Positions 1 to 57,556 of a DNA stretch of 57,556 nt are shown here, piece by piece. Positions within the stretch are counted from its first letter, which is position 1. Every line of letters begins with the position of its first letter. The position numbers were made by a program, and so were the translations under genes. The stretch lies in NCBI GenBank assembly GCA_003567475.1, contig PWZL01000038.1, forward strand, positions 1-57,556. Direction: 5' to 3'. The stretch is from Gammaproteobacteria bacterium. GTDB taxonomy: Bacteria; Pseudomonadota; Gammaproteobacteria; Steroidobacterales; PWYM01. The notes under the pieces were generated by a model, which saw nothing but the letters and a program-made list of their open reading frames with translations, ran no database searches and was not told the DNA's origin.

Positions 1-876
1 ACCGCCCGAAGCGCGCCTCAAGCCCAGCCAGTTGTCCATGTACCCGGTCGCAGCCATGGCCATCACCGCAAACGGCGACAGCGGCGTCGGCAACAGCACC
101 AGCGCATACACCAGCACCAGCCATGCGCGGTTCAGGGTGTAGCGACCCGCCAGCCAGTGCGTTACCGCGAAACCCTGCAAAGTCATCGCCAGCACAAACA
201 CGATTGCCGCATTGCCCAGACCGCCGCCCGCCTCGGTAAACAGCGCGCCGACGAACACCGCACTGACGATGAGACTCACCAGCCGTCCCGCCTTGAGCCC
301 GCGGAATTCCAGGCCCGCACGCGGCGGAGGGCGGAGCAGGCCTTCCAGCCAACGGCCCAGCAGCAGAGCCACAAACAGGCTGATCAGCAGGCCGCCAAAT
401 GCCAGACCGAACAACAGTCCGGCGACCAGCTCGGCCACCTGCGCCGCTTCCGCGCCCCCGCCGCCGAAAGCCCGGGCGAGCTCCGGGGCCACCTGTGCCG
501 CGATCTCACGACCCGCAGGCAGTGCCGCGAACACTCCGGCCAGCGCACCCAGCACCAACGTGCCGGCCTGAAACGCGAAATCAAGTGAGCCGTAGCGCCC
601 CACCAGACTCGCGCCACCCACCACGGCGCCGAGAATCACCACCGCACTCAAGGCCAGCGCCAGACCCTGCGCGCCGCCCTGGATCGCGGTGACCGCACCC
701 AGCACCCCGGCTGCGGCCAGTGCAGCAATCGTCCCCTCGCGCGGCCCCTTGAGAAGCGTCGCGAAGGCGACCAGCGCGGCAGCCAGCGGCATGAACAACG
801 GCACCAGAAACAACGCCGCGGCCAGCAGGATGACCCGGTGACGTGGCCCGCCGAGCCAGGCAGCAACTTTCTCCAT
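1..876 (-). CDS. DUF2232 family multi-pass membrane protein (C-terminus off the left edge)
   Basis: Read directly on the minus strand: an ATG at 876 opens a frame that stays open for 292 codons to the window edge, so the C-terminus is missing. The product starts MEKVAAWLGGPRHRVILLAA and is a chain of hydrophobic segments rich in Ala, Leu, Gly and Val, with short basic loops such as LLRPPPRAGLEF. This fits the DUF2232 (YybS-like) integral membrane family, which in many proteobacteria sits between rpsR and rplI. The upstream neighbour here is rpsR, 44 nt away, and rplI would be expected just beyond the left edge. Function is unknown. The family call rests on hydrophobicity and position, so it is moderately certain; that the frame is a real gene is near certain. 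Confidence 0.8.
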   Translation of the reverse strand, partial: MEKVAAWLGGPRHRVILLAAALFLVPLFMPLAAALVAFATLLKGPREGTIAALAAAGVLGAVTAIQGGAQGLALALSAVVILGAVVGGASLVGRYGSLDFAFQAGTLVLGALAGVFAALPAGREIAAQVAPELARAFGGGGAEAAQVAELVAGLLFGLAFGGLLISLFVALLLGRWLEGLLRPPPRAGLEFRGLKAGRLVSLIVSAVFVGALFTEAGGGLGNAAIVFVLAMTLQGFAVTHWLAGRYTLNRAWLVLVYALVLLPTPLSPFAVMAMAATGYMDNWLGLRRASGG

Positions 877-886
877 CAAACCGGAC

Positions 887-914
887 TGCCCGGGCATCGG
901 TCGATGCCCGGGCA
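887..914 (-). promoter_or_regulatory. Perfect 13-bp inverted repeat between rpsR and the DUF2232 gene
   Basis: Positions 887-899 (TGCCCGGGCATCG) and 902-914 are exact reverse complements separated by 2 nt, giving about a 12-bp stem with a tetraloop in RNA. Each arm contains the 10-bp palindrome TGCCCGGGCA. The element lies 7 nt after the rpsR stop and 11 nt before the DUF2232 start. No U-tract follows on the minus strand (GTCCGGTTTG), so it is not a standard intrinsic terminator. An intercistronic processing or 3'-end-stabilising hairpin is the likeliest role. The structure is seen; the function is inferred. Confidence 0.75.
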
Positions 915-920
915 AGCGCC

Positions 921-1145
921 TCAGTGCCGGTCGGTGTAAGGCAGCAGCGCGATATAGCGCGCGCGCTTGACGGCAGTGGCCAGCTGACGCTGGTACGGCG
1001 CCTTGGTCCCGGTGATGCGACTCGGAACAATCTTACCCGTCTCTGTGACGTAGGCCTTCAGTGTCGCGAGATCCTTGTAATCGATCTCCTTGACGCCCTC
1101 AGCGGTGAAACGGCAAAACTTTCTGCGGCGGAAAAACCTGGCCAT
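921..1145 (-). CDS. rpsR: 30S ribosomal protein S18
   Basis: 74 aa, the usual length for S18. It begins [20 protein letters not shown], typical of the family, and carries the conserved core [20 protein letters not shown] and a basic C-terminal helix ending in PYTDRH. S18 binds S6 and 16S rRNA in the platform of the small subunit. It follows rpsF after 24 nt, consistent with co-transcription. No priB gene lies between rpsF and rpsR, unlike E. coli. Confidence 0.98.
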
Positions 1146-1169
1146 ATTCCTGTCTCCCTGGACGTGCGA

Positions 1170-1628
1170 TCAGGACGAGCGACCGGCGTCGTCGCCGTCG
1201 TTGTCATCGTCGTCATCACTATCGGTGTCATCGTCATCGCGGCCGCCACGCTCACGGCGGCGACCGTCTCCTTCGTCACGGCGGCGCGAATCCCGCGACT
1301 TCTCTTCGTCCGCGGCCTTGGCCATCAGCGACGGCTCGGTGACCGCCTCATCGCGATGAATCACCATGTGGCGCAGCACGGCATCGTTGAAGCGGAACAT
1401 CGAAACCAGCTCGTCCAGTGTGGCCTTGTCCGACTCGATGTTCAGCAGCACGTAGTGCGCCTTGTGAACCTTGTTGATCTGGTAGGCGAGCTGGCGGCGA
1501 CCCCAGTCCTCATGGCGATGAATCTGGCCACCATTGCCCTCGATCAGGCCCCGGTAGCGCTCTACCATGGCAGGCACCTGTTCGCTCTGGTCAGGGTGGA
1601 CCAGGAACACGATTTCGTAATGTCTCAC
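1170..1628 (-). CDS. rpsF: 30S ribosomal protein S6 with an unusual Arg/Asp-rich C-terminal tail
   Basis: 152 aa from a GTG at 1628, chosen because GAGGAG lies just upstream and the protein then begins (M)[18 protein letters not shown], the standard S6 start. The frame is open further upstream but that part does not resemble S6. Residues 1-100 form the ferredoxin-like S6 fold, including [20 protein letters not shown]. From about residue 104 the protein runs into a low-complexity tail: first Arg/Glu/Gly-rich, then about 20 residues that are mainly Asp, ending GDDAGRSS. E. coli S6 is shorter and gets post-translational glutamates from RimK; here the acidic tail is encoded. S6 pairs with S18, encoded next. 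Confidence 0.97.
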
Positions 1629-1709
1629 GGTATCTCCTCGTGGATAAATCGCCTCCCGAGCCCCGCCGATGCACTGCTGAGCGCCGACGGTTGCGGTGAA
1701 GCAAGGAGT

Positions 1710-1753
1710 GGGCAGGCCAAGCGTCCTGCCCCTTCGGCGACCCTGCCGCCGAA
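1710..1753 (-). promoter_or_regulatory. Tandem stem-loops in the rpsF upstream region
   Basis: Two adjacent inverted repeats lie in the 236-nt gap between rlmB and rpsF. The first is GGGCAGG (1710-1716) with CCTGCCC (1725-1731), a 7-bp stem and 8-nt loop. The second is TTCGGCG (1733-1739) with CGCCGAA (1747-1753), a 7-bp stem and 7-nt loop. Many bacterial rpsF operons carry a leader RNA bound by the S6:S18 complex, so these are candidate pieces of such a leader, but I could not align them to the known motif. No convincing -35/-10 pair for rpsF was found in the gap. Confidence 0.4.
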
Positions 1754-1778
1754 AAAATAACCGCTCCCCAGGGAGCGG
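1752..1778 (-). terminator. Rho-independent terminator of rnr-rlmB
   Basis: On the minus strand the repeat CCGCTCC-CTGG-GGAGCGG (1761-1778) is followed at once by TTATTTTTT (complement of 1752-1760). A GC-rich 7-bp stem with a short loop and a U-tract is a textbook intrinsic terminator. It lies about 87 nt past the rlmB stop and would separate rnr-rlmB transcripts from rpsF-rpsR. It is the only strong intrinsic terminator I found in the window. Confidence 0.88.
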
Positions 1779-1864
1779 CAGCCGTGCATCATAGTAGATC
1801 GCGCCTGCCGGCGGCAAGTGAAACGCCTTGTCCAACCGCCGTTTCTCGCATCAGCGGCCGGGCT

Positions 1865-2686
1865 TCATCCGGGGAGCGCCTGGCGCTGGCGCAGCACTTC
1901 GTACAAACACACGCCTGTTGCCACCGACACGTTCAGGCTCGCGACCACCCCCGCCATGGGCAGCTTGACCAGCTCGTCGCAGTGCTGCCGTGTCAGGTGC
2001 CTGAGCCCTTCCCCCTCGCCCCCCATCACCAGCGCGAGAGGCCCCGTGAGCTCCGCCGACCACACCGGGCCGGGAGCATCGCCTGCCGCCCCGATGATGC
2101 GAAGCCCATGATCGCGCAGCGTCCGAAGCACCCGCGCAAGATTGACCACCTGCGCGAGCGGGACGTGGGCCGCCGCGCCGCTCGCGGTCTTGATGGCGGC
2201 AGCCGTGAGCGAGGCGGCACGACGCATCGGAATGACCACCGCATCGACCCCTGCGGCGTCCGCACTGCGCAGGCAGGCGCCCAGATTGCGCGGGTCCTGC
2301 ACACCGTCAAGCACCAGCACCAGCGGCGGAGTCACACAGGCTTCGAGGCGCATCAACAGCGCGTGCTCGTCCATCGGCTCGCAGGCCGTCACCTCAGCCA
2401 GCACCCCCTGGTGAACGGCGCCGTCAGCGAGACGATCAAGCTCGCCACCGGCTACTGCGTCCAGGCTGAGGCCGGCGTCCGCCACCGCTGCTCTCAGCTG
2501 TTCAAGCCGCCGGTCACGCCGCTGCGCATCCACCACCACCCTGCGCAGGCGCTCAGGGGCGCGGGCAAGAAATGCGCCGACACTGTGCAGGCCATAGATC
2601 CATTGCGTCGCGCCCTCGCCCCTGCGCACCGCCTGCCCGCGCTGCGACGACCCGCCCGCCGAGCCCTTGCGCCGCCGTGCGCTCAT
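1865..2686 (-). CDS. rlmB: 23S rRNA (guanosine-2251-2'-O)-methyltransferase RlmB
   Basis: 273 aa SpoU-type SPOUT methyltransferase. After a basic N-terminal stretch the substrate-binding domain starts near IYGLHSVGAFL. The three SPOUT motifs follow: LVLDGVQDPRNLGACLRSAD, then LALVMGGEGEGLRHLTRQHC, then VASLNVSVATGVCLYEVLRQ, which build the trefoil-knot SAM site. The enzyme methylates G2251 in the 23S rRNA P-loop. Its ATG overlaps the rnr stop by 4 nt (ATGA), so the two genes are almost certainly co-transcribed and translationally coupled, the same order as in E. coli. A terminator follows. Confidence 0.96.
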   Translation of the reverse strand: MSARRRKGSAGGSSQRGQAVRRGEGATQWIYGLHSVGAFLARAPERLRRVVVDAQRRDRRLEQLRAAVADAGLSLDAVAGGELDRLADGAVHQGVLAEVTACEPMDEHALLMRLEACVTPPLVLVLDGVQDPRNLGACLRSADAAGVDAVVIPMRRAASLTAAAIKTASGAAAHVPLAQVVNLARVLRTLRDHGLRIIGAAGDAPGPVWSAELTGPLALVMGGEGEGLRHLTRQHCDELVKLPMAGVVASLNVSVATGVCLYEVLRQRQALPG

Positions 2687-4917
2687 CGGCGTCGGCGGCG
2701 TCGGCGGCCCTGGCGCGCCGGGGCCGGCGCAGGCGCAGGCGCTTCGGCATTTTCAGGCGACTCGACCAGCTCGAAGTCGATCTTGCGGTCTTCCAGATTG
2801 ACGCGCAGAACGCGGACACGGACATGTCCCGTCAGACCGTACACCGTACCGCTGCGCTCACCCACCAGCGCCCGACGTATTGGATCGTGGCGGAAATACT
2901 CCTTCCCCAGGTAGGACACATGCACAAGCCCTTCCACATGAACTTCGCTCAGCCGCACGAACACGCCGAAGGGCATGACGCCGGTGATGACGCCGTCGTA
3001 CTCCGTCCCGATATGATCCTGCATGAATTCGCACTTGAGGCGGTCATGGGAATCCCAGGTGGCCTCGTCGGCGCGGCGTTCGGCGCGCGAGGTGAGATCG
3101 CCGAGTCGCTCCACATCCGGCATGGCGTAGGCGAAACCCTTCGCCGATCCATGCTCGAGCACATGGCGGATGCCCCGGTGGACCATAAGGTCAGGATAGC
3201 GCCGGATCGGTGAAGTGAAATGCGCGTAGGCCGGCAACGCGAGGCCGAAGTGGCCGATATTGCGCGGACGGTAAACCGCTGCCTGCATCGAGCGCAGCAC
3301 CACCATCTCCACCAGCTCACGCTCGGGATGATCGTGCAGACGCTCGACCGCCCGGTAGAGATCACGCGGTTTCAGCGTCTGGCCCTTGGGCAGTTTGACA
3401 TCGAACGTGGCCAGGAACAGGCGCAGCTCTTCGAGTTTCTCGTTGGCGGGACCCTCATGCACGCGATACAGCGTAGGCATTCGATGGTGCCGCAGGAAGC
3501 GTGCCGCCTCGACATTGGCGGCGATCATGCATTCCTCGATGATGCGGTGGGCCACGCCACGGTGACGCGGACTGAGTCCGGTAACGTGTCCGTCCTCGTC
3601 GAAGTCGAAGGCCACCTCCGGCACGTCGAAGTCCAGCGCGCCGCGGCGCCGCCGAGCGGTGATCAGCGCCTTCCAAGCCTCGTGCAGTTCTCGGAGAGGA
3701 TTGGCAAGACGCTGGACGGCGGGCCGGCCGCGGCCTGTCTCCAGCCAGGTCGTCACGTCCTCGTAAGTCAGTCGGGCTGCTGACCGCATGACCGCCGAGT
3801 AGAACTCCGAGCCCTTGACCTTGCCGTCACGGCCCAGGTGCATGTCGCAGACCATGCACAACCGATCCACCTGTGGATTGAGCGAGCACAGCCCGTTCGA
3901 CAGCGCCTCGGGCAGCATCGGGATGACCCGATTGGGAAAATACACCGAGGTGCCTCGGCGCTGGGCCTCCTGATCGAGGGGCGTGCCGGGTCGGACATAA
4001 TGCGAGACATCCGCGATGGCCACCAGGATGCGCCAGCCATCGTCGGCAGGCTCGCAGTAAACGGCGTCGTCGAAGTCGCGCGCATCCGCCCCGTCAATCG
4101 TCACCAGCGGCAGATCCCGCAGGTCCACCCGACCCCGCTTGGCGGTGCCAGGCACCCGCTGGGGCATGGCCTCGGCCTCGGCCAGCACCTCCTCCGGCCA
4201 TTCCTGCGGCAACCCGAAAGCATGCACCGCCATCTCGACTTCCATGCCGGGGGCGCCCGGGTTGCCGAGCACGCGGGTGACCCGACCGATGGCGAGCCGG
4301 TTCTCCTCGGGATACTCGTCGATCCCGACCAGCACCGCATTGCCAGGCTGCGCGCCACCATGGCCACCGCGCGGAATGACCACGTGATGAGGGATACGCG
4401 GATTGTCGGGCACCACGTACGTCACGCCCGACTCCCGATGCAGCCGGCCGACCAGTTCGGAGTGAGCGCGCTCAAGCACCTCCATCACCGAGCCCATAGG
4501 CCGACCCTGGCGGTCTTCACCCCGCACCTGCACCGCCGCACGATCGCCGTCAAACAGCCGCCGCATCTGGCGCGCCGGCAGGAAGATGTCCTGTTCGCCC
4601 TTGTCAGGGATCAGGAAACCGAAGCCATCCCGATGACCCTGCACCCTCCCGGGCACGAGATCGGCTTTGCGCACCAGCAGGTACTCGTCCCGACGGTTTC
4701 GCAGCACCTCGCCGGCACGGATCAGACCGGCCAACCGTTCCTCCAGCGCTGCGCGCGCCTGCGGGTCGTCGGCGACTTCGACCTGTTCGGCAAGCCGCTC
4801 CAGCGTGGCCGGCGCCCCCTCACGCTCCAGGGCCTCCAGCACCTGCTCTGCGGCAGGCACGCCTGCGTCCTGCCGTTCCCGCCTCGCACGACGGCGGCTG
4901 CCACTTCGTCTGCTCAA
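2683..4917 (-). CDS. rnr: Ribonuclease R
   Basis: 744 aa from a TTG at 4917, chosen because GGGAG sits 6 nt upstream and the product then starts with a basic (M)SRRSGSRRRARRER stretch. A further in-frame TTG at 4953 would reach into the tRNA-Leu promoter and lacks a clear ribosome site. Domains in order: N-terminal helix-turn-helix-like region; cold-shock domains (HRDGFGFLIPDKGEQDIFLP); RNB nuclease with the acidic metal site TIDGADARDFDDAVYCE; S1 domain near GVITGVMPFGVFVRLSEVHV. The C-terminus is an Ala/Pro then Arg-rich tail, as in many RNase R proteins. It is a 3'-5' exoribonuclease that degrades structured RNA. rlmB follows with a 4-nt overlap. Confidence 0.96.
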   Translation of the reverse strand: MSRRSGSRRRARRERQDAGVPAAEQVLEALEREGAPATLERLAEQVEVADDPQARAALEERLAGLIRAGEVLRNRRDEYLLVRKADLVPGRVQGHRDGFGFLIPDKGEQDIFLPARQMRRLFDGDRAAVQVRGEDRQGRPMGSVMEVLERAHSELVGRLHRESGVTYVVPDNPRIPHHVVIPRGGHGGAQPGNAVLVGIDEYPEENRLAIGRVTRVLGNPGAPGMEVEMAVHAFGLPQEWPEEVLAEAEAMPQRVPGTAKRGRVDLRDLPLVTIDGADARDFDDAVYCEPADDGWRILVAIADVSHYVRPGTPLDQEAQRRGTSVYFPNRVIPMLPEALSNGLCSLNPQVDRLCMVCDMHLGRDGKVKGSEFYSAVMRSAARLTYEDVTTWLETGRGRPAVQRLANPLRELHEAWKALITARRRRGALDFDVPEVAFDFDEDGHVTGLSPRHRGVAHRIIEECMIAANVEAARFLRHHRMPTLYRVHEGPANEKLEELRLFLATFDVKLPKGQTLKPRDLYRAVERLHDHPERELVEMVVLRSMQAAVYRPRNIGHFGLALPAYAHFTSPIRRYPDLMVHRGIRHVLEHGSAKGFAYAMPDVERLGDLTSRAERRADEATWDSHDRLKCEFMQDHIGTEYDGVITGVMPFGVFVRLSEVHVEGLVHVSYLGKEYFRHDPIRRALVGERSGTVYGLTGHVRVRVLRVNLEDRKIDFELVESPENAEAPAPAPAPARQGRRRRRRR

Positions 4918-4946
4918 ACTCGTCTCCCGACATTCGACCGGGCAAA

Positions 4947-4975
4947 TTGACAAGGCCCGGGACAGTGATTACATT
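4947..4975 (+). promoter_or_regulatory. Sigma70 promoter of tRNA-Leu
   Basis: A perfect -35 TTGACA (4947-4952), a 17-bp spacer and a -10 TACATT (4970-4975) precede the tRNA by 36 nt. The sequence after the -10 is GCGCG, a GC-rich discriminator of the kind found at stringently controlled stable-RNA promoters. It lies in the divergent gap between rnr and the tRNA. Confidence 0.75.
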
Positions 4976-5011
4976 GCGCGTCTTCCTGACGCGGACCTCG
5001 TTCGTGTCAGA

Positions 5012-5098
<87 letters not shown>

Positions 5099-5199
5099 TC
5101 TTTGCAAGGTAACACAGGCCTTGCCTGCCCACAGTCGCGGCTTGCCGAAGGGTAGCAGGCGTGCACTGGCGTCATACGTGACACTTCACGCCGGCTGCT

Positions 5200-6510
<1,311 letters not shown>

Positions 6511-6553
6511 CTACCTGAGGGGTGATGCCCGCGGCGGCATCGTCTGCCGCCAG

Positions 6554-6745
6554 TCAGCCGCGAACGGCGTACAGCAACAGCAATCCGGCCAGCATGATCA
6601 CCAGCCCCCCGATCCGCAGTTCACGGTCGGAGAGCTGGCCGATCACCAGCAGGCTTAGTCGCCAGCGCTGCGGGCTGGCGAAGGGTAGCAGGCCTTCGAG
6701 TACCAGGTACAGCGCGAAGGCCGCCAGCAGGTCCGTCCAGAGCAT
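6554..6745 (-). CDS. DUF2065 family small membrane protein (YjeT-like)
   Basis: 63 aa with two hydrophobic segments: about residues 1-20 (LLAAFALYLVLEGLLPF) and about 44-61 (IGGLVIMLAGLLLLYAVRG). The motif LVLEGLLPFASPQRWR is characteristic of DUF2065, the family of E. coli YjeT, which sits between hflC and purA exactly as here. Function is unknown; the constant position hints at a link with the HflKC-FtsH membrane complex, but this is inference. It starts 15 nt after the hflC stop. Confidence 0.92.
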   Translation of the reverse strand: MLWTDLLAAFALYLVLEGLLPFASPQRWRLSLLVIGQLSDRELRIGGLVIMLAGLLLLYAVRG

Positions 6746-6760
6746 GCCGCGCTCGCGCAG

Positions 6761-7630
6761 TTACGGCGTCGGCGACATATCGCGCATATAGCGGAAGAAG
6801 TCGCTGTCGGGCTCCAGGACCAGGATGTCCTGCTCGAGGCCGATCGACTCACGATACGCCTGCATACTCCGGAAGAAGGAGTAGAACTCCGGATTCCGGG
6901 TAAACGCCTGGGCGTAGATCTCCGTGGAGCGTGCATCGCCATCACCCCGGATGCGTTCGGCATCGCGGCGGGCCTCAGCCAGGATCACCACTCGCTGACG
7001 ATCGGCATCGGCGCGGATCTGCTCCGACCGCTCGGCACCGCGCGCTCGCCAGTCAGCAGCCACCCGCGCACGCTCCTGGCGCATGCGGTTGAACACCGAA
7101 TCGCTGACCTCGTCGGGCAGGTCGATCTGCTTGACACGGATATCCAGGATGTCGATGCCCAGCGTGCCTGCCGCCTGGGTGGCGCGGGCCAGCATGGCGT
7201 CCATCATCTCGGAACGCTCGAGCGAGACCACTTCCTGCACCGTACGCCGGGCAAACTCGCCCCGGATGCCGTCTTTGACGATTTCGGTCAGGCGCATGGC
7301 GGCGACACGCTCATCGCCGCGCGTAGAGCGGTAGAACTCGCCCGGCTCGATGATCCGCCACTTGATGAAGAAATCCACTCGCAGGTTTTTGAGCTCCGCT
7401 GTCAGAAACTCCTCCGGCGGGTTGTAGATCCTCAGTACCTGATTGGAGAGCTTGACGACATTGTTGACGATCGGGATTTTGACATGCAGGCCCGGATCGT
7501 AATCATCGCGGATGATTTCGCCGAAGCGGAACTTGAGTGCATGCTCGCGCTCGTTGACGGTGAACACCGACATACTGACGCCGATACCGATCAACACCAG
7601 GACGAAGAGAAGAATATTGAACTTACCCAT
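6761..7630 (-). CDS. hflC: HflC, FtsH protease modulator (SPFH/band 7)
   Basis: 289 aa. One N-terminal membrane anchor (about residues 4-24, FNILLFVLVLIGIGVSMSVF) precedes a periplasmic SPFH domain with HALKFRFGEI and the coiled region rich in RAEAD-type repeats (EQIRADADRQRVVILAEARR). With HflK it forms the cage around FtsH that controls quality control of membrane proteins. It begins 21 nt after the hflK stop, with GGGAGG about 12 nt before the ATG. Confidence 0.97.
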   Translation of the reverse strand: MGKFNILLFVLVLIGIGVSMSVFTVNEREHALKFRFGEIIRDDYDPGLHVKIPIVNNVVKLSNQVLRIYNPPEEFLTAELKNLRVDFFIKWRIIEPGEFYRSTRGDERVAAMRLTEIVKDGIRGEFARRTVQEVVSLERSEMMDAMLARATQAAGTLGIDILDIRVKQIDLPDEVSDSVFNRMRQERARVAADWRARGAERSEQIRADADRQRVVILAEARRDAERIRGDGDARSTEIYAQAFTRNPEFYSFFRSMQAYRESIGLEQDILVLEPDSDFFRYMRDMSPTP

Positions 7631-7651
7631 TTGGATTCCGGCCTCCCTGGC

Positions 7652-8803
7652 TCAGCGGATCACGCGCGCACGGCGTTCGTCACGGCCGTCCGAGGTGGAC
7701 TCCGGCAGCTGCAGCGGCCGGATCGATGCCTGGGAATCGCGATTGACCGGACGATCTGTCGTCGCGCCGCGTCGTTCCAGGAGCTTGTCCATGGGAAGGT
7801 ACAGCAGATTCCCGCTGCCCTCCGTATCCATGATCACCTTCGATGCCCTGCCCAGCACCTCCTCCATCGTTTCCAGATAGAGACGCTGGCGGGTGACCGC
7901 GGGAGCCTGCTCGTAGGCCGCCAGCAGGTTCACGAAACGATCCGCCTCACCGTCAGCCACCGCGATCAACCGGTCGCGATACGCCATGGCATCCTCGATC
8001 TGGCGGGCGGCGGCACCGCGCGCCCGCGGCACGATATCGTTGGCGTAAGCCTGGGCTTCGAGCTGCAGGCGTTCGAAATCCTCGCGCGCCTTGATCGCGT
8101 CCTGCACCGCGGCCTGCACCTGCTGCGGGAAGTTCGCCTCCTGCAGGTTCACCTGGGTGACCTCGATTCCGGTGCCGTAGGCGTTCAGGGTCGACTGGAT
8201 CACCTGCTGGGTGCGCTGCGCGACCTCGGCGCGACCCTCGGTCAGGATGAAGTCCAGATCGTTTTTACCGATCACCTCGCGAATCGCGCTCTCGGCAACG
8301 TCCGCAAGCGTCTCTTCCGGATTTCGCACATTGAACAGGAAGGCGACCGGATCGGTCCGGCGGAACTGGACGGCCAGGTCGACCTGCACCAACGTCTCGT
8401 CACGGGTCAGCATGCGCATGCGCAGGGGAAAGCGGTCCACCTGGCTGACGTTGATCTTCTCGACGGTCTGCACCGGCCATGGAATCCGCCAATGCAGTCC
8501 CGGCAAGGTGGTGGTCGAATACTCGCCGAAGGTCATCACCACCCCACGTTCGGAATCGTCGACCTTGTAGAATCCGGTGAGCAGCCAGACGACCAGTGCC
8601 GCGCCAACAATCAAACCGGGACCGATGCCGCCGCCGGAGCCGCCTATACGGCTCCCGCCGTCGCCACCGCCGCGTTTCCCGCCGAACACCGACGACAGCC
8701 GGCGTTGCAGGTCACGCACCACCTGGTCCAGGTCGGGTGGCCCCTTATCGCCACCGCCCTGGTTCCAGGGGTTCTTGTTGTTGCCAGATTCATTCCAGGA
8801 CAT
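7652..8803 (-). CDS. hflK: HflK, FtsH protease modulator (SPFH/band 7)
   Basis: 383 aa. The Asn/Gly-rich N-terminus (MSWNESGNNKNPWNQGGGDK) is typical of HflK, followed by a glycine-rich stretch, one membrane segment (about 75-95, IGPGLIVGAALVVWLLTGFY) and the SPFH domain opening with VDDSERGVVMTFGEYSTT. It is the partner of HflC, encoded next. The 69-nt gap to hflX upstream contains only a short 6-bp inverted repeat. Confidence 0.97.
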   Translation of the reverse strand: MSWNESGNNKNPWNQGGGDKGPPDLDQVVRDLQRRLSSVFGGKRGGGDGGSRIGGSGGGIGPGLIVGAALVVWLLTGFYKVDDSERGVVMTFGEYSTTTLPGLHWRIPWPVQTVEKINVSQVDRFPLRMRMLTRDETLVQVDLAVQFRRTDPVAFLFNVRNPEETLADVAESAIREVIGKNDLDFILTEGRAEVAQRTQQVIQSTLNAYGTGIEVTQVNLQEANFPQQVQAAVQDAIKAREDFERLQLEAQAYANDIVPRARGAAARQIEDAMAYRDRLIAVADGEADRFVNLLAAYEQAPAVTRQRLYLETMEEVLGRASKVIMDTEGSGNLLYLPMDKLLERRGATTDRPVNRDSQASIRPLQLPESTSDGRDERRARVIR

Positions 8804-8872
8804 CGGTTTTCATTCCCTGATTGACTTGCAGGTCCTATGGGTCGACACCCCTCGGATGGGGTGCGGCCCGGC

Positions 8873-10174
8873 TCAAGCACAGGAGTCGAGCTGTGACTCC
8901 AGTAATTCGGGCGCCATGCCCTCCCGCCGACACAGCTGCCGGAAACGGCTGTCCGACATGGCCACATCCAGTAACCAGCCCCCCTCCTCGGTGGTGGTCT
9001 CGTGCCGCACCGCGTCGAGTTCGAAAAGCCGCGAGCGGATGCGACCCTGATCCGCCTCGAGACGCAGCGTACCGGCCACCATGTCACCGTCGAGGACCTG
9101 GCGGACAGCCGCAAGCAGCAGATCCTGGCCGGCACCGGTCGCCGCCGACAGCCAGACGCGCCCCTCGCAGCCCTCGCCGCCGGCGTCGTGCCGGGCAGAA
9201 TCTCCCAGTATATCAATCTTGTTGAATACCTGGAGCACCGGGACGGTGTCGGCACCGACCTCGCTGAGCACCTGTTCGACCTGACGAATCCGCTCGGCGC
9301 GATGCGGATCGCTGGCGTCGATCACATGCAGCAGCAGATCCGCTTCGCGGGTCTCCACCAGCGTGGAGCGGAACGCCGCCACCAGCTCGTGCGGCAGATC
9401 CTGGACAAAACCGACCGTATCGGCGAGCACCGCCTGGCGGTGGGGTGCGAGTTCGAGCCGCCGCACGGTCGGATCGAGCGTCGCAAACAACTGGTCGGCC
9501 GCAAACGCGCCGGCCCCGGTCAGCCGGTTGAACAGAGTCGACTTGCCTGCGTTGGTGTACCCGACGAGTGAGACGGTGGGCACCGCAGTGCGCTTGCGCA
9601 GGCTTCGGCTCTGGGCGCGCTGGCGGTCGACGCGTTCAAGTCGCCGCTTGAGCTGCCGGATGCGCTCACCAATCAGCCGACGGTCGGTTTCGAGCTGGGT
9701 CTCGCCGGGGCCCCGCAGACCGATACCGCCCTTCTGTCGCTCGAGGTGGGTCCAGCCCCGCACCAGGCGAGTCGACAAGCGCTCGAGTTGAGCAAGCTCA
9801 ACCTGCAACTTACCTTCAAAGGAGCGCGCGCGCTGGGCAAAGATATCGAGGATCAGCCCATTGCGGTCGAGCACACGGGCGCACACAGCACGCTCCAGAT
9901 TTCGCTCCTGGCTCGCCGACAGGGGTTGGTCGACCAACACCAGCTCGGCCTCGTGTGCCGCCACGGCCGCGGCCACCTCTGCAGCCTTGCCGCTGCCGAC
10001 GAACAGGCGGGAGTCCGGTCGGTCGCGGCGCGTCTCGAGGATGGCCACGGGGACCACGCCGGCAGAACAGGCAAGCGCCTCGAACTCCGCGGCATCGTCA
10101 GGCGAGACCGCCCGACCCAAGCCGACGCTGACCAGTACCGCGCGCACCGGGGCTGGCGAGTTCGAGGGGCTCAA
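8873..10174 (-). CDS. hflX: GTPase HflX
   Basis: 433 aa from a TTG at 10174 with AGGAG spaced 6 nt upstream. The N-terminal HflX domain includes ELVLVDQPLSASQERNLER and the Gly-rich motif GGIGLRGPGETQLETDRR. The GTPase domain has P-loop VGYTNAGKSTLFNRL, switch II ADTVGFVQDLPHELVAAF and NKID. HflX is a ribosome-binding GTPase that splits or rescues stalled 70S ribosomes under stress. It follows hfq by 23 nt and precedes hflK, the standard gammaproteobacterial order. Confidence 0.97.
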   Translation of the reverse strand: MSPSNSPAPVRAVLVSVGLGRAVSPDDAAEFEALACSAGVVPVAILETRRDRPDSRLFVGSGKAAEVAAAVAAHEAELVLVDQPLSASQERNLERAVCARVLDRNGLILDIFAQRARSFEGKLQVELAQLERLSTRLVRGWTHLERQKGGIGLRGPGETQLETDRRLIGERIRQLKRRLERVDRQRAQSRSLRKRTAVPTVSLVGYTNAGKSTLFNRLTGAGAFAADQLFATLDPTVRRLELAPHRQAVLADTVGFVQDLPHELVAAFRSTLVETREADLLLHVIDASDPHRAERIRQVEQVLSEVGADTVPVLQVFNKIDILGDSARHDAGGEGCEGRVWLSAATGAGQDLLLAAVRQVLDGDMVAGTLRLEADQGRIRSRLFELDAVRHETTTEEGGWLLDVAMSDSRFRQLCRREGMAPELLESQLDSCA

Positions 10175-10197
10175 ATGCTGCTCCTGGGACGGCGCCG

Positions 10198-10455
10198 TCA
10201 GGCGTCGTCACTCCCGCCCGGGGTCTCGTCGCCACCGGGCACCGGCAGCTTGACGTTACGCGAGGGCACCACCGTTGAAATGGCGTGCTTGTAGACCATC
10301 TGACTCACGCTGTTCTTGAGCAGCACCACGAACTGGTCGAACGAGTCGATCTGACCCTGCAGTTTGATGCCGTTGACCAGGTAAATCGACACCGGCACCT
10401 TTTCTTTGCGCAGTGTATTGAGAAACGGATCCTGTAATGACTGCCCCTTGGCCAT
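10198..10455 (-). CDS. hfq: RNA chaperone Hfq
   Basis: 85 aa. It begins [20 protein letters not shown] and carries the Sm1 core [20 protein letters not shown] and the Sm2 motif [12 protein letters not shown]. The C-terminal tail after VKLPVPGG is short and acidic. It forms the hexameric ring that pairs small RNAs with mRNAs. The 107-nt gap to miaA upstream has a good AGGAG ribosome site before the ATG. In E. coli, hfq has promoters inside miaA; none could be confirmed here. Confidence 0.98.
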
Positions 10456-10562
10456 TCTATAGTTCTCCTGGGTGGCAGAGCCTCACCCTGCCTTGTTGAT
10501 TTTTTCCGTGACTTCCACTCATGACCACACAACGTCCCTGGGTGAAATCCTACCATGCGCTG

Positions 10563-11513
10563 TCAACCCGCTCCGCGGTCGATCGCCTCGATGATGCGCG
10601 CCTCGACATCCTCGACCAGGTGCTCTGCGAACGGCTCCACGATCTGCACCGCTCGCTCGCGACGTAACCAGACCAGCTGCCTTCTCGCCAGCTGGCGGGT
10701 CGCGATCACCGCGCGCTCACGGGACTCGGCCAGCCCACACCGGCCGGCCAGATGGTCGATCAACTGCCGGTAGCCAACCGCCCGTAAGGCCGGGGTACGC
10801 TCGTCGAGGTCGTCGCGCCCGTACAGCGCTCTGACCTCATCGAGCAGCCCGCGTTCCATCATCCGGTCGAATCGGGTCGCGATACCCCCCGCCAGCCGCC
10901 CCCGATCCGCGGGAATCAGTGCCACCGTGAGAAATCGCCACGGGGCCGGCGGCCCGGATTGGCGTGACTGCAACTCACTCAGCGGGTGACCGGTGACCAG
11001 AGCGACCTCCATTGCCCTTTGAATACGCTGGGCATCCCGCGGCTGGATTCTCGCCGCCGCCTCGGGGTCCAGCGCGGCCAGCCGGGCATGCAGCGACGGC
11101 CAGCCCTCAACGGCGGCCTGCGCATCCAGGCGAGCCCGCAGGGCCGGGTCGCGCGGCGGCAGCGGGCTCAGGCCCTGCAACAGGGCGCGGAAATACAGCA
11201 TCGTACCGCCGACCAGCAGCGGCAGTCGGCCGCGCGCGCCAATGGCCTGCATGGCGGCAATGGCATCTTCGCGAAACCGCGCCGCCGAGTAGGTCTCCGC
11301 GGGATCGGCGACATCGATGAGATGGTGGGGCACCCGCGCGCGCTCTGCCGCCGTCGGCTTGGCTGTCCCGATGTCCATGCCGCGGTACACCAGGGCAGAG
11401 TCCACACTGACGATCTCGCCGTCCAGGCGCTCGGCCAGCGCGAGGCCAAGCGCACTCTTGCCAGTGGCCGTAGGGCCCATCAGGCAGACGGCGACTGGCC
11501 GTCGGCCGCTCAC
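10563..11513 (-). CDS. miaA: tRNA dimethylallyltransferase MiaA
   Basis: 316 aa from a GTG at 11513 that overlaps the mutL stop by 4 nt (GTGA). The open frame extends further upstream, but that part lies inside mutL and is not MiaA-like. P-loop [11 protein letters not shown] lies near the N-terminus, with the substrate region [17 protein letters not shown] following, and R-A-V-G-Y-R-Q near the C-terminal third. It puts a dimethylallyl group on A37 of tRNAs reading UNN codons. The length equals that of the E. coli protein. Confidence 0.97.
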
Positions 11514-13327
11514 CGGCCGCGCAGAAACAGGCTGTCGAGCTGCCGCAGTGGGAGCACGGTCCAGGTCGGGCGGCCATGGTTGCACTGGTCGGCGCGTTCG
11601 GTGGCCTCCATGTCCCGCAGGAGCGCGTTCATCTCCTCCCGGGTGAGCAGGCGGTTGGCGCGTACGCTGCCATGGCAGGCCATCGTGCCCAACAGCGCGT
11701 GCTGCGCCTGCTCGATCCGGGCGGAACTGCCCAGCTCACCGAGATCGCCCAGCACGTCGCGAACCAGCTGCCCGGCGTCCGCCCCGGCCAGCATCGCAGG
11801 CACGGCACGAATCACCAGCCGCTCCGGCCCCTGGCGGTCGACCTCCAGGCCCATCTCCCGCAGCCTTGGCGCCTGGCGTTCGGCCAGCGCCGCCTCAGCC
11901 GAGGACACCGCGAGGCTCTCGGGCACCAGCAGCGGCTGGAGTTGCACGCCACCGCTGGCGGCGGCCTGTTTCAGCCGCTCATAGACAATGCGCTCATGCG
12001 CCGCATGCATGTCGACCAGCACCAGTCCCTCGGCGTTCTGCGCGAGGATGTAGACCCCGTGCAACTGGGCCAACGCAAAGCCCAGCGGCGGAATATCCCC
12101 GCCCGCGGCGTCGGCAGCCCCCTGTGCGGCGCTCCTGGACAGACCGGCGCCGCCGATACCCGCCTGTTCACGCACGGTGCCGGCGACGGACGCGCCGAGC
12201 GCCCAGGGCAGCGGGCCACCCAGCGATAAGCCACCCTGACCAGGCCGCGCAGCCATGCCTGCCATCTGCGCCGGCGCCGCCGCGCTGATCTCGCCGGCAC
12301 CGGTGGCCGCCGACACCGCTGCGGCGCGCGGACGGGTCGCGGCCAGTCCCTGCTCGACACTGCGGAACACGAAGTCATGGACCCGCCGGGCGTCGCGAAA
12401 ACGCACCTCGATCTTCGCCGGATGCGCGTTGACGTCAACCCGCGCAGGGTCCATGTCGAGAAACAGCACGTAGGCTGGCTGGCGGCCGTGATAGAGCACG
12501 TCGCGGTAACCGTGGCGTACCGCGTGAGACAGCAGCTTGTCGCGCAGCGCTCGGCCGTTGAGGTAGACGTATTGCAGATCGGCCTGCGCGCGGGAAAACG
12601 AGGGTTGCGCGAGCCAGCCCCACAGACGCAGCCCGTCGACCTCGCGCTCGATATAAAGACAGTGCTCCACGAAGACTTCGCCACACACCGCAGCCAGCCG
12701 GCGCAGCCGGCTCTCCTCGTCCTGTCCGGCGGGCAGGCGCAGCTGGCTGCGGCGCCCGGCACTGAGACTGAGTGTGGTGTCGAAGCGCCCGAGCCCGATT
12801 CGCCGAACCATGGTCTCCACATGGCCAAGCTCGGTGCGATCGGTGCGCAGGAACCGACGCCTGGCCGGCGTGTTGTAGAACAGGTCACGGACCTCGACGC
12901 AAGTGCCCGGCGGCGACGGCGCAGGCTCAGGCGCCGCGATCCTCCCGCCTTCGACCTGTACGCGCCACCCCTCGCTCACGTCCCGTGGCCGCGAGGTCAG
13001 CGTGAGACGTGAGACCGAGGCGATCGAGGGCAAGGCCTCACCCCGAAACCCGAGCGAGACCACGTGTTCGAGATCGTCCAGCGAGGCGATCTTGCTGGTG
13101 GCGTGGCGATCGAGCGCCGAGGCGAGCTCATCAGCCGGGATACCCGCGCCGTCGTCGCGCACCCGCACGAGCGCACAGCCCCCCTGCTCGACCTCGATCT
13201 CCACCCGTCCGGCACCGGCGTCGAGACTGTTCTCGAGCAGCTCCTTGACCACGGAAGCCGGCCGCTCGACGACCTCACCGGCGGCAATCTGGTCGACGAG
13301 CTGGGGCGGCAGGCGGCGGATCGGCAT
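11510..13327 (-). CDS. mutL: DNA mismatch repair protein MutL (endonuclease type)
   Basis: 605 aa. N-terminal GHKL ATPase motifs: [18 protein letters not shown] and [12 protein letters not shown]. The C-terminal domain carries D-M-H-A-A-H-E-x4-E (Asp at about residue 439), [15 protein letters not shown] and FLR. These match the metal-dependent nicking endonuclease motifs of MutL proteins from MutH-lacking bacteria. The start [20 protein letters not shown] is canonical, so the ATG is secure, yet there is no Shine-Dalgarno: an 8-bp inverted repeat ends on the base just before it. The central linker is Gly/Ala-rich. miaA overlaps the stop. Confidence 0.97.
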
Positions 13328-13351
13328 CCGCGCATTGTTTCAGATGCGCGG
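13328..13351 (-). promoter_or_regulatory. Inverted repeat abutting the mutL start codon
   Basis: CCGCGCAT (13328-13335) and ATGCGCGG (13344-13351) form a perfect 8-bp repeat with an 8-nt loop. On the minus strand it occupies the 24 nt directly before the mutL ATG, the place of a ribosome binding site. In mRNA it would hold the initiation region in a hairpin; mutL translation might depend on ribosomes leaving amiB 41 nt upstream. The repeat is seen; the regulatory role is inferred. Confidence 0.55.
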
Positions 13352-13368
13352 CGGCCCGGAAAGCGGGA

Positions 13369-14679
13369 TCACCCGCCAGCGCCCGGGGGAATACTCAGCA
13401 CCTGACCGACGCGGATGCGGTCGCCGTTGAGGTTGTTGTGGCTGCGCAGGGCCGTGATCGAGACATTGTGGCGGGTGGCGATGCCACTCAACGTGTCGCC
13501 GCGCGTCACCACATACCTGGCGGGCTCGAGGAGACCTTCCCGGCGCATGCGCGCGAGTGCGGTATCCGGCGGCGGGTTCTCGTGGAAGTAAGCACGGATT
13601 CCCGCCAGCATGGCCTCGGCCAGACGGGCCTGGTGGGCCCGGTCCGACAGGCCACGCTCTTCCTCGGGGTTGGAGATGTAGGCGGTTTCGATCAGCAATG
13701 ACGGAATATCAGGCGACTTGAGCACCACGAACGGGGCCCGCTGGACCTGCGTACGCCGCATCCGTGTGACCCTTGCCATCTCGTCGATGACGGACTGACC
13801 GACCGCCGCCCCGACCGACAGCGAAGCGTTCTGAGACAGGTCAAGCAGCACAGAGGCCAGCAGATCATCCTTGTCCGCCAGGGTGACCCCGCCGATCAGG
13901 TCCGAGGCGTTCTCACGCTCAGCCACCCGCCGGGCGACTTCATCGGTCGCGCCGCGCTGGGAAAGCACATAGACCGTGGCGCCGCGGGCCGCCTGACTGT
14001 AGTAGGCATCCGCATGAATCGAGACGAACAGATCGGCCCGGTGGGCCCGAGCCCGCTCGATTCGGCCGCGCAGGGGAATGAAGTAATCGCCGTCGCGGAT
14101 CATCACCGCCCGCATGCCGGGCTCGGCGTTCACGCGGCGGGCAAGCTCCCGTCCAATCGCCAGGACGACGTCTTTCTCACGCGTCCCGCCACGACCGATG
14201 GCACCGGGGTCTTCGCCACCATGCCCCGGATCGATCGCGACCACCAGATCTCGGCCACGCCCCTGCGGCTCCGGCAGACGACGCACGGCCCGCGGGGCGC
14301 CGTTTCTGGGCGGCAGGTCGATCACCAGGCGGTGGCCATAGGTCTCGTTCGGAGGCAGCAGGAAGCTGCGCGGCTGCACCGCATCGTTGACATCCAGCAC
14401 CACGCGCAGGGCGCCGTCGGGTTGCCTGGCACTGCGCAGTCCGCGCACGCTGCCATCGGCGCTTGGCAGCACACCCTCAAGCCGGGCCCCACGGATATCG
14501 ACAACCACCCGGTGGGGATCCCCGAGCGTAAACAACGTGTGCTCCGCGGGTCGGGACAGATCAAGCACCACCCGGGTACCCTCCGGCCCTGCCCACAGGC
14601 GCACGTTCTGCACCTCGGTGGCCGCCGCCGAAGTGGCCAGCAGCAGCCCTACCCATCCCCACAGCAGCCCTCGGCTCAT
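13369..14679 (-). CDS. amiB: N-acetylmuramoyl-L-alanine amidase (AMIN - Amidase_3 - LysM)
   Basis: 436 aa from the ATG at 14679, which gives a signal peptide (MSRGLLWGWVGLLLATSAAA); the frame upstream is not secretory. Domains: AMIN (about 25-120, with LWAGPEGTRVVLDLSRPAEH), then a zinc amidase with the metal ligands in AIDPGHGGEDPGA, TREKDVVL and FVSIHADAYY and the catalytic Glu in LLIETAYISNPEE, then a C-terminal LysM (VVTRGDTLSGIATRHNVSI). It cleaves septal peptidoglycan in the periplasm and helps separate daughter cells. Position (tsaE-amiB-mutL) and the C-terminal LysM both point to AmiB. Confidence 0.94.
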   Translation of the reverse strand: MSRGLLWGWVGLLLATSAAATEVQNVRLWAGPEGTRVVLDLSRPAEHTLFTLGDPHRVVVDIRGARLEGVLPSADGSVRGLRSARQPDGALRVVLDVNDAVQPRSFLLPPNETYGHRLVIDLPPRNGAPRAVRRLPEPQGRGRDLVVAIDPGHGGEDPGAIGRGGTREKDVVLAIGRELARRVNAEPGMRAVMIRDGDYFIPLRGRIERARAHRADLFVSIHADAYYSQAARGATVYVLSQRGATDEVARRVAERENASDLIGGVTLADKDDLLASVLLDLSQNASLSVGAAVGQSVIDEMARVTRMRRTQVQRAPFVVLKSPDIPSLLIETAYISNPEEERGLSDRAHQARLAEAMLAGIRAYFHENPPPDTALARMRREGLLEPARYVVTRGDTLSGIATRHNVSITALRSHNNLNGDRIRVGQVLSIPPGAGG

Positions 14680-14719
14680 GACGGCCCCAGCTCTCCGTTC
14701 TTGACCTGCCGAAGGCTCA

Positions 14720-14770
14720 ATACTCCAGTAGAACACACGAGCCGTCAATATTTTTTCGATTTAAATTATG
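14720..14770 (-). promoter_or_regulatory. AT-rich putative promoter before amiB-mutL-miaA-hfq
   Basis: The gap between tsaE and amiB holds an AT-rich patch (14747-14770, with a run of six T on the + strand) that stands out from its GC-rich surroundings. On the minus strand an A-tract is followed by TTGACG (14748-14743) and, 17 nt on, GAGTAT (14725-14720). This resembles a -35 box with an upstream A-rich UP-like element and a weak -10. It would give amiB-mutL-miaA-hfq their own promoter within the larger cluster. Confidence 0.4.
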
Positions 14771-14787
14771 GGGATATACATCACTTT

Positions 14788-15291
14788 TCAGGCTATATCG
14801 GACTTCAGGGCCTGGGTGAGCGCCCCCCTCACAGCCGCCAGCCAGGACGCGTCGGCCTGCACGGCCAGGCTGCGGCCCGAGGGGACGAGGCTCAGGGTCA
14901 GGCGCAGATCCGCCTGGGCGAGCAGTCCGGGGGCCCGGGCCGGCCACTCGACCAGCGTGAGACCCGGGCTGTCCAGCCAGTCGGTGGCCCCGAGGAACAG
15001 CAGTTCTTCTTCGTCGGCCAACCGGTAGAGGTCGAGATGATGCACCCGCAGTCCGTCGAGCTCGTACGGCTCGACCAGGGTATAGGTCGGGCTGGGGACC
15101 CGTCCGGTATGGCCGAGGGCCCGCAACAGCCCCCGCGCAAGCGTGGTCTTGCCGGCCCCGAGTTCGCCCTCGAGACAGACCACCACGGCCCCCCGTCGGG
15201 CCGCTGCCTTCAGCGCGCCCGCCACCGCTGCCCCGGCACGCTCGGTGGCCAGCGTATCGGCGAGCAGGAAGGTCGCCGACGCGGGCGTCAT
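14788..15291 (-). CDS. tsaE: tRNA threonylcarbamoyladenosine biosynthesis ATPase TsaE
   Basis: 167 aa from the ATG at 15291, which overlaps the nnr stop by 4 nt (ATGA). The Walker A motif GELGAGKTTLARGLLRALG is followed by the TsaE signature VPSPTYTLVEPYELDG and HHLDLYRLADEEEL. It works with TsaB and TsaD to make t6A37 in ANN-reading tRNAs. It is the second gene of the nnr cluster. Confidence 0.96.
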   Translation of the reverse strand: MTPASATFLLADTLATERAGAAVAGALKAAARRGAVVVCLEGELGAGKTTLARGLLRALGHTGRVPSPTYTLVEPYELDGLRVHHLDLYRLADEEELLFLGATDWLDSPGLTLVEWPARAPGLLAQADLRLTLSLVPSGRSLAVQADASWLAAVRGALTQALKSDIA

Positions 15292-16772
15292 GGATTCAGG
15301 CACCGCCGCAGCTCCGCCAGCAGATCGCCGGCCAGCAGACCGCGCTCGCCGGCGCACGCAGCACGATCACCGGCCTGGGCGTGGGCCTGGACGCCGGCCA
15401 GGGTCGCCTGCCAGGCACAGCCCAGTTGTGCGGTCAGACCGGCAATGGCGCCGGTGAGGACATCGCCCATCCCGGCACTCGCCATCCCCGGGTTACCGCG
15501 CTCACAGACATACGGGGTCTCGCCGGCGCGACCGATCAGGCTCCCGGCCCCTTTCAAGACGACGATGGCGCGGTAGCGCTCGCACAGCGCCGCCAGGGCG
15601 GCCGGTCGGTCTGCCTGGATGTCACCGGTACCGACGCCCAGCAGGCGAGCGGCCTCGCCAGGATGCGGGGTCAGGACGCGGTTGCCAGGCAACGCCTCCG
15701 GGGCCTCGGCCAGCAGGTTGAGCGCATCGGCATCGAGCACCACCGGACCCTCGAAGGCCTGGGCGCGCGCCCACAGGGCCCTCGCCCAGGCATCACGACC
15801 GAGACCGGGTCCGAGCGCGAGCACATCCGCCCGGTCCAGCAGGACGTCCAGCCGGGACAGCCCCTCGGTCGTGTCTTCGATGCCCTCACAGATGAGCTCG
15901 GGGCGGGCGGCGACCACCGCCGACACATGCGCCGGGAGGGTGGCGACCGTGACCAGACCCGCGCCGGCGCGCAGCGCGGCCTCGGCCGCCAGTCGCGCGG
16001 CGCCCGGCATCCCGCGACCGCCACCGACCACCAGCACCCGACCGTGATCCCCCTTGTGGCTGTCGCGCCGCCGGGGGGGCAGGTTCCGCGCAGACGCCAG
16101 CGCCTCCAGGCGGTACATCGACGCCGGGATGCCGCTGGCAGCGGCGTCCACCCCCAGAGCGTCGAACACCAGGGCACCGACATGGGCCGGGCCCGCGCCG
16201 GTGAACAGGCCCTGCTTCAAGGCCACGAAACTGACCGTCATGGCGCACCGCACCGCCACCTCCAGTGCCGCGCCCGTATCGGCATGCAGGCCGGTCGGGA
16301 TATCGAGGGCCACCACGGGAACCGCGCCCGGATTGAGCGCCGTGACTGCCGGGACGAAGGGTTCTCCCAGCGCGCGATCCAGCCCGGTGCCCAGCATCGC
16401 GTCGACCTCCACGTCCGGCAGCCGACTCGCCGCCGCGGCCAGCGCCTGGCCGCCGACGGCCTGCCAGTCCTGCCAGGCCCGTGCGGCGTCACCACGCAGG
16501 CGGTCAGGCGGCACCAGCGCGACGGTGTCCACCGACAGGCCGGCGGCGCGCGCGAGTCGGGCCAGCACGTAGCCGTCGCCGGCATTGTTGCCCGCGCCGC
16601 ACCAGACACGCAGCCGACGAGCCCCGGGAAACCGGGCCCGCAGCGCCGTCAGCGCGGCGTCAGCGGCGCGCGTCATGAGCCCATAGCCGGCAATACCCTG
16701 CACGTCGATCCCGTGACGGTCGATGGCACGGACCTGTTCCGCGGTATGCAGGGCGCCGGGCAGGATAGGCAT
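15288..16772 (-). CDS. nnr: Bifunctional NAD(P)H-hydrate epimerase / ADP-dependent NAD(P)H-hydrate dehydratase
   Basis: 494 aa from the ATG at 16772 (MPILPGALHTAEQVRAIDRH). The N-terminal YjeF_N epimerase domain has WCGAGNNAGDGYVLARLARA. The C-terminal ribokinase-like dehydratase has VLVVGGGRGMPGAARLAAEA, LTPHPGEAARLLG and the GNPGMASAGMGDVLTGAIAG signature with its catalytic Asp. Together they repair hydrated NADH and NADPH. The open frame extends upstream across the start region of divergent queG, but that extension is low complexity and not YjeF-like. It heads the long minus-strand cluster, with tsaE overlapping its stop. Confidence 0.95.
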   Translation of the reverse strand: MPILPGALHTAEQVRAIDRHGIDVQGIAGYGLMTRAADAALTALRARFPGARRLRVWCGAGNNAGDGYVLARLARAAGLSVDTVALVPPDRLRGDAARAWQDWQAVGGQALAAAASRLPDVEVDAMLGTGLDRALGEPFVPAVTALNPGAVPVVALDIPTGLHADTGAALEVAVRCAMTVSFVALKQGLFTGAGPAHVGALVFDALGVDAAASGIPASMYRLEALASARNLPPRRRDSHKGDHGRVLVVGGGRGMPGAARLAAEAALRAGAGLVTVATLPAHVSAVVAARPELICEGIEDTTEGLSRLDVLLDRADVLALGPGLGRDAWARALWARAQAFEGPVVLDADALNLLAEAPEALPGNRVLTPHPGEAARLLGVGTGDIQADRPAALAALCERYRAIVVLKGAGSLIGRAGETPYVCERGNPGMASAGMGDVLTGAIAGLTAQLGCAWQATLAGVQAHAQAGDRAACAGERGLLAGDLLAELRRCLNP

Positions 16773-16781
16773 AATCCGCGG

Positions 16782-16816
16782 AGTATACCGCCCGCCCCGC
16801 GCCGAGGAGGCGCCTC
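16782..16816. promoter_or_regulatory. nnr/queG divergent control region
   Basis: Only 50 bp separate the nnr and queG starts. On the minus strand a TATACT (complement of 16782-16787) resembles a -10 but lies only about 10 nt from the nnr ATG, and no good -35 was found. The 10-bp palindrome GAGGCGCCTC (16807-16816) overlaps the queG ribosome binding site GAGGAGG (16804-16810). Any queG promoter must lie within the nnr 5' region. Evidence is weak. Confidence 0.25.
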
Positions 16817-16822
16817 TGGATT

Positions 16823-17914
16823 GTGAGCGAGTCAGCATCGCCTCTGCAGAACCCGCAAGCGCTCGCAGACGAGATCCGCGCCCTTGGCCTTGAGCTCGGC
16901 TTTCAGGCCGTGGGCATCGCCGGCATCGATCTGGCGGCCGACGAGGCACGGCTGGAGCGCTGGCTCGCCCTGGGACGCCATGGCGACATGCAGTGGATGC
17001 AGCGCCATGGCCGTCGCCGCAGTCGTCCCGAGGCGCTGGTGCCTGGCACGGTCAGCATCATCGCCGTGCGCATGGACTACTGGCCCGGTGACGCAGCCGA
17101 CGCCTGGGAAGTCCTCGACGACGGCGAGCGTGCCTACGTTTCGCGCTATGCATTGGGGCGCGATTACCACAAAGTCCTGCGCAAACGCCTCCAGCGGCTG
17201 GCCGACGCCCTGTCAGAGCGCGTCGGCGCCTTCGGCTACCGGGTGTTTGTCGACAGCGCGCCGGTGCTGGAAAAGCCGCTGGCGCGCAACGCAGGGCTTG
17301 GCTGGATCGGCAAGCACACCAACCTGATCGGTCACGACAGCGGCTCGTATTTCTTTCTTGGCGAGCTGTATACCGATCTGCCGTTGCCGGCCGATACCCC
17401 CGCCAGCGACCACTGCGGCACTTGCCGGGCCTGTATCGACGCCTGCCCCACGGGCGCGATCGTCGCACCGTATGAGCTCGACGCCCGCCGTTGCATTTCC
17501 TACCTCACGATAGAACATCCCGGCAGTATCCCTGAGGTGTTTCGCGAAGCCATGGGGAATCGGATTTACGGCTGCGACGACTGCCAGCTGGTCTGTCCCT
17601 GGAACAAGTTTGCCCGGACCACCGGCGAACGGGACTTCGTGCCCCGAGAGAAGCTGGACACGGCCAGCCTGGTCGAGCTGTTCTCCTGGAGTGAAGCGCA
17701 GTGGCTGGAGCGGACCGCGGGCAGCGCCATCCGGCGCATTGGCCACGCGCGTTGGCTGCGCAATATCGCCGTGGCACTGGGCAACGCTCCAGCCTCGCCA
17801 GCCGTGCACCAGGCGCTGGAGAGTCGGCTGACCCACCCTGACGCGATGGTGGTGGAGCATGTTCGCTGGGCGCTGGCGCGCCAGCAGGAGAAGCGCCCGC
17901 CGGACGCCGGCTAG
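16823..17914 (+). CDS. queG: Epoxyqueuosine reductase QueG
   Basis: 363 aa from a GTG at 16823, with GAGGAGG 12 nt upstream. The N-terminal cobalamin-binding region includes RWLALGRHGDMQWMQRH and YALGRDYHKVLRKRLQRLA. Two ferredoxin-type 4Fe-4S motifs follow: C-G-T-C-R-A-C-x3-C-P-T-G and, 50-60 residues on, GCDDCQLVCPWNKFA. The C-terminus resembles a HEAT-like helical domain. It reduces epoxyqueuosine to queuosine in tRNA. In E. coli the homologue (yjeS) is also divergent from nnr. Its 3' end is 5 bp from the convergent panD stop. Confidence 0.97.
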   Translation: MSESASPLQNPQALADEIRALGLELGFQAVGIAGIDLAADEARLERWLALGRHGDMQWMQRHGRRRSRPEALVPGTVSIIAVRMDYWPGDAADAWEVLDDGERAYVSRYALGRDYHKVLRKRLQRLADALSERVGAFGYRVFVDSAPVLEKPLARNAGLGWIGKHTNLIGHDSGSYFFLGELYTDLPLPADTPASDHCGTCRACIDACPTGAIVAPYELDARRCISYLTIEHPGSIPEVFREAMGNRIYGCDDCQLVCPWNKFARTTGERDFVPREKLDTASLVELFSWSEAQWLERTAGSAIRRIGHARWLRNIAVALGNAPASPAVHQALESRLTHPDAMVVEHVRWALARQQEKRPPDAG

Positions 17915-17919
17915 TGGCC

Positions 17920-18300
17920 TCAGGCCGCCTGACAGGGAATGACGTTCGCCGAGCCCTTCACATGGTTGCCCTCACCGAGATAGACCAGTGCAGGCTTGTG
18001 CCGCACCAGTTCTTCGGCGTCGTACTGGCCGTAGGCGCAGATGATCACGATATCGCCCGGGTGGGCCTTGTGGGCCGCGGCGCCATTCACGGAAATGACG
18101 CGTGAACCGCGTTCCGCCCGAATCGCATAGGTGGTGAAGCGCTCCCCGTTGGTGACATTGTAAATGTCTATCTGCTCATATTCGCGAATCCCGGTGGCCT
18201 CGAGCAATGCCTCGTCGATCGCACACGAGCCTTCGTAATCGAGTTCCGCATGGGTGACGCGCGCGCGATGCAGCTTGGCCTTGAGCATTGTGGTGAACAT
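17920..18300 (-). CDS. panD: Aspartate 1-decarboxylase
   Basis: 126 aa from the ATG at 18300, equal to the E. coli length; the longer open frame upstream is not PanD-like. The self-cleavage site is Gly24-Ser25 in [18 protein letters not shown], where Ser becomes the pyruvoyl cofactor. Tyr and Arg residues of the active site lie in [20 protein letters not shown]. It makes beta-alanine for pantothenate. It lies 65 nt after panC and ends the pcnB-to-panD cluster. Confidence 0.98.
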
Positions 18301-18365
18301 GGCTAAACCTCTGAACTCCCTGCGCCACTGCCCGGCACCCTGACCGGACAAAGCCTTGAAGTTTA

Positions 18366-19211
18366 TCAGGGTATCAACAGATTATCGATCAGTCGGGCCC
18401 GCCCGAGGCGGGCCGCCCCAAGCACCACCAGCGGCCGATCCAGCGCGGCGCATGCCGCCAGCGTGGCGGCATCACGAACCTCGACGTACTCCGGGTCGAA
18501 GCCCGCCTCGCGAAGCGACGCCATCGCCGCGTCGCAGAGCGCGCCTGGCGACGCTCCCGGCTGGGCCAGTCCAGCCGCCACCGCACCCAGCGCTGCATAC
18601 AGCGCCGGCGCGCGGGCGCGCTCTTCGGCGGTGAGGTACTGGTTGCGCGACGAGCGCGCGAGCCCGTCGGACTCGCGGCTGGTAGGGGCCATCACGATAC
18701 GGGTGGCCACCCGGAGATCGTGGACGAGGTGGCGGATGACCAGCTGCTGTTGATAATCCTTCTGCCCGAACACCGCCACGTCGGGTGCGACCATGTTCAG
18801 AAGCCGCAGGACCACGGTCGCGACCCCCTCGAAATGCCCCGGGCGCAGGCGCCCGCAGAGATCGTCCATCAGCCCGGGAATGCTGACACGTGTGGCGGCA
18901 CTCCGGCCCAGCGGATAGACCTCCGCCTCATCCGGCAGAAACACGGCGTCCACCCCCTCCAGGGCCAACGCGGCCAGATCCGCCTCTGGTGTGCGCGGAT
19001 AACTGGCGAAATCTTCCCGCGGACCGAACTGCGTCGGGTTGACGAAAATGCTGACCACCACCCGCTCGGCTTCCCGGGCCGCCCGCCTCACCAGTTCGAG
19101 GTGGCCCTCGTGAAGATTGCCCATGGTGGGCACCAGCGCAACCCGTACCTGGTCCTGCCGCCATTCCGCGAGCGGCCTGCGCAACTCATCGACGCTGCCG
19201 AAGGTCTGCAT
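18366..19211 (-). CDS. panC: Pantothenate synthetase (pantoate-beta-alanine ligase)
   Basis: 281 aa. The nucleotidyltransferase HIGH-type motif appears in [17 protein letters not shown], and the pantoate and ATP region in [20 protein letters not shown], followed by the KMSKS-like loop [11 protein letters not shown]. It condenses pantoate (from PanB) with beta-alanine (from PanD). It starts 15 nt after panB. Confidence 0.98.
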
Positions 19212-19226
19212 ACAGGCGCCGTGCGC

Positions 19227-20057
19227 TCAGGAGAAGCAGTGTTCGGGCGCCGGGTAGGCGCGCTGCTTGACGGCTTCAACGTACGCGCGGATCGCCGCGG
19301 CAGGCGTCCCGGCGCCGGCGATGAAATCCTGGACGAACCGCGGTTTGCGGCCCTGGGTGATGTCGAGGATGTCGTAGAGCACGAGGATCTGGCCGTTGAC
19401 CTCGGGGCCGGCGCCGATGCCGATCACCGGCACCTCAAGCGCGCGCGTAATCGTTGCCCCAACGTCATTCGGTACGCACTCGAGCAGCACGATATCGGCG
19501 CCGGCGGCTTCGAGCGCACGGGCATCTTCAAGCATCCGGTCGGCCACCGAGCGATCGCGGCCCTGCACCCGAAACCCGCCAATTTTGTGGACGGACTGCG
19601 GCTTGAGGCCGAGGTGCGCGCATACGGGGATGTCATGACGGGCGAGGTGCTCGACAATGGACACCTGGCCGGCTCCACCCTCGAGTTTGACCATCATCGC
19701 CCCGCCTTCCTGCATCAGGCGCACGGCGTTGGTCAGGGCCTGCTCGGGCGTGGTGTAGCTCATGAACGGCATGTCGGCGACCAGAAAAGCCCGACGCAGG
19801 CGCCGGGCGACGTGGCGGCTGTGATAGATCACATCCTCGACGGTCACCGGTACGGTGGTGTCGTGCCCCTGAATCACCATGCCGAGCGAATCGCCGACCA
19901 GCACCAGATCCGTGCCCGCCTGGTCGACCAACAGGGCAAAGCTGGCGTCGTAGGCCGTCAGACAGGCGATGGGGACACGCTGCTCCTTCATGCGGCGCAG
20001 CGTACCCACGTTGACCGGCGGCGACTCCATGTCGCGCTGCTGCAGCTGGGTGTACAT
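19227..20057 (-). CDS. panB: 3-methyl-2-oxobutanoate hydroxymethyltransferase
   Basis: 276 aa TIM-barrel enzyme. Signatures: CLTAYDASFALLVDQAGTD, LVLVGDSLGMVIQGHDTTVP and the magnesium and substrate residues around MVKLEGGAG and ILVLYDILDITQGRKPRFV. It transfers a hydroxymethyl group from methylene-THF to alpha-ketoisovalerate. GAGGA precedes the ATG at about 9 nt. The tetrahydrofolate link to the nearby folK is suggestive. Confidence 0.98.
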   Translation of the reverse strand: MYTQLQQRDMESPPVNVGTLRRMKEQRVPIACLTAYDASFALLVDQAGTDLVLVGDSLGMVIQGHDTTVPVTVEDVIYHSRHVARRLRRAFLVADMPFMSYTTPEQALTNAVRLMQEGGAMMVKLEGGAGQVSIVEHLARHDIPVCAHLGLKPQSVHKIGGFRVQGRDRSVADRMLEDARALEAAGADIVLLECVPNDVGATITRALEVPVIGIGAGPEVNGQILVLYDILDITQGRKPRFVQDFIAGAGTPAAAIRAYVEAVKQRAYPAPEHCFS

Positions 20058-20073
20058 GTCGCGTGGTCCTCGC

Positions 20074-20721
20074 TCAGGTCCCGAGGTCGGCCACCGGGTT
20101 GAAAAAATGCCGCCCGTGGCGAACCCGCTCTATCGCTTGAAACAGCTGCGCATAATCGGCCTCGCGGTTGACCGGGTCAATGTTGGCAGTATTCACGATC
20201 AGCAGCGGCGAGTCGTCATAGCCGTGAAAATATGCGGCGTAGGCTTGCGTCAGACGCTCCAGATAGGTTCGCTGGATGGCCTGTTCGGCCGGAATCGCGC
20301 GACGGGCGATCCGCGCGAGCAGCACGTCCACCGGGGCCTGCAGGTAGATCACGAGGTCTGGCACCGGAACTTCCGGGCGCAGATTTCGCCAGACCTGCTC
20401 GTAAAGCGCCAGCTCGTCAGCGTCGAGGTTGAGTCGCGCGAACAGGCGATCCTTCTCCAGCAGGTAATCGCCGATGCGCACGCGTGCGAAGAGATCCTCC
20501 TGGCGCAGTTGCTCCAACTGTCGGACCCGCTGGAACAGGAAAAACAGCTGGGTGGGCAGGGCTGCCTCGCGAGGATTCTGGTAGAAGCGTGCCAGAAAGG
20601 GATTGTCTTCCGCCTGCTCGAGCACCAGATCGCTGCCATAGCTGGCGGCCAGCCGGCGGGCCAGACTGGTCTTGCCCACCCCGATCGGCCCCTCCACGAC
20701 GACATAGCGTCGCTCGCTCAC
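20074..20721 (-). CDS. Deoxynucleoside kinase family protein
   Basis: 215 aa. Walker A is EGPIGVGKTSLARRLAASYG. The substrate region has LEQAEDNPFLARFYQNP, and the family's D-R-S-like element appears as DYLLEKDRLFARLNLDADEL. The arginine-rich LID is ARIARRAIPAEQAIQRTYLE. This is the dCK/dGK-type deoxynucleoside kinase fold, which salvages deoxynucleosides to monophosphates. Which nucleoside it uses cannot be read from the sequence. It starts on a GTG overlapping the folK stop (GTGA) and lies between folK and panB, so it is co-transcribed with folate and pantothenate genes. Confidence 0.88.
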   Translation of the reverse strand: MSERRYVVVEGPIGVGKTSLARRLAASYGSDLVLEQAEDNPFLARFYQNPREAALPTQLFFLFQRVRQLEQLRQEDLFARVRIGDYLLEKDRLFARLNLDADELALYEQVWRNLRPEVPVPDLVIYLQAPVDVLLARIARRAIPAEQAIQRTYLERLTQAYAAYFHGYDDSPLLIVNTANIDPVNREADYAQLFQAIERVRHGRHFFNPVADLGT

Positions 20722-21239
20722 GCAGGCGGCTCCAGCCGCTCGAGTCCGACCAGCTCGACCTGCGCCAACAAGGCCTCCAGCCTGCCCATACCCGGAAGCT
20801 CCAGCGCCGGCGCGATGTCGGCCAGAGGTCGCAGCACGAAGGCGCGCGCCGCGGCCCCGGGGTGGGGGATGGTCAGGCCCGGCTGGCTCACCTGCTGCCG
20901 ACCGAGCGCGATGATGTCGAGGTCGATGACGCGAGGCCCCCAGCGCGGCGCATCGGCGGGGCGCCCCTGCGCCCGCTCGAGCGCCTTCAGGGCGGACAGC
21001 AGGGCCGGCGCCGCCAGCCGCGTCAGCAGCCCGGCCACGGCATTGACGTAGGCCGGCTGATCCTGAGGCCCCATGGGCGGGGAAAGATAGAACGGCGAGA
21101 CGGTCACGATCCGCGTCTCCATCAGCGCGCGCATGGCCAGCAGCGCCGCCTCGAGCTGGGCTGCCGGATCAGCCAGGTTACTGCCCAGCGCGACGTAGGC
21201 CGGCTGCCAACGCCGCCCGACGCCGCCCTCCCCGATCAA
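20718..21239 (-). CDS. folK: 2-amino-4-hydroxy-6-hydroxymethyldihydropteridine pyrophosphokinase
   Basis: 173 aa from a TTG at 21239 that overlaps the pcnB stop (TTGA); no better in-frame start was seen. Motifs: AYVALGSNLADPAAQLEAAL, the pterin/ATP region VSPFYLSPPMGPQDQPAYVN, and PRWGPRVIDLDIIALGRQ with the metal-binding Asp pair. It transfers pyrophosphate from ATP to the pterin in folate synthesis. The pcnB-folK order matches other gammaproteobacteria. Confidence 0.95.
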   Translation of the reverse strand: MIGEGGVGRRWQPAYVALGSNLADPAAQLEAALLAMRALMETRIVTVSPFYLSPPMGPQDQPAYVNAVAGLLTRLAAPALLSALKALERAQGRPADAPRWGPRVIDLDIIALGRQQVSQPGLTIPHPGAAARAFVLRPLADIAPALELPGMGRLEALLAQVELVGLERLEPPA

Positions 21240-22567
21240 TCCGCGCGGCTCCGTCGGCGACTCCGCGGGCGCCGGCTATCGCCGGACTTGCCGCTACTGC
21301 GTCGCAGTCCCATTTCCTTCCGACGGGTCTCGCTGTCCATGTCCTGCACGGCCGTCCACCACTCGACCAGGTCAGGGTCGACTTCGCCGCATTCGGCGCG
21401 CAAGACCAGGAAATCGTAAGCTGCGCGAAAGCGCTTATGCTCCAGCAGACGCATCGCCCGGACCCCGCGCCGCTGGGAGAAGCGTGGCTGCAGGGCGAGC
21501 ATCTCACGCAGCGGCCCGGAGAAGCGCCGCGGAATGGTCACGCGTTCCAACTGCTCGAGAACCACTTCGGTGGTCCCGCCGGCCAGCGCGTCGGCATCCG
21601 ACCCGCCCTCTTCCAGCAACAGCGCGGCACGCTCGCGGATCGGCCCCCACAACAGCACCGCGAGCAGGAAGGTCGGCGTCACCGGCTTGTCCTCGGCCAC
21701 CCGCGCATCGGTGTTGGCCAGCGCCAGACGCAGCAGCTTCTCCAACGCATCACCATGAGGACCGGACAGTGAGGCGTGGGTATGCGGGAACAGCTGTCCG
21801 AACAGCCCATACTGGACCAGAAGCTCATAGACCCTGAGGCCGTGACCGCCCTGGAACAGCTTGAGCATCTCGTCGAACAGCCGGGCCGGCGGCACCTCGG
21901 CGAGCAGTGGTGCGAGGCGCGCGATGGGTGCGGCGCTGTCGGGCGCAATGGAGAACCCGAGCTTCGCGGCGAACCGGATGGCCCGCAGCATCCGGACCGG
22001 ATCCTCTCGATAGCGCGTTTCAGGATCACCAATCAGCCGCAACACGCGGTCATGAACGTCCTGAAACCCCCCGGTGAAATCCCAGATCGAGAAGTCCGCG
22101 ATGTTGTAATACAGCGCGTTGGAGGTGAAATCCCGTCGCCAGACGTCCTCGTCGATACTGCCGTAGACGTTGTCTCGCAGGATGCGGCCGGCGTCATCCT
22201 GCACCCGGTCGTCATGGGCTTCATCGCCCCCGGCACGGAACGTGGCGACTTCAATGATCTCGCGGCCGAAACGGACGTGGGCGAGGCGAAAGCGCCGACC
22301 GATCAGGCGGCAGTTGCGAAAGAGCTCCGCGACCTGTTCGGGGTGGGCGTCCGTGGCGATATCGAAGTCCTTAGGCGTCACACCGAGCAGCAGGTCGCGC
22401 ACGCTACCGCCGACCAGGAACGCCTGGAACCCGCCTTCGCGCAGCCGGTAGAGGACCTTGAGAGCATTTCGCGAAATGTTCGCGCGCGAGATATTGTGAT
22501 CAGGGCGGGCGACGATCGAGGGCGATGTCGCGCCAGCCTGCGAACCATCCAACTGGGCCGGATTCAA
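21236..22567 (-). CDS. pcnB: Poly(A) polymerase I
   Basis: 443 aa from a TTG at 22567, supported by AGGA 5 nt upstream. The class II nucleotidyltransferase core is FLVGGSVRDLLLGVTPKDFD with the catalytic Asp pair, then RDFTSNALYYN and the head-domain motif PETRYREDPVRMLRAIRFAA. The Arg/Ser-rich C-terminal tail (RRPRSRRRSRAD) and the position next to folK favour poly(A) polymerase over the related CCA-adding enzyme. It adds 3' poly(A) tails that promote RNA decay. Confidence 0.93.
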   Translation of the reverse strand: MNPAQLDGSQAGATSPSIVARPDHNISRANISRNALKVLYRLREGGFQAFLVGGSVRDLLLGVTPKDFDIATDAHPEQVAELFRNCRLIGRRFRLAHVRFGREIIEVATFRAGGDEAHDDRVQDDAGRILRDNVYGSIDEDVWRRDFTSNALYYNIADFSIWDFTGGFQDVHDRVLRLIGDPETRYREDPVRMLRAIRFAAKLGFSIAPDSAAPIARLAPLLAEVPPARLFDEMLKLFQGGHGLRVYELLVQYGLFGQLFPHTHASLSGPHGDALEKLLRLALANTDARVAEDKPVTPTFLLAVLLWGPIRERAALLLEEGGSDADALAGGTTEVVLEQLERVTIPRRFSGPLREMLALQPRFSQRRGVRAMRLLEHKRFRAAYDFLVLRAECGEVDPDLVEWWTAVQDMDSETRRKEMGLRRSSGKSGDSRRPRSRRRSRAD

Positions 22568-22583
22568 GTGTGTCCTGCTCCGC

Positions 22584-22611
22584 TTGTGCAGCCAGTAAAG
22601 CGGTCTATAAT
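22584..22611 (+). promoter_or_regulatory. Promoter of tRNA-Glu
   Basis: A perfect -10 TATAAT (22606-22611) lies 27 nt before the tRNA. A weak -35, TTGTGC (22584-22589), is 16 nt upstream. The site sits in the 71-bp divergent gap between pcnB and the tRNA. Confidence 0.6.
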
Positions 22612-22638
22612 ACCAGCCCTCACCCGTCCGGGTGCAGC

Positions 22639-22713
22639 GCTCCCTTCGTCTAGCGGTTAGGACGCGGCCCTCTCAAGGCTGAAACACGAGTTCGAGTCTC
22701 GTAGGGAGCGCCA
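22639..22713 (+). tRNA. tRNA-Glu (anticodon CTC)
   Basis: 75 nt including CCA. Acceptor GCTCCCT (22639-22645) pairs with AGGGAGC (22703-22709), followed by G and CCA. The D-arm GTCTAGCGGTTAGGAC is the tRNA-Glu form. The anticodon loop CTCTCAA gives CTC, reading GAG. The T-loop is TTCGAGT. It stands alone; the next gene starts 87 nt downstream. Confidence 0.97.
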
Positions 22714-22799
22714 TTTCTCCGCCCCCCGGTCATGCTTCCCGCGCGGCGATCGCGTAGGATTGCCGACACCGGTCGTACCCCGCTGGAGGAGAATCGAAC

Positions 22800-24815
22800 A
22801 TGCGCATCGCCCCGCGTCGAGCCAATGTCAGGCATCCGTGGACCGCCATCCCGGCAGCGCTGCTGGTCACCGCAGCCCTCGCCAGCCACGGCCCGGTCGC
22901 CAGCGCCGAAGTCCAGGTCCGCACGGCCAACGACGGCAACCTGGTGATGGAAGACATTCCACCGATCCCGGGCGATATCGCCGAGGCCCTGCGGCGCTTC
23001 CAGAACACCCGCAGCGCCACGTTGCTCGACTGGACCGCCGACGGGGACGGACTGTACATCGCGACGCGCTTTGCCGAGACGGCGCAGATCCACCGCGTAT
23101 CGCGGGCGGGCGGCAGTCGCGAGCAGCTCACCTGGTTCGATGAGGCCGTCGGGCAGGTTGTCCGGGCGCCAGGCAGCGATCTGCTGGCGTTTACAATGGA
23201 CGCCGGCGGCAACGAATTCAGCCAGATCTTCCTCCTCGACCCCACCGAGGGTGAGGCACGGATGGTCAGCGACGGCGAATCGCGTAACGGGGGGCTGGTC
23301 TTCTCCAGCGATGGCCGCCAGCTCGCCTTCTCCAGCACCCGCCGGGACGGCCGCGCCAACGACGTCTGGATCATGCCGGTAGACGATCCCGAGGCCGCCC
23401 GACTGCTGGTGCCCGCCGATGACGGGACGTTCTGGGGTGGCGTGGAGTTTTCACCCGACGGCCGACAGTTGCTGGTGCAGCGCTATGTCAGCGCGAATGA
23501 CTCCTACGTCTATCTGGTCGACATCGACAGCGGCCAGAAGCGGCGGCTGGCCGGACGCGATGATGCGCTGGTCCGCAACCTCGCGGCCGGTTTCCATCCG
23601 GATGGCAGCGCAATCTTCCTGTTGACCGACGAGAACAGCGAATTTGCCCGCTTGGCCTCGCTGCCGCTCGCCGAGGGCGCCACTGCGCGGCTGGTGACCT
23701 CGGACATCGACTGGTCGGTGACGGATTTTGCCGTCAACGACGCCGGCACGCGCGCGGCGTTCGTGACCAACGAAGGGGGGATCAGCCGGCTGTACCTGCT
23801 CGACCCGCGCAGCCTCCGCTACCGGGCGGTCGACGATCTGCCCGTCGGTATCGTGACACGGATGCGCTTCAGCCCGGAGGGTCGCCGATTGGCCCTCACG
23901 CTCAATACGCCGCGTACGCCAAGTGACACTTTCGTGCTCGAGCTCGGCCGCGGCGCCCTGGGGGCCGGGCGGCTCGCGCGCTGGACCTACAGTGAGGTTG
24001 GCGGGCTCGACACCGAAAGCTTCATCGAGCCCGAGCTCATCGACTACCCGACCTTCGACGAGGTCGACGGCGCGCCACGACGCATCCCGGCATTCGTCTA
24101 CCGACCGCAGGGCGAGGGTCCGCACCCGGTGATCATCCAGATCCATGGCGGCCCGGAGGCCCAGTCGCGGCCGTTCTTCAGCAGCACATTCCAGATGTGG
24201 CTACGGGAACTCGGCGCTGCGGTCATCTCCCCCAACGTGCGGGGCTCATCGGGCTACGGCAAGGACTACCTGCTGCTGGACAACGGCAAGCTGCGCGAAG
24301 ACTCGGTGCGGGACATCGGCGCGCTGCTCGACTGGATTGCCACGCAGGAGGACCTCGACGCCTCGCGGGTGGCCGTGTTCGGGGGCAGCTACGGCGGCTA
24401 CATGGTGCTGGCCAGTGCAGTGCACTACAGCGAACGCCTGGCGGCCGCGGTCAACATCGTCGGCATCAGCAACTTCGTCACCTTCCTGGAAAACACCGAA
24501 AGTTACCGGCGAGACCTGCGGCGCGTCGAATACGGCGACGAGCGGGATCCGGAGATGCGGGCATTTCTCGAGGACATCAGCCCGTTGAACAATGTCGACC
24601 GCATCGACGTGCCGATGTTTGTGGTGCACGGGCAGAACGATCCGCGCGTCCCTGTGTCGGAGGCGGAGCAGATCGTGGCCGCATTACGCGAGCGTGGCCG
24701 CCCGGTCTGGTACATGAATGCGCTCAACGAGGGTCACGGCTACCGGCGCAAGGAGAACCAGGATGTCTACCAGCAGGCCGTCGTGCTGTTCTTCCGTGAG
24801 TTCCTGGGGCCCTGA
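22800..24815 (+). CDS. Periplasmic S9 family peptidase (acylaminoacyl/dipeptidyl peptidase type)
   Basis: 671 aa with an N-terminal signal peptide ending near residue 36 (LLVTAALASHGPVASA). The first about 400 residues form a beta-propeller with WD40-like PD40 repeats (FSSDGRQLAFSSTRRDGRAN; FSPDGRQLLVQRY). The C-terminal alpha/beta hydrolase has the nucleophile Ser530 in FGGSYGGYMVLASA, Asp614 in HGQNDPRVPVSEAEQI and His646 in NEGHGY, so the triad is complete. The oxyanion region HGGPEAQSRPFFSS is also present. It probably cleaves peptides in the periplasm. GGAGGAG lies 8-14 nt before the ATG. It follows tRNA-Glu; no operon partner is evident. Confidence 0.93.
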   Translation: MRIAPRRANVRHPWTAIPAALLVTAALASHGPVASAEVQVRTANDGNLVMEDIPPIPGDIAEALRRFQNTRSATLLDWTADGDGLYIATRFAETAQIHRVSRAGGSREQLTWFDEAVGQVVRAPGSDLLAFTMDAGGNEFSQIFLLDPTEGEARMVSDGESRNGGLVFSSDGRQLAFSSTRRDGRANDVWIMPVDDPEAARLLVPADDGTFWGGVEFSPDGRQLLVQRYVSANDSYVYLVDIDSGQKRRLAGRDDALVRNLAAGFHPDGSAIFLLTDENSEFARLASLPLAEGATARLVTSDIDWSVTDFAVNDAGTRAAFVTNEGGISRLYLLDPRSLRYRAVDDLPVGIVTRMRFSPEGRRLALTLNTPRTPSDTFVLELGRGALGAGRLARWTYSEVGGLDTESFIEPELIDYPTFDEVDGAPRRIPAFVYRPQGEGPHPVIIQIHGGPEAQSRPFFSSTFQMWLRELGAAVISPNVRGSSGYGKDYLLLDNGKLREDSVRDIGALLDWIATQEDLDASRVAVFGGSYGGYMVLASAVHYSERLAAAVNIVGISNFVTFLENTESYRRDLRRVEYGDERDPEMRAFLEDISPLNNVDRIDVPMFVVHGQNDPRVPVSEAEQIVAALRERGRPVWYMNALNEGHGYRRKENQDVYQQAVVLFFREFLGP

Positions 24816-24883
24816 GCCGGAGCGTCAACCGCATGCCCGATCGCATGCGCATTTGCCGCAATCTGCTGCCGGTAGGCCACGCT

Positions 24884-24911
24884 TTGGCCACATCGCGCAA
24901 CGCGGCATAAT
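24884..24911 (+). promoter_or_regulatory. Putative promoter of the UspA-domain gene
   Basis: TTGGCC (24884-24889), a 16-bp spacer and CATAAT (24906-24911) form a plausible sigma70 promoter. Transcription would begin near 24918, which would make an ATG at 24921 leaderless and so supports the start at 24948. Confidence 0.45.
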
Positions 24912-24947
24912 CCACGTCACATGGGAAAGACCAACGAGAAGGCGGCC

Positions 24948-25781
24948 ATGATCACGAAAGTCAGCAAGATCTTCTGCATCATCGACCCGACCACCCCGGA
25001 GCAGCGCGCGCTGAAACGCGCGGCAGCCATTGCGGCTGAATCCGGCGCTGCCCTGCACGTCTATGTGTGTGTACCCGGGCAGAACAACCTGCCCGCTGAA
25101 GACCGCGATGATGCACGGGCCGCCGAGATCGCGCGCCATGAGGCCTGGCTGCGGGAAATGGTGCGGCCGCTGCAGGAACAGGGTGTGTCAGTGGCCATTG
25201 AAGTCGAGTCCGACGACGACTGGCGCAGTGCGATTGCCCCGGCGGCGCGACGCGCGCGGGCTGACCTGATCATCAAGGCGAGCTATCGACGAACGGCCAT
25301 CCAACGGCGACTGCTGAAGACCTCCGACTGGACGCTGCTGCGCAATTCAGACTGCCCGGTGATGTTCGTCAAGACCGACCGCGTCGAGCCCCTCAGCCAG
25401 GTCCTGGCCGCGGTCAATCTCGCAGCTGAAAAACCGGATCACCAGGCCCTTAACGACATGGTGATCGAGTATTCCACCATGATCGCCAAAGCGACAGGTT
25501 CTGAACTGCACGCCGTCAATGCCTATCCCGGCTCGCTGAACTTCATCCATCCGCCTGATCTCGCCAAGCGCGTCGGCACCGAGCGCAGCCGTGCGCACGT
25601 CGGCGATGCCGCGCCGGAGGCACTGATCTCCGAGGTTGCGGAGAAGCTTGCGCAACCCCTGGTGGTGATCGGTTCGCTGGCCCGCAAAGGCCTTGGCGGG
25701 GCGGTGGTCGGCAACACCGCTGAACGCATTCTCGACGCTGTGGATACCGACGTTATCGTGCTGATCCGCCCGCGCGATTGA
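24948..25781 (+). CDS. Tandem universal stress protein (UspE-like)
   Basis: 277 aa from the ATG at 24948, chosen over an in-frame ATG at 24921 because GAGAAGG lies 5 nt before it. It has two UspA domains: the first opens ITKVSKIFCIIDPTTPEQRA, the second near SQVLAAVNLAAEKPDHQALN. The nucleotide-binding-like end of the second domain is LVVIGSLARKGLGGAVVGNT, close to the G-x2-G-x9-G-S/T pattern of ATP-binding Usps. UspE-type proteins act in stress survival and adhesion. Its last 29 bp overlap the 3' end of the convergent symporter gene. Confidence 0.92.
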   Translation: MITKVSKIFCIIDPTTPEQRALKRAAAIAAESGAALHVYVCVPGQNNLPAEDRDDARAAEIARHEAWLREMVRPLQEQGVSVAIEVESDDDWRSAIAPAARRARADLIIKASYRRTAIQRRLLKTSDWTLLRNSDCPVMFVKTDRVEPLSQVLAAVNLAAEKPDHQALNDMVIEYSTMIAKATGSELHAVNAYPGSLNFIHPPDLAKRVGTERSRAHVGDAAPEALISEVAEKLAQPLVVIGSLARKGLGGAVVGNTAERILDAVDTDVIVLIRPRD

Positions 25782-27303
25782 GCATGGCAGGCGCGCGCCC
25801 GCCACGACCAAGCAGGTAGACCCCGAAACCGACGACCACCGAAGAGACAATGGCCACGGCGGCCGCGACGCCAGGGTTTTCGCCGTCGGCCAGCGTGAAC
25901 GGCAGCGGCAGTCGACCGTAGTACATGCTGAAATGTACGGTCACTGCCGTGAGTGATGCCGCCACCGGCGCCATCAGGGGCACGTCGCGCAGGAACATGC
26001 CCATCAGAATCGGCACGAACGCGGCGGAGAAATAGGCATAAACGCCGTTCTGGGCGAAGATGCTGACGCTCAGCTTGGGGTCGACCAGTTGCTGCCAGCT
26101 CAAGCCAAACGCGGCGAGCGCCAGCAGCACGATCACGGCGCGGTTGATCAGCAGGACCACGCGGAAATTCTCGGGGCGATCGAGGCCCAGTCGTGGGCTC
26201 GCCAATGGCTTGATGATGTCGTTGGTCACCGTGGTGGACATCGACTGAATCAGGCTCTCCAGCGTCGACAGGCCCGCCGAGATGAGGCCAAGCACCACGA
26301 TCAGCCCGATGATCACGGGGAATTCGCTGACCACGTAAGCCGACACGATGTTGTCCATCGGCAGCGGCTGGCCGGCGACGCTGAGGTCAGGGAATGCCAG
26401 GCGCGCATAGAGTCCGGCGAACACCACCGCGAAAAAAATGAACTGGACGGTGCAGCCGGTGATGAGATAACGGTTGACGTCGCGATCGCTTTTCAGCAGC
26501 AGCGACTTGGTGAGGATGTGCGGCTGGCAGATGATCGCCACTCCCACGATCAGCGCGGCCCCGAAAACCTCAAAGTGATCGCGGAAGAGAAAGCTGTCGG
26601 TGTTGGTGGTGCCGATGAGTTTCGGGTCGATGGCCGCCAGCCGGTCCATGAACCCACTCACGCCCTCGCGGAAATGCTCGTAACCCGAGCCAAGCAGGAT
26701 CACCGCGATCACCAGCATCAGCAGCGCCTGCAGCGTGTTGGTATACACCATCGAGTTCGCGCCACCGAACATCATGTAGCCGAACACGAACACCACCAGC
26801 CCGGCGAGCACCGGCAGTTCGCCAACGCCCAGCGCGGCCGACAGCACCTTGGTCAGACCGACGCAGATCAGCACGACGAAAGTGATCAGCAACAGCGACA
26901 GGACACCGAAAAAAATACCGTAGGGCCGGCTGCCATAACGCGTCTCCATCCACTGCGCCATGGAGAGTGCCTTGACCGTCGTACCGTGGCGCCGGAACCC
27001 CTTGGTCAGCACCACCAGCGAGCACAGGCTGGCCAGCGGAATCGCCACAGCCATGGAGAGCACGGCACTCAGGCCGTAAAGCGCCACGAAGCCGGGATTG
27101 ATGATGAACGTGGCCGCGCTGGTCATTGAGGCGGCCAACGACAGCCCGACCGCGACCGGCGAAAACAGCAGGCTGCCGATCGCGTAGTCGTCCATGCTGC
27201 GGGTGCGGCGCGCGCCGCGCACCACGATCGTCAGCACCGCGATGGCGTAGACGACGATCAGCGCCCAGGTTGCCGCCGCCAGCGGAGAAGGTTCAGCCTG
27301 CAT
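25753..27303 (-). CDS. Sodium:solute symporter family protein (ActP-like)
   Basis: 516 aa with about 13 hydrophobic segments, the SSS fold size. The N-terminal RRTRSMDDYAIGSLLFSPVA, then SAATFIINPGFVALYGLSAV and the sodium-site-like LGLISAGLSTLESLIQSMST with TVTNDI are typical of the acetate/pyruvate-type branch. Substrate cannot be fixed from sequence; a monocarboxylate is likely. No small DUF485 partner gene is seen nearby, unlike E. coli yjcH-actP. It ends inside the 3' end of the usp gene. An operator-like dyad lies 19-34 nt before its start. Confidence 0.88.
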   Translation of the reverse strand: MQAEPSPLAAATWALIVVYAIAVLTIVVRGARRTRSMDDYAIGSLLFSPVAVGLSLAASMTSAATFIINPGFVALYGLSAVLSMAVAIPLASLCSLVVLTKGFRRHGTTVKALSMAQWMETRYGSRPYGIFFGVLSLLLITFVVLICVGLTKVLSAALGVGELPVLAGLVVFVFGYMMFGGANSMVYTNTLQALLMLVIAVILLGSGYEHFREGVSGFMDRLAAIDPKLIGTTNTDSFLFRDHFEVFGAALIVGVAIICQPHILTKSLLLKSDRDVNRYLITGCTVQFIFFAVVFAGLYARLAFPDLSVAGQPLPMDNIVSAYVVSEFPVIIGLIVVLGLISAGLSTLESLIQSMSTTVTNDIIKPLASPRLGLDRPENFRVVLLINRAVIVLLALAAFGLSWQQLVDPKLSVSIFAQNGVYAYFSAAFVPILMGMFLRDVPLMAPVAASLTAVTVHFSMYYGRLPLPFTLADGENPGVAAAVAIVSSVVVGFGVYLLGRGGRAPAMLNRAGGSAR

Positions 27304-27321
27304 ATTCCGCCCCCAGGAAAT

Positions 27322-27358
27322 TTCAACGAACGTTGAATGAAATCACCGGGACCGTCAA
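27322..27358 (-). promoter_or_regulatory. Operator-like dyad and putative promoter of the symporter
   Basis: TTCAACG (27322-27328), AA, CGTTGAA (27331-27337) is a perfect 7-bp dyad with 2-nt centre, AT-richer than its surroundings. On the minus strand TTGACG (complement of 27353-27358) could be a -35, and the -10 position at 17-bp spacing falls inside the dyad. This is the layout of a repressor operator, and the shape suits TetR-type dimers. No regulator gene is adjacent, so the protein is unknown. Confidence 0.45.
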
Positions 27359-27398
27359 GGGCAGCCAGCTGGCGGCGGCCGAGTCTCCCGCGAGCCGC

Positions 27399-27755
27399 CT
27401 ACGCGCGCGCGCTCCAGTCGATCCGCGCCGGCGCAGGCAATTCCTCGAACACGGCAACCCGGAAACTGCCGGCACCCGCCCGCAACGGCTTGACCTGATG
27501 CTGGTACTCGGGCGAATGCCAGAAGCGCCTGGCATGCGCCAGCGAAGGAAACCGGGCCAGCACGACCGGCTGATGTTCCGGCCAGTCACCCTCGAACACC
27601 TCGACCGGACGACCGAAGGCCGTGTAGTAGCCGGCGTTCTTTTCGTAGAGCCCGAGTTCCTGCATGGCGCGCGCGTAATCGGCCATGGGCTCGCGATCCT
27701 CTAGATCAGCCAGCACCAGCATGTACACGGGGCGTTCAGCGCTGTCATCGGTCAT
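27399..27755 (-). CDS. DUF1330 domain protein
   Basis: 118 aa from the ATG at 27755, with GAGGAG 7 nt before it (an adjacent ATG at 27758 is also possible). The family pattern is clear: YMLVLADLEDREPMADYARA, then YTAFGRPVEVFEGDWPEHQP, then FPSLAHARRFWHSPEYQHQV. This is the dimeric alpha+beta barrel (DUF1330) fold. Function is unknown. It lies 95 nt upstream of the symporter on the same strand; the dyad in between suggests that the symporter has its own promoter. Confidence 0.87.
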   Translation of the reverse strand: MTDDSAERPVYMLVLADLEDREPMADYARAMQELGLYEKNAGYYTAFGRPVEVFEGDWPEHQPVVLARFPSLAHARRFWHSPEYQHQVKPLRAGAGSFRVAVFEELPAPARIDWSARA

Positions 27756-27882
27756 CATCGCTCTCCTCGGGGCTGTTGGCTTGCCGACCGACGCCTGCCC
27801 CGCTGGGCGCCGCCCGGGGCCACGCTGCGGCGTGGCCGGTTTGCGGCATACAATACCGGCGTTTCCCGCGCGACTGGAGCCC

Positions 27883-28350
27883 ATGGTCAAGGAAGACATC
27901 GACTCGCCGCCGGCCGGGCTGATCCGCCGGCTCGCCGCCCTGGTGTATGACGCCCTGCTGGTCATCGCCGTGCTCATGGTGGTCGGCGCCCTGGTCGCCG
28001 CCGGTGTGCTGCTCGCCCTGGGCGGCGAGCAGGGCGCACTCTATCCTGCGCCGGCCTGGTTCCAGCTGCTGATGCTGGGTGCCCTGGGCGGGGCCTGGTA
28101 TCTGCTGTTCGGCTGGTTCTGGACCCACGGGGGGGCCACCCTGGGGATGCAGGCCTGGCACCTGCAGGTGCAGCGCAGCGATGGCGGCCCGCTGGATTGG
28201 CGGCTCGCGAGCCTGCGCTTCGCCGCAGCAGGGCTCTCTCTGGCCAGCCTGGGGCTCGGCTACCTGTGGCTGCTGTTCGACCCGCAGCGCAGGAGCTGGC
28301 ACGACAGGCTCAGCAACACCCGCGTGGTGCGAGTGTCGTCCGGACGGTGA
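27883..28350 (+). CDS. RDD family membrane protein
   Basis: 155 aa from the ATG at 27883. The RDD signature is LIRRLAALVYDALLVIAVLM, with Arg and the Asp in the first membrane helix. Further helices are at about 58-76 (FQLLMLGALGGAWYLLFGWF) and 113-131. HGGATLGMQAWHLQVQR and PQRRSWHDRLSNTRVVR are typical of the family. RDD proteins are linked to transport, but no substrate can be given. Its 3' end is 20 bp from that of the convergent lptG. Confidence 0.9.
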   Translation: MVKEDIDSPPAGLIRRLAALVYDALLVIAVLMVVGALVAAGVLLALGGEQGALYPAPAWFQLLMLGALGGAWYLLFGWFWTHGGATLGMQAWHLQVQRSDGGPLDWRLASLRFAAAGLSLASLGLGYLWLLFDPQRRSWHDRLSNTRVVRVSSGR

Positions 28351-28370
28351 GACCTGGACTGCTGCCCGCC

Positions 28371-29435
28371 TCAGCGGCTGCGGGCGAGCCCGCCGATCGC
28401 AAGCGCAAGCAGCACTGCGGTCGGCGCCCAGGCGACGATCACCGGGGAGATGTCGAACACCACGGCGCCGTTGGCCAGCATCCGGCTGACGAGAAAATAA
28501 CCCAGGCCGATCATCACGCCCACCATCAAACGCGCACCCGCGCCGGCGGCGCGCAGCGAACCGAAGACGAACGGCAATGCCAGTACGGTCATGACCGCCA
28601 CCGATGCGATATTCGCCAAGCGGCTCCAGAACGCGACTTCATAGGCGGTCGAATCCAGCTGGTTTGCCTGCAGATAGCTGACGTACATCCATAACCCGCG
28701 GGCATCGAGGTCTGCCGGACGTACCACCGAGAGATTGAGCAGATCCTCGGTGAGCATCTCGGTGCCGAGCAGACGAACCCCTTCCGCAGCGACGACGCGC
28801 TCCTCCTGGAAACGCGTCTCGGCGTAGCCTGACAGCAACCAGGCACCTGCGCCCTCGGCGGTCGCGGAGTCGCCCCGACCGAGGGCAGTCAGTCGCTGAC
28901 CCGGCCCCACCTCAAAGACGAAAATACCTGCGTTACCAGGCACGGTATCGTCCTGACGCATGTTCATGATAACGCTGCCGTCGCGCACCCAGGCATTGAG
29001 GCCACCCACGGTGAGCTCATCGAACTTCGCGATGGCGCGCATCTGCCGGGCATAGTTGGCGAGGGTCGGCGAAAAATATTCACCTACGCTACCCATGAAC
29101 ACCACCAGCACCGCCCCGGCCATCAGTGCCGCGCGCGCCATCTGCAGGCGGGACACCCCGGCAGCCTGCATGGCAATCAGTTCGCTGCGCGCGGCCAGGT
29201 TCCCCAGTCCGAGCAGTGATCCCAGCAGGGCGGCCGCAGGCAGCATTTCCACCGCCAACCGCGGCAACCGCAGCGCCACGTAGGCCGCCGCCTGCGCCAG
29301 CCCGTAACTGCCCTCGCCGATGTCGTCGAGCTGGCCGAAGAATTCGATGAACGCCGCAAGACCCAGCAGCACGGCCAGTACCATCGCCGTGGTGCCCAGG
29401 ATGGCACGGAGGATGTAGCGGTCCAGAAGAGTCAT
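28371..29435 (-). CDS. lptG: LPS export ABC transporter permease LptG
   Basis: 354 aa from the ATG at 29435 that overlaps the lptF stop (ATGA). It starts MTLLDRYILRAILGTTAMVL and has three N-terminal and three C-terminal membrane helices flanking a periplasmic beta-jellyroll (about 130-260). ELIAMQAAGVSRLQMARAAL is the coupling helix region that meets LptB. With LptF and LptB2 it extracts lipopolysaccharide from the inner membrane, so the cell has a Gram-negative outer membrane. Confidence 0.96.
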   Translation of the reverse strand: MTLLDRYILRAILGTTAMVLAVLLGLAAFIEFFGQLDDIGEGSYGLAQAAAYVALRLPRLAVEMLPAAALLGSLLGLGNLAARSELIAMQAAGVSRLQMARAALMAGAVLVVFMGSVGEYFSPTLANYARQMRAIAKFDELTVGGLNAWVRDGSVIMNMRQDDTVPGNAGIFVFEVGPGQRLTALGRGDSATAEGAGAWLLSGYAETRFQEERVVAAEGVRLLGTEMLTEDLLNLSVVRPADLDARGLWMYVSYLQANQLDSTAYEVAFWSRLANIASVAVMTVLALPFVFGSLRAAGAGARLMVGVMIGLGYFLVSRMLANGAVVFDISPVIVAWAPTAVLLALAIGGLARSR

Positions 29436-30538
29436 GCAGGCCGCTCCAACGGCCGGCGCGGCGGCGCGACCCGGCCAACCAGCACGCCCTGCTCCCGCAG
29501 CAGCAGCACCACGGCCACCGCCAGGACCAGTGCATGCACCCACCACAGCCCCAGCCATGGCGGCACATCGCCGCGCTCCAGCCACAACCGCCCGGCGGTC
29601 AACAGATTGGTGTACACCAGGTAGATGAGGATCCCGATGCCTACCTTGCCGAAGCGTCCCGCCCGCGGCGGACTGCGCGACAGCGGCACGGCGAGCAGCG
29701 CAACCACCAGCAGCGTGATCGGGACGCCGAGCCGCCAGTGGATCTCAGCAAGGTTCTCGCCGGTCGGATCGGACCACAGATCTGCCAGTGGACGGGCCTC
29801 GACACGACGCTCGTCCGGCCGATCGGGAATACGGGGCAGTGGGATGCCATGCTCCTCGAACTCGATCAGCCGGAAATCGCGACGGCCGGGGACACCCTCG
29901 TAGCGTCGGCCGTCACGCAGCACGAAACTCTGGTTCACGCCGTCAGCAGCCAGCACCCGCTCGCCGCGGGCCGCGAGCATCACCTCCAGCCGATCCCCTC
30001 GCAGGCGCTGGATGAACAGGTTACTCAATACGCCCTCAGCGGAGACCTGTTCGGCATACAACACCGTATCGGGATCACCCAGCGCGATGAACCGCCCGGC
30101 CTCGAGAATCCCCAGAGTGGCAGTGCGCTGGACCTCGTACTGAATGTCTTCGACCTGTCGCACCGCCCAGGGCGCCGCCTCGAGTGCAAGCCAGGCCAGC
30201 AGTGCGCCCACGCCAGCGACCAGCGGCAATACGGCGCGGTAGAGCGTGCCGTAACCCACGCCACAGGCCATCATCGCCGCCATCTCGCTGTCCCGGTAAA
30301 GGCGTCCCAGCGCCAGCATCACCCCGAGCAGAAAGGCCACCGGGACCAGAATCGTCAGGTAGTTCAGTGTCGTCAGCCCCATGACCTGGAGCACGGCGTC
30401 GCGAGGGACACGGTTGGAGGCGGCATCGCCCAGCACGCGGGCGAACTGGTTGGACAGGAGAATCGCCAGCAGCACCACAGTCACCACCAGCCACACCAGC
30501 AGCGTCTCGCGGAAGATGTAGCGGCGGAGGATCGTCAC
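29432..30538 (-). CDS. lptF: LPS export ABC transporter permease LptF
   Basis: 368 aa from a GTG at 30538 (TILRRYIFRETLLVWLVVT follows). The open frame extends upstream but that part is not LptF-like. It has the same 3+3 helix layout as LptG, with the coupling region DSEMAAMMACGVGYGTLYRA. The jellyroll spans about residues 130-260. A divergent 174-bp gap separates it from pepA. The lptF-lptG and divergent pepA-holC-valS arrangement is standard in gammaproteobacteria. Confidence 0.96.
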   Translation of the reverse strand: MTILRRYIFRETLLVWLVVTVVLLAILLSNQFARVLGDAASNRVPRDAVLQVMGLTTLNYLTILVPVAFLLGVMLALGRLYRDSEMAAMMACGVGYGTLYRAVLPLVAGVGALLAWLALEAAPWAVRQVEDIQYEVQRTATLGILEAGRFIALGDPDTVLYAEQVSAEGVLSNLFIQRLRGDRLEVMLAARGERVLAADGVNQSFVLRDGRRYEGVPGRRDFRLIEFEEHGIPLPRIPDRPDERRVEARPLADLWSDPTGENLAEIHWRLGVPITLLVVALLAVPLSRSPPRAGRFGKVGIGILIYLVYTNLLTAGRLWLERGDVPPWLGLWWVHALVLAVAVVLLLREQGVLVGRVAPPRRPLERPA

Positions 30539-30645
30539 GAAATCAATCCCTTGAGGCGGATTCGGGTGCCCGGCAGCACGGCGATTGCAGTACACTACGG
30601 CGCTTACCGTCGCCAACCCGGCCAATGTAGCACAGGGCAGCCATG

Positions 30646-30679
30646 CGTCATCGCGACGGCGCCAGCGGTCGCGATGACG
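30646..30679 (+). promoter_or_regulatory. Perfect 12-bp inverted repeat upstream of pepA
   Basis: CGTCATCGCGAC (30646-30657) and GTCGCGATGACG (30668-30679) are exact reverse complements around a 10-nt centre. The element lies 33 nt before the pepA ATG, in the gap shared with divergent lptF. It could be an RNA hairpin in the pepA leader or a DNA operator. PepA of E. coli is itself a DNA-binding repressor that controls its own gene, so autoregulation is one possibility. No U-tract follows. Confidence 0.6.
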
Positions 30680-30712
30680 GCCGATGAGACCAGCAAAGAT
30701 CAGGAGTGTTGC

Positions 30713-32212
30713 ATGGAATTCAAGACGATCAGTGCCGACCCCATTCGTCGCAAGACCGCCTGTCTGGTGGTGGCGGTGGTCGACGGCCGCCAGCAGCCGA
30801 CGACCACGCAGCACGTCGACGAGGCCAGCGGCGGGCTGATCTCACGGCTGCTCAGCGAAGGCGATGCCAGCGCCAAGGTGGGTGACACGCTACTGGTCGT
30901 ACACCCCCCGGGACTGGCCGCCGAACGACTGCTGCTGGTCGGTTGCGGCAAGACCGCAGACTTCGGCGCGGCGGCTTATCGCAAGGCCATCGCCGCGGCC
31001 GTCACCCGGCTGGCGCAGACCCGCGCGGGTGACGCACTGCTCACGCTCGCGCGCGACGGCGTGGCATCACTCGACGCCTACACGCTCGGTCGTCAGGGTG
31101 CCGAGGCCGCTGCCGCCGCCAGCTACCGCTTCGATGAACACAAAGCGAAAAGCCGCGCGCCCAAGCCAGCCCTGAAGCGCGTGACACTCGCCTTCGAGAC
31201 CCGGGCGGACGCCAACCAGGGCGCCCGCGGCACTGACGATGGCAGGGGTGTCGCCGCCGGCGTGACGTTCGCACGTGACCTGGCCAACCGTCCGCCAAAT
31301 GTCTGCCATCCCACCCACATGGCCGAGCAGGCGCGCAAGCTGGCCAATCGCCACCGCAACATGAGCATCGAAGTGCTTGGCGAGACGCAGATGAAAAAGC
31401 TCGGTATGGGCGCACTGCTGTCGGTTGCAGCCGGTTCTGAACAACCGCCACGGCTGATCGTACTGAAGTATCGTGGCGCACCGGCCGGCGAGGCCCCGAT
31501 CGTTCTGGTGGGCAAGGCCATCACCTTCGATACCGGTGGCATCTCCCTGAAGCCCCCACCCGGCATGGATGAAATGAAGTTCGACATGGGCGGCGGCGCG
31601 GCGGTGCTCGGTACCATGGCGGCCCTGGCGGAACTCAAGCCCAGGCTGAATGTGATTGCCATCGTCCCGGCCTGCGAGAACATGCCCAGTGGCAAGGCCT
31701 CGCGGCCAGGGGACATTGTCGAGACGATGTCGGGCCATACGGTGGAAATCCTCAACACCGATGCCGAGGGCCGGCTCATCCTGTGTGATGCACTGACCTA
31801 CGCGCGGCGCTTCAAACCCGAGGTGGTCATCGATGCGGCGACGCTGACGGGCGCCTGCGTGATTGCGTTGGGGCACCAGTACACCGCGGTATTTTCGCCG
31901 AACGAGGCCCTGGCCCACGAACTGCTCGCCGCCGGCGAACGTGCCGGCGACCCGGCGTGGCGCTTGCCGGTCAACGCCGAGTACGGCGAGTCGTTGAAGA
32001 GCAACTTCGCCGACTTCGCCAACGTCGGGGCCCGCGAAGGCGGCTCTTCGATCGCCGCCGCCTTTCTTTCACGCTTCACCGAAGGACTGACCTGGGCCCA
32101 TCTCGACATTGCCGGATCGGCCTGGAAGTCGGGCCGAGAGAAAGGCGCCACCGGTCGGCCTGTGCAACTGCTCAGTGAGTTCCTGCTGGCAAGGCAGTCG
32201 CGACGCAAGTGA
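30713..32212 (+). CDS. pepA: Leucyl aminopeptidase (cytosol aminopeptidase, M17)
   Basis: 499 aa from the ATG at 30713 with CAGGAG 6 nt upstream. The C-terminal catalytic domain has the metal-binding region ITFDTGGISLKPPPGMDEMK and FDMGGGAAVLG, and the M17 signature NTDAEGRLILCDALTYA (Asn348 to Glu352). It removes N-terminal residues from peptides as a hexamer. In E. coli it also acts as the accessory DNA-binding protein XerB/CarP; whether that holds here cannot be told. holC overlaps its stop. Confidence 0.97.
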   Translation: MEFKTISADPIRRKTACLVVAVVDGRQQPTTTQHVDEASGGLISRLLSEGDASAKVGDTLLVVHPPGLAAERLLLVGCGKTADFGAAAYRKAIAAAVTRLAQTRAGDALLTLARDGVASLDAYTLGRQGAEAAAAASYRFDEHKAKSRAPKPALKRVTLAFETRADANQGARGTDDGRGVAAGVTFARDLANRPPNVCHPTHMAEQARKLANRHRNMSIEVLGETQMKKLGMGALLSVAAGSEQPPRLIVLKYRGAPAGEAPIVLVGKAITFDTGGISLKPPPGMDEMKFDMGGGAAVLGTMAALAELKPRLNVIAIVPACENMPSGKASRPGDIVETMSGHTVEILNTDAEGRLILCDALTYARRFKPEVVIDAATLTGACVIALGHQYTAVFSPNEALAHELLAAGERAGDPAWRLPVNAEYGESLKSNFADFANVGAREGGSSIAAAFLSRFTEGLTWAHLDIAGSAWKSGREKGATGRPVQLLSEFLLARQSRRK

Positions 32213-32652
32213 CCCGGGTCGACTTCTACATCCTCGGCGACGACAGCGATATGCAGGCGGCCGACACTGTGGCCTGCCGGCTGGCGGGCAAGGCCTTCGG
32301 GCTCGGTCATGCCGTCTACCTGCATGCCACCTCGGGCGAACACGCGCAACGGCTCGACGAACTGCTCTGGACATTTCAACAGGGCAGCTTCGTACCGCAT
32401 GTCGATGCGCATCGCTGGCAGCCGCCGGTGGCAGGCCTCCCCACACCGGTGCTGCTTGGCCACGGCGACCCCCCGGCGGCAGAGCCCTGGGACCTGCTGA
32501 TCAACACGGCAGGCAGCGTGCCGCTGTTTTTCAGCCGCTACGCGCGCGTCGCTGAACTGGTGCCTGGAGGATCGACGGCACGACAGCTCGGGCGTGAGCG
32601 CTATCAGTTCTACCGTGAGCGCGGCTACGAACTCCATACCCACAAGCTGTAG
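32209..32652 (+). CDS. holC: DNA polymerase III chi subunit
   Basis: 147 aa from a GTG that overlaps the pepA stop (GTGA). It starts (M)TRVDFYILGDDSDMQAADTV and has LDELLWTFQQGSFVPHVDA and DLLINTAGSVPLFFSRYARV, typical of chi. Chi links single-stranded DNA-binding protein to the clamp loader, usually through psi. No holD gene is in the window. Downstream lies a 101-aa acidic protein rather than valS directly. Confidence 0.95.
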   Translation: MTRVDFYILGDDSDMQAADTVACRLAGKAFGLGHAVYLHATSGEHAQRLDELLWTFQQGSFVPHVDAHRWQPPVAGLPTPVLLGHGDPPAAEPWDLLINTAGSVPLFFSRYARVAELVPGGSTARQLGRERYQFYRERGYELHTHKL

Positions 32653-32672
32653 ACGGATACACCAACACCAAC

Positions 32673-32978
32673 ATGAACGACAACATGCACGCCGGTGACG
32701 ACGCCGCAGACCTGCCGGTCCTCACCGAAGTGGTGGACGCCAGTGCCGCGCTCAGTCACCCCCGCAAGGACTACGACACGCTGATCGCCGAGCTGCAAAC
32801 CGAGCTCGCATCCGCCACCATGAACCTCGCGGAGGGTATGCTGCACGCTGCTTTCCGCGAAATGGAGGCGACCCTGTTCGAGCAGGTCTCGAACCGGCTT
32901 CGCCAGGAACTGCCGGAACTGATCGACCGCACCCTGCGCGATCATCTCGACGACGCCGGCGATACGGACGACGAGTAA
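32673..32978 (+). CDS. Small acidic hypothetical protein between holC and valS
   Basis: 101 aa, about a quarter Asp and Glu. It opens [20 protein letters not shown]; the short LPVLTEVVD motif recalls the start of DUF2486-type proteins, but that match is weak. Residues 33-95 are predicted helical with heptad-like Leu spacing ([40 protein letters not shown]). It starts 20 nt after holC and ends 4 nt before the longest possible valS start, so it is almost certainly co-translated with them. In E. coli holC and valS are adjacent. I do not recognise a function. Confidence 0.8.
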
Positions 32979-32982
32979 GCTC

Positions 32983-35772
32983 TTGGACACCCGGAACGAC
33001 ACCACCGCACCCGAGATGGACAAGGCCTACGATCCGGCCGCCATCGAGCAGGACATCTACGCCCGCTGGGAAGCAGACGGCTGCTTCGCGCCCTCGGGTG
33101 AGGGTGAGCCCTATTGCATCATGATCCCGCCGCCGAACGTGACCGGCACGCTGCACATGGGCCATGCGTTTCAGGATACGATCATGGACGCCCTGATCCG
33201 TTACCACCGCATGCATGGCCGCGACACGCTCTGGCAGCCCGGCACCGATCACGCGGGCATTGCGACGCAGATGGTGGTCGAGCGCCAGCTCGCCGGCGAG
33301 GGCTCCAGTCGCCATGCACTCGGCCGCGAACGCTTCCTCGAGCGGGTGTGGCAGTGGAAGGCCCAGTCCGGTGGCACCATAACACGGCAGCTGCGCCGCC
33401 TTGGGACCTCGGTGGACTGGTCGCGCGAGCGCTTCACCATGGACCCCGAGATGAACCGGGCGGTGACCGAAGTGTTCGTGCGCCTGCACGAGGAGGGTCT
33501 GATCTACCGCGGCCAGCGCCTGGTCAACTGGGACCCGGTGCTGCACACGGCCATCTCCGACCTCGAGGTCCTGTCGACTGAGGAACAGGGCCATCTGTGG
33601 CATTTCCGCTACCCGCTCGCCGCCGGCGACGGGCACCTGGTGGTGGCCACCACCCGCCCCGAAACCATGCTCGGCGATACCGCCGTGGCGGTACACCCGG
33701 AGGATGAACGCTACCGCCACCTGGTGGGACAGCAGCTCCGTCTGCCACTGACCGACCGTCTGATCCCGGTGATCGCTGACGACTACGTCGACCCGGAGTT
33801 CGGCACCGGCTGCGTGAAGATCACGCCGGCGCATGATTTCAATGACTACGAGGTCGGCAGCCGGCATGACCTGCCGCTGATCAATATCTTCGACGCCGAC
33901 GCGCGTATCAACGACGCGCCCCCCGAAGCCTACCGCGGGCTCGACCGCTTCGAGGCACGCCAGCGCGTCGTGGAGGATCTGCAGGCCCTGGGGCTGGTCG
34001 AGCGCATCGACGAGCATCGCCTGATGGTCCCGCGAGGTGATCGCAGTGGCGCGGTGATCGAACCCTGGCTGACCGACCAGTGGTACGTGAAAATCGCCCC
34101 GCTCGCGGCGCCGGCCATCACCGCCGTCGAAGACGGACGCATCCGGTTCGTACCCGAGAACTGGAGCCGCACCTATTTCGAGTGGATGCGCAACATCCAG
34201 GACTGGTGTATCAGCCGTCAGCTGTGGTGGGGGCACCGCATCCCGGCGTGGTATGACGACGCCGGCCAGGTCTATGTCGGGCGTGACGAGGCTGAGGTAC
34301 GCGCGCGTCATGGCCTGGACGGGGCGGTGGTGCTGCGCCAGGACGAGGACGTGCTCGACACCTGGTTTTCCTCGGCCCTGTGGCCATTTTCAACGCTCGG
34401 CTGGCCGGAACGCACCCCGGAACTCGGCCGCTATTACCCCGGCAGTGTGCTGGTGACCGGTTTCGACATCATCTTCTTCTGGGTGGCCCGGATGATCATG
34501 ATGGGACTTAAGTTCATGGGTGAGGTCCCCTTTCGAGAGGTCTACATCACCGGCCTGATCCGCGACGGCGAAGGCCAGAAGATGTCGAAGTCCAAGGGCA
34601 ACATCCTCGACCCGCTGGACCTGGTCGACGGCATCGGACTGGACGATTTGCTGGCCAAGCGCACCGCTGGCCTGATGCAGCCACAGCTCAAACCGGCGAT
34701 CGAACGGGCCACCCGCAAGCAGTTTCCCGAAGGAATCGGCGCACACGGTACCGACGCGTTGCGCTTTACCCTGGCGGCATTGGCTTCCCCTTCGCGGGAT
34801 ATCAATTTTGACATGGGGCGTCTCGAGGGCTATCGCAACTTCTGCAACAAGCTCTGGAACGCCTCGCGCTACGCGCTGATGAATCTCGGGGACTTCGACC
34901 CGTCCACGCAGACCGGCCCGCCCGCGCTGGCCGACCGGTGGATTCTCAGCCGCCTGGCCCGCACCACCCGTGACATCCATGAGGCCTTCGGCCAGTACCG
35001 CCTCGATCTCGTCGCGCGGGCGCTCTATGAATTCACCTGGCATGAGCTCTGCGACTGGTACCTGGAACTGCTCAAACCGGTGCTGCAGGGCGAGGACCGC
35101 GTGGCACGTGCCACCGCCCAGCACACCCTGGTTCACGTCTTCGACGCCCTGCTGCGCCTGCTGCACCCGCTGATGCCGTTCATCAGCGACGCCCTGTGGC
35201 GGCGCTTCGCGCCGCTTGCCGGTGCCGAGGGCGAACTCATGCGCGCCAGACTGCCCCAGCCGGACGAGTTCGGCGAAGCGCCGGACGCGGAGGCCGAAAT
35301 GGCCTGGTTGCAGGCGTTCATCCTCGGGATCCGACGAATTCGCGGCGAGATGGATATTGCGCCGGGACGACCACTGCCTGTCATCCTCGAAGACGCGGGC
35401 GAACTCGACCGCGAACGCCTGGCACGCCATGTCGGCAGCCTGCTGCCGTTGGCCAAGCTGGCGTCGATCGAGTGCCTGGAGCCCGGTGGCCCGCCCCCCC
35501 AGGGGTCGGCACTGAGCGTGTTGGGCCAGATGAAAATCCACGTCCCGCTCGCTGGCCTGGTCGATGTCGCCGAGGAAATCGCCCGGCTTGAACGCCAGCA
35601 GCGCAAGCTCCGGAAAGATCTCGAGAAAAGCACGGCCAAGCTCGCCAATCCGCGCTTTCGGGACAACGCGCCTGACGATATCGTGGCCAAGGAGCAGGCG
35701 CGGGTCGAGGCATGGCAGGCGTTGGACGGGGAACTGGCGCTGCAGATCACGCGTCTACGGGAGATCGGCTGA
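32983..35772 (+). CDS. valS: Valyl-tRNA synthetase
   Basis: Up to 929 aa. The class I HIGH motif is [16 protein letters not shown] and the KMSKS loop is [20 protein letters not shown]. The editing (CP1) domain has [22 protein letters not shown]-terminal coiled coil follows [20 protein letters not shown], as in all ValRS. The start is unclear: a TTG at 32983 (4 nt after the upstream stop) or an ATG at 33016, where the protein would begin [20 protein letters not shown] like most ValRS. Neither has a strong ribosome site. It charges tRNA-Val. Confidence 0.96.
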
Positions 35773-35838
35773 ACGCACGGGGTGCCAACTGCATCACAGT
35801 TGCGGCGCGCGGGAGGTGTGAGACCGGCGGAATTGCGC

Positions 35839-35858
35839 GAAGATGGCGCGTCATCTTC
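35839..35858 (+). promoter_or_regulatory. Inverted repeat in the moxR leader
   Basis: GAAGATG (35839-35845) and CATCTTC (35852-35858) form a perfect 7-bp repeat with a 6-nt loop, ending 10 nt before the AAGGAG ribosome site of the MoxR gene. A second repeat, CAACTG/CAGTTG, lies near 35786-35802. No U-tract follows. Role unknown. Confidence 0.35.
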
Positions 35859-35878
35859 TGCCGCGGACAAGGAGTCCC

Positions 35879-36850
35879 ATGTCTGGCAAGCTTGTAGCCG
35901 CTCCCGTCACTGGAGCCGACACCGCACGAGCCCGTGCAGACCATGCGCTGAGCGCCGCGCCGGTGCTCGAGGCTCTCGACGGCATCATTCTTGGCAAATC
36001 GCGCGAGCTGCGCCTGGCGCTGGCCTGCCTGCTGGCGCGTGGACACCTGCTCATCGAGGATTTGCCCGGGGTCGGCAAGACCACGCTGGCGCATGCGCTG
36101 GCGCGTGTGCTCGGCCTCAGGTTTCAGCGTATCCAGTTCACCTCGGACCTGCTGCCTGCGGATATCCTCGGTGTGAGCGTCTATCATCCGGAGCGCCGCG
36201 GGTTCGAGTTCCAGCCCGGGCCGATCTTCGCGCAACTGGTGCTGGCCGATGAAATCAATCGCGCGACACCGAAGACCCAGAGCGCGTTGCTGGAGGCGAT
36301 GGAAGAACAGCAAGTGACGGCCGACGGTGTGACCCACCCGCTGCCGGAGCCGTTTTTTGTCGTCGCCACCCGCAACCCGACCGAACAGACCGGGACGTTC
36401 GCGCTGCCAGAGTCGCAGCTCGACCGCTTCCTGATGCAGATCAGACTCGGCTACCCCGATCCGGTCCAGGAGCGTGCACTGCTGACCGGCATCGACCGGA
36501 GGAGCCTGATCAACCAGCAGGCCGCCACCCTCGAGCCGGAACACCTGCGCGTGCTGCAGCAGGCGGTGCCGGCGGTACATGTCTCCGATGCGCTGCTGGA
36601 TTACCTGCAGGCTCTGCTCGCGCACAGCCGGGACAGTCGTGACTACGTCGCGGGACTGTCGCCGCGTGGAGGCCTTGGCCTGTTGCGCGCCGCCCAGGCC
36701 TGGGCCCTGTTGCACGGTCACGCAGGGGTGCATCCCGACGATCTCCAGGCCGTCCTGCCGGCAGTCGTGGCACATCGCCTGGTCGCGCGCGCCGGAACCG
36801 GGGACGCGGATCCTGGCCGCGCGCTGATCGAGGCGGTGCCGGTGCCGTGA
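35879..36850 (+). CDS. MoxR family AAA+ ATPase
   Basis: 323 aa from the ATG at 35879 with AAGGAG 5 nt upstream. Walker A is EDLPGVGKTTLAHALARVLG and Walker B LVLADEINRATPKTQSALLE; the sensor region FFVVATRNPTEQTGTFALPE follows. MoxR ATPases act as chaperones that help assemble protein complexes. Here it heads moxR-DUF58-transglutaminase, a common set whose substrate is unknown. The DUF58 gene overlaps its stop by 4 nt. Confidence 0.95.
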   Translation: MSGKLVAAPVTGADTARARADHALSAAPVLEALDGIILGKSRELRLALACLLARGHLLIEDLPGVGKTTLAHALARVLGLRFQRIQFTSDLLPADILGVSVYHPERRGFEFQPGPIFAQLVLADEINRATPKTQSALLEAMEEQQVTADGVTHPLPEPFFVVATRNPTEQTGTFALPESQLDRFLMQIRLGYPDPVQERALLTGIDRRSLINQQAATLEPEHLRVLQQAVPAVHVSDALLDYLQALLAHSRDSRDYVAGLSPRGGLGLLRAAQAWALLHGHAGVHPDDLQAVLPAVVAHRLVARAGTGDADPGRALIEAVPVP

Positions 36851-37866
36851 GCCGCGCCGGGGTGATGGTCACCGGCGGGCGCGGACGCCGACGCGAGCGG
36901 CGGCGGCTGAATCGTCTGCGCCAATGGCTGCTGCGCAGTCACGGCCGCGATGTTACACCGCTGACGCTCAAGCGCCGGCGCCTCTACATTCTGCCCAGCC
37001 AGCAAGGGCTGGTGTTCGCCCTGATGGTGTTCACCATGCTGCTTGGCGCGATGAACTACGACAATGCCATGGGCTACCTGCTGGCCTTTCTGCTCGGCGG
37101 CGTGGGGCTGGCGGCCATGCATCACGCTCACCGTAACCTGCTGGGTCTGGTCCTGACACCACTGGGCACGGACCCCGTGCATGTCGGTCAAACCGCCCTT
37201 TACCGTTTTCGCCTGCGCAACCCGGGTCGCGTCACCCGCTACGACATCGTCCTGCGGCTTGGCGCGCACCACAGCCGACCGGTAGACCTTCCCGCAGATG
37301 CAGAAGTGCTGGTCACGGTGGGCGTTCCCGCCCGGCAGCGGGGACGCCAGACGTTCGCGACCGTCATCGTCGAGAGCCGGCATCCGGGTAACCTCTTCAG
37401 GGTCTGGTCGTGGGCTCACCTGACGGTGACCGCCACCATCTGGCCGGCGCCGGCAACCCAGCCGATCGACCTGCCGCCCGCCCTGCCGGAGAGCGGCCAC
37501 GACGGCGGTCTCTCGGGCAGCGGCGAGGAGGACTTCGCCGGCCTGCGCGAGTTCCACCGGGGAGATGCACCACGCCGGATCGCCTGGAAGGCCTATGCCC
37601 GTGACCAGTCGCTGCGCGTGAAGCAATTCACCGGTAGCCAGGAGTCACCGCCTGTGCTGGATCTGGCGGCGCTGCCGGCGGGCGACCTGGAACAGCGCCT
37701 CTCGGTACTGGCCCGCCAGGCAATGGACTGTGCGCGGGCGGGACGGTCGTTCGGCCTGCGTCTGCCCGGGGTCGGCCTGGCGCCTGCCGGGGGCCGCGCC
37801 CATCTGGAGGAAGCGCTGACGCTCATGGCCGACTTCCGCACTGCCGATACCCATGAGCCGCGCTGA
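36847..37866 (+). CDS. DUF58 domain protein
   Basis: 339 aa from a GTG overlapping the moxR stop. Two membrane helices lie at about 55-90 (QQGLVFALMVFTMLLGAMNY and the following Gly-rich segment). The DUF58 signature is FAGLREFHRGDAPRRIAWKA, followed by RVKQFTGSQE. DUF58 proteins are partners of MoxR ATPases and often contain a vWA-like fold. The transglutaminase gene begins 14 nt before this gene ends, so the three are coupled. Confidence 0.92.
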   Translation: MSRAGVMVTGGRGRRRERRRLNRLRQWLLRSHGRDVTPLTLKRRRLYILPSQQGLVFALMVFTMLLGAMNYDNAMGYLLAFLLGGVGLAAMHHAHRNLLGLVLTPLGTDPVHVGQTALYRFRLRNPGRVTRYDIVLRLGAHHSRPVDLPADAEVLVTVGVPARQRGRQTFATVIVESRHPGNLFRVWSWAHLTVTATIWPAPATQPIDLPPALPESGHDGGLSGSGEEDFAGLREFHRGDAPRRIAWKAYARDQSLRVKQFTGSQESPPVLDLAALPAGDLEQRLSVLARQAMDCARAGRSFGLRLPGVGLAPAGGRAHLEEALTLMADFRTADTHEPR

Positions 37867-39838
37867 GACCACCGCACGGCTGGGCTGGGTCACCGGCGTC
37901 ATCGCCGCAGCGACGCTGCCGCATCTCGGGCATCTCCCCCCCTGGGTCCCCCTGCTGCTTGCCGCCTGCATACTGTGGCGTCTGGGCGTGGCAACGCGCG
38001 GGCTGCCCGTGCCACCCGGCTGGGTGCGGATCGGGCTGGCCTTCGCCTGTTTCCTCGGTGTCCTGGCGACTTACGGCACCATCAACGGTTTGCATCCGGG
38101 CAGTGCCCTGCTGGTCGTCATGATGGCCCTGAAGCTCCTCGAAACCCGGCGGCCGCGCGACCTCGTGGTTCTGCTGCTCATCGCCTACTTTCTTGTTTTC
38201 GCAGGATTCCTGAACAACCAGAGCCTGCCCTGGGGGGTGTACCTCCTGGCCGTGGCCTGGCTGACCACTGCCGCCCTGCAGCAGGCGACACGACCCCGGG
38301 CACCGTTGCCTGCAGCTGAGGCACTGGCGCTGTCCGGACGCCTGCTGGTGGGCGCAATCCCGGTGATGCTGATCCTGTTTCTGCTGTTCCCGCGCCTGCC
38401 GGGCCCCCTGTGGGGCATCGGCGCCAGTCCAGGCAGCGCCACGACCGGGCTGTCGGAGGAAATGAGCCCCGGAGACATCACCGAGCTCGGCCTGTCAGAG
38501 GAACTGGCCTTCCGCGCCCGTTTCGACACGGCACCTCCTCGCAACTCCGAACTGTACTGGCGGGCGCTCGTGCTTGACGAATTCAATGGCCGCACATGGC
38601 GGCGTTCGCGCCCGCGCAGCCAAATGCCCTTGCAGGCCGATCAGCTCGTCCCAGGCGGACGGGTCATCGATTACGACATCGTCATCGAGCCGCACGGACG
38701 ACACTGGGTGTTTGCTCTGGATGTGCCGGTCGGCGCTGGCGGTGACGAGGTGATACAGGCCGCCGATCTGCGGCTGGCCACCGTACGCCCCGTCAACGAG
38801 CGCAGGACGCTGAGGTTGACCTCCGATCTCGCCGCAGCCGCCGATCTCGCCCTGCCCCGGCGTGACCAGGAACACTATCTGCGCCTGCCGCCGGAGGGAA
38901 ATCCGCGCAGTCGCGCCCTTGCTCAGGAGTTGCGTGCTGGCAGCGCGGACGATGACGGCGTCATTCAGGCGTTGCTGACGCGGTTCCGTCAGGAGTCCTT
39001 CTACTACACATTGCTGCCACCGCCGCTGGGCCGCCATCCCGTAGACGAGTTCCTGTTCGACACCCGCGAAGGCTTCTGCGAACACTATGCTTCGGCGTTC
39101 GCCACCGTGATGCGCGCTGCGGGCATCCCCGCGCGAGTGGTGCTCGGCTACCAGGGCGGCGAACTCAACCCGCTGAGCGGCTATCACGTGATTCGCCAGT
39201 CCGATGCCCATGCCTGGACCGAGGTCTGGCTGGCGGATCAGGGCTGGATCCGGATCGATCCGGTGGCCGCGGTGGCCCCCTATCGCGTCTCGGACGGGCT
39301 CATGGGCGCCTTGCGTGCGGGCGAGGCCCGTGCGGGACGCAGCGTACAGGCCATGCAGTGGCGTCGCCAGGCAGCCCGTGTCTGGGACGCCGCCAACACC
39401 TGGTGGAACACCAGTGTCGTGGGCTATGACGATGCCAGCCAGCGTCGCCTGCTGGAGCGCCTCGGCTTCGAGGGTCAGCACGCCCGGACCCTGGTGATCC
39501 TGCTCGCGGCAGGGCTGGCCGCGAGCCTCCTGGTACTGGCCCTGGTGCTGGCGCGCGGACTGTTGCCGAAGCGGCGGGATCCCGTCGTGCTGGCCTGGGC
39601 CCAGCTGTGCGCGCGACTGGCGCGGCGGGGCTTGCCCCTGCAACCGGGCGAGACACCGCGAGCCTTTGCCGAGCGCGTCGCCGCGGCCCGCCCTGAGCTC
39701 GCGGTCAGGACCCGTGCGCTGGCACGCCAGTATCAGCAGCTACGCTACGAGCCTGATCCCGCACCGGATCTGCGTGAGCGTTTCCTGAGCGGAGCACGGC
39801 GCTTTCGCCCGGGTGGCTGGAGCCGCGCCGTCCGATAG
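37853..39838 (+). CDS. TgpA-type membrane transglutaminase (DUF3488 - transglutaminase core - DUF4129)
   Basis: 661 aa. The first about 180 residues hold several membrane helices (DUF3488). The periplasmic transglutaminase-like domain has Cys409 in EGFCEHYASAFATVMRAAG, His453 in SDAHAWTEVWLADQGW and Asp469 in IRIDPVAAVAPYRV, so the triad is intact. A further membrane helix at about 542-563 (LVILLAAGLAASLLVLALVL) is followed by a cytoplasmic DUF4129-like tail. TgpA of Pseudomonas aeruginosa, the same family, is essential for growth. The substrate is not known. Confidence 0.93.
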   Translation: MSRAETTARLGWVTGVIAAATLPHLGHLPPWVPLLLAACILWRLGVATRGLPVPPGWVRIGLAFACFLGVLATYGTINGLHPGSALLVVMMALKLLETRRPRDLVVLLLIAYFLVFAGFLNNQSLPWGVYLLAVAWLTTAALQQATRPRAPLPAAEALALSGRLLVGAIPVMLILFLLFPRLPGPLWGIGASPGSATTGLSEEMSPGDITELGLSEELAFRARFDTAPPRNSELYWRALVLDEFNGRTWRRSRPRSQMPLQADQLVPGGRVIDYDIVIEPHGRHWVFALDVPVGAGGDEVIQAADLRLATVRPVNERRTLRLTSDLAAAADLALPRRDQEHYLRLPPEGNPRSRALAQELRAGSADDDGVIQALLTRFRQESFYYTLLPPPLGRHPVDEFLFDTREGFCEHYASAFATVMRAAGIPARVVLGYQGGELNPLSGYHVIRQSDAHAWTEVWLADQGWIRIDPVAAVAPYRVSDGLMGALRAGEARAGRSVQAMQWRRQAARVWDAANTWWNTSVVGYDDASQRRLLERLGFEGQHARTLVILLAAGLAASLLVLALVLARGLLPKRRDPVVLAWAQLCARLARRGLPLQPGETPRAFAERVAAARPELAVRTRALARQYQQLRYEPDPAPDLRERFLSGARRFRPGGWSRAVR

Positions 39839-39891
39839 GCCAGAATCACCGGGTCTGTCACGATCCAGGCTCTCGCCATGGCAAGCTCGGC

Positions 39892-41220
39892 ATGCAGGTG
39901 ATTCCACGCACGCGCGCACCCAAGCGTGAAATCCTCGGTTGGGGCATGTTCGACTTCGCCAACCAGGCGTACACCCTGCTGATCATCACGGTGGTCTTCG
40001 GCGACCTGTTCACGCGCGTGATCGTCGGCAATGACGACGGTGATTATCGTCTCGGCAATTTCCTCTGGAGCCTGGCGCTGTCGACCAGCTACCTGCTGGT
40101 GGTGATCTGCTCGCCGGTCGCCGGCGCGATCATGGACTACCGCGCGGCCAAGAAACGCTTCCTGTTCGCCAGCTACCTATTGACCGTGATCACCACCGCG
40201 GCCCTGTATTTCGTTGCACCAGGTTATGCGCTGCTGGGTGTGCTGCTGATCATGGCGTCGAATTTCGCCTACTCGATCGGCGAGGCCTTCATCGCGAGCT
40301 TCCTCCCGGACCTCGGTCCCCCGGAGGATCTGGGCAAGATCTCGGGCTTCGGCTGGGCGCTCGGCTACATCGGCGGCATGGTCTCCGCGGTATTCGTGCT
40401 GCTGGTGCTCGGTGAAGTCAGCGTCGAGAACTTCGAACGTATCCGCTGGGTCGGGCCATGGGCCGCGGCATTTTTCCTGGTGGCCGCCATCCCCACGTTC
40501 CTGTGGGTGCGAGAACGGGGCACTCCGCGGGAGCTCCCGCCGGGCAAAGGCTATCTGCATATCGGACTCTCGCGGGTGGGTGGCACTCTGAGCGACCTCA
40601 GTGCCTACCGCGACCTCGCGGTGCTGCTGCTCTCGGTGTTCTTTGCCATGAACGGCATCTACATCATCATCACCTACGCGTTCATCTACGGTGCGCAGGT
40701 CATTGGCTGGGATGAGTCGGTACGCACGCTGATGTTTGTGATCGTGCAGATCACCGCGGCGGTGGGTGCACTGGGTTTCGGGTTCATCCAGGACCGGCTG
40801 GGCGCGAAACGCACCTACCAGATCACTCTGGTCATGTGGATGCTCGCGATCGCGCTGATCTATCTGACCCCAGCCATCGCCGAGCTGCTGGCGCAGTTGG
40901 CGGACGTGGCGCTACATCCTCAGTACGTGTTTTTGGTGGTCGGCAGCGTGGCGGGACTCAGTCTCGGCTCATGCCAGTCGGCCACTCGCACCCTGGTCGG
41001 GCTGTTTTCGCCGCTGTCGCGCTCCGCGGAGTTCTTCGGCTTCTGGGGTCAGTCAATGAAGCTTGCAGGGGTCACCGGGCTGCTGGCAATCGGCGTGCTG
41101 CAGGCACTGCTGGGACTGCACACCGCCGTGCTGTTCTGCATCCTGCTGTTCGCGATCGCACTGATCGTCAGCCGACGCATTGATGAGACCCGTGGCCGGG
41201 ACGTGGCCGAGGCCCACTGA
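39892..41220 (+). CDS. UMF1-type MFS transporter
   Basis: 442 aa with about 12 membrane helices. The family start REILGWGMFDFANQAYTLLI is the UMF1 (Atg22-like) signature, and MASNFAYSIGEAFIASFLPD and LSLGSCQSATRTLVGLFSPL match its later loops. Related proteins export amino acids or other small solutes from vacuoles in yeast; bacterial substrates are unknown. No strong ribosome site precedes the ATG. Its stop is 2 bp from the convergent prfC stop. Confidence 0.9.
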   Translation: MQVIPRTRAPKREILGWGMFDFANQAYTLLIITVVFGDLFTRVIVGNDDGDYRLGNFLWSLALSTSYLLVVICSPVAGAIMDYRAAKKRFLFASYLLTVITTAALYFVAPGYALLGVLLIMASNFAYSIGEAFIASFLPDLGPPEDLGKISGFGWALGYIGGMVSAVFVLLVLGEVSVENFERIRWVGPWAAAFFLVAAIPTFLWVRERGTPRELPPGKGYLHIGLSRVGGTLSDLSAYRDLAVLLLSVFFAMNGIYIIITYAFIYGAQVIGWDESVRTLMFVIVQITAAVGALGFGFIQDRLGAKRTYQITLVMWMLAIALIYLTPAIAELLAQLADVALHPQYVFLVVGSVAGLSLGSCQSATRTLVGLFSPLSRSAEFFGFWGQSMKLAGVTGLLAIGVLQALLGLHTAVLFCILLFAIALIVSRRIDETRGRDVAEAH

Positions 41221-41222
41221 GT

Positions 41223-42815
41223 TCAGGCGGCGATCGGCGCTTTTTCCCGAGTCGCGCGGAACTCGATCTCCGGCCAGCGCTCCTGGGTGAGACTCAGGTT
41301 CACGCGGGTCGGCGCGACGTACACAAGCGCGCCACCGTGATCGATGGCCAGGTGCTCGGCGGCCTTGCGGCGGAATTCCTCGAGGCGACGCTCGTCGTCA
41401 CAGTACACCCAGCGCGCGGTGGCCACCTGCACGCCTTCGAAGTGGCACTCCACACCGTACTCATGCTTCAGACGATCAGCCACCACATCGAATTGCAGTG
41501 GACCCACCGCACCCAGGATCAGCGCGTTGCCGATCATCGGCCGGAAAACCTGTGTCGCACCCTCTTCGCAAAGCTGGTCCAGTCCCTTGGAGAGCGCCTT
41601 CATCCGCAGCGGATCGCGCAGCACCGCCCGACGGAACAGTTCCGGCGCAAAGCTCGGAATCCCGGTGAAATGCAGCGCCTCGCCCTCGGTGAAGGTATCG
41701 CCGATGTTGATCGTGCCATGATTATGCAGGCCGATGATGTCACCGGCGCTGGCCTGATCGGCATGCTGGCGGTCGGCGGCGAGGAATGTCACGGCATCGG
41801 CGATGCGGATGTCACGCCCCAGGCGCACGTGGCGCAGCTTCATGCCCTTGGTGAAGCGTCCGGAACAGATACGCATGAACGCGATACGATCACGGTGTGC
41901 GGGATCCATGTTCGCCTGGATCTTGAAGACAAACCCGGTAAGTGACGCCTCTGCCGGTTCGACCTCACGTTCGGCAGCGGTCCTCGCCTGCGGGCCGGGG
42001 GCCCACTCGACAAAGGCGTTGAGCAGTTCGCGCACCCCGAAATTATTGATCGCCGAACCGAAGAAAACCGGTGTGAGTTCCCCGCGAAGGTACGCCGCAT
42101 GATCCCAGGCGTGACTGGCGCCGCGGACCAGTTCAATCTCCTCGCGCACGGCTTGAGCCTGGGTGCCGAGCACCTGGTCGGCCGCCGGAGAATCAATGCC
42201 GTCGATACGGTCGATCTGCTGCACCCGGCCCCGTTCGCCATGGTGATAGACATAGATGCGGTCTTCCAGCAGATGATAGACGCCCTTGAGGGCCCGCCCC
42301 ATACCGATCGGCCAGGTGATCGGCGCACAGGCGATGCGCAGCACCGATTCCACCTCATCGAGCAACTCCATCGGCTCACGGCCTTCGCGATCGAGCTTGT
42401 TGACGAAGGTGACAATGGGGGTGGTGCGCATGCGACACACCTCCATCAGCTTGATAGTGCGCTCCTCAACGCCCTTGGCGCAGTCGATCACCATCAGGGC
42501 CGAGTCGACTGCCGTGAGTGTCCGGTAGGTGTCCTCGGAAAAATCTTCATGGCCGGGAGTGTCGAGCAGGTTGACGACCCGTCCCTCATACGGGAACTGC
42601 ATCACCGACGAGGTGACGGAGATCCCGCGCTCCTGTTCGAGCTTCATCCAGTCTGAAGTCGCGTGGCGCGCGGCCTTGCGTCCCTTGACGGTGCCCGCAA
42701 GCTGGATGGCGCCGCCGAACAGCAGGAGCTTCTCGGTCAGAGTGGTCTTGCCGGCGTCCGGATGCGAGATGATCGCAAACGTCCGTCGGGCTGTCTGGTC
42801 TGCGTGCAGTAACAC
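41223..42815 (-). CDS. prfC: Peptide chain release factor 3
   Basis: 530 aa from a GTG at 42815 with GCAGG 9 nt upstream; E. coli RF3 is 529 aa. The frame is open further upstream but is not RF3-like. GTPase motifs: [40 protein letters not shown] and VNKLDREGR. Domains 2 and 3 carry [20 protein letters not shown] and the family-typical [22 protein letters not shown]3 removes RF1 and RF2 after peptide release. It lies 62 nt after rimI. Confidence 0.97.
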
Positions 42816-42877
42816 GGTTTGGAACCTGCTGGAAAACGACCTATTGTACCGGCCGGCGGCTGCCGGGTGCAGCACGC

Positions 42878-43369
42878 TCAGCTGCGGCCGGCGAGCGCCA
42901 GGGCGGCACCCTCGAGGCACAGCACGACCGCGTCCTCGCGGCCCACTTCCGCCTGGTAGTAGCGTGGCCGCACACCGATCTCGGCAAAGCCCAGGCTGTC
43001 ATAGAGCCGTCGTGCCACCGCGTTGGACGGTCGGACCTCCAGAAACATCCGGCGAGCCGCCGTATCGAGCGCCTGTTCGATGAGTGCGCACATCAAGCGC
43101 CGACCGAAGCCGCGCCCGCGCGCCTCGGCGTGGACGCAGACATTGAGCACATGCGCCTCGCCGGCAGCCACGGACATGATCGCGTAAGCCACCACCCGCC
43201 CGCCGTCCTCGATGACCAGACAGGTGTACCCTGCGAGCAGGCAGTCGCGAAAGATCCCCGGCGACCACGGATACCCATACGCGCTGCGTTCGATCTCGGC
43301 GATGCGCGGCAGGTCGCGCGCCACCATCGCACGGAGATTCGGATCGAAGCGATCTTCCGCGGCGCTCAT
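42878..43369 (-). CDS. rimI: Ribosomal protein S18-alanine N-acetyltransferase RimI
   Basis: 163 aa from the ATG at 43369, which overlaps the UDG stop (ATGA). GNAT fold: acetyl-CoA loop [20 protein letters not shown] and the RimI-typical [20 protein letters not shown]. The N-terminal [20 protein letters not shown] also fits RimI. It acetylates the N-terminus of S18, whose gene lies at the left of this window. Confidence 0.93.
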
Positions 43370-44088
43370 GGCGCCACACCGGCAGCCGTCCGGCAGGCCA
43401 GCAGGAGATCTTCCCAAGCGCGCGCCTTGTCGGCAGGACTGCGCAGCAGGTACGCCGGATGGTAGGTGACCACGACCGGCACATCGCCCCGCGGGTGACG
43501 GTGGACCTGTCCTCGCAGGCGTCCCAGAGGCGTCGTGGTTTCAAGCAGATGCTGCGCCGCGACCCGGCCCACCGCGAGAATCAGGCGTGGCCTGAGCAGC
43601 TCGATCTGGCGCTCGAGATAAGGCCGACAGGCGGCAGCCTCCTCGGCCGAAGGATCGCGGTTGTTCGGCGGTCGACACTTGAGCACATTGGCGATGAATA
43701 CGCTCTCTCGGGACAGACCAATGGCCGCCAGCATGGCATTGAGCAGCTGGCCGGCGCGACCGACGAAGGGCTCGCCGCGGCGATCTTCCTCGGCGCCGGG
43801 CGCCTCCCCCACAATCAGCCAGTCGGCCGTCTCACTGCCCACGCCGAATACGGTTCGGGTACGACCACGATGGAGTTCACAGCGGGTACAGTCGGCGACG
43901 CAGGCGCGCAGCGCCGGCCAGTCCAGGTGTCCGGGATCAAGCGGTTCAGCCACGGCTGGTGCCGGCCCTGGAGCCGTCACCGCCTCGGCAGCGCCGGCGG
44001 GCGCACCGTCCACCGCGGCCTGTCGGCGTTCCCAGCGCACCAGGCCCAGCGCCGCCAGCCAGGCATCACGGTCAGCGGCCGGCCTCAC
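43366..44088 (-). CDS. Family 4 (4Fe-4S) uracil-DNA glycosylase
   Basis: 240 aa from a GTG overlapping the pssA stop (GTGA). The catalytic loop is [20 protein letters not shown] and the second motif [16 protein letters not shown]. Four Cys fit the cluster ligands: the pair in [11 protein letters not shown] and one each in [12 protein letters not shown] and [13 protein letters not shown]. The Ala/Pro-rich N-terminal segment of about 50 residues resembles the linker of SPO1-type polymerase-related UDG proteins. It removes uracil from DNA. In this lineage it occupies a slot beside rimI. Confidence 0.93.
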
Positions 44089-44909
44089 TCGCCGTCTCCC
44101 GCCTCAGGCGGCTCACCGCGCCGGGTCTCGTGCGCGCTGCTGCCGCGCCGGCGCCGACGCCAGAACCACAGCGCCGGGCCGGAACAGGCATACAGCAGAA
44201 AACCCAGAAACAGCACCACGGGGGGGTTCAGCGAGATCAGCATGAATGTCGCAGGAATCAGCAACAGGTGGGTGAAGCGAACGCGACCGCCGAGGTTGAA
44301 ATCCTTGAAGCTGTAGTAATGCAGGGCGCTGACCATGCACAGCCCGGCCAGGACCGTGATGACAAATGCCGTCAGCAGGGCAGGCAGCCCGTCGATCCCC
44401 TGGACCGTTCCCAGCCACACCAGGCCACCGACCAGTGCCGCCGCCGACGGACTGGGCAGGCCATCGAAAAAGCGTTTGTCGGCAGAGGCGATCCGGGTGT
44501 TGAACCGGGCCAGCCGCAGGGCGGCCGCGACCACGTAGAGAAACGCTGCAATCCAGCCCAGCCGCCCCCAGGCCGTGCCGTATTCTGCCAGTCGGGCAAC
44601 ACCCCACTGGTAGACCACGATGGCCGGCGCGACACCAAAGGCGACCATGTCCGAGAGGCTGTCATATTCCTTGCCGAAATCGCTCTCGGTGCTGGTCATC
44701 CTCGCCACACGACCATCCAGGCCGTCGAGGATGATCGCGACGTAGATCGCGATCGCCGCGGCGATGAAATTGCCGTCGATGGCTGCGATAACCGCATAAA
44801 ACCCGGAGAACAACGCCCCGGTGGTGAGCAGGTTGGGCAGCAGGTAAATGCCCCTGCGACGTGGGCGCACGGCGGCGGGCACGTCGGTGTTATCGTCTTG
44901 CTCGCTCAT
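44085..44909 (-). CDS. pssA: CDP-diacylglycerol-serine O-phosphatidyltransferase
   Basis: 274 aa. The CDP-alcohol phosphatidyltransferase motif is present as [20 protein letters not shown] then [36 protein letters not shown] precedes it. About seven membrane helices follow from residue 25 on; the N-terminus and the Arg-rich C-terminus are soluble. This is the integral-membrane type II enzyme, unlike E. coli PssA. It makes phosphatidylserine for phosphatidylethanolamine. The UDG gene overlaps its stop. Confidence 0.95.
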
Positions 44910-45007
44910 CTCTGCCGGGACATGGACTGGTACCGATCATCGTGAGTGAATCGGCCCGGGAAAGCAATTCCGCGACACAGGCGCCGCACCCCGCTGGCGA
45001 TCCACGC

Positions 45008-45036
45008 TAGAATCCCGCTGGTCATCACTCCAGCGG
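45008..45036 (+). promoter_or_regulatory. Putative -10 box and inverted repeat before proS
   Basis: TAGAAT (45008-45013) resembles a -10; no good -35 was found. CCGCTGG (45015-45021) and CCAGCGG (45030-45036) form a perfect 7-bp repeat with an 8-nt centre, ending 8 nt before the proS ATG and covering its only Shine-Dalgarno-like bases (GCGGAA). It may be an RNA hairpin that hides the ribosome site or an operator. Confidence 0.4.
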
Positions 45037-45044
45037 AATTCGTC

Positions 45045-46775
45045 ATGCGCCTGTCCAGCTTTCCTCTCAACACACTCAAGGAGGTGCCTTCCGAGGCGGA
45101 AATCGTCAGCCACCAGCTCATGCTGAGGGCCGGCCTGATTCGGCGCCTGACCTCGGGAATCTACACCTGGATGCCGCTGGGGCTGCGGATTCTGCGGCGG
45201 GTGGAGCAGATCGTACGCGAGGAGATGAACCGGGCGGGGGCCCTGGAGCTGCTGATGCCGGCCGTCCAGCCCGCAGAGCTCTGGCGTGAGTCCGGCCGCT
45301 GGGATCAGTACGGGCCGCTGCTGCTGCGCATCAGTGACCGGCATGAGCGGGAGTTCTGCTTCGGACCCACCCATGAAGAGGTCATCACCGATCTCGCCCG
45401 CCGGGAACTCAAGAGCTACCGCCAGCTGCCGGTCAACTACTACCAGATCCAGACCAAGTTCCGCGACGAAATCCGGCCGCGCTTCGGCGTGATGCGCGCC
45501 CGCGAATTCATCATGAAGGATGCCTATTCGTTTCATGTCGATCAGGCCTCGCTGGAAGAAGGCTACCTGGCGATGCGCGCGGCGTACCTGCGCATCTTCA
45601 CCCGTTTGGGCCTTAAATTCCGTGTAGTCGAGGCTGACAGCGGCGAGATCGGCGGCAGCCGCTCGGAGGAATTCCACGTCCTCGCCGATTCGGGCGAAGA
45701 TGCCATCGCCTGGTGCGAGGCCGACGGCTTTGCCGCCAACGTGGAAACGGCCGAGGCGCTGGCACCCCCCCGACCCCGCGCGGCGCCAACCGCGGCGCTG
45801 CGCGAGGTCGAGACACCCGGCGCACGCACGATTGACGAGGTCTCCTCGCTGCTGGGGGTCGCGCCTTCAGCCTGTCTCAAGACCCTGCTGGTGGCGGGTA
45901 GCGATGGGGGGGCCGTGGCCCTGGTGGTCCGTGGAGACCACGAACTCAACGCTATCAAGGCCGCCCGGCTGCCCGAAGTGGCTGATCCGCTGACCCTCTG
46001 CGATGCCGCCACGGTCCGCCGGCACACCGGTTGCGAACCGGGGTTCATTGGCCCGGTGGGGCTGTCGGTTCCGGTGATTGCAGACCATGCCGCGGCGGCG
46101 CTGGCTGATGCGGTCTGTGGGGCGAATCGGGTCGATGCGCACCTCAGCGGTGTCAACTGGGGGCGGGACCTGCCCGAGCCGGTGCGTGCCGATCTGCGTA
46201 ACGTCGTCTCCGGCGATCCCAGCCCCCGGGGCGGCGGCGTGCTGGCCATTGACCGCGGAATCGAAGTCGGCCACATCTTCCAGCTGGGATGCAAGTACAG
46301 TGAAGCCCTCGGGGCGGTGGTGCTCGATGAGGCCGGCCAGGAGACGCCCATGGCGATGGGCTGCTACGGCATCGGCGTCTCGCGGATCGTCGCCGCCGCC
46401 ATCGAGCAACATCACGACGCGCGTGGCATCCGCTGGCCGGCGGCAATGGCGCCGTTCGACGTCGTTCTTGTGCCACTCAACTACGACAAGTCGGAACTGG
46501 TGCGCGAGACGGCCGACCAGCTCTACACCAGTCTCCGCGCCCGGGGGCTGGACGTGTTGCTGGACGATCGGCCGGCGCGCCCGGGCGTCAAGTTCGCTGA
46601 CGCCGAACTTGTCGGCATCCCGCAGCGCATCGTGATCGGCGAGCGCTCGCTGGCCGAAGGTGCGGTGGAGTATCAGCGTCGCGACGAGCGCGAACCACAA
46701 CGAATCGCGCTGGAGGATATCGAACGGTTACTGGCGACCGCGGCGGAGCCCGCAGATGGCGGCACGCACCACTGA
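45045..46775 (+). CDS. proS: Prolyl-tRNA synthetase (bacterial type)
   Basis: 576 aa from the ATG at 45045 ([20 protein letters not shown]); the frame upstream is not ProRS-like. Class II motifs: [39 protein letters not shown] and [20 protein letters not shown]. The YbaK-like editing insert lies at about 240-390 ([20 protein letters not shown]). Motif 3 is near [20 protein letters not shown], and the anticodon-binding domain follows. The editing insert marks the bacterial form. The next gene starts inside the last 20 bp. Confidence 0.96.
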
Positions 46776-47346
46776 TCTGCGACGCCTGACGGCGACCCTG
46801 GCACTGTCAGCAGGGCTGCTGCTGGCCGACGCCCTGCCTGCCCAGGAGCCTGTGGACCCGCAGCTGCGCGCGCTGCTGAGCGCTGCGATCAATGACAGCG
46901 GCAGCTTCGGTGACCGCTTCGAAGCCGAGGTCTGGCTCACGGACATGTCGCGGCGGCTCACCCGCCAGGTCCCGGACGTCGAAGAGCGCCTGTACATCCT
47001 GCGCCACATCCATTACGAGGCGGCGCGGGTGGATCTGCCGCCGGAACTGGTGCTCGCGGTGATCGACGTCGAGAGCAATTTCGACCGCTTCGCCATCTCG
47101 GTGGCCGGTGCGCTTGGGCTGATGCAGGTCATGCCATTCTGGCTGAACGAGATCGGTCGCCCGGACGACAACCTGTTCCATATCCGGACGAACCTGCGCA
47201 TGGGGTGCACCATCCTGCGCCATTACCTCGACATGGAAAACGGCGACCTGGTGAAGGCGCTGGCCCGCTACAACGGCAGTCGAGGTCAGCGCTGGTACGC
47301 CGATCGGGTGCTCGATCGCCTGCGCACGCGCTGGTACCAGGGTTGA
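46756..47346 (+). CDS. Secreted lytic transglycosylase (SLT family)
   Basis: 196 aa from the ATG at 46756, which gives a signal peptide ([20 protein letters not shown], cut near AQEP). The SLT domain has the catalytic Glu in [20 protein letters not shown], followed by [15 protein letters not shown] and the closing [19 protein letters not shown]. It cleaves the peptidoglycan glycan strand to anhydro-muropeptides in the periplasm. It overlaps proS by 20 nt, so both may share a transcript. Its stop abuts the convergent acylphosphatase stop. Confidence 0.93.
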
Positions 47347-47625
47347 CTAGCCGGTGGTGAAGGCGCCGGAGGCGAATGCACCGTCAGTCGGTACCGCCTC
47401 TTCGAGAGCCACTTCGCTGACGTGGGCAAATGCCGGCCCCTGCCACAGCCAGCGGGCGAGTTCCGCCAGCCCGTCAGCGTCCCCGCGGGCCAGCACTTCC
47501 ACGCGACCGTCGTCGAGGTTGCGCGCATGGCCCTCGAGCCCGAGGCCCCGGGCGCGGCGCGCGGTGGCCGCCCGGAAGCCGACGCCCTGCACCCGGCCGG
47601 TCACCAGACAGCGTATCGCCTGCAT
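47347..47625 (-). CDS. yccX: Acylphosphatase
   Basis: 92 aa, the usual size. The catalytic loop GRVQGVGFRAATARRARGLG carries the Arg, and GHARNLDDGRVEVLARGDAD carries the Asn. It hydrolyses acyl phosphates such as acetyl and carbamoyl phosphate. It starts 4 nt after the DUF4398 gene, so the two form a small unit. Confidence 0.95.
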   Translation of the reverse strand: MQAIRCLVTGRVQGVGFRAATARRARGLGLEGHARNLDDGRVEVLARGDADGLAELARWLWQGPAFAHVSEVALEEAVPTDGAFASGAFTTG

Positions 47626-47629
47626 GGCG

Positions 47630-47953
47630 CTAGTCGCGACGCGCGCGGCGCGCAGCCTCGGTCAGGTACAGCGCTTCGGTGGCCCGCGCCCTGGCTTCGA
47701 CGGCTTCATCCCGAGCATCGTCGAAACGTCTGAGGGTGAGATGTTGCTGCGCGAGTGCGAGACGGTTGTGCGCCTGGCTGAGCTGTTCAGGGGCATGCTC
47801 GGCCGCCCCTGACTGCACCGCGGCATGAATCGCCTGGCGTGCGTCGCTCATTTCCTGGACGGGGGCTGAACTGCAGGCGGCCAGTGCGCCGAGCACCAGC
47901 GTAAAGGCCACCATTCCGAGCGTCCTGACTCCTGCAGACTGCGCCAACAGCAT
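47630..47953 (-). CDS. DUF4398 domain lipoprotein
   Basis: 107 aa from the ATG at 47953. The lipobox is VLGALAAC followed by SS, which predicts an outer or inner membrane lipoprotein. The mature part is helical and Ala-rich, with the DUF4398 pattern MSDARQAIHAAVQSGAAEHA and QLSQAHNRLALAQQHLTLRR. Starts at 47974 and 47914 are also possible; 47953 gives the most normal lipoprotein signal peptide, with Arg before the hydrophobic core, although its GGAG lies too close. Related domains precede OmpA-like domains in other proteins. Function unknown. Confidence 0.82.
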   Translation of the reverse strand: MLLAQSAGVRTLGMVAFTLVLGALAACSSAPVQEMSDARQAIHAAVQSGAAEHAPEQLSQAHNRLALAQQHLTLRRFDDARDEAVEARARATEALYLTEAARRARRD

Positions 47954-47977
47954 GCTCCAACCGGCTACAATCATTGA

Positions 47978-49002
<1,025 letters not shown>

Positions 49003-49023
<21 letters not shown>

Positions 49024-49785
49024 GTCGCGACGCTCACCCTCAACGCCCGCCCCCGCAACGGCCGCCCCAGGCTCGCCCGGGGCGGCAGACAGCACTGCGC
49101 GCACGAAAGGCACGGTCAGCCGGCGTTGGGCCTGCAGCGCCGCGACATCGAGGCGATCGAGCAGCGCAAACAGCGACGCGGCGTCACGTGGCGCACGTGC
49201 GAGCAGCCAGCGCGCCGTCTCTTCAGGCAGTTCCAGACCCAGACGCCCCGCGCGCGCGGCAAGCGCACGCCGCAGCCCGGACTCATCCAGCGGCGTAAGC
49301 CGGTGCACCGCCGCGGCAGCGAGGCGCGAATCGAGATCGGGCAGGCCGCTGCGGAAACCAGACGGGGCAGTGGCCGTCGTGAACACCAGCCAGCCGCCCG
49401 CGTCGCGCACCGAGTTGTAGAGCGCAAACACCGCCTCACGCCAGCGCCGCGCGAGGGTCACCTCCTGATCGACATCATCCAGCGCAATCACGGCGGCGCG
49501 CTCCTGGCCCTCGAGCAGGCCGGGATCGAGGGCGGCAAGCTGCTCGAGGGGCAGATAGGCGGCCGTGTGGCCCGCCTCGCTTGCCGCCGCACACACCGCC
49601 TGCAGGAGATGACTGCGGCCGCTGCCGGGCGGGCCCCAGAGCCAGGCCGGCTGTCGGCCATGCGGCCGGGCGGCTGCCACCCGCAACTCGGCGATCAACA
49701 GCGGCTGCGCCGTCGCATCGAAGGTGTCGAAAGTGGCGTGGTCGCGCAGCCGCACGGGCAGCGCCAGCTGCGCAGGGGCGTTCAC
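49003..49785 (-). CDS. hda: DnaA regulatory inactivator Hda
   Basis: 260 aa from a GTG overlapping the pgsA-like stop (GTGA); the longer frame upstream lies inside that gene. The N-terminal clamp-binding motif is QLALPV in MNAPAQLALPVRLRD. The AAA+ core has LWGPPGSGRSHLLQAVC, with Arg in the Walker A place of Lys as in E. coli Hda, and Walker B VIALDDVDQE. Together with the DNA-loaded clamp it makes DnaA hydrolyse ATP after initiation. The Gly/Ala-rich C-terminal tail of about 25 residues is longer than usual. Confidence 0.93.
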
Positions 49786-50366
49786 GCGCCTTGGCGAACC
49801 GCGCGGGTTCGCCGGGTCCAGGTGATGACGTAGTCGAAACCGCTGACCATCAAGGTGACGAAGACACCCGCACCGAGCACCTCGACCACCAGCGCTGAGG
49901 GCCAGCCGAAAGCCTTCAGGGTGATGACCGCCAGCACGAACGCGAGCTGCAGGACGGTGTTGAGCTTGCTGACCCGGCTGGGCTGCGCGGTCAGAGGTTC
50001 GACCAGCGCGTTGTAGGCCAGGCTGCCGCCGCTGATAATCACGTCGCGCAGGACCACCAGCGCGGTCAGCCACAACGGCACCAGACCGAGCCAGGTCAGG
50101 GTGACGAACAGCGCCACCAGCAGCAACTTGTCGGCCGCCGGATCGAGCAGGCTGCCCAGGCGCGACTGCCAACCGAAGCGCTTCGCCAGAAATCCGTCGA
50201 GCCCGTCCGAGAACCCGGCAATGCCGATCAGCAGCAGCGTTGCCAGCCAAGCCTCGTGCAGCAGCAACACGACGATCGGGGCCACCAGCAGTATGCGCAG
50301 GACACAGATCAGATTCGGCAGATGGCGCCACGGTGACGTCACGGCGGGGGTCGACGACATCGTCAT
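49782..50366 (-). CDS. CDP-alcohol phosphatidyltransferase (PgsA-like)
   Basis: 194 aa. The catalytic motif appears as SDGLDGFLAKRFGWQSRLGS then LLDPAADKLLLVAL, with all acidic residues. About five membrane helices. It begins with an ATG overlapping the DUF2066 stop. The family includes phosphatidylglycerophosphate synthase; the position next to hda and purM is where gammaproteobacteria keep a second PgsA-like paralogue, so the exact alcohol acceptor is uncertain. Confidence 0.9.
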   Translation of the reverse strand: MTMSSTPAVTSPWRHLPNLICVLRILLVAPIVVLLLHEAWLATLLLIGIAGFSDGLDGFLAKRFGWQSRLGSLLDPAADKLLLVALFVTLTWLGLVPLWLTALVVLRDVIISGGSLAYNALVEPLTAQPSRVSKLNTVLQLAFVLAVITLKAFGWPSALVVEVLGAGVFVTLMVSGFDYVITWTRRTRAVRQGA

Positions 50367-51517
50367 CGCACCAGCGCGTAACGACCCTCGCCGGGCAACG
50401 CCGACAGGGTACGGCCCAGCTGCAACGCCCGGCCCAGCTGGCTGGCATCTGCCCGCGTGCGCACAGCCAGGTGAATGATGTCGCCGTTGATCCGTTCCAC
50501 CTCCACCGCGTCGATCAGCGACAGGCCTTCGAGATGACGCATCAGCCGGCCATAGGCGTCCAGGCTGTCGATGCCGGACACCTGCAGGCGATACCGCCCG
50601 GCTTCGCGCCCGACAGGGGCCAGCGCCCGCGCGAGCACGTCCGCGGCGCCATGCGCGCCCTCGGCCAGATCGCCGCGCCAGCGCCGCCGTTCCCCGCCCT
50701 CACCTTCGCCGAGCTGCAGGGTCCAGTCGATCACCAGCCGGTCACCCAGGGCCCGGGCACAGCCGATCAGGATCGCATCCGCCCGGTAACGCTCGGCGGC
50801 GACCCGCCAGGGCAGGTCCGTGTCCGTCTCCGCGGCATAGGCCTCGACCGCCACGCGGGACTCCGGCCACGAGGCGAAACCCGCGCCACACAGGCGCTCC
50901 GGCGTCACGCGGACCCGGTCGGCCAGGTCCATGACGGGCAACACCAGGGGCACGGCGCGCCGCGTGGCCACGTCGGCCAGACCGTCACGCCAGCCGGCGA
51001 GATCCAGCACCGGCGGGAGCACCGAAGGCGACTCGATCGGCTCCCGCGAGGCCGGACGCGCTGCATCGGCCCGCACGGGCTCCAGCTGCGGTGGCCAGAC
51101 GCTGTCGGTCTCACCGAGGATGAACGCCGGTCGCTCGCCATCATCGATCACCAGCCAGGTGAGGACACGCGGGCGCTCCGCACCCCAGACCGGACGCTCC
51201 AGCGCCTGTAACTCGCGGGCCACCAGACCGGCATCGAACTGTACCCAGAGGCCCTCACGGGTATAGCTCCATTGGCGGGTCAGCGCGCGGGCGCGCGATA
51301 ACAGTGCGGTCAGCGCAGCGTCTTCGCTGACATCGCGCAAGCCGGTGACGCGCACGAGCACCTGTGCCAGCGCCGCGGCGAAGGCCTCGTCCTCCGCAGC
51401 ACGATCGCGCACCTGCAGGGGCACTTCCGCGGCGTACAGCTCGGCGGTCGCGGCGGCCACGTCCAGCCGTGGCATCAGGCAGCACAGCACTATCAGCAGG
51501 AGGGCGGCGAGGCGCAT
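50363..51517 (-). CDS. DUF2066 domain protein, exported
   Basis: 384 aa from the ATG at 51517, preferred because GGAG lies 5 nt before it and the signal peptide ([20 protein letters not shown]) starts there; another ATG is at 51535. DUF2066 features: [20 protein letters not shown] near residue 55, [20 protein letters not shown] and [19 protein letters not shown]. The C-terminal part resembles a repeat of small alpha/beta units. Function unknown. It heads DUF2066-pgsA-hda, divergent from purM. Confidence 0.88.
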
Positions 51518-51559
51518 GTCATCTCCGGGCTTCACTGACGGCGGCGGGGGCTCCGCCTC

Positions 51560-51597
51560 GCCGCGGGTTCCCCGCCGCGGCTCGAATCTCTATTATA
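51560..51597. promoter_or_regulatory. DUF2066/purM divergent control region
   Basis: The 140-bp gap has, on the minus strand, a perfect TATAAT (complement of 51592-51597) that could serve DUF2066, without a clear -35. On the plus strand the overlapping TATTAT (51591-51596) could serve purM. Beside them GCCGCGG (51560-51566) and CCGCGGC (51575-51581) form a 7-bp inverted repeat with an 8-nt centre. A short GTCGGC triplicate lies near 51623-51639. A shared bidirectional promoter is plausible. Confidence 0.35.
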
Positions 51598-51657
51598 CCT
51601 GCGCATCCAAGTGCCGCCGCCGTCGGCGTCGGCGTCGGCCACCGGACTCCTGCCGCC

Positions 51658-52692
51658 ATGACAGCCAAACCGCCCCTTTCCTACCGCGACGCCGGCGTGG
51701 ACATCGACGCCGGAGCCGAACTGGTCGAACGCATCAAGCCTGCCGTGGCACGCACCCTGCGTCCCGGCGTCCTGACCGGACTCGGCGGATTCGGCGGGCT
51801 GTTCGAACTGCCGCTCGAGCGTTACCGGCGCCCGGTGCTGGTCTCCGGTACGGACGGTGTCGGTACGAAACTCAGACTCGCGCTCGACCTCGGCCGGCTC
51901 GACACTGTCGGCATCGACCTGGTGGCCATGTGCGTGAACGACGTGCTGGTGCTTGGGGCCGAACCGCTGTTTTTTCTGGACTACTACGCCACCGGCCAGC
52001 TCGACGTCGATGCGGCCAGCGCGGTGATCGGCGGGATCGCCGCCGGCTGCGCTGAGGCCGGCTGTGCGCTGATCGGCGGCGAGACCGCGGAGCTGCCCGG
52101 CATGTACCACGGCGGCGACTTCGATCTCGCCGGCTTCTGCGTCGGCATCGTCGAGCGTGACGCGATCCTCGACGGCAGCCGGATCCAGGCCGGCAGTGCA
52201 CTGCTCGGTCTGGCCGCGTCGGGACCGCACTCGAACGGCTTTTCGCTGCTGCGCCGGATTCTCGAGCGGGCCGACCCCGCCGCTCGCGTGCTCAGCGATG
52301 GCCGTACGGTGGCCGAGGTCGCCCTCACGCCCACCCGGATCTACGTGCGCAGCGTGTTGGCAACGCTGGCGGAAGTCCCGCTGCAGGGGTTGGCCCACAT
52401 CACGGGCGGTGGCCTGCTCGATAACGTCCCGCGCATTCTGCCCGCGGGCCTGCAGGCCCGCATCGATCCGGCCAGCTGGGAGCGACCCGAGCTCTTTACC
52501 TGGCTGCAGCACGAAGGCGGCGTCAGCGACGAGGAAATGTTCCGAACCTTCAACTGTGGCATCGGCATGGTCGTGGTGGTCTCCCCCGAGCAGGCCGACA
52601 GCGCGGCGGCGCACCTCAGTGCCGCCGGCGAGACGGTCTACCGGATCGGGCGGGTCGAGGCAGGCGACGCCGGGGTGGTGCTCGCGCCGTGA
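51658..52692 (+). CDS. purM: Phosphoribosylformylglycinamidine cyclo-ligase
   Basis: 344 aa from the ATG at 51658 ([20 protein letters not shown]). Signatures: [55 protein letters not shown]-like [20 protein letters not shown], and [20 protein letters not shown]. It closes the imidazole ring to make AIR in purine synthesis. purN overlaps its stop by 4 nt. Confidence 0.98.
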
Positions 52693-53363
52693 GCGCGCCC
52701 GAGGCGAAGGGCGGCGTCGCCGTGCTGGCCTCCGGGGAGGGGACCAATCTCCAGGCCCTGATCGACGCCGCCGCGCGCGATGGGCTGAGCCGCATTGAAC
52801 TGGTCGTCAGCGACCGGGGCGAGGCCCAGGCCCTGGTGAGGGCGCGGACCGCTGGAATCCCCGCCATCCATCTGTCCCCGGCGAACTGGTCGACGCGCGC
52901 GGCTTATGATCAGGCGCTGGCGGATCTGCTGGCTGAGCGCGGGATCGCCCTGGTGGTCCTCGCCGGATTCATGCGCATTCTGGATGCCGACGTGGTGCGG
53001 CGTTTCGCCGGGCGCATGCTGAACATCCACCCGTCGCTGCTGCCGAGGCATCGGGGGCTGCGCACGCATCGCCGGGCGCTGGAGGCCGGCGATCGGCTGC
53101 ACGGCTCGACCGTCCACTTCGTCGTACCGGAACTCGATGCCGGCCCCGCGATCCTGCAGTACCGCATCGCAATACAGCCCTGGGACACCCTCACCGGGCT
53201 CGCCGAGCGCGTCCGCCATGGCGAGCATTTCATCTATCCGCTGGCGGTGCGCTGGTGGCTGCAGGGCCGACTGAGCTGCACTGACGGCCAGGCCCATCTC
53301 GACGGCAAGCCGCTGGTCGCGCCACTGGTGGCGACCCGGGACATGGCACCGATTCCGGGCTGA
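52689..53363 (+). CDS. purN: Phosphoribosylglycinamide formyltransferase
   Basis: 224 aa from a GTG overlapping the purM stop (GTGA). The phosphate loop is [20 protein letters not shown]; the catalytic Asn and His lie in [20 protein letters not shown] and the Asp in [15 protein letters not shown]. It formylates GAR with 10-formyl-THF. In most homologues the loop after PSLLP reads F/Y-K-G; here it is RHRGLRTH, a mild difference. Its stop is 10 bp from the convergent dcd stop. Confidence 0.96.
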
Positions 53364-53373
53364 ATGGGTCGGC

Positions 53374-53940
53374 TCAGGTCTGGGGCAGAGTCACGCCGCG
53401 CTGGCCCTGGTACTTGCCGCCGCGATCGGCGTAGCTGGTCGCACAGACCTCGTCTGACTCGAGAAACAGCATCTGGGCCACGCCTTCGTTGGCATATATT
53501 TTCGCCGGCAGCGGGGTGGTGTTCGAGAACTCCAGGGTCACGTGCCCTTCCCACTCCGGCTCCAGGGGGGTCACGTTGACGATGATGCCGCAGCGGGCAT
53601 AGGTCGACTTGCCCAGGCAGATGGTCAGCACGCTGCGCGGGATACGGAAGTACTCGACGGTACGGGCCAGGGCGAAGGAATTCGGGGGAATGATGCAAAC
53701 GTCTGCCTTGAGGTCGACGAAGCTGTTGCTGTCAAAAGCCTTGGGATCGACCACGGCCGAATTGATGTTGGTGAAGATCTTGAATTCGTCTGCGCAGCGA
53801 ACGTCGTAGCCGTAACTCGAGGTCCCATAGGACACCACGCGCTGGCCGGCCACTTCGCGCACCTGTCCAGGCTCGAACGGCTCGATCATGCCGGTCTGCT
53901 CGGCCATCCGGCGAATCCAGCGGTCGGACTTGATGCTCAT
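53374..53940 (-). CDS. dcd: dCTP deaminase
   Basis: 188 aa. Signatures: [20 protein letters not shown], then [20 protein letters not shown] with the catalytic Glu, then [17 protein letters not shown]. The N-terminal [20 protein letters not shown] is typical of the monofunctional gammaproteobacterial enzyme. It deaminates dCTP to dUTP as the first step to dTTP. Its ATG shares one base with the mrp stop (TGATG). Confidence 0.97.
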
Positions 53941-55037
53941 CAGGAATCCTCGACGACGATAGTGGGGAAGCGGTGTGCGTAATCCCGCCCGGACAGCGCC
54001 AGCTGGCCCGCCATGGTCAGTGCCGCCTCACGATAGGCTCGGGCCACGGCACTCTCGGGATCCGCGACCACGCTGGGGCGACCGCTGTCAGTCTCCTCAC
54101 GAATGCGGATATCCAGTGGCAGGCTGCCCAGCAGGGGCACGCCATACTCCGTGGCCATCCGCTCACCGCCGCCGTGACCGAAGATCGACTCCTGGTGGCC
54201 GCAGTTGGAGCAGATGTGCAGGCTCATGTTTTCGACGATGCCCAGCACGTTCACATTCACCTTGCGGAACATCTCCAGCCCCTTGCGGGCATCCGACAGC
54301 GCGATATCCTGCGGCGTGGTGACGATGACCGCACCGCTGACCGGCACCCGCTGCGCCAGCGTGAGCTGGATGTCGCCCGTGCCCGGCGGCATGTCGACGA
54401 TCAGGTAGTCGAGTTCGCCCCACAGGGTCTGGCCCAGCATCTGGTTCAACGCAGAGGTGACCATGGGGCCGCGCCAGACCATGGGCTGGGACTCGTCGAT
54501 GAGAAAACCGATCGACATGGCCGCCAGTCCGTGTGCCGTCAGCGGCTCGAAATGCTTGCCGTCCGGGGTCACCGGGCGCTCGCCGATCAGCCCGAGCATC
54601 CGCGGCATACTCGGGCCGTAGATGTCGGCGTCGAGCAGCCCCACGCGCGCGCCTTCGCAGGCCAGGGCCAGCGCGAGATTCACCGCCGTCGTGGACTTGC
54701 CCACGCCCCCCTTGCCCGAGGCCACCGCGATGATATTTCGTACGCTGGCCAATGGTTTGAGATTACCCTGCACCGCGTGGCGCGCCACCTCGCAGGCGAG
54801 TTCCAGCTCCACCTCGGCAGCCAGCCCGGCCTCGGCCAGGTGCTCGGCAATGGCGTCCCGCAGCGCCGCTTCCCGGCGGCTCAAGGGCAGGCCGAGCGAT
54901 AGCGACACCCGGATCCGGCCCGGCTCGCGGGCGGCCACTTCCAGCCGCCCGGCGACCTCGGAGAGCGGGCGACCGAACCACGGCAACTCGAGGGTGCCGA
55001 TGTGTGCGCGCAGCGCCGCCTCGTCCTGTGTCGACAT
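53940..55037 (-). CDS. mrp: Mrp/ApbC family Fe-S cluster carrier ATPase
   Basis: 365 aa from the ATG at 55037, with GGAGG 6 nt upstream. An N-terminal MIP18/DUF59-like domain (about 5-85) precedes the deviant Walker [21 protein letters not shown], then [17 protein letters not shown] and [20 protein letters not shown]. The cluster-binding C-x2-C is in [20 protein letters not shown]. It carries and transfers Fe-S clusters to apo-proteins, which here would include QueG and the family 4 UDG. It is followed by dcd. Confidence 0.96.
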
Positions 55038-55129
55038 ACCGTTCCTCCCTGGTCGGATCCGCCCGGATTGTAGCCCACCCGGCCATCGGGACGGGCTGCG
55101 ACGCGGCGCACGTGACTTATTTGACCCTA

Positions 55130-55138
55130 TGGCATAAT
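55130..55138 (+). promoter_or_regulatory. Extended -10 promoter before the HEAT-kinase gene
   Basis: TGGCATAAT (55130-55138) fits an extended -10 (TG-N-TATAAT with one mismatch); no -35 at the right spacing. It lies in the 205-bp divergent gap between mrp and the kinase gene. Transcription would begin near 55145. Confidence 0.4.
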
Positions 55139-55242
55139 CCTCCGGTGGTTTTCCAATGATGGTCGGCAGTTGCCTGTGGGTCCCGCGTGGCGAGGCCTGC
55201 ACCGGCGGCAGGCCGTCATCTCGTGGAGACGAGCTCCGTTAC

Positions 55243-57556
55243 ATGAATTTCCTCAGCGCGCTCAAGGCCGATCGTCTCATCGCCCAGATTCAGGGCGCGG
55301 GCGACCCTGCCTCACCGGAAGCGCGCAAGGCACTCGAGAAGCTGGGCCGGGTCGGGCCCAGCGCGATCCCTCGCATCATCGAGGCACTGGGCCATGCCGA
55401 CCGGCGCCAGACCGTGGAGTTCGTCGAAGTCCTGACCGGACTGATCTCCGAGCGGACCTTTCCGCAGGTCGCGCGCGGCCTGGCCGACCCCAGCCCGCGG
55501 GCGGTGTCCGGCACGGCATGGGCCCTGTCATCCAGCCAGAACTTCAATCCCAATCGCCTCCTTGAACTGCTGAACGAGGAAGACATCTCTCGCCCGGCTG
55601 TCATGGAAATCATGGCGGTACATCGCCAGCGCCTTAACCTGCGCGAACTCCTGCAGGTCGCCTATGACCTCGAGGGGGCGGAACGCACGGCCCTGTTCAA
55701 GCTGGTCGGCCAGGCAGCGACGCTCGAAACAGTCCCCGAGCTGATCGCCCGCCTGGATGGCAAGGATCCCGGTGTCCGGGTCCACCTGATGCGTATCCTC
55801 GGTCAGTTCAAGGCACCTGAGGTGGCCATGGCGCTGCAACGCCAGCTCGGTGACGGCAACAAGCAGGTGCGCCGGGCCGCCCTGGACGCCTTGGGTGAAC
55901 AGGACAGCGGCCTGGATGTCGTGCGCTTGTGCGGCCTGCTGCGGGACCCCGATCTCGATGTCGTCAACCGGGCGGTGGACCTGATCGTGCGCCTCGCCCA
56001 TCCGGACACCGTTCGCCACCTGATCGAACCGCTGAAGGACGAATCGGAATATGCCCGACGCGCCGCGGTGGAAGTGTTGAACGAACTGTGCGACGTGAAC
56101 AGCGTCAAGGTGCTCTTCGAGGCAGTCAAGGACGAAGACTGGTGGGTCCGGTCCCGCGCCTCCGATGCACTGGCCAAGATCGGCGGTCCACGGGTGATCG
56201 ACGCCGTATTGCAGCTCGTCAACGATGACGACGAGGCGATCCGGCGTGCAGCCATCGAGATTCTGAATTCCACGCGTGACGAGCGTGCAGTGAAATCCCT
56301 GATGGAGGCGACCCGCGACCAGGACTGGTGGGTCCGCGAGCGGGCTGCCGATGCCCTGGGGTCCATCGGCAGCCGGGAGGCGGTACCGGCGCTGGTCGCG
56401 ATGCTCGATGGGGAGCCGAAAAGCGTGCCGGCAGCGATCCGCGCCCTGGGCAAGCTGGGCGATGCGTCCGTGGTCCAGCGCCTGACCCCGCTGCTGCGGC
56501 GTGGCGACAAGGCCATCAAGGTCGAGACCATGACGGCGCTCTCGCGGCTTGCCGGCGAACGCGAGGCCGATTCGGTGCGCACCCTGCTGCTGCACGCCGG
56601 TCAGGCCACCGCAGATGTCACGGTCAACCGGCTGGCCGGAAAACTGGTGCAGGACATGGAGAACCGGCTGCTCGGTGCCACCACCACCGCCAGCGGCAGC
56701 GTCGCCCGTGCTGCCGACTCGCTCAGCGGCAGTCATCCCGCACTCGCCGCCAGCGGCAGTCACACACTGCTGGAAGCACCCGGCGCGCTGGACAGCGGTG
56801 CAAGCTCATTGCCCCAGCTGCCCAAGGGCGTGGACAGCGGCGCGCTGGACATTGCCGCACTCTCCCCGGGCGACATCATCGAGGGTCGCTACCGCTTCAT
56901 CGAGAAGATCGGCAAAGGCGCCTTCGGTACCGTCGTGCTGGTCGAGGACACCGTGGTCGAGGAACGCCTGATCCTCAAGTTCCTCAATCCGAATTTCGCC
57001 TCGGACGAGGAAATGATGAAACGTTTCGTGCACGAGCTGCGCTACTCGCGCAAGATCACGCACAAGAACGTCATCCGCATCTATGACTTCGTCTTCATCT
57101 CCGGAAACTACGCCATCTCGATGGAGTTTTTCCCCTCCCACACGCTCGGCACGGAAGTCGTGGAGCAACGCCCACTGGCCATCGAACGGGCGCTGCGTTA
57201 TGGCTGCGACATCGCCACCGGCATGGCCGTGGCGCACCAGCAGGGCATCATCCACCGAGACCTGAAACCGGCAAACATCCTGATCAACGACGAAGCGCTG
57301 CTGAAAATCGTGGACTTCGGGGTGGCAGCAGCGGCGGCCAGCGGGGGCACGGAACTCACCAAGACCGGCTATGTCATCGGCTCGCCGAAATACATGGCGC
57401 CCGAGCAGATTCTTGGCAAGAAAGTCGATGAACGCGCGGACATCTACAGCCTCGGGGTCATCCTCTATGAAATGCTCACCGGTTCGCCACCCTACACCAA
57501 GGGCGACCACATGTCGGTGATGTACCAGCACGTGCAAGGCAAGGCCGAGGCACCGC
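55243..57556 (+). CDS. HEAT-repeat serine/threonine protein kinase (C-terminus off the right edge)
   Basis: 771 complete codons from the ATG at 55243 to the edge, with no stop; an in-frame ATG at 55159 would add 28 residues. Residues about 1-470 are HEAT/PBS-lyase-type helical repeats, including the paired units EDWWVRSRASDALAKIGG and QDWWVRERAADALGSIGS. A Ser/Gly/Ala-rich linker (about 480-540) follows. The kinase domain starts near 543: glycine loop IGKGAFGTVVLVED, Lys in LILKFL, Glu in FVHELR, catalytic IIHRDLKPANILI (Asp673), VDFGVAAA and GSPKYMAPEQ. All key residues are present, so it should be active. No membrane segment is visible. Signal and target are unknown. Confidence 0.93.
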   Translation, partial: MNFLSALKADRLIAQIQGAGDPASPEARKALEKLGRVGPSAIPRIIEALGHADRRQTVEFVEVLTGLISERTFPQVARGLADPSPRAVSGTAWALSSSQNFNPNRLLELLNEEDISRPAVMEIMAVHRQRLNLRELLQVAYDLEGAERTALFKLVGQAATLETVPELIARLDGKDPGVRVHLMRILGQFKAPEVAMALQRQLGDGNKQVRRAALDALGEQDSGLDVVRLCGLLRDPDLDVVNRAVDLIVRLAHPDTVRHLIEPLKDESEYARRAAVEVLNELCDVNSVKVLFEAVKDEDWWVRSRASDALAKIGGPRVIDAVLQLVNDDDEAIRRAAIEILNSTRDERAVKSLMEATRDQDWWVRERAADALGSIGSREAVPALVAMLDGEPKSVPAAIRALGKLGDASVVQRLTPLLRRGDKAIKVETMTALSRLAGEREADSVRTLLLHAGQATADVTVNRLAGKLVQDMENRLLGATTTASGSVARAADSLSGSHPALAASGSHTLLEAPGALDSGASSLPQLPKGVDSGALDIAALSPGDIIEGRYRFIEKIGKGAFGTVVLVEDTVVEERLILKFLNPNFASDEEMMKRFVHELRYSRKITHKNVIRIYDFVFISGNYAISMEFFPSHTLGTEVVEQRPLAIERALRYGCDIATGMAVAHQQGIIHRDLKPANILINDEALLKIVDFGVAAAAASGGTELTKTGYVIGSPKYMAPEQILGKKVDERADIYSLGVILYEMLTGSPPYTKGDHMSVMYQHVQGKAEAP

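Follow-up and report, generated by a model that had tools for sequence, protein, structure and literature searches.

The DNA analysed here (the window, 57,556 nucleotides) is an entire contig, G000:C64, one of 102 contigs in the genome of a gammaproteobacterium of the order Steroidobacterales. At its right-hand end lies a gene encoding a HEAT-repeat Ser/Thr kinase (55243–57556, plus strand), which is cut by the contig end and was delimited by its open frame, its Pfam matches and a start codon kept in L003 and other relatives. The frame runs from the ATG at 55243 to the last base of the window, covering 771 residues without a stop. On L002, a contig with 95% identity, the last base of the window falls at 12314 and base 3 of G000:C28 at 12317, so C28 resumes at the very next base after the window. 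Read in the matching frame, C28 adds the final 50 residues and ends in a stop codon, completing a kinase of ~821 residues, and the gene is thus intact. The check for a premature stop, set beforehand, found none, and an interrupted kinase gene was rejected, as C28 continues the frame to a normal stop. Scanning upstream of the gene for promoters and terminators found nothing. Elsewhere, on G047:C120, a single in-frame TAG lies within the kinase region, reflecting either decay or an assembly error.

Pfam analysis of the window protein identified HEAT_2 repeats (PF13646, E 3.4e-52) in 4 stretches and a protein kinase domain (PF00069, E 2.5e-48). The HEAT solenoid occupies about residues 1–473 (55243–56661, plus strand) and is followed by a variable Ser/Gly-rich linker of about residues 474–543 (56662–56871, plus strand) and then by the kinase domain match (56890–57537, plus strand), which covers positions 1–211 of the 263 in the Pfam profile, with the remainder on C28. 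We used AlphaFold2 to model the complete, 95%-identical L002 orthologue from a 48-row alignment. In the model, residues up to about 475 form a helical solenoid (pLDDT mostly 80–95), residues 480–533 have pLDDT <50, and the kinase domain is of lower confidence; mean pLDDT was 76.3 and pTM 0.50. In a fold search, the best 50 of 1995 matches were kinases and designed alpha-solenoids. Hydropathy peaks inside the kinase domain, where the top 19-residue stretch has a Kyte–Doolittle mean of 1.48; no membrane segment is therefore seen, and we read the kinase as soluble.

Conservation was assessed across 120 related loci, comprising the best 80 of 301 relatives and 40 genome stretches chosen from order and class matches. 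The protein has the Gly loop, beta3 Lys, alphaC Glu, HRD Asp, DFG Asp and APE Glu of Hanks-type kinases, and seven core residues (Lys579, Glu598, Asp673, Lys675, Asn678, Asp691 and Glu721) are all conserved in 119/120 loci, the sole exception being L211, which carries a run of 34 unknown residues. From its sequence, the kinase looks active. The original prediction of HEAT repeats first and kinase last, with the catalytic motifs intact, was thus confirmed by Pfam, the AlphaFold2 model and the core residues. Within the activation loop, where Thr706-Lys707-Thr708 are encoded at 57358–57366 (plus strand, placed by codon arithmetic), Thr706 is conserved in 120/120 loci, and position 708 holds Thr in 110 loci and Ser in another 8. 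Mean identity to the L002 protein is 69% for the kinase domain, 49% for the HEAT region and 28% for the linker (the last figure from 101 loci). The linker is the least conserved region and its Ser/Gly richness a local trait. A proposal that the linker is a likely autophosphorylation site found no support, since phosphosites in so poorly conserved a region are unsupported by conservation, unlike activation-loop Thr706.

The strongest fact about this locus lies outside the window, in the gene pair downstream of the kinase. On contig C28, the kinase stop overlaps the start of the next gene, T1, by 13 nt, and T2 follows. Both encode PilT-family ATPases: the L002 copies score 420.0 (T1) and 431.8 bits (T2), exceeding the curated PilT/PilU cut-off of TIGR01420 (319.1 bits), and the solved structures nearest to each are PilT. 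The Walker A Lys, Asp-box Glu/Asp, Walker B Glu and both His-box His residues are present in 113/113 T1 rows. The motor motifs of T2 are complete in 107/107 rows except for the first His-box His, which is Ile or Val in 107/107 (for example, in L142 (G000:C28) and at L002:13571-14644). With this His replaced, T2 may be no ordinary motor, and may instead be a specialised motor subunit. A single in-frame TGA was seen in T1 on G005:C112, again attributable to decay or an assembly error.

Phylogenetic analysis of 126 rows, using a quick method without bootstrap, placed T1 (47 rows) and T2 (46 rows) each in a single clade, with SH-aLRT values of 100 and 97, respectively. Both clades lie apart from canonical PilT and from the two kinds of PilU that these genomes encode; the tree labels 'PilT' and 'PilU2' also took in 14 PilB/GspE-like rows, all on one distant branch. 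A separate locus with three PilT/PilU-type genes was found in 7/7 genomes examined, so that, together with T1 and T2, these genomes encode five PilT/PilU-type ATPases. In the canonical clusters inspected (L143 (G000:C94), L147, L149 and L150), the three genes, one for PilT and one for each of the two kinds of PilU, are consecutive.

The original prediction also held that right-hand neighbours may form a unit with the kinase, and asked whether the HEAT–kinase order and the neighbours are kept in related genomes. The idea of a unit was borne out, T1 and T2 being the neighbours in the window's genome and the next two same-strand genes after the kinase, in that order, in 108/120 loci. Among the 12 exceptions, the locus leaves no room for the pair in 6 and breaks off after or inside T1 in 2; T1 is split into two pieces ahead of T2 in 1, and the remaining 3 have room and lack T1: L200 (G258), L209 (G249) and L211 (G378). 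In G258, the kinase and T1-T2 are both kept, on different contigs and with neither at a contig end. L209 encodes a divergent, intact HEAT-kinase of 804 residues (minus strand, 4171–6582) beside unrelated genes, and T1 has no match in that genome; it may represent a sister family that has a different partner. The distance between kinase and T1, measured in 80 loci with a search pattern that missed 25/120 kinases, is an overlap in 7 and ≤150 nt in 64, with a median of 98.5 nt. Mirror-distance correlations across 102 loci, computed with no control gene and so not counted as evidence, were 0.964 (r) for kinase-T2, 0.94 for kinase-T1 and 0.929 for T1-T2.

Kinase and motor genes also occur together across genomes. 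In a class sample of 369 genomes, the kinase was counted at E <= 1e-120 and T1 at E <= 1e-140; in a pre-test, T1 rows scored at least 592 bits and every other PilT-type row at most 448. The kinase was found in 49 genomes and T1 in 45, all 45 within the 49, and T1 was found in 0/320 class genomes without the kinase. The four genomes in which a kinase match is not accompanied by T1 are G249, G378, G393 and G405. Outside the window's order, this sample contains the kinase with the PilT-type pair in 21 families. In an order sample of 97 genomes, with the kinase counted at E <= 1e-130, kinase and T1 were both present in 67 and both absent from 30. As the genomes share ancestry, these co-occurrence counts are not independent events, and Fisher values calculated from them are not to be taken as probabilities. 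In a phylum-level sample of 299 genomes only the window's own genome matched, and the 20 other genomes listed were all of the same class, so that this search sets no taxonomic limit. In one genome, a 213-residue HEAT fragment adjoins a 154-residue C-terminal piece of T2 (L227 (G084:C18), 3849–4951, minus strand), as if T1, together with the kinase domain before it and half of T2 after it, had gone in a single deletion.

Phosphatase, FHA and cyclase genes had been suggested as neighbours, and this suggestion held in part. In tBLASTn searches of 35 class-level loci (L180–L214), FHA proteins turned up in 16 loci, PP2C phosphatases in 10, and proteins of the FHA-GAF-HD and cyclase-FHA types in 6 and 4, respectively. 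Within the window's order, PP2C, FHA and cyclase or HD genes were not among the recurring neighbours of the kinase, and PP2C and FHA were rejected as constant partners there. A DUF6812-like protein of ~155 residues is encoded just upstream of the kinase in 29/35 class-level loci (for example, L204, L196, L181 and L187); its match to DUF6812 scores 20.7 bits, under the family cut-off of 27.1. It was not found in the 97 order genomes at E 1e-8, and in a control the same query detected it in 4/4 class-level and 0/4 order genomes.

We consider it probable that the HEAT-scaffolded kinase controls T1 and T2 as a dedicated second PilT-type motor pair. The protein architecture, the intact catalytic residues, the order of the genes, their co-occurrence and the separate ancestry of T1 and T2 are observed, and from these we infer the docking, the substrate, the direction of the effect and the type IVa pilus as the filament. 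The HEAT arm would dock the kinase onto the motor or the pilus base; the kinase, switched on via its activation loop, would phosphorylate T1, T2 or a bound partner, and phosphorylation would switch a second retraction-type motor. For part of the class, we propose that a PP2C phosphatase reverses the mark and FHA proteins read it, and nucleotide second messengers could be linked in through the cyclase-FHA or FHA-GAF-HD proteins; the PP2C, FHA and cyclase/HD neighbours found there fit a phospho-switch with an eraser and readers. The more specific proposal that the kinase phosphorylates the auxiliary PilT-type pair itself, with PP2C erasing the mark and FHA proteins reading it and linking it to cyclase/HD-type second-messenger enzymes, is offered tentatively, as a possible arrangement that is less likely than not.

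Two other readings also place the kinase close to these motors. T1 and T2 may drive a filament or process other than the type IVa pilus, such as an MSHA-like pilus, DNA uptake or pseudopilus turnover, with the kinase controlling that. The separate T1 and T2 clades, the canonical motors encoded elsewhere in all seven genomes examined and the missing first His-box His of T2 are consistent with this, as is the fact that PilB above the cut-off was not found in 12/67 kinase-bearing order genomes, several being incomplete assemblies. However, T1 and T2 both pass the curated cut-off for type 4a PilT/PilU, and PilB above the cut-off is far commoner with the kinase (55/67 genomes) than without it (5/30), so we regard another filament as unlikely, albeit a credible alternative. 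It is also conceivable that the kinase is functionally tied to the motors and that its targets are a pilin, a regulator or the DUF6812-like protein instead of T1 and T2, the unit merely co-producing parts. Ser/Thr positions conserved in the pair but absent from canonical rows number one each, Thr351 in T1 and Thr262 in T2, so no T1- or T2-wide phosphosite stands out, and the DUF6812-like protein recurs in most class-level loci. That protein was not found in the order genomes, in which T1 and T2 persist, by a query that did detect it in the class-level controls, and this makes the view rather doubtful.

Two further explanations were rejected. Common descent could by itself hold the genes together, and in the 80 best relatives the housekeeping neighbours apbC (76 loci), metG (69) and dcd (66) also stay in place, with some loci not long enough to include them. 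In the stretches examined of the 35 class-level loci, however, apbC, dcd and metG are gone, while the kinase-T1-T2 trio stays in 31. The unlinked genes of G258, both retained, and the joint nature of the absences point the same way, and plain synteny is a very improbable account. An anti-phage defence kinase is equally improbable. PADLOC kinase models do match, with E values down to 1.2e-69 (PD-T4-6), but 25 of the 37 matches were listed and all of these are confined to the kinase domain (~residues 570–800 of an 800-residue query), which is the result that a Hanks kinase of any sort would give; moreover, the locus is fixed across an order, next to housekeeping genes.

The interest of the HEAT-kinase lies in its connection with pilus motors. 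PilT-family motors drive pilus retraction, and to our knowledge the choice and switching of extra PilT copies are poorly understood. If the more specific proposal above is correct, retraction in many gammaproteobacteria would be set by a eukaryote-like phospho-switch besides the known chemosensory, cAMP and c-di-GMP controls. The finding points to one particular regulator that can be tested and to two motors of unassigned role. Since the carriers include named isolates (Steroidobacter gossypii, Povalibacter uvarum, Peristeroidobacter soli and P. agariperforans), the system is open to experiment.

Among known systems, the kinase domain is closest in sequence and fold to Hanks-type kinases of the PknB/StkP/Stk1 type. 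In that type, the kinase domain comes first and extracellular sensor repeats follow, whereas here the HEAT solenoid precedes the kinase and no membrane-like stretch is seen. The protein, truncated by the window end, scores 239.5 bits against the PASTA-kinase model NF033483, missing its cut-off of 450 bits. T1 and T2 resemble the type 4a retraction ATPases PilT and PilU in their TIGR01420 scores and nearest structures, yet they differ from the pilT-pilU locus in forming clades of their own, in occupying their own locus coupled to a kinase gene and in the lack of the first His-box His in T2.

Type VI secretion is controlled by the kinase-phosphatase-FHA set PpkA-PppA-Fha. The likeness lies in the grouping of kinase, PP2C and FHA genes with a cell-surface machine, which is found here in part of the class-level loci; by contrast, the kinase here has HEAT repeats and is partnered by two PilT-family motors, and the locus can do without PP2C and FHA. 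The window's own genome encodes a separate operon of a Ser/Thr kinase, a PP2C phosphatase and an FHA protein (L225 (G000:C66), 4092–7357, minus strand), the last matching the FHA query at E 8.6e-45. It shares this gene content with such systems, but its 570-residue kinase has the kinase domain last and no HEAT match, and no PilT genes lie in the 14 kb listed around it. The operon adjoins a radA-like gene, as read from the start of its sequence, and could cross-talk with the HEAT-kinase system.

A search of the open-licence literature, in which some phrases were blind to the slashed form 'serine/threonine', found no report of a HEAT-repeat kinase with PilT. In the available part of a Bdellovibrio study, pilT and an FHA gene appear as separate hits and a kinase goes unmentioned (PMC6561027), and a kinase-phosphatase module of a Pseudomonas prophage is described, in the abstract, as a defence and lysogeny system (PMC11341870). 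The present locus appears, as judged from its genes and their order, to be a Hanks-type kinase module accompanied by its own pair of PilT-family motors.
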